A program made the translations under genes and the position numbers. A stretch of DNA of 8,901 bases from Clostridia bacterium (GTDB lineage: Bacteria; Bacillota_E; RBS10-35; JAJYVN01): contig DAHWHT010000113.1 of assembly GCA_027335515.1 (NCBI GenBank), positions 1 to 8,901 on the forward strand, written 5' to 3'. Below, piece by piece: positions 1 through 8,901 of this stretch (the first letter of the stretch is position 1; each line of letters opens with the position of its first letter). The notes beneath the pieces were generated by a model. It worked only from the letters and a program-made list of their open reading frames with translations, ran no database searches and had not been told where the DNA came from.

Positions 1-5
1 TGGGC

Positions 6-16
6 GGGGGGGGGGG
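6..16 (+). repeat. Homopolymer run of eleven G
   Basis: An uninterrupted run of eleven Gs lies at the left edge of the window, preceded by GGGC. A second G11 run occurs at 2944-2954, just before the AbrB-like gene. Such runs are prone to length change by slippage and to sequencing error. What lies to its left is outside the window. Confidence 0.8.
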
Positions 17-284
17 CGGCCCGTTTTCGGTCCGGGTTGCGCTTGCGCCACGATTGGCGGCAATCCGCCCCTCCGTATGCCGCATGCCGAACGAGCCGCG
101 CACGCATGGTCCTGGCTCCATCCCGCCTCGAACCCTCGAACCTTCCCGGGGAACCGGGTGCGGTGCCGACGCTGCGCGCCGGGAGCGCGGCCGACCGGCG
201 GCTTGCAGGGGCGCGTGCGGTGTGTGCGAAGGATCGTACCGGCGCGGCGCTGCCGCGCAAGCCGAACGGAGCTGGGGGTTCGGG

Positions 285-590
285 GATGGAGGCAACCGGG
301 ATGCGGTGCTTGGCGGCGTCGAGTGGGTCACGGCCGCCGGAGTGACGCTGCAGGGCACCGGCGCGACCGGCATGGTGGTGGCGGGCGCCTGCCCGAATGG
401 AGACGCGGTCCGTTTCGCCAATGTGGCATACGGCCGCGTGCGAGACCTGAGCCTTATGGCGGCCGCCAAACGCAGCGGGGGCCGGGTTGGCTGTCGCCGG
501 CCTTGGGCTGCCGCGCGCCCGCATACCCATGGAAGCGGTCGCCAGGTGGCGGCTGAAGCATCCGCCGCTTGGACCGAAGCGACCGTCGCC
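285..590 (+). pseudogene. Possible decayed beta-helix (pectate-lyase-3-like) fragment
   Basis: No intact gene is visible here, but a short stretch reads like a right-handed parallel beta-helix repeat. In the frame that starts codons at position 321, the segment to about 464 contains GVTLQGTGATGMVV followed by DAVRFANVAYGRVRDLSL. This fits the 'GVtLrGtG ... daVrf.n....rvrdLsi' pattern of pectate_lyase_3 or phage tail-spike repeats. If one G is removed from the five-G run at 477-481, the reading continues as SGAGLAVAGLG in the next frame, again beta-helix-like, to roughly 590. The upstream and downstream translations are Arg/Pro/Gly-rich and unconvincing. I infer a pseudogene remnant, or a gene carrying a one-base error in the G run. 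The boundaries are approximate, and chance resemblance is a real alternative. Confidence 0.3.
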
Positions 591-738
591 GAACGGGCCT
601 TGGCGTGCCCTTGCGCTCTGCGCTACGGTCAGCGATGCTGCGGCGTCTGCGCAGTCAGCGGTATGGTGGTTGGGGCGGCCCGGAGGGCGCCCCCGTCCCG
701 TTCGGGCGCGCGACTCCCACGGGACGGGGGGGCGAGGC

Positions 739-1065
739 GTGGCGGTGCGATGGCGATTCATCCTTCTGGCGCGGGATACCGATACGGGACACACGCGCCG
801 TTGGCTCGATTACACGCCGGGTAACACCGTGGTGCCGCCGCGGGGCGGGTTGAGCCTCGCTTACGCCGTCTTCCTGGCCAACGAGTGGATCACCGCGCTG
901 AACGGAGAACTGCCAAGGAACGACCCCATCGTCGGGGCTGCGTTGCCGTATCTGGGCATCTGCCGCTACTGCGGCCGGGTCGTCGACGACCAGCACCTCT
1001 TGGGCGGAGAGCGGGATGTCTGCGATGGCTGCTGGACGGCCCCCCCGCCCACAGGCGGGGGGTAG
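739..1065 (+). CDS. Small hypothetical protein with C-terminal CxxC...CxxC zinc knuckle
   Basis: I do not recognise this 108-residue protein as a named family. The N-terminal half (about residues 5-70) has a plausible globular composition, with segments such as RWRFILLARDTDTG and LSLAYAVFLANEWITALNG. The C-terminal third has two CxxC pairs (C75/C78 and C95/C98, 16 residues apart), typical of a structural zinc ribbon. The start is the GTG at 739, preceded by a G-rich stretch (G7 at 726-732, then CGAGGC) that can serve as ribosome binding site; a GTG at 745 is an alternative. The open frame extends upstream to about 487, but that part looks non-coding. The last codons and the stop overlap a perfect GC hairpin. 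The next gene is convergent. The layout of a GTG start after a G run and a C-terminal zinc ribbon resembles the AbrB-like gene at 2962, but no AbrB-type N-terminus is visible. Confidence 0.5.
   Translation: MAVRWRFILLARDTDTGHTRRWLDYTPGNTVVPPRGGLSLAYAVFLANEWITALNGELPRNDPIVGAALPYLGICRYCGRVVDDQHLLGGERDVCDGCWTAPPPTGGG
1041..1062. terminator. Perfect 9-bp GC hairpin between convergent genes
   Basis: CCCCCCGCC (1041-1049) and GGCGGGGGG (1054-1062) form a perfect 9-bp stem with a CACA loop. The stop codon TAG (1063-1065) of the upstream plus-strand gene abuts the stem, so the hairpin encodes that protein's last residues. The minus-strand isomerase gene ends at 1119, so the structure could serve both convergent transcripts. 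There is no T tract on either side, so intrinsic termination is only inferred from position and stem strength. Confidence 0.4.
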
Positions 1066-1118
1066 CCCGCCGGTAGGTGGGGGATGCGGATGGGGCGCGG
1101 GCCGCCGGCCGCGGTCGC

Positions 1119-1973
1119 TCAATCGGAGGACAGGGCGCGTCCGTGCCGGCGGATGCGTTCCGCGGTGCTCTGAATCCCCACCCATTGGTCTTGCGGTCCT
1201 TCGTAGACCACGGTGTAGGCTCCGGCAAAATGGGTGTCGGCCACGAGGTCGAGCAGGGCATCGAAACCGTCGGTTTCGAGGTTGCCTTGCGCATCCAGGT
1301 CGGGTTTGGCGTGTACCGAGCGCGCAAACGGGAGGATCTGGGCCAGCGCGGCGGCGCGGGTGGCCTTGGGGAAGTTGCCAAAGTCCGCCGTCAGTTGGAC
1401 ACGCCCCTGCAGGCGCATGCAGATTTGGGTGCAGACTTCCGCGGTGGAAGCGAGGCGGCGGAAGTTTTCGGTCAGGATGCCGACGTCAAGGCTGCGGCCC
1501 AGGGTGGCCAGTTCGTCCAGGGCTGCGACGGCGCGGTCGATGGCTGCCTCGTCGTAAGGGCTGCCTTCCCCGGCGACGACCCGGACGTGGCGTGCGCCCA
1601 GCCGCGCCGCCAAGCGTACCCAGCCGGCGATGTAGGCGCGGTCCGCGTCCCGCCGCTGCGGATCGGCCGCGCTGATGTCGCCGTAGTCGACCAGCAGGCT
1701 CCACAACACCACGCCCGCCCGCTCGAAGGCCTGGCGGATCTCCGCGGCGTCGTCGTCGTGGATGGTCTCCAGGGCGGGCAGGTGGAAGTGGCCGAGTTCG
1801 CACGCCTGCAATCCCATGGCCGCCAAGCGGGCCGGCAGGTCCGTCAGCGGCAGGGTCCGGGGTCGGTCTTCCACCGTGGTCACCGGGGTATGCGCCTGTG
1901 GGTCCCACTTGGTCCAGTGCAGAGGACCGAGGTGGCGGTTCAACGCCCAAGAAGAGACCGATAGAAGTGCCAT
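1119..1973 (-). CDS. Sugar phosphate isomerase/epimerase (AP endonuclease 2-like TIM barrel)
   Basis: This is a 284-residue protein of the xylose-isomerase-like TIM-barrel family (AP_endonuc_2), whose members isomerise or epimerise sugars and sugar-like substrates using a divalent metal. The start region (MALLSVSSWALNRHLGPLHW) matches how such proteins begin, which is why the ATG at 1971-1973 was chosen although the open frame runs about 690 bases further upstream and no strong Shine-Dalgarno sequence is seen. Barrel-strand motifs appear in order: CELGHFHLP (59-67), VRVVAGE (130-136), ILTENFRR (166-173), LTADFGNF (194-201), VHAKP (220-224) and VVYEGP (255-260). E169, D197, H221 and E258 are the likely metal and catalytic residues. 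The length is normal for the family. The substrate cannot be deduced. The protein is probably cytosolic; no signal peptide is seen. Confidence 0.85.
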   Translation of the reverse strand: MALLSVSSWALNRHLGPLHWTKWDPQAHTPVTTVEDRPRTLPLTDLPARLAAMGLQACELGHFHLPALETIHDDDAAEIRQAFERAGVVLWSLLVDYGDISAADPQRRDADRAYIAGWVRLAARLGARHVRVVAGEGSPYDEAAIDRAVAALDELATLGRSLDVGILTENFRRLASTAEVCTQICMRLQGRVQLTADFGNFPKATRAAALAQILPFARSVHAKPDLDAQGNLETDGFDALLDLVADTHFAGAYTVVYEGPQDQWVGIQSTAERIRRHGRALSSD

Positions 1974-2478
1974 GCGTCGAGCCTGGTCCAACGGCGTGGC
2001 CAACCGCCTTGGGGCTGTCCACGGGTCCGCCCGACCAGGCTTCTGCCCCTTTCCGGCCTTGGACTGCGCCCGTGCCCCTTGGGGAGGCGGGCATGCCAGC
2101 GGCGGACCGGTACGGTCGCGGGATGTCGGCCCCGCGGCGCACGCCGGAACGGCGCATCCCGCCTCCGGTGGTGGGTAGGTTCGGGGGCGGTGGGGCCGTC
2201 CCCTGCGTGCGACCGCCGGCCGGTCCGGGGTGGGTCGCGCACGGACGCGCCAGCGCCTCCAAAGCGTTCCACGCGTACCCAGCCCACGCTGCGACCCCAT
2301 CCCTTGGGCGGCGCTTTGCGTGGAAGGCCACACGGAACGCTCGGTGTCCGTCGTTGCGCTTCCATACCCCCGTCTGCCCGCCAGCGGTGGGTCCCCGCGC
2401 CTTGGGGTCCCGCAGTCGGGTGCCCTTGCGCCGGTTGCCGCGAGGCGCTGCCCGTGGCGCGGCTGGTTGCCGGTCTCC

Positions 2479-2500
2479 CGTGCGTGCGTGCGTGCGTGCG
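2479..2500 (+). repeat. CGTG tandem repeat (5.5 units)
   Basis: Twenty-two bases consist of CGTG repeated five and a half times without interruption, inside the non-coding spacer. Four-base repeats of this sort can vary in copy number between isolates. No gene start lies close enough to suggest a regulatory role. Confidence 0.8.
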
Positions 2501-2678
2501 CGGGCGGCTGCGGCGAGCGGCGCGGGACGACTCCCAGTGGCCCGCCGACCCCACGCACGCGCCACGGGGTCGGCCCCTGCCCGGTGACGGTGGGGAGGGT
2601 CCAGGGGCGGCCGGTGCAGCCCGGATTGGGGCGCCACGAACGGCAGAAGTCGCGGTTGGTCAAGGAATTGGGCGGCGG

Positions 2679-2765
2679 TTGACACCCCGGGAGGGCACTG
2701 CTTTGTCCGGCCCTGTGGTAGACTATTTACACTACTTTGACCACCGTCGATCGTTGACAACCGAC
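2679..2765 (+). promoter_or_regulatory. Possible promoter/operator island with TTGACA-like hexamers
   Basis: A locally lower-GC stretch interrupts the GC-rich spacer. It contains TTGACA (2679-2684), TTTACA (2726-2731), TTGACC (2737-2742) and TTGACA (2754-2759). TTTACA and TTGACC are 11 bases apart, resembling one helical turn between direct repeats. A TTGTCC (2703-2708) and TATTTA (2724-2729) pair, 15 bases apart, is a poor -35/-10 candidate; TAGACT at 2719 is another weak -10. No hexamer pair has ideal spacing. The island lies about 200 bases before the AbrB-like start, which it most likely serves. Confidence 0.3.
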
Positions 2766-2937
2766 CCGCAGTGTGGCACGGGATCTCGCCCGATCGGGCA
2801 GGTCGGTCCGTCCCAGGGTCCAGGGGCCGAACCGAGGGATCGGGGCAGCCACCGCCGCACCTTGGTGAGCCTGCGGCGCCGGGTCGGTGGGGCCGCTGTG
2901 GGGATGCCGCCGCGCCGGTCGGTGTGCGCCGCCGGAC

Positions 2938-2954
2938 GGGGGCGGGGGGGGGGG
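2938..2954 (+). repeat. G5-C-G11 tract directly upstream of a GTG start
   Basis: Five Gs (2938-2942), one C, then eleven Gs (2944-2954) precede the GTG at 2962 by seven bases. The tract may supply the ribosome binding site, could form a G-quadruplex, and is long enough to be slippage-prone. If translation instead starts at the upstream ATG at 2887, the run would be coding and length changes would shift the frame. Confidence 0.7.
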
Positions 2955-2961
2955 TGGCGGC

Positions 2962-3228
2962 GTGGCGCCGCTTTCCAGGAACATCGTTCGGAGACTGGAC
3001 CACCTGGGACGGCTGGTGGTGCCGCCCGGTGTGCGCGATGCGCTGCGGCGCGGACTGCAGCCGGCGGTCACCCCCCTGGCCGCCGACGGCCCCCGCCCGG
3101 AAGCGGTTGAGCCGCTGCGCTGCGCCTTTTGTGGTACGGCGATCCACGTGATTCCCTTTCACCGCAAGGGCATCTGTGTCGAGTGTGTGCGGGAGGTCGC
3201 CGCGATGGTCAGCCCGTCCCCGCGCTGA
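2962..3228 (+). CDS. AbrB/SpoVT-like transition-state regulator with zinc ribbon
   Basis: This 88-residue protein begins like an AbrB-family DNA-binding protein: NIVRRLDHLGRLVVPPGVRDAL (residues 7-28, one residue group split here) follows the family's 'IVRKvDeLGRivIPkeiR' swapped-hairpin pattern. The C-terminal part has a zinc ribbon with CAFC (C54/C57) and CVEC (C72/C75), a tail seen in some Bacillota AbrB proteins. Residues 31-50, which should hold the second hairpin (normally 'lGi.eGD.vei..dgd.iil'), are poorly conserved here, so dimerisation or DNA binding may be altered. GTG at 2962 was chosen because family members begin a few residues before this motif; the open frame runs back to an ATG at 2887 through poly-glycine. 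It stands alone, about 200 bases after a possible promoter island. Its targets are unknown. Confidence 0.7.
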   Translation: MAPLSRNIVRRLDHLGRLVVPPGVRDALRRGLQPAVTPLAADGPRPEAVEPLRCAFCGTAIHVIPFHRKGICVECVREVAAMVSPSPR

Positions 3229-3400
3229 GTGGTGGACGGGTGCGGGATACGACCGTCCCTGCGCCGGGCGGCGGCGCGAGACGGCGGGCGGGTTCGCCGC
3301 GCAGCCGGATTGCAGGCGGGGCCCCTGGCGCACCTGGTCGGTCACAGCCCGGTGGCCGGCGCAGGGCCGATCCCACCACCCAGAGGGATTGACGGGGATG

Positions 3401-3442
3401 CCCCAGGCTGCGTGAAGCGTGGATCCCCCTGCAGGCCTGGGG
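3401..3442 (+). other. Long hairpin with one bulged G
   Basis: CCCCAGGC (3401-3408) is perfectly complementary to GCCTGGGG (3435-3442). Past a bulged G at 3434, the next three bases TGC (3409-3411) pair with GCA (3431-3433), giving 11 base pairs around a 19-base loop. It lies 173 bases after the AbrB-like stop and about 240 bases before the next start, with no T tract. It could be a terminator, a leader RNA structure or an operator. Confidence 0.4.
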
Positions 3443-3666
3443 TCGGCGGAGCCTGCGCGCCATGTGTGCCCGGCGCGGCGGTGTCCGCCCTGAACCCTCC
3501 GGGCGTCCGTCGGGTTGGTAAGGATTGAAATATGGATGCGGATGGCATGCAGGCGTTGTCGTCCGGGCCGCGAATGGCATGGCCCATTGAGCTACAGGGG
3601 GCCGGTTGCGGGCACGACGGGTTTGGCCGTTGCCGCGCACGGCGGACGGCGGCGCCGTGCGGCGCC

Positions 3667-3672
3667 AGGAGG
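3667..3672 (+). promoter_or_regulatory. Ribosome binding site AGGAGG deciding the GTG start
   Basis: A full consensus AGGAGG lies 11 bases before the GTG at 3684 and leads directly into the PAS-like sequence. It supports this start over the further-upstream open frame. Confidence 0.65.
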
Positions 3673-3683
3673 AGCGGGGTGCC

Positions 3684-5372
3684 GTGCTTTCCGGCGATAC
3701 CATTGCGCGGGTGGCCTACCGCAACGTGCCGCTTCCGATGTGTATTCTGGACGATGCCTGTCGGCTGGTGGAACTCAACGCCTGCGCCCTTGACTATTGG
3801 GGGCTGGGGACGGATGCCAGCGGCCTCCAGGCTCCGGAGGCGTTGCGCCTGGTCGGGCCGGATGGCGAGCCGGACGGCCGCGAACGGTTGGCCTTGGCCG
3901 TGCGGACCGGCGGTGCGGTCGGTGCGGCGGTTTGCCACGGCCCGAGGTTGCGCCCGGTGATCCTGGTCGGGGCGCCCGTTTGCGAGGGTGACAGAACGTT
4001 CACCCTGCTCACGGTGCTGGACCGCGATCGGACCGACCCCGCGCCGTACGCGTCACTGCCTGCCTGGACCCGCACCGATGCCCTCACCGGACTGGTCAAC
4101 CGGCGTGGTTGGCACACGGTGGCCGCCGATTGGGACGGTGCGCCCGGGGTTGCGGTTTGTTTGCGCTTGGACCATCTCGAGGCGATCAACGAGCGGCATG
4201 GCCGGGCGGTGGGGGATGCGGTGCTTGCCGCGCTGGCGGATGCGGTGCGGTCGGCGGCGCCGCCCGACGGGCTGGCGTTGCGCGTGGAGGGCAACGTCTT
4301 TGCCCTCTTGCTGCCTCGGACGGACGTGGGCGCCGCCGAGGCGTGGCTGCGCGCCACGGCCGACGCCCTGACGCAAACGACCCCGCAGCTCTCCGCGCCG
4401 CCGCGCCTTTGCCATGGCGTCGCCACGTGGCAGCCGGGCGGGCTGGATGCGGCCCTGCAGAATGCGGCTGCCGGCCTGCAGGCAAGCCTCAGTGTGGCCC
4501 TGACGGCCTCAAGCGGTGGCCGCATCCTGCTGACCGGTACCGCCAGCCCTGCGCCCGCCCCACCATCCCTGCCCATCGCCCTTGCCGACCCGGGCGGCAA
4601 CCTTGCCGGTCTGTACATCCAATGGCACGAGCAGGCCGACCAGTTCGTAACCTTCGCGGATCCGCCGTGCGGTGGGGCGGTCGTGGAGGTGGGGGCAGGC
4701 GCGGGGCGGATTACCTTCGACGGGCAGTTGGCGCAACGGGTGGGACCGGCCGGCGCCCTGCTGGTGACGGACACCGACCCGCGACGCCTGGAGCGGGCGC
4801 GGTCCCGGGCGACCGGCATGGCATGGCTGCACTTTCTTCGGGCTTCGGCCGAGTCTCTGCCTCTGGCCTCCGGCACGGTGGACATGGCGGTGGGCGCGTT
4901 GTTTCTCCACCTGTGCGACGGGCCGCGGGCCATTCGCGAGATGGCTCGGATCCTGCGGCCCGGCGGTCGGCTCGCCATCGCCGCCGCCCTTGAGTTTCCC
5001 TGGTCGCCGTTTTGGACGGAGGTCCTGGAGCCCATTCGGCTCGCACACGCCGCGGTCGGCCGGGCACTCCCGCAGCCGCTGCTGGCGTTCGGCGAGTTGG
5101 AGGGCATGCTGCAGTCTGCGGGCCTGGTGCTCGAACGGGCCGAGGTCAGCGCGCCGCAGCAGATCAGCGTCGGCGACGCACCCACGGCCCTTGCCGTTTG
5201 GCGGCGCCTTGCCATCCCAAAGTTGCTGCTGGCCGGTTTGGATCCGGCGGGGTGGGCCGGGCATCTCGCCAAGTGCGAGGCGCGGATTGTCTCGGATTTC
5301 GATCGGGTCAGTGCGCGGCTGCGCGCCCTGGAGTGGCGCTGCCTCAGTGTGGTGGCCCGCCGGCCCGTCTGA
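3684..5372 (+). CDS. PAS-like / degenerate GGDEF / SAM-dependent methyltransferase fusion protein
   Basis: This 562-residue protein has three regions. Residues 8-115 are PAS-like (NVPLPMCILDDACRLVELN). Residues 131-255 form a GGDEF fold: it begins with the canonical DALTGLVNRRGW, and continues with LDHLEAINERHG and VGDAVL, but the GGDEF signature reads EGNVF and the first metal-binding Asp of the 'DlDhFK' motif is Arg (LRLDHLEAIN). The Arg of the RxxD inhibitory site is also missing (APPD). It therefore cannot be expected to make c-di-GMP. Residues 325-455 are a class I methyltransferase of the Methyltransf_11/UbiE type, with motif I EVGAGAGRI (335-343), an acidic loop at TDTDPRR (362-368), ASAESLPL, and LRPGGRLAIA (424-433). 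No membrane segment is seen. GTG at 3684 was chosen because AGGAGG lies 11 bases upstream at 3667-3672; the frame is open further back. The substrate is unknown. An HTH gene follows after 117 bases. Confidence 0.8.
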   Translation: MLSGDTIARVAYRNVPLPMCILDDACRLVELNACALDYWGLGTDASGLQAPEALRLVGPDGEPDGRERLALAVRTGGAVGAAVCHGPRLRPVILVGAPVCEGDRTFTLLTVLDRDRTDPAPYASLPAWTRTDALTGLVNRRGWHTVAADWDGAPGVAVCLRLDHLEAINERHGRAVGDAVLAALADAVRSAAPPDGLALRVEGNVFALLLPRTDVGAAEAWLRATADALTQTTPQLSAPPRLCHGVATWQPGGLDAALQNAAAGLQASLSVALTASSGGRILLTGTASPAPAPPSLPIALADPGGNLAGLYIQWHEQADQFVTFADPPCGGAVVEVGAGAGRITFDGQLAQRVGPAGALLVTDTDPRRLERARSRATGMAWLHFLRASAESLPLASGTVDMAVGALFLHLCDGPRAIREMARILRPGGRLAIAAALEFPWSPFWTEVLEPIRLAHAAVGRALPQPLLAFGELEGMLQSAGLVLERAEVSAPQQISVGDAPTALAVWRRLAIPKLLLAGLDPAGWAGHLAKCEARIVSDFDRVSARLRALEWRCLSVVARRPV

Positions 5373-5489
5373 CCGCCCCACATGCGTCCGAGGCGGGACC
5401 GTCGGGTCAGGCGCGGGGCGACGCGCGCCGGCAGCGGCCTGCGCCTTGGGATGGCAGGGTGTGCCCTTCGTGTGGCGAAGGCTGTTGGC

Positions 5490-5987
5490 ATGATGGAGAC
5501 GACCGCACAGCCGCCTGAACCGCAGCCGGCCCGGCAGCCGCTGGAGATACGGGTGCGGGCCGCCCCCGCCGGCGCGGTGGGACGGTCCCTGGCACAGTTG
5601 CGCCAGGAGCGGGGCCTGACGGTGGAGGCGTTGGCGAAGCGTTCCGGTGTCGCGGAGCGCGTGATCCTCGCCCTGGAGCGGGGTACGTGCCGTTATCCGG
5701 GTGGAACCTCCCTGCTGGCGCTGGCGGACGGCGTCGGGACCGACGCTGAGACGCTGCTGCGCGGTGAGGATGGGCGTGGCCCTCTGGGGGAGTCCAACCG
5801 GGACCGCCGCGCCGCGGGGGCCCGCGCGGGCGGCGGCGACGGCCGCGGCCGAGAGGGTCGGGATGCGGGCCGCGCGCGGGAATCGGGGACGAAATCCAAC
5901 CGTGCTGGGTCCAATGGGTCCAACCGCAGGCGTGGCGGCAAGCGTGCCGGCGGTTCCGCCAATCGGACGCGTCCCCCGGTCGCCTAG
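5490..5987 (+). CDS. XRE-family helix-turn-helix protein with Arg/Gly-rich tail
   Basis: This 165-residue protein has a Cro/C1-type helix-turn-helix at about residues 31-92: GRSLAQLRQERGLTVEALAK, then SGVAERVILALERG, and LLALADGVGTDAETLL, as in XRE regulators. Residues 1-28 are a Pro/Gln-rich lead-in. From about residue 93 to the end, the chain is low-complexity and basic, full of Arg, Gly, Ala, Asn and Ser (GGGDGRGREGRDAGRARESG), so it is predicted to be disordered and possibly nucleic-acid binding. The start is one of two adjacent ATGs (5490 or 5493), with GAAGG at 5477-5481. An ATG at 5382 in the same frame lacks a ribosome binding site. It lies 117 bases after the methyltransferase fusion gene on the same strand and may be co-transcribed. 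The tail could also partly reflect GC-driven read-through of a lost stop. Confidence 0.65.
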   Translation: MMETTAQPPEPQPARQPLEIRVRAAPAGAVGRSLAQLRQERGLTVEALAKRSGVAERVILALERGTCRYPGGTSLLALADGVGTDAETLLRGEDGRGPLGESNRDRRAAGARAGGGDGRGREGRDAGRARESGTKSNRAGSNGSNRRRGGKRAGGSANRTRPPVA

Positions 5988-6002
5988 CTAGCGGCGGTTG
6001 TG

Positions 6003-6039
6003 GGGTCATTGGCGCCGCTCCGTGCACGCTCGATGACCC
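6003..6039. terminator. Hairpin between convergent HTH and hydrolase genes
   Basis: GGGTCATTG (6003-6011) pairs with CGATGACCC (6031-6039) over nine base pairs, one of them G-T, around a 19-base loop. It sits between the HTH stop (5987) and the hydrolase stop (6091), where a bidirectional terminator is expected. A second, overlapping inverted repeat (AGCGGCG at 5990-5996, CGCCGCT at 6013-6019) competes with it. There is no T tract, so the role is inferred. Confidence 0.35.
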
Positions 6040-6090
6040 GTCCGGCCGCCGTGCTCGGCGTGCCGGGGCCGGGCTGGCCGGTCGCATGGC

Positions 6091-7113
6091 TCAGGCCGGA
6101 TGCCGGTCGCCCAGCCAGTGCGCCAGCCACGCCAGGGCTTCGTTCCACATCGCTCCGGTCCAGGAGTGGCCGACGCCCGCATACAGCCGTCCCCGGTAGC
6201 GGTCTGCGGCGGCGTGCACGGCCCAGAGCGCCCCGCACCAGTCCTGAATGGTGCGCACACCGTCGGCGGGGGCGCCGCGATCCTGGTCCCCGGAGAGGGT
6301 GAGCAGGGGCCGGGGCGCGATCAGGCCCACGATCGCCTCCGTGTCGAAGTGGCGCAACAATCCTGGGACGAAGTAGTAGATGCCGTGGGCGTCCAGGGCG
6401 CCGCTGGCGATCAGGTTCTGGTAGCGCGTCAGGCAGGCGATGCAGACCGCGGCGGCGACGCGGTCGTCCAGCGCGGCGGCCCACCACGCCCGGGTGCACC
6501 CCATGCTCATGCCCATGATGCCGACGCGGGAGGGATCGACCTCCGGCAGACTGCGCGCCACCTGCAGCCCCAGGAGGTCGTCCCGCACCATCAGGCCAAA
6601 GAGGGTACGGCCGAGCCACAGTTGCCGCTTGAACTCGGAGGCCTCTTCGTCCACGCCGCGTTGGTTTGGGCCGCCGGGTCCACGGCCCTGACGTTCACCG
6701 AAGCACCAGCTGTCCGCGGCGAGCACCGCGTAGCCGGCGCGCACGAGCAGTTCGGCCTTCGTCGGTCCAAGCGCGCTGGCTTCAAACAACTCGTCCTTGC
6801 CCAATGCGTAGCGACCGCCGTGGGCGTGGCAGAAGTAGACCGCCGGCAGAGGTCGGTCCCGGCGCGCCGGCAGCAGCAGGTAGGCGGGGACGGTCTGGCC
6901 CATGCCGTTGTCCCAGGAAAGGCGCAGGACCGTGGTTTCCGGCAGCCGCAGGTCCGTCGCCGGTTGGCGGTCGATCGTGGCGGGCGGCAGCGGGTCCCAC
7001 GGCCCGAGCGCCTCGTGGATGCAGCGACGGATGTGCGGGCGCTGGGCCTCCCATGCGGCGCGGGTCGGGGGAGGGGCCGCCGTGGGGGTGATGCGCCAGC
7101 CGGCGGTCGACAT
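6091..7113 (-). CDS. Alpha/beta hydrolase (dienelactone hydrolase / acetyl esterase type)
   Basis: This 340-residue soluble alpha/beta hydrolase probably acts on an ester. CHAHGG (95-100) is the oxyanion-hole loop, GMSMG (201-205) holds the nucleophile S203, GDQD (275-278) offers the acid (D276 or D278), and GVGHSWT (313-319) holds H316, so the catalytic triad looks complete. ADSWCFGERQGRG (133-145) is typical of the Abhydrolase_7/acetyl-xylan-esterase-like group. No signal peptide is seen, so it is likely cytoplasmic. The ATG at 7111-7113 is supported by a GAGGGAGG Shine-Dalgarno (plus-strand 7124-7131) ten bases upstream of it. It is convergent with the HTH gene and divergent from the 63-residue gene. 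The natural substrate cannot be told; sugar esters would be compatible with the sugar isomerase in the window, but that is speculation. Confidence 0.85.
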   Translation of the reverse strand: MSTAGWRITPTAAPPPTRAAWEAQRPHIRRCIHEALGPWDPLPPATIDRQPATDLRLPETTVLRLSWDNGMGQTVPAYLLLPARRDRPLPAVYFCHAHGGRYALGKDELFEASALGPTKAELLVRAGYAVLAADSWCFGERQGRGPGGPNQRGVDEEASEFKRQLWLGRTLFGLMVRDDLLGLQVARSLPEVDPSRVGIMGMSMGCTRAWWAAALDDRVAAAVCIACLTRYQNLIASGALDAHGIYYFVPGLLRHFDTEAIVGLIAPRPLLTLSGDQDRGAPADGVRTIQDWCGALWAVHAAADRYRGRLYAGVGHSWTGAMWNEALAWLAHWLGDRHPA

Positions 7114-7315
7114 GTCGCACGCGCCTCCCTCGGTTGGCGTTCTCGCTTCGGGGTCTCGCCCTGGCGATGGCGCGGTTCGTCATCGGGCGGGCGGCACCTG
7201 CGAACGGTCGCCTCTCAACGTCGCCGGGCGCCTGCCAGGAGCGCGAATGCGAGGCGGCGAAGTTCGGTGGCCCGGTTCGGCGGGCTTCCCGAGGAGGGTT
7301 GCGTGCGGGCCGGAG

Positions 7316-7331
7316 AGGGGTGGCACCGCGG
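7316..7331 (+). promoter_or_regulatory. T-box-like sequence motif just before a start codon
   Basis: AGGGGTGGCACCGCGG matches the T-box consensus AGGGUGGNACCGCGG, which binds the NCCA end of uncharged tRNA in T-box riboswitches, apart from one extra G. The ATG of the 63-residue gene follows one base later. I could not find the downstream complementary strand needed for an antiterminator or a convincing Stem I specifier upstream. It may be a relic, a translational variant or chance. It also overlaps the expected ribosome binding region (GGAGAGG at 7312-7318). Confidence 0.25.
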
Positions 7332-7332
7332 G

Positions 7333-7524
7333 ATGAAGAACGTCGAGATCCAGGTGGAGGGCAGCATCCTCACGCTGCGGGTCGATCTGAGCAAGGAGTT
7401 CGGTCCGTCGAGTTCGGGCAAGACCACCATTGTTGCCAGCACGGAGGGCAACGTCTCGGTCCCGGACCACGAGGTGAAGGTGGGGCTGAACGTGTATCGG
7501 CCGCGCCCGTCGCGCGACGCCTGA
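7333..7524 (+). CDS. Conserved 63-residue protein of unknown function
   Basis: This short protein resembles small uncharacterised proteins I recall from Bacillota, which share 'vEi.vegn.LtikvDLs..fGpSSSGKTtiiaSTeGNvsvp' followed by 'kvGLNVYrp'. Here the features are VEIQVEGSILTLRVDLS, GPSSSGKTTIVASTEGNVS and VGLNVYRPR. The GKT resembles a P-loop only superficially; the protein is far too short to be an NTPase, and beta strands dominate. The ATG at 7333 fits the start of the family; GGAGAGG at 7312-7318 is a somewhat distant ribosome binding site. It is divergent from the hydrolase and lies 172 bases before the oxidoreductase gene on the same strand. Its role is unknown. Confidence 0.7.
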   Translation: MKNVEIQVEGSILTLRVDLSKEFGPSSSGKTTIVASTEGNVSVPDHEVKVGLNVYRPRPSRDA

Positions 7525-7540
7525 GGGTCGTTCCGGCAGC

Positions 7541-7556
7541 GTTTCGGAGACGAAAC
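7541..7556 (+). terminator. Short hairpin with GAGA tetraloop after the 63-residue gene
   Basis: GTTTCG (7541-7546) and CGAAAC (7551-7556) form a perfect 6-bp stem closed by a GAGA (GNRA-type) tetraloop, 17 bases after the stop codon. There is no T run after it, so it could be a weak terminator or an mRNA 3' end stabiliser. Confidence 0.35.
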
Positions 7557-7634
7557 ACGACCGCACGCGGCCCCTACGGCGGCAGGCGTCGGCCCGCGCT
7601 GCGTTACGCGACCCCTTCACAAGCGTCGCGCGAT

Positions 7635-7680
7635 CTGTCAGTATCCCTGGTGGGCTGCCCGTGGCCCTCCGGGCTGACAG
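7635..7680 (+). promoter_or_regulatory. Inverted repeat ending in the Shine-Dalgarno of the oxidoreductase gene
   Basis: CTGTCAG (7635-7641) and CTGACAG (7674-7680) are perfectly complementary and enclose 32 bases that contain a further GCCCG...CGGGC inverted repeat. The right arm runs straight into the Shine-Dalgarno (GGGAGGG, 7680-7686). It could be an operator or an mRNA structure controlling translation. A TTCACA at 7616-7621 is a possible -35, but no good -10 follows at proper spacing. Confidence 0.35.
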
Positions 7681-7696
7681 GGAGGGCGAAGCGTGT

Positions 7697-8901
7697 ATGC
7701 TGGCTAATAATGAAGGAAATCGTGCGGCTTCCACCCGGCAGGATGGCGGGCCGTCCGTCGGGGAGGACGCCGCGAGTCGGCCCATCCAGCCCGATCCGTG
7801 GAAGATGACCCCGTGGCGCATGCTGCAGGGTGAGCGGCGTACGGTCACCTTCGATGAGGTTGTTCAGGGTTTCGATCCCGATTCGGTGTTTGCCGAGGCG
7901 CAGCGCTGTCTGCTATGCAAGTATCCGACCTGCATCTCCGGTTGCCCGAACAACAACCCCATCCCCACCTATATTGCCCTGGTGCAGGAGGGCCGCATCC
8001 TTGACGCGGCGGCCGCCGACTACGAGAAGAACGCGCTCGCGGCCTGCACGGGCCGCGTCTGCGCTTGGGAAAACCAGTGCGAGGGCCACTGCGTCCTGAA
8101 TGCGCGGGGCGAGGGTGTGCGCATTGGCGCCATCGAGCGCTACATCTCCGACTACGCGTTGGCCCACAGCGATGCGTTTGAGGCGCTCCTGGCCAAGCGC
8201 GCCGCAGAGCGCGCCGCCACGGGGGTCTCTTCGTACACCGATCCGAACGTCTCGCCATTCGCGGCTGCGGTCGCCTCGTACGGGGATAAGGTTCCACCCG
8301 AATACACCGCTGAGTTTCCCGTTCCCGACGACGACCGACTGGACGGGGCGCGCGTGGCGGTGGTCGGTGCCGGTCCGGCGGGATTGGCCTGCGCGGACTT
8401 TCTCAGCCGACGCGGTGCCGCGGTCACCATCTTTGAGGCCCAGCGGTACGCGGGCGGGCTGCTGGCCGACGGCATCCCCGAGTTCGTGCTCCCGGAGGGC
8501 ACGGTGGACCGCGAGGTGGCACGCATTACGGCCCAGGGGGTGACCATCCGCTACGAGATGGCTCTGGGGCGCGACGTGCAACTGGAGCAGTTGCGCGCCG
8601 AGTTCGACGCCGTCTTCCTGGGCATCGGGGCGATCAAGGCGCGTCGTCTCGGCGTGCCGGGCGAGGACGCCGAGGGGATCGGGACCGCGCAGCAGTATTT
8701 GCAGCATGTGAAGGTCGCCATGTCCCACGCCTCGGATCTCGGCTTTGTGGTTCCCAAGGTCGGAAACAAGGTCCTGATTGTCGGCGCCGGCGATACCGCC
8801 ATGGATGCGGCGCGCACCTCGGTGCGCCTGGGTGCCAAGGAGGTCTACGTCGTCTATCGGCGCACCCGGACGGAGAGCCCCTCGCGCCATGGCGAGGTGG
8901 A
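7697..8901 (+). CDS. NADPH-dependent glutamate synthase small-subunit/SudA/NfnB-like oxidoreductase (partial)
   Basis: The first 401 residues of an iron-sulfur flavoprotein are visible; the gene runs off the right edge. The N-terminal Fer4_20 domain has two cysteine clusters for [4Fe-4S] centres: C71, C74, C79, C83 (CLLCKYPTCISGC) and C117, C122, C128, C132. The FAD-binding Rossmann motif is VVGAGPAG (222-229) and the NAD(P)H motif is IVGAGDTAMD (361-370), followed by VVYRRTRTESPS. This arrangement is shared by GltD/GltA, sulfide dehydrogenase SudA and NfnB; the sequence alone does not separate them. The ATG at 7697 has a strong GGGAGGG ten bases upstream. Two oddities are a roughly 45-residue N-terminal extension and an extra segment of about 50 residues (157-210) between the Fe-S and FAD domains. 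It is probably cytosolic. Confidence 0.85.
   Translation, partial: MLANNEGNRAASTRQDGGPSVGEDAASRPIQPDPWKMTPWRMLQGERRTVTFDEVVQGFDPDSVFAEAQRCLLCKYPTCISGCPNNNPIPTYIALVQEGRILDAAAADYEKNALAACTGRVCAWENQCEGHCVLNARGEGVRIGAIERYISDYALAHSDAFEALLAKRAAERAATGVSSYTDPNVSPFAAAVASYGDKVPPEYTAEFPVPDDDRLDGARVAVVGAGPAGLACADFLSRRGAAVTIFEAQRYAGGLLADGIPEFVLPEGTVDREVARITAQGVTIRYEMALGRDVQLEQLRAEFDAVFLGIGAIKARRLGVPGEDAEGIGTAQQYLQHVKVAMSHASDLGFVVPKVGNKVLIVGAGDTAMDAARTSVRLGAKEVYVVYRRTRTESPSRHGEV

Follow-up and report, generated by a model that had tools for sequence, protein, structure and literature searches.

GGDEF domains usually stand at the end of a protein or have EAL, HD-GYP or sensor domains as partners. The Bacillota protein GdpP/YybT, with its PAS, degenerate GGDEF and DHH/DHHA1 architecture, places a PAS and a degenerate GGDEF domain upstream of an enzyme domain, as does the protein described here, which is encoded in a window of 8,901 nucleotides (the whole stretch of DNA that was analysed). 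The enzyme of GdpP/YybT is, however, a c-di-AMP phosphodiesterase, whereas DHH/DHHA1 was absent among the nine Pfam families matching the window protein at E<=1. In PA0861 of Pseudomonas aeruginosa (PDB 5xgb), the best PDB sequence match to our four-sequence profile A1, PAS and then GGDEF follow in the same order as in the window protein, but the output of PA0861-type PAS-GGDEF-EAL proteins is an EAL domain, whereas the window protein has a methyltransferase and has lost the GGDEF signature. Its C-terminal domain shares fold and SAM motifs with class I methyltransferases of the UbiE/Coq5, RebM and TleD types, which are free-standing enzymes. A further methyltransferase relevant to this comparison is RlmI, the chain of which is not known to contain a GGDEF domain.

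Like the window protein, FimX combines a degenerate GGDEF with an attached output domain, which in FimX is an EAL domain controlled by it; GTP is reported to raise the phosphodiesterase activity of FimX only if the degenerate GGDEF motif GDSIF is intact (PMC8846402). FimX is the nearest precedent for a GTP-sensing degenerate GGDEF domain with control over an attached domain; GTP sensing by the window protein is putative. RlmI is reported to be an rRNA methyltransferase that is inhibited by c-di-GMP, with c-di-GMP binding to RlmI itself (PMC11894153); this is a methyltransferase answering to c-di-GMP, but it is an rRNA enzyme, whereas the window methyltransferase is probably a small-molecule one. 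The architecture reported here was not described among the matches listed in a full-text literature search, and may stand unremarked in supplementary tables.

Domain organisation of the fusion protein

The open reading frame at 3684-5372 on the forward strand encodes a single chain of 562 residues comprising a PAS-like region, a degenerate GGDEF domain and a class I SAM methyltransferase. The single ORF, the domain matches and the fold matches together confirm the claim of the first-pass annotation that the three lie in one polypeptide. P0002, a public protein of identical start and length, departs from it at one residue. The following features were identified:

3667..3672, + strand, likely ribosome-binding site AGGAGG, 11 bases 5' of the GTG, predicted from the sequence
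3684..5372, + strand, PAS/pseudo-GGDEF/methyltransferase gene, GTG start, one frame, 562 aa
3714..4022, + strand, PAS-like domain, residues ~11-113 (weak PAS_8 match, AF2 segment, Foldseek)
4059..4538, + strand, degenerate GGDEF domain, residues ~126-285
4164..4166, + strand, Arg161 codon at the position of the first metal-binding Asp of diguanylate cyclases (alignment, SadC)
4287..4301, + strand, EGNVF replacing GG(D/E)EF, residues 202-206 (sequence and family alignment)
4539..4604, + strand, low-confidence linker, residues ~286-307 (AF2 pLDDT <50 at 287-304)
4605..5369, + strand, class I SAM methyltransferase domain, residues 308-562
4680..4718, + strand, SAM-binding motif I VVEVGAGAGRITF, residues 333-345, intact

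The PAS_8 profile matched the window protein at 16.6 bits, below the Pfam cut-off of 21.8; it matched 24 of 34 family members at E<=0.01, and a PAS cut-off was exceeded in three relatives (L093, L110 and L119). AF2 models the PAS-like region as a folded alpha/beta segment, and Foldseek placed the PAS-GGDEF-EAL structures 5xgb and 5xge at ranks 2 and 3. The list from the PDB aligner consists of methyltransferase and GGDEF chains and bears little on the PAS part, for which nothing was concluded from it. The central domain scored above the curated cut-off for GGDEF (PF00990) and showed the GGDEF fold, so that the outcome named beforehand as fatal to the proposal, a failure of domain searches to find such a fold, did not materialise. 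The C-terminal domain likewise scored above its profile cut-off, and presented the class I fold, a motif I of the form (E/D)xGxGxG and an intact acidic residue after strand 2 (Asp363), supporting the earlier description of a complete class I SAM methyltransferase. Unlike UbiE, MenG and ArsM, the window protein falls far below the curated cut-off for each: UbiE/MenG models gave 34.8 bits against 158.35 (TIGR01934) and 38.2 against 378 (PRK00216.1-1), and the ArsM model 46.1 against 263 (PRK11873.1). The pTM of the AF2 model is 0.60, so the arrangement of the domains is uncertain, which counts against the reading that we favour below.

Distribution of the fusion

A protein search identified at least four full-length members: that of the window itself, and others at 65, 35 and 36% identity; since it scored some 8000 candidates sharing most words, it is no measure of rarity, and whole genomes hold many more members. 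The 65% orthologue, P0003, maps to locus L001 of a Bacillota MAG (isolate TL1-3.bin6), the genome of which has five full-length paralogues. Among 398 sampled genomes of the phylum, a match at E<=1e-40 came from this genome alone, with no more than three candidates scored in each genome listed. Within one Bacillota class, 30 of 154 genomes matched at E<=1e-30, some through one half only, and 38 relatives were one-frame, full-length fusions, distributed over 18 of the 154 genomes. A fusion was counted where the profile match of an ORF started by position 20 and ran past position 450; two of those counted (L053/L089 and L025/L114) run off the contig end at the N-terminus. These one-frame copies dispose of the alternative that separate genes had been joined here by a frame error.

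In the order, 9 of 13 genomes matched, and full-length fusions were there confined to a single family, where all six genomes carried them. The numbers of fusions and of GGDEF matches per genome were 5 and 10 in G001, 9 and 15 in G465, 4 and 9 in G463, 2 and 8 in G462, 2 and 3 in G461, and 1 and 4 in G464; nearly half of the GGDEF matches in this bacterial family (23 of 49) hence sit inside full-length methyltransferase fusions. The nine copies in G465, the maximum for any genome, are 37-71% identical to one another. EAL and PilZ matches were present in all six genomes, making a c-di-GMP pathway likely there. Single halves occur in the same genomes, as methyltransferases without GGDEF (L072, L077), a PAS-GGDEF protein ending at profile position 346 (L116) and pieces at contig ends; L072, L077 and L116 indicate that the fusion is not obligatory, a second point against our favoured reading. 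In genome G476, a frame break within the GGDEF region divides the fusion gene (L080:6669-8467, - strand) between two ORFs that overlap. The genomes G001 and G461-G465 each contain 16 to 78 sulfatases, together with solute-binding proteins that by eye are of the carbohydrate type, which suggests a glycan-degrading lineage.

Degeneration of the GGDEF domain

Conservation of key residues was assessed in an alignment of 41 full-length members, comprising the window protein, P0004, P0005, 35 ORFs (with L001 standing for P0003), L110, L119 and L120, and leaving out the frame-split L080 and partial pieces; 38 of the 41 come from 18 genomes. Both the GG(D/E)EF signature and the first metal Asp are kept in 37 of them, among which are all four further copies from the genome of the orthologue. 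The fusion is hence not built around a dead GGDEF domain, and to this extent the interpretation given in the first-pass annotation is not supported as it stood. The four exceptions are the window protein and L001, which share EGNVF, L057 (GDDEL) and L040 (GADEL). At the first metal position the window has Arg161 and L001 has His, with Asp in the other 39, L057 and L040 included. The signature seen in the window thus recurs in a 65%-identical orthologue, but the accompanying Arg does not, and EGNVF is common to the window and this one orthologue only, which again weighs against the favoured reading.

Relative to the family consensus, the window protein presents the substitutions D161R, K166E, G202E, D204N, E205V, Y266Q and K269L (position 269 is Gln in the orthologue), whereas N169, D178 and R200 are invariant in all 41 members. 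Direct alignment to SadC (...IDLDHF...) supports the GGDEF positions. The roles assigned to these residues, with position 161 as the metal Asp and others as metal, catalytic or phosphate positions, are assumed from published cyclase work; Asn169 and Asp178 presumably make the guanine-base contacts in active relatives, and we take Lys269 to be the residue thought to contact the triphosphate. The window GGDEF domain, degenerate in both its EGNVF signature and its Arg at the first metal position, lacks the marks of an active diguanylate cyclase and is predicted from its residues to be one that should not make c-di-GMP; with metal-binding and catalytic residues lost, no such synthesis is expected from the window protein or its orthologue. 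Loss of Lys269 would weaken GTP binding, which argues against simple GTP sensing. The inhibitory-site Arg, whose loss had also been remarked upon, is indeed absent here, but this is no mark of the window copy, given that an RxxD five residues upstream of the signature was found in only 2 of the 41 members (L022 and L110).

A canonical methyltransferase motif I is present in 35 of the 41 members, the remainder (P0004, L041 and L023-L026) differing at its first glycine. It is intact in L040 and L057, where the GGDEF signature is lost, and no aligned member has both the signature and motif I altered.

Phylogeny and selection

In a tree of 38 rows (without L110, L119 and L120), the window protein and L001 form a pair with 100/100 support on a long stem (1.12 changes per column). 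L057 and L040 form another (100/100) within a 100/100 clade of eight, the six remaining members of which are intact. With two separate degenerate pairs, at least two losses of the GGDEF signature are most likely, one of them in the L057/L040 lineage. A label test on the tree gave one change for the four degenerate rows, set only against the five labelled diverged-methyltransferase rows, as rows without a label do not count in it; the fork joining the window pair is unresolved, and the branch leading to L022 is long.

The PAS, GGDEF and methyltransferase domains are all under purifying selection in the window/orthologue pair, in which 370 of 554 aligned residues are identical. By NG86, dN was 0.27 in PAS, 0.29 in GGDEF, 0.17 in the methyltransferase core and 0.19 in its C-terminal part, against dS of 0.81, 0.87, 0.85 and 1.18, respectively; the ratios are rough because dS is close to 1 on short segments. 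YN00 gave no values for the linker, the C-terminal segment or the full length; elsewhere its dS lay above the NG86 values and dN was still lower than dS. Of the three domains, GGDEF has diverged most (98 of 160 residues identical, against 69 of 105 in PAS and 100 of 133 in the methyltransferase core), but residues 193-211 around EGNVF are identical at 16 of 19 positions. Together with dN below dS, this indicates that the degenerate domain has been retained under selection, and rules out a decaying pseudogene.

An ORF encoding an EAL fragment (profile positions 14-80) was observed at L096:441-1784 (+), in another frame, starting upstream of and overlapping the GADEL member of G462. It is possibly the remnant of an EAL-PAS-GGDEF-methyltransferase ancestor.

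Proposed function and alternative explanations

We give a probability of about 60% to the interpretation that the window protein is a cis-regulated methyltransferase that would be coupled to a sensor/pseudo-GGDEF control module, and that it belongs to a lineage-specific PAS-GGDEF-UbiE-like family. In the window protein and its orthologue, the GGDEF domain would have lost cyclase activity while keeping its fold and guanine-contacting residues. The PAS and pseudo-GGDEF domains could then relay a signal perceived by PAS, and possibly a bound guanine nucleotide, and this module would set the activity of the putative methyl-transferring domain on an acceptor that is probably a small molecule. The gating by a ligand or nucleotide suggested in the first-pass annotation is plausible. 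With such an ordinary-looking methyltransferase as partner, cis switching of a metabolic methyltransferase by nucleotide signalling becomes directly testable, and the paralogues that nature provides, some intact, some GGDEF-dead and some methyltransferase-diverged, should allow the direction of control to be read.

The degenerate GGDEF domain might instead only serve as a scaffold, structural or for dimerisation, that links PAS to the methyltransferase without a ligand of its own. The joint alteration of the metal, catalytic and phosphate-contacting positions (in the roles assumed above) and the lower conservation of this domain are consistent with a scaffold, for which we would allow perhaps a minority chance; the strong conservation of the EGNVF stretch and the presence of the guanine-contacting Asn and Asp in every aligned member speak against it. 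Across the family, the roles could also be reversed, with the methyltransferase as a sensor of SAM/SAH that tunes a cyclase (or, in some members, an EAL domain) rather than as the output. The persistence of GGDEF and the metal Asp in 37 of 41 members, and the fact that a branch with EAL and GGDEF domains (L111, L112 and L119) combines high EAL and GGDEF scores with a weak methyltransferase, would fit this reversal, but we regard it as improbable: motif I is canonical in most members, it is intact in L040 and L057 despite loss of their signature, and in the window protein a well-kept methyltransferase would have little to tune. A chance fusion, a sequencing frame error or a decaying pseudogene is barely credible, considering the one-frame copies in 18 genomes and the purifying selection on all three domains, even if the window DNA is high in GC with many long spurious ORFs and one relative (G476, L080) is frame-split.

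Extending beyond the cis-regulated methyltransferase proposed for the window, a tentative joint reading, which we would not expect to hold in full, is that of an expanded bacterial two-enzyme family which couples the c-di-GMP system to SAM-dependent methylation in cis, with control running either way. Most of the members examined would be at once cyclase and methyltransferase; in the window branch and in L040/L057 the GGDEF half might have become a regulator of the methyltransferase; and in the EAL-GGDEF branch a diverged methyltransferase may read SAM/SAH to set c-di-GMP turnover. If so, nucleotide second-messenger signalling would have methylation as a partner that is both direct and dedicated.

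Related architectures in the class

Elsewhere in the class, the same type of methyltransferase follows other N-termini. In the EAL-GGDEF branch, EAL and then GGDEF precede a weakly scoring methyltransferase, with Methyltransf_11 scores of 22.0 (L112), 36.4 (L111) and 30.9 bits (L119). In another architecture, A4 (13 proteins), the methyltransferase follows an N-terminus that is uncharacterised, largely helical and marked by an invariant HRPW motif, for which Pfam gave no match upstream of the methyltransferase in the five of 13 proteins scanned. An A4-type model reached a pLDDT of 89.8 and a pTM of 0.85; the comparison with the PDB aligner bears little on its N-terminal domain, and nothing was concluded from it. 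A4 proteins were seen at L063, L064, L066-L071, L073-L075 and L078, G483 and G438 each contributing four copies among the loci read, and two copies stand in tandem in L068.

Genomic neighbourhood

To compare gene neighbourhoods, 541 ORFs predicted in 62 sequences were searched all-against-all with BLAST, with gene calls that amount to a rough scan. Besides the family itself, only two clusters of ORFs extended beyond three sequences, one to 12 and the other to 8, and appear by eye to be solute-binding proteins and sulfatases. Enrichment of sulfatases beside fusion genes was not convincing (6 in 24 loci against 3.1 expected from their density in the genomes, in the six family genomes). A mobile-element origin was considered and rejected after plasmid and viral-contig searches gave no full-length match: 17 of 72,556 plasmid records matched in tblastn, all in the methyltransferase part and none covering 80% of the query, and the four-sequence profile A1 matched no viral contig. 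Rfam at gathering thresholds gave no regulatory RNA match in the window.

Three flanking genes are common to the window and L001 and occur in no other sequence of the set. They encode an AP_endonuc_2 protein (76% over 272 residues), a downstream Xre-type HTH protein (67-72%) and a small protein (window 451-1062, +; L001:2685-3617, +; 68% over 108) with a C-terminal CxxC...CxxC that looks zinc-ribbon-like by eye; this small protein has no Pfam match. A small ORF at 2887-3228 (+) in the window, also lacking a Pfam match, shows by eye a CxxC...CxxC pair and an AbrB-like stretch, and the matching interval of L001 contains a peptide similar by eye. An AXE1/dienelactone-hydrolase-like esterase is encoded at 6094-7113 (-) of the window (AXE1, 36.5 bits, cut-off 21). 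The Xre-type HTH gene directly follows the methyltransferase gene in the window; in L001, an IS200-like transposase (Y1_Tnp, PF01797, 128 bits; L001:8069-9304, -) lies between the two, next to an ORF without a Pfam match that is TnpB-like by eye.
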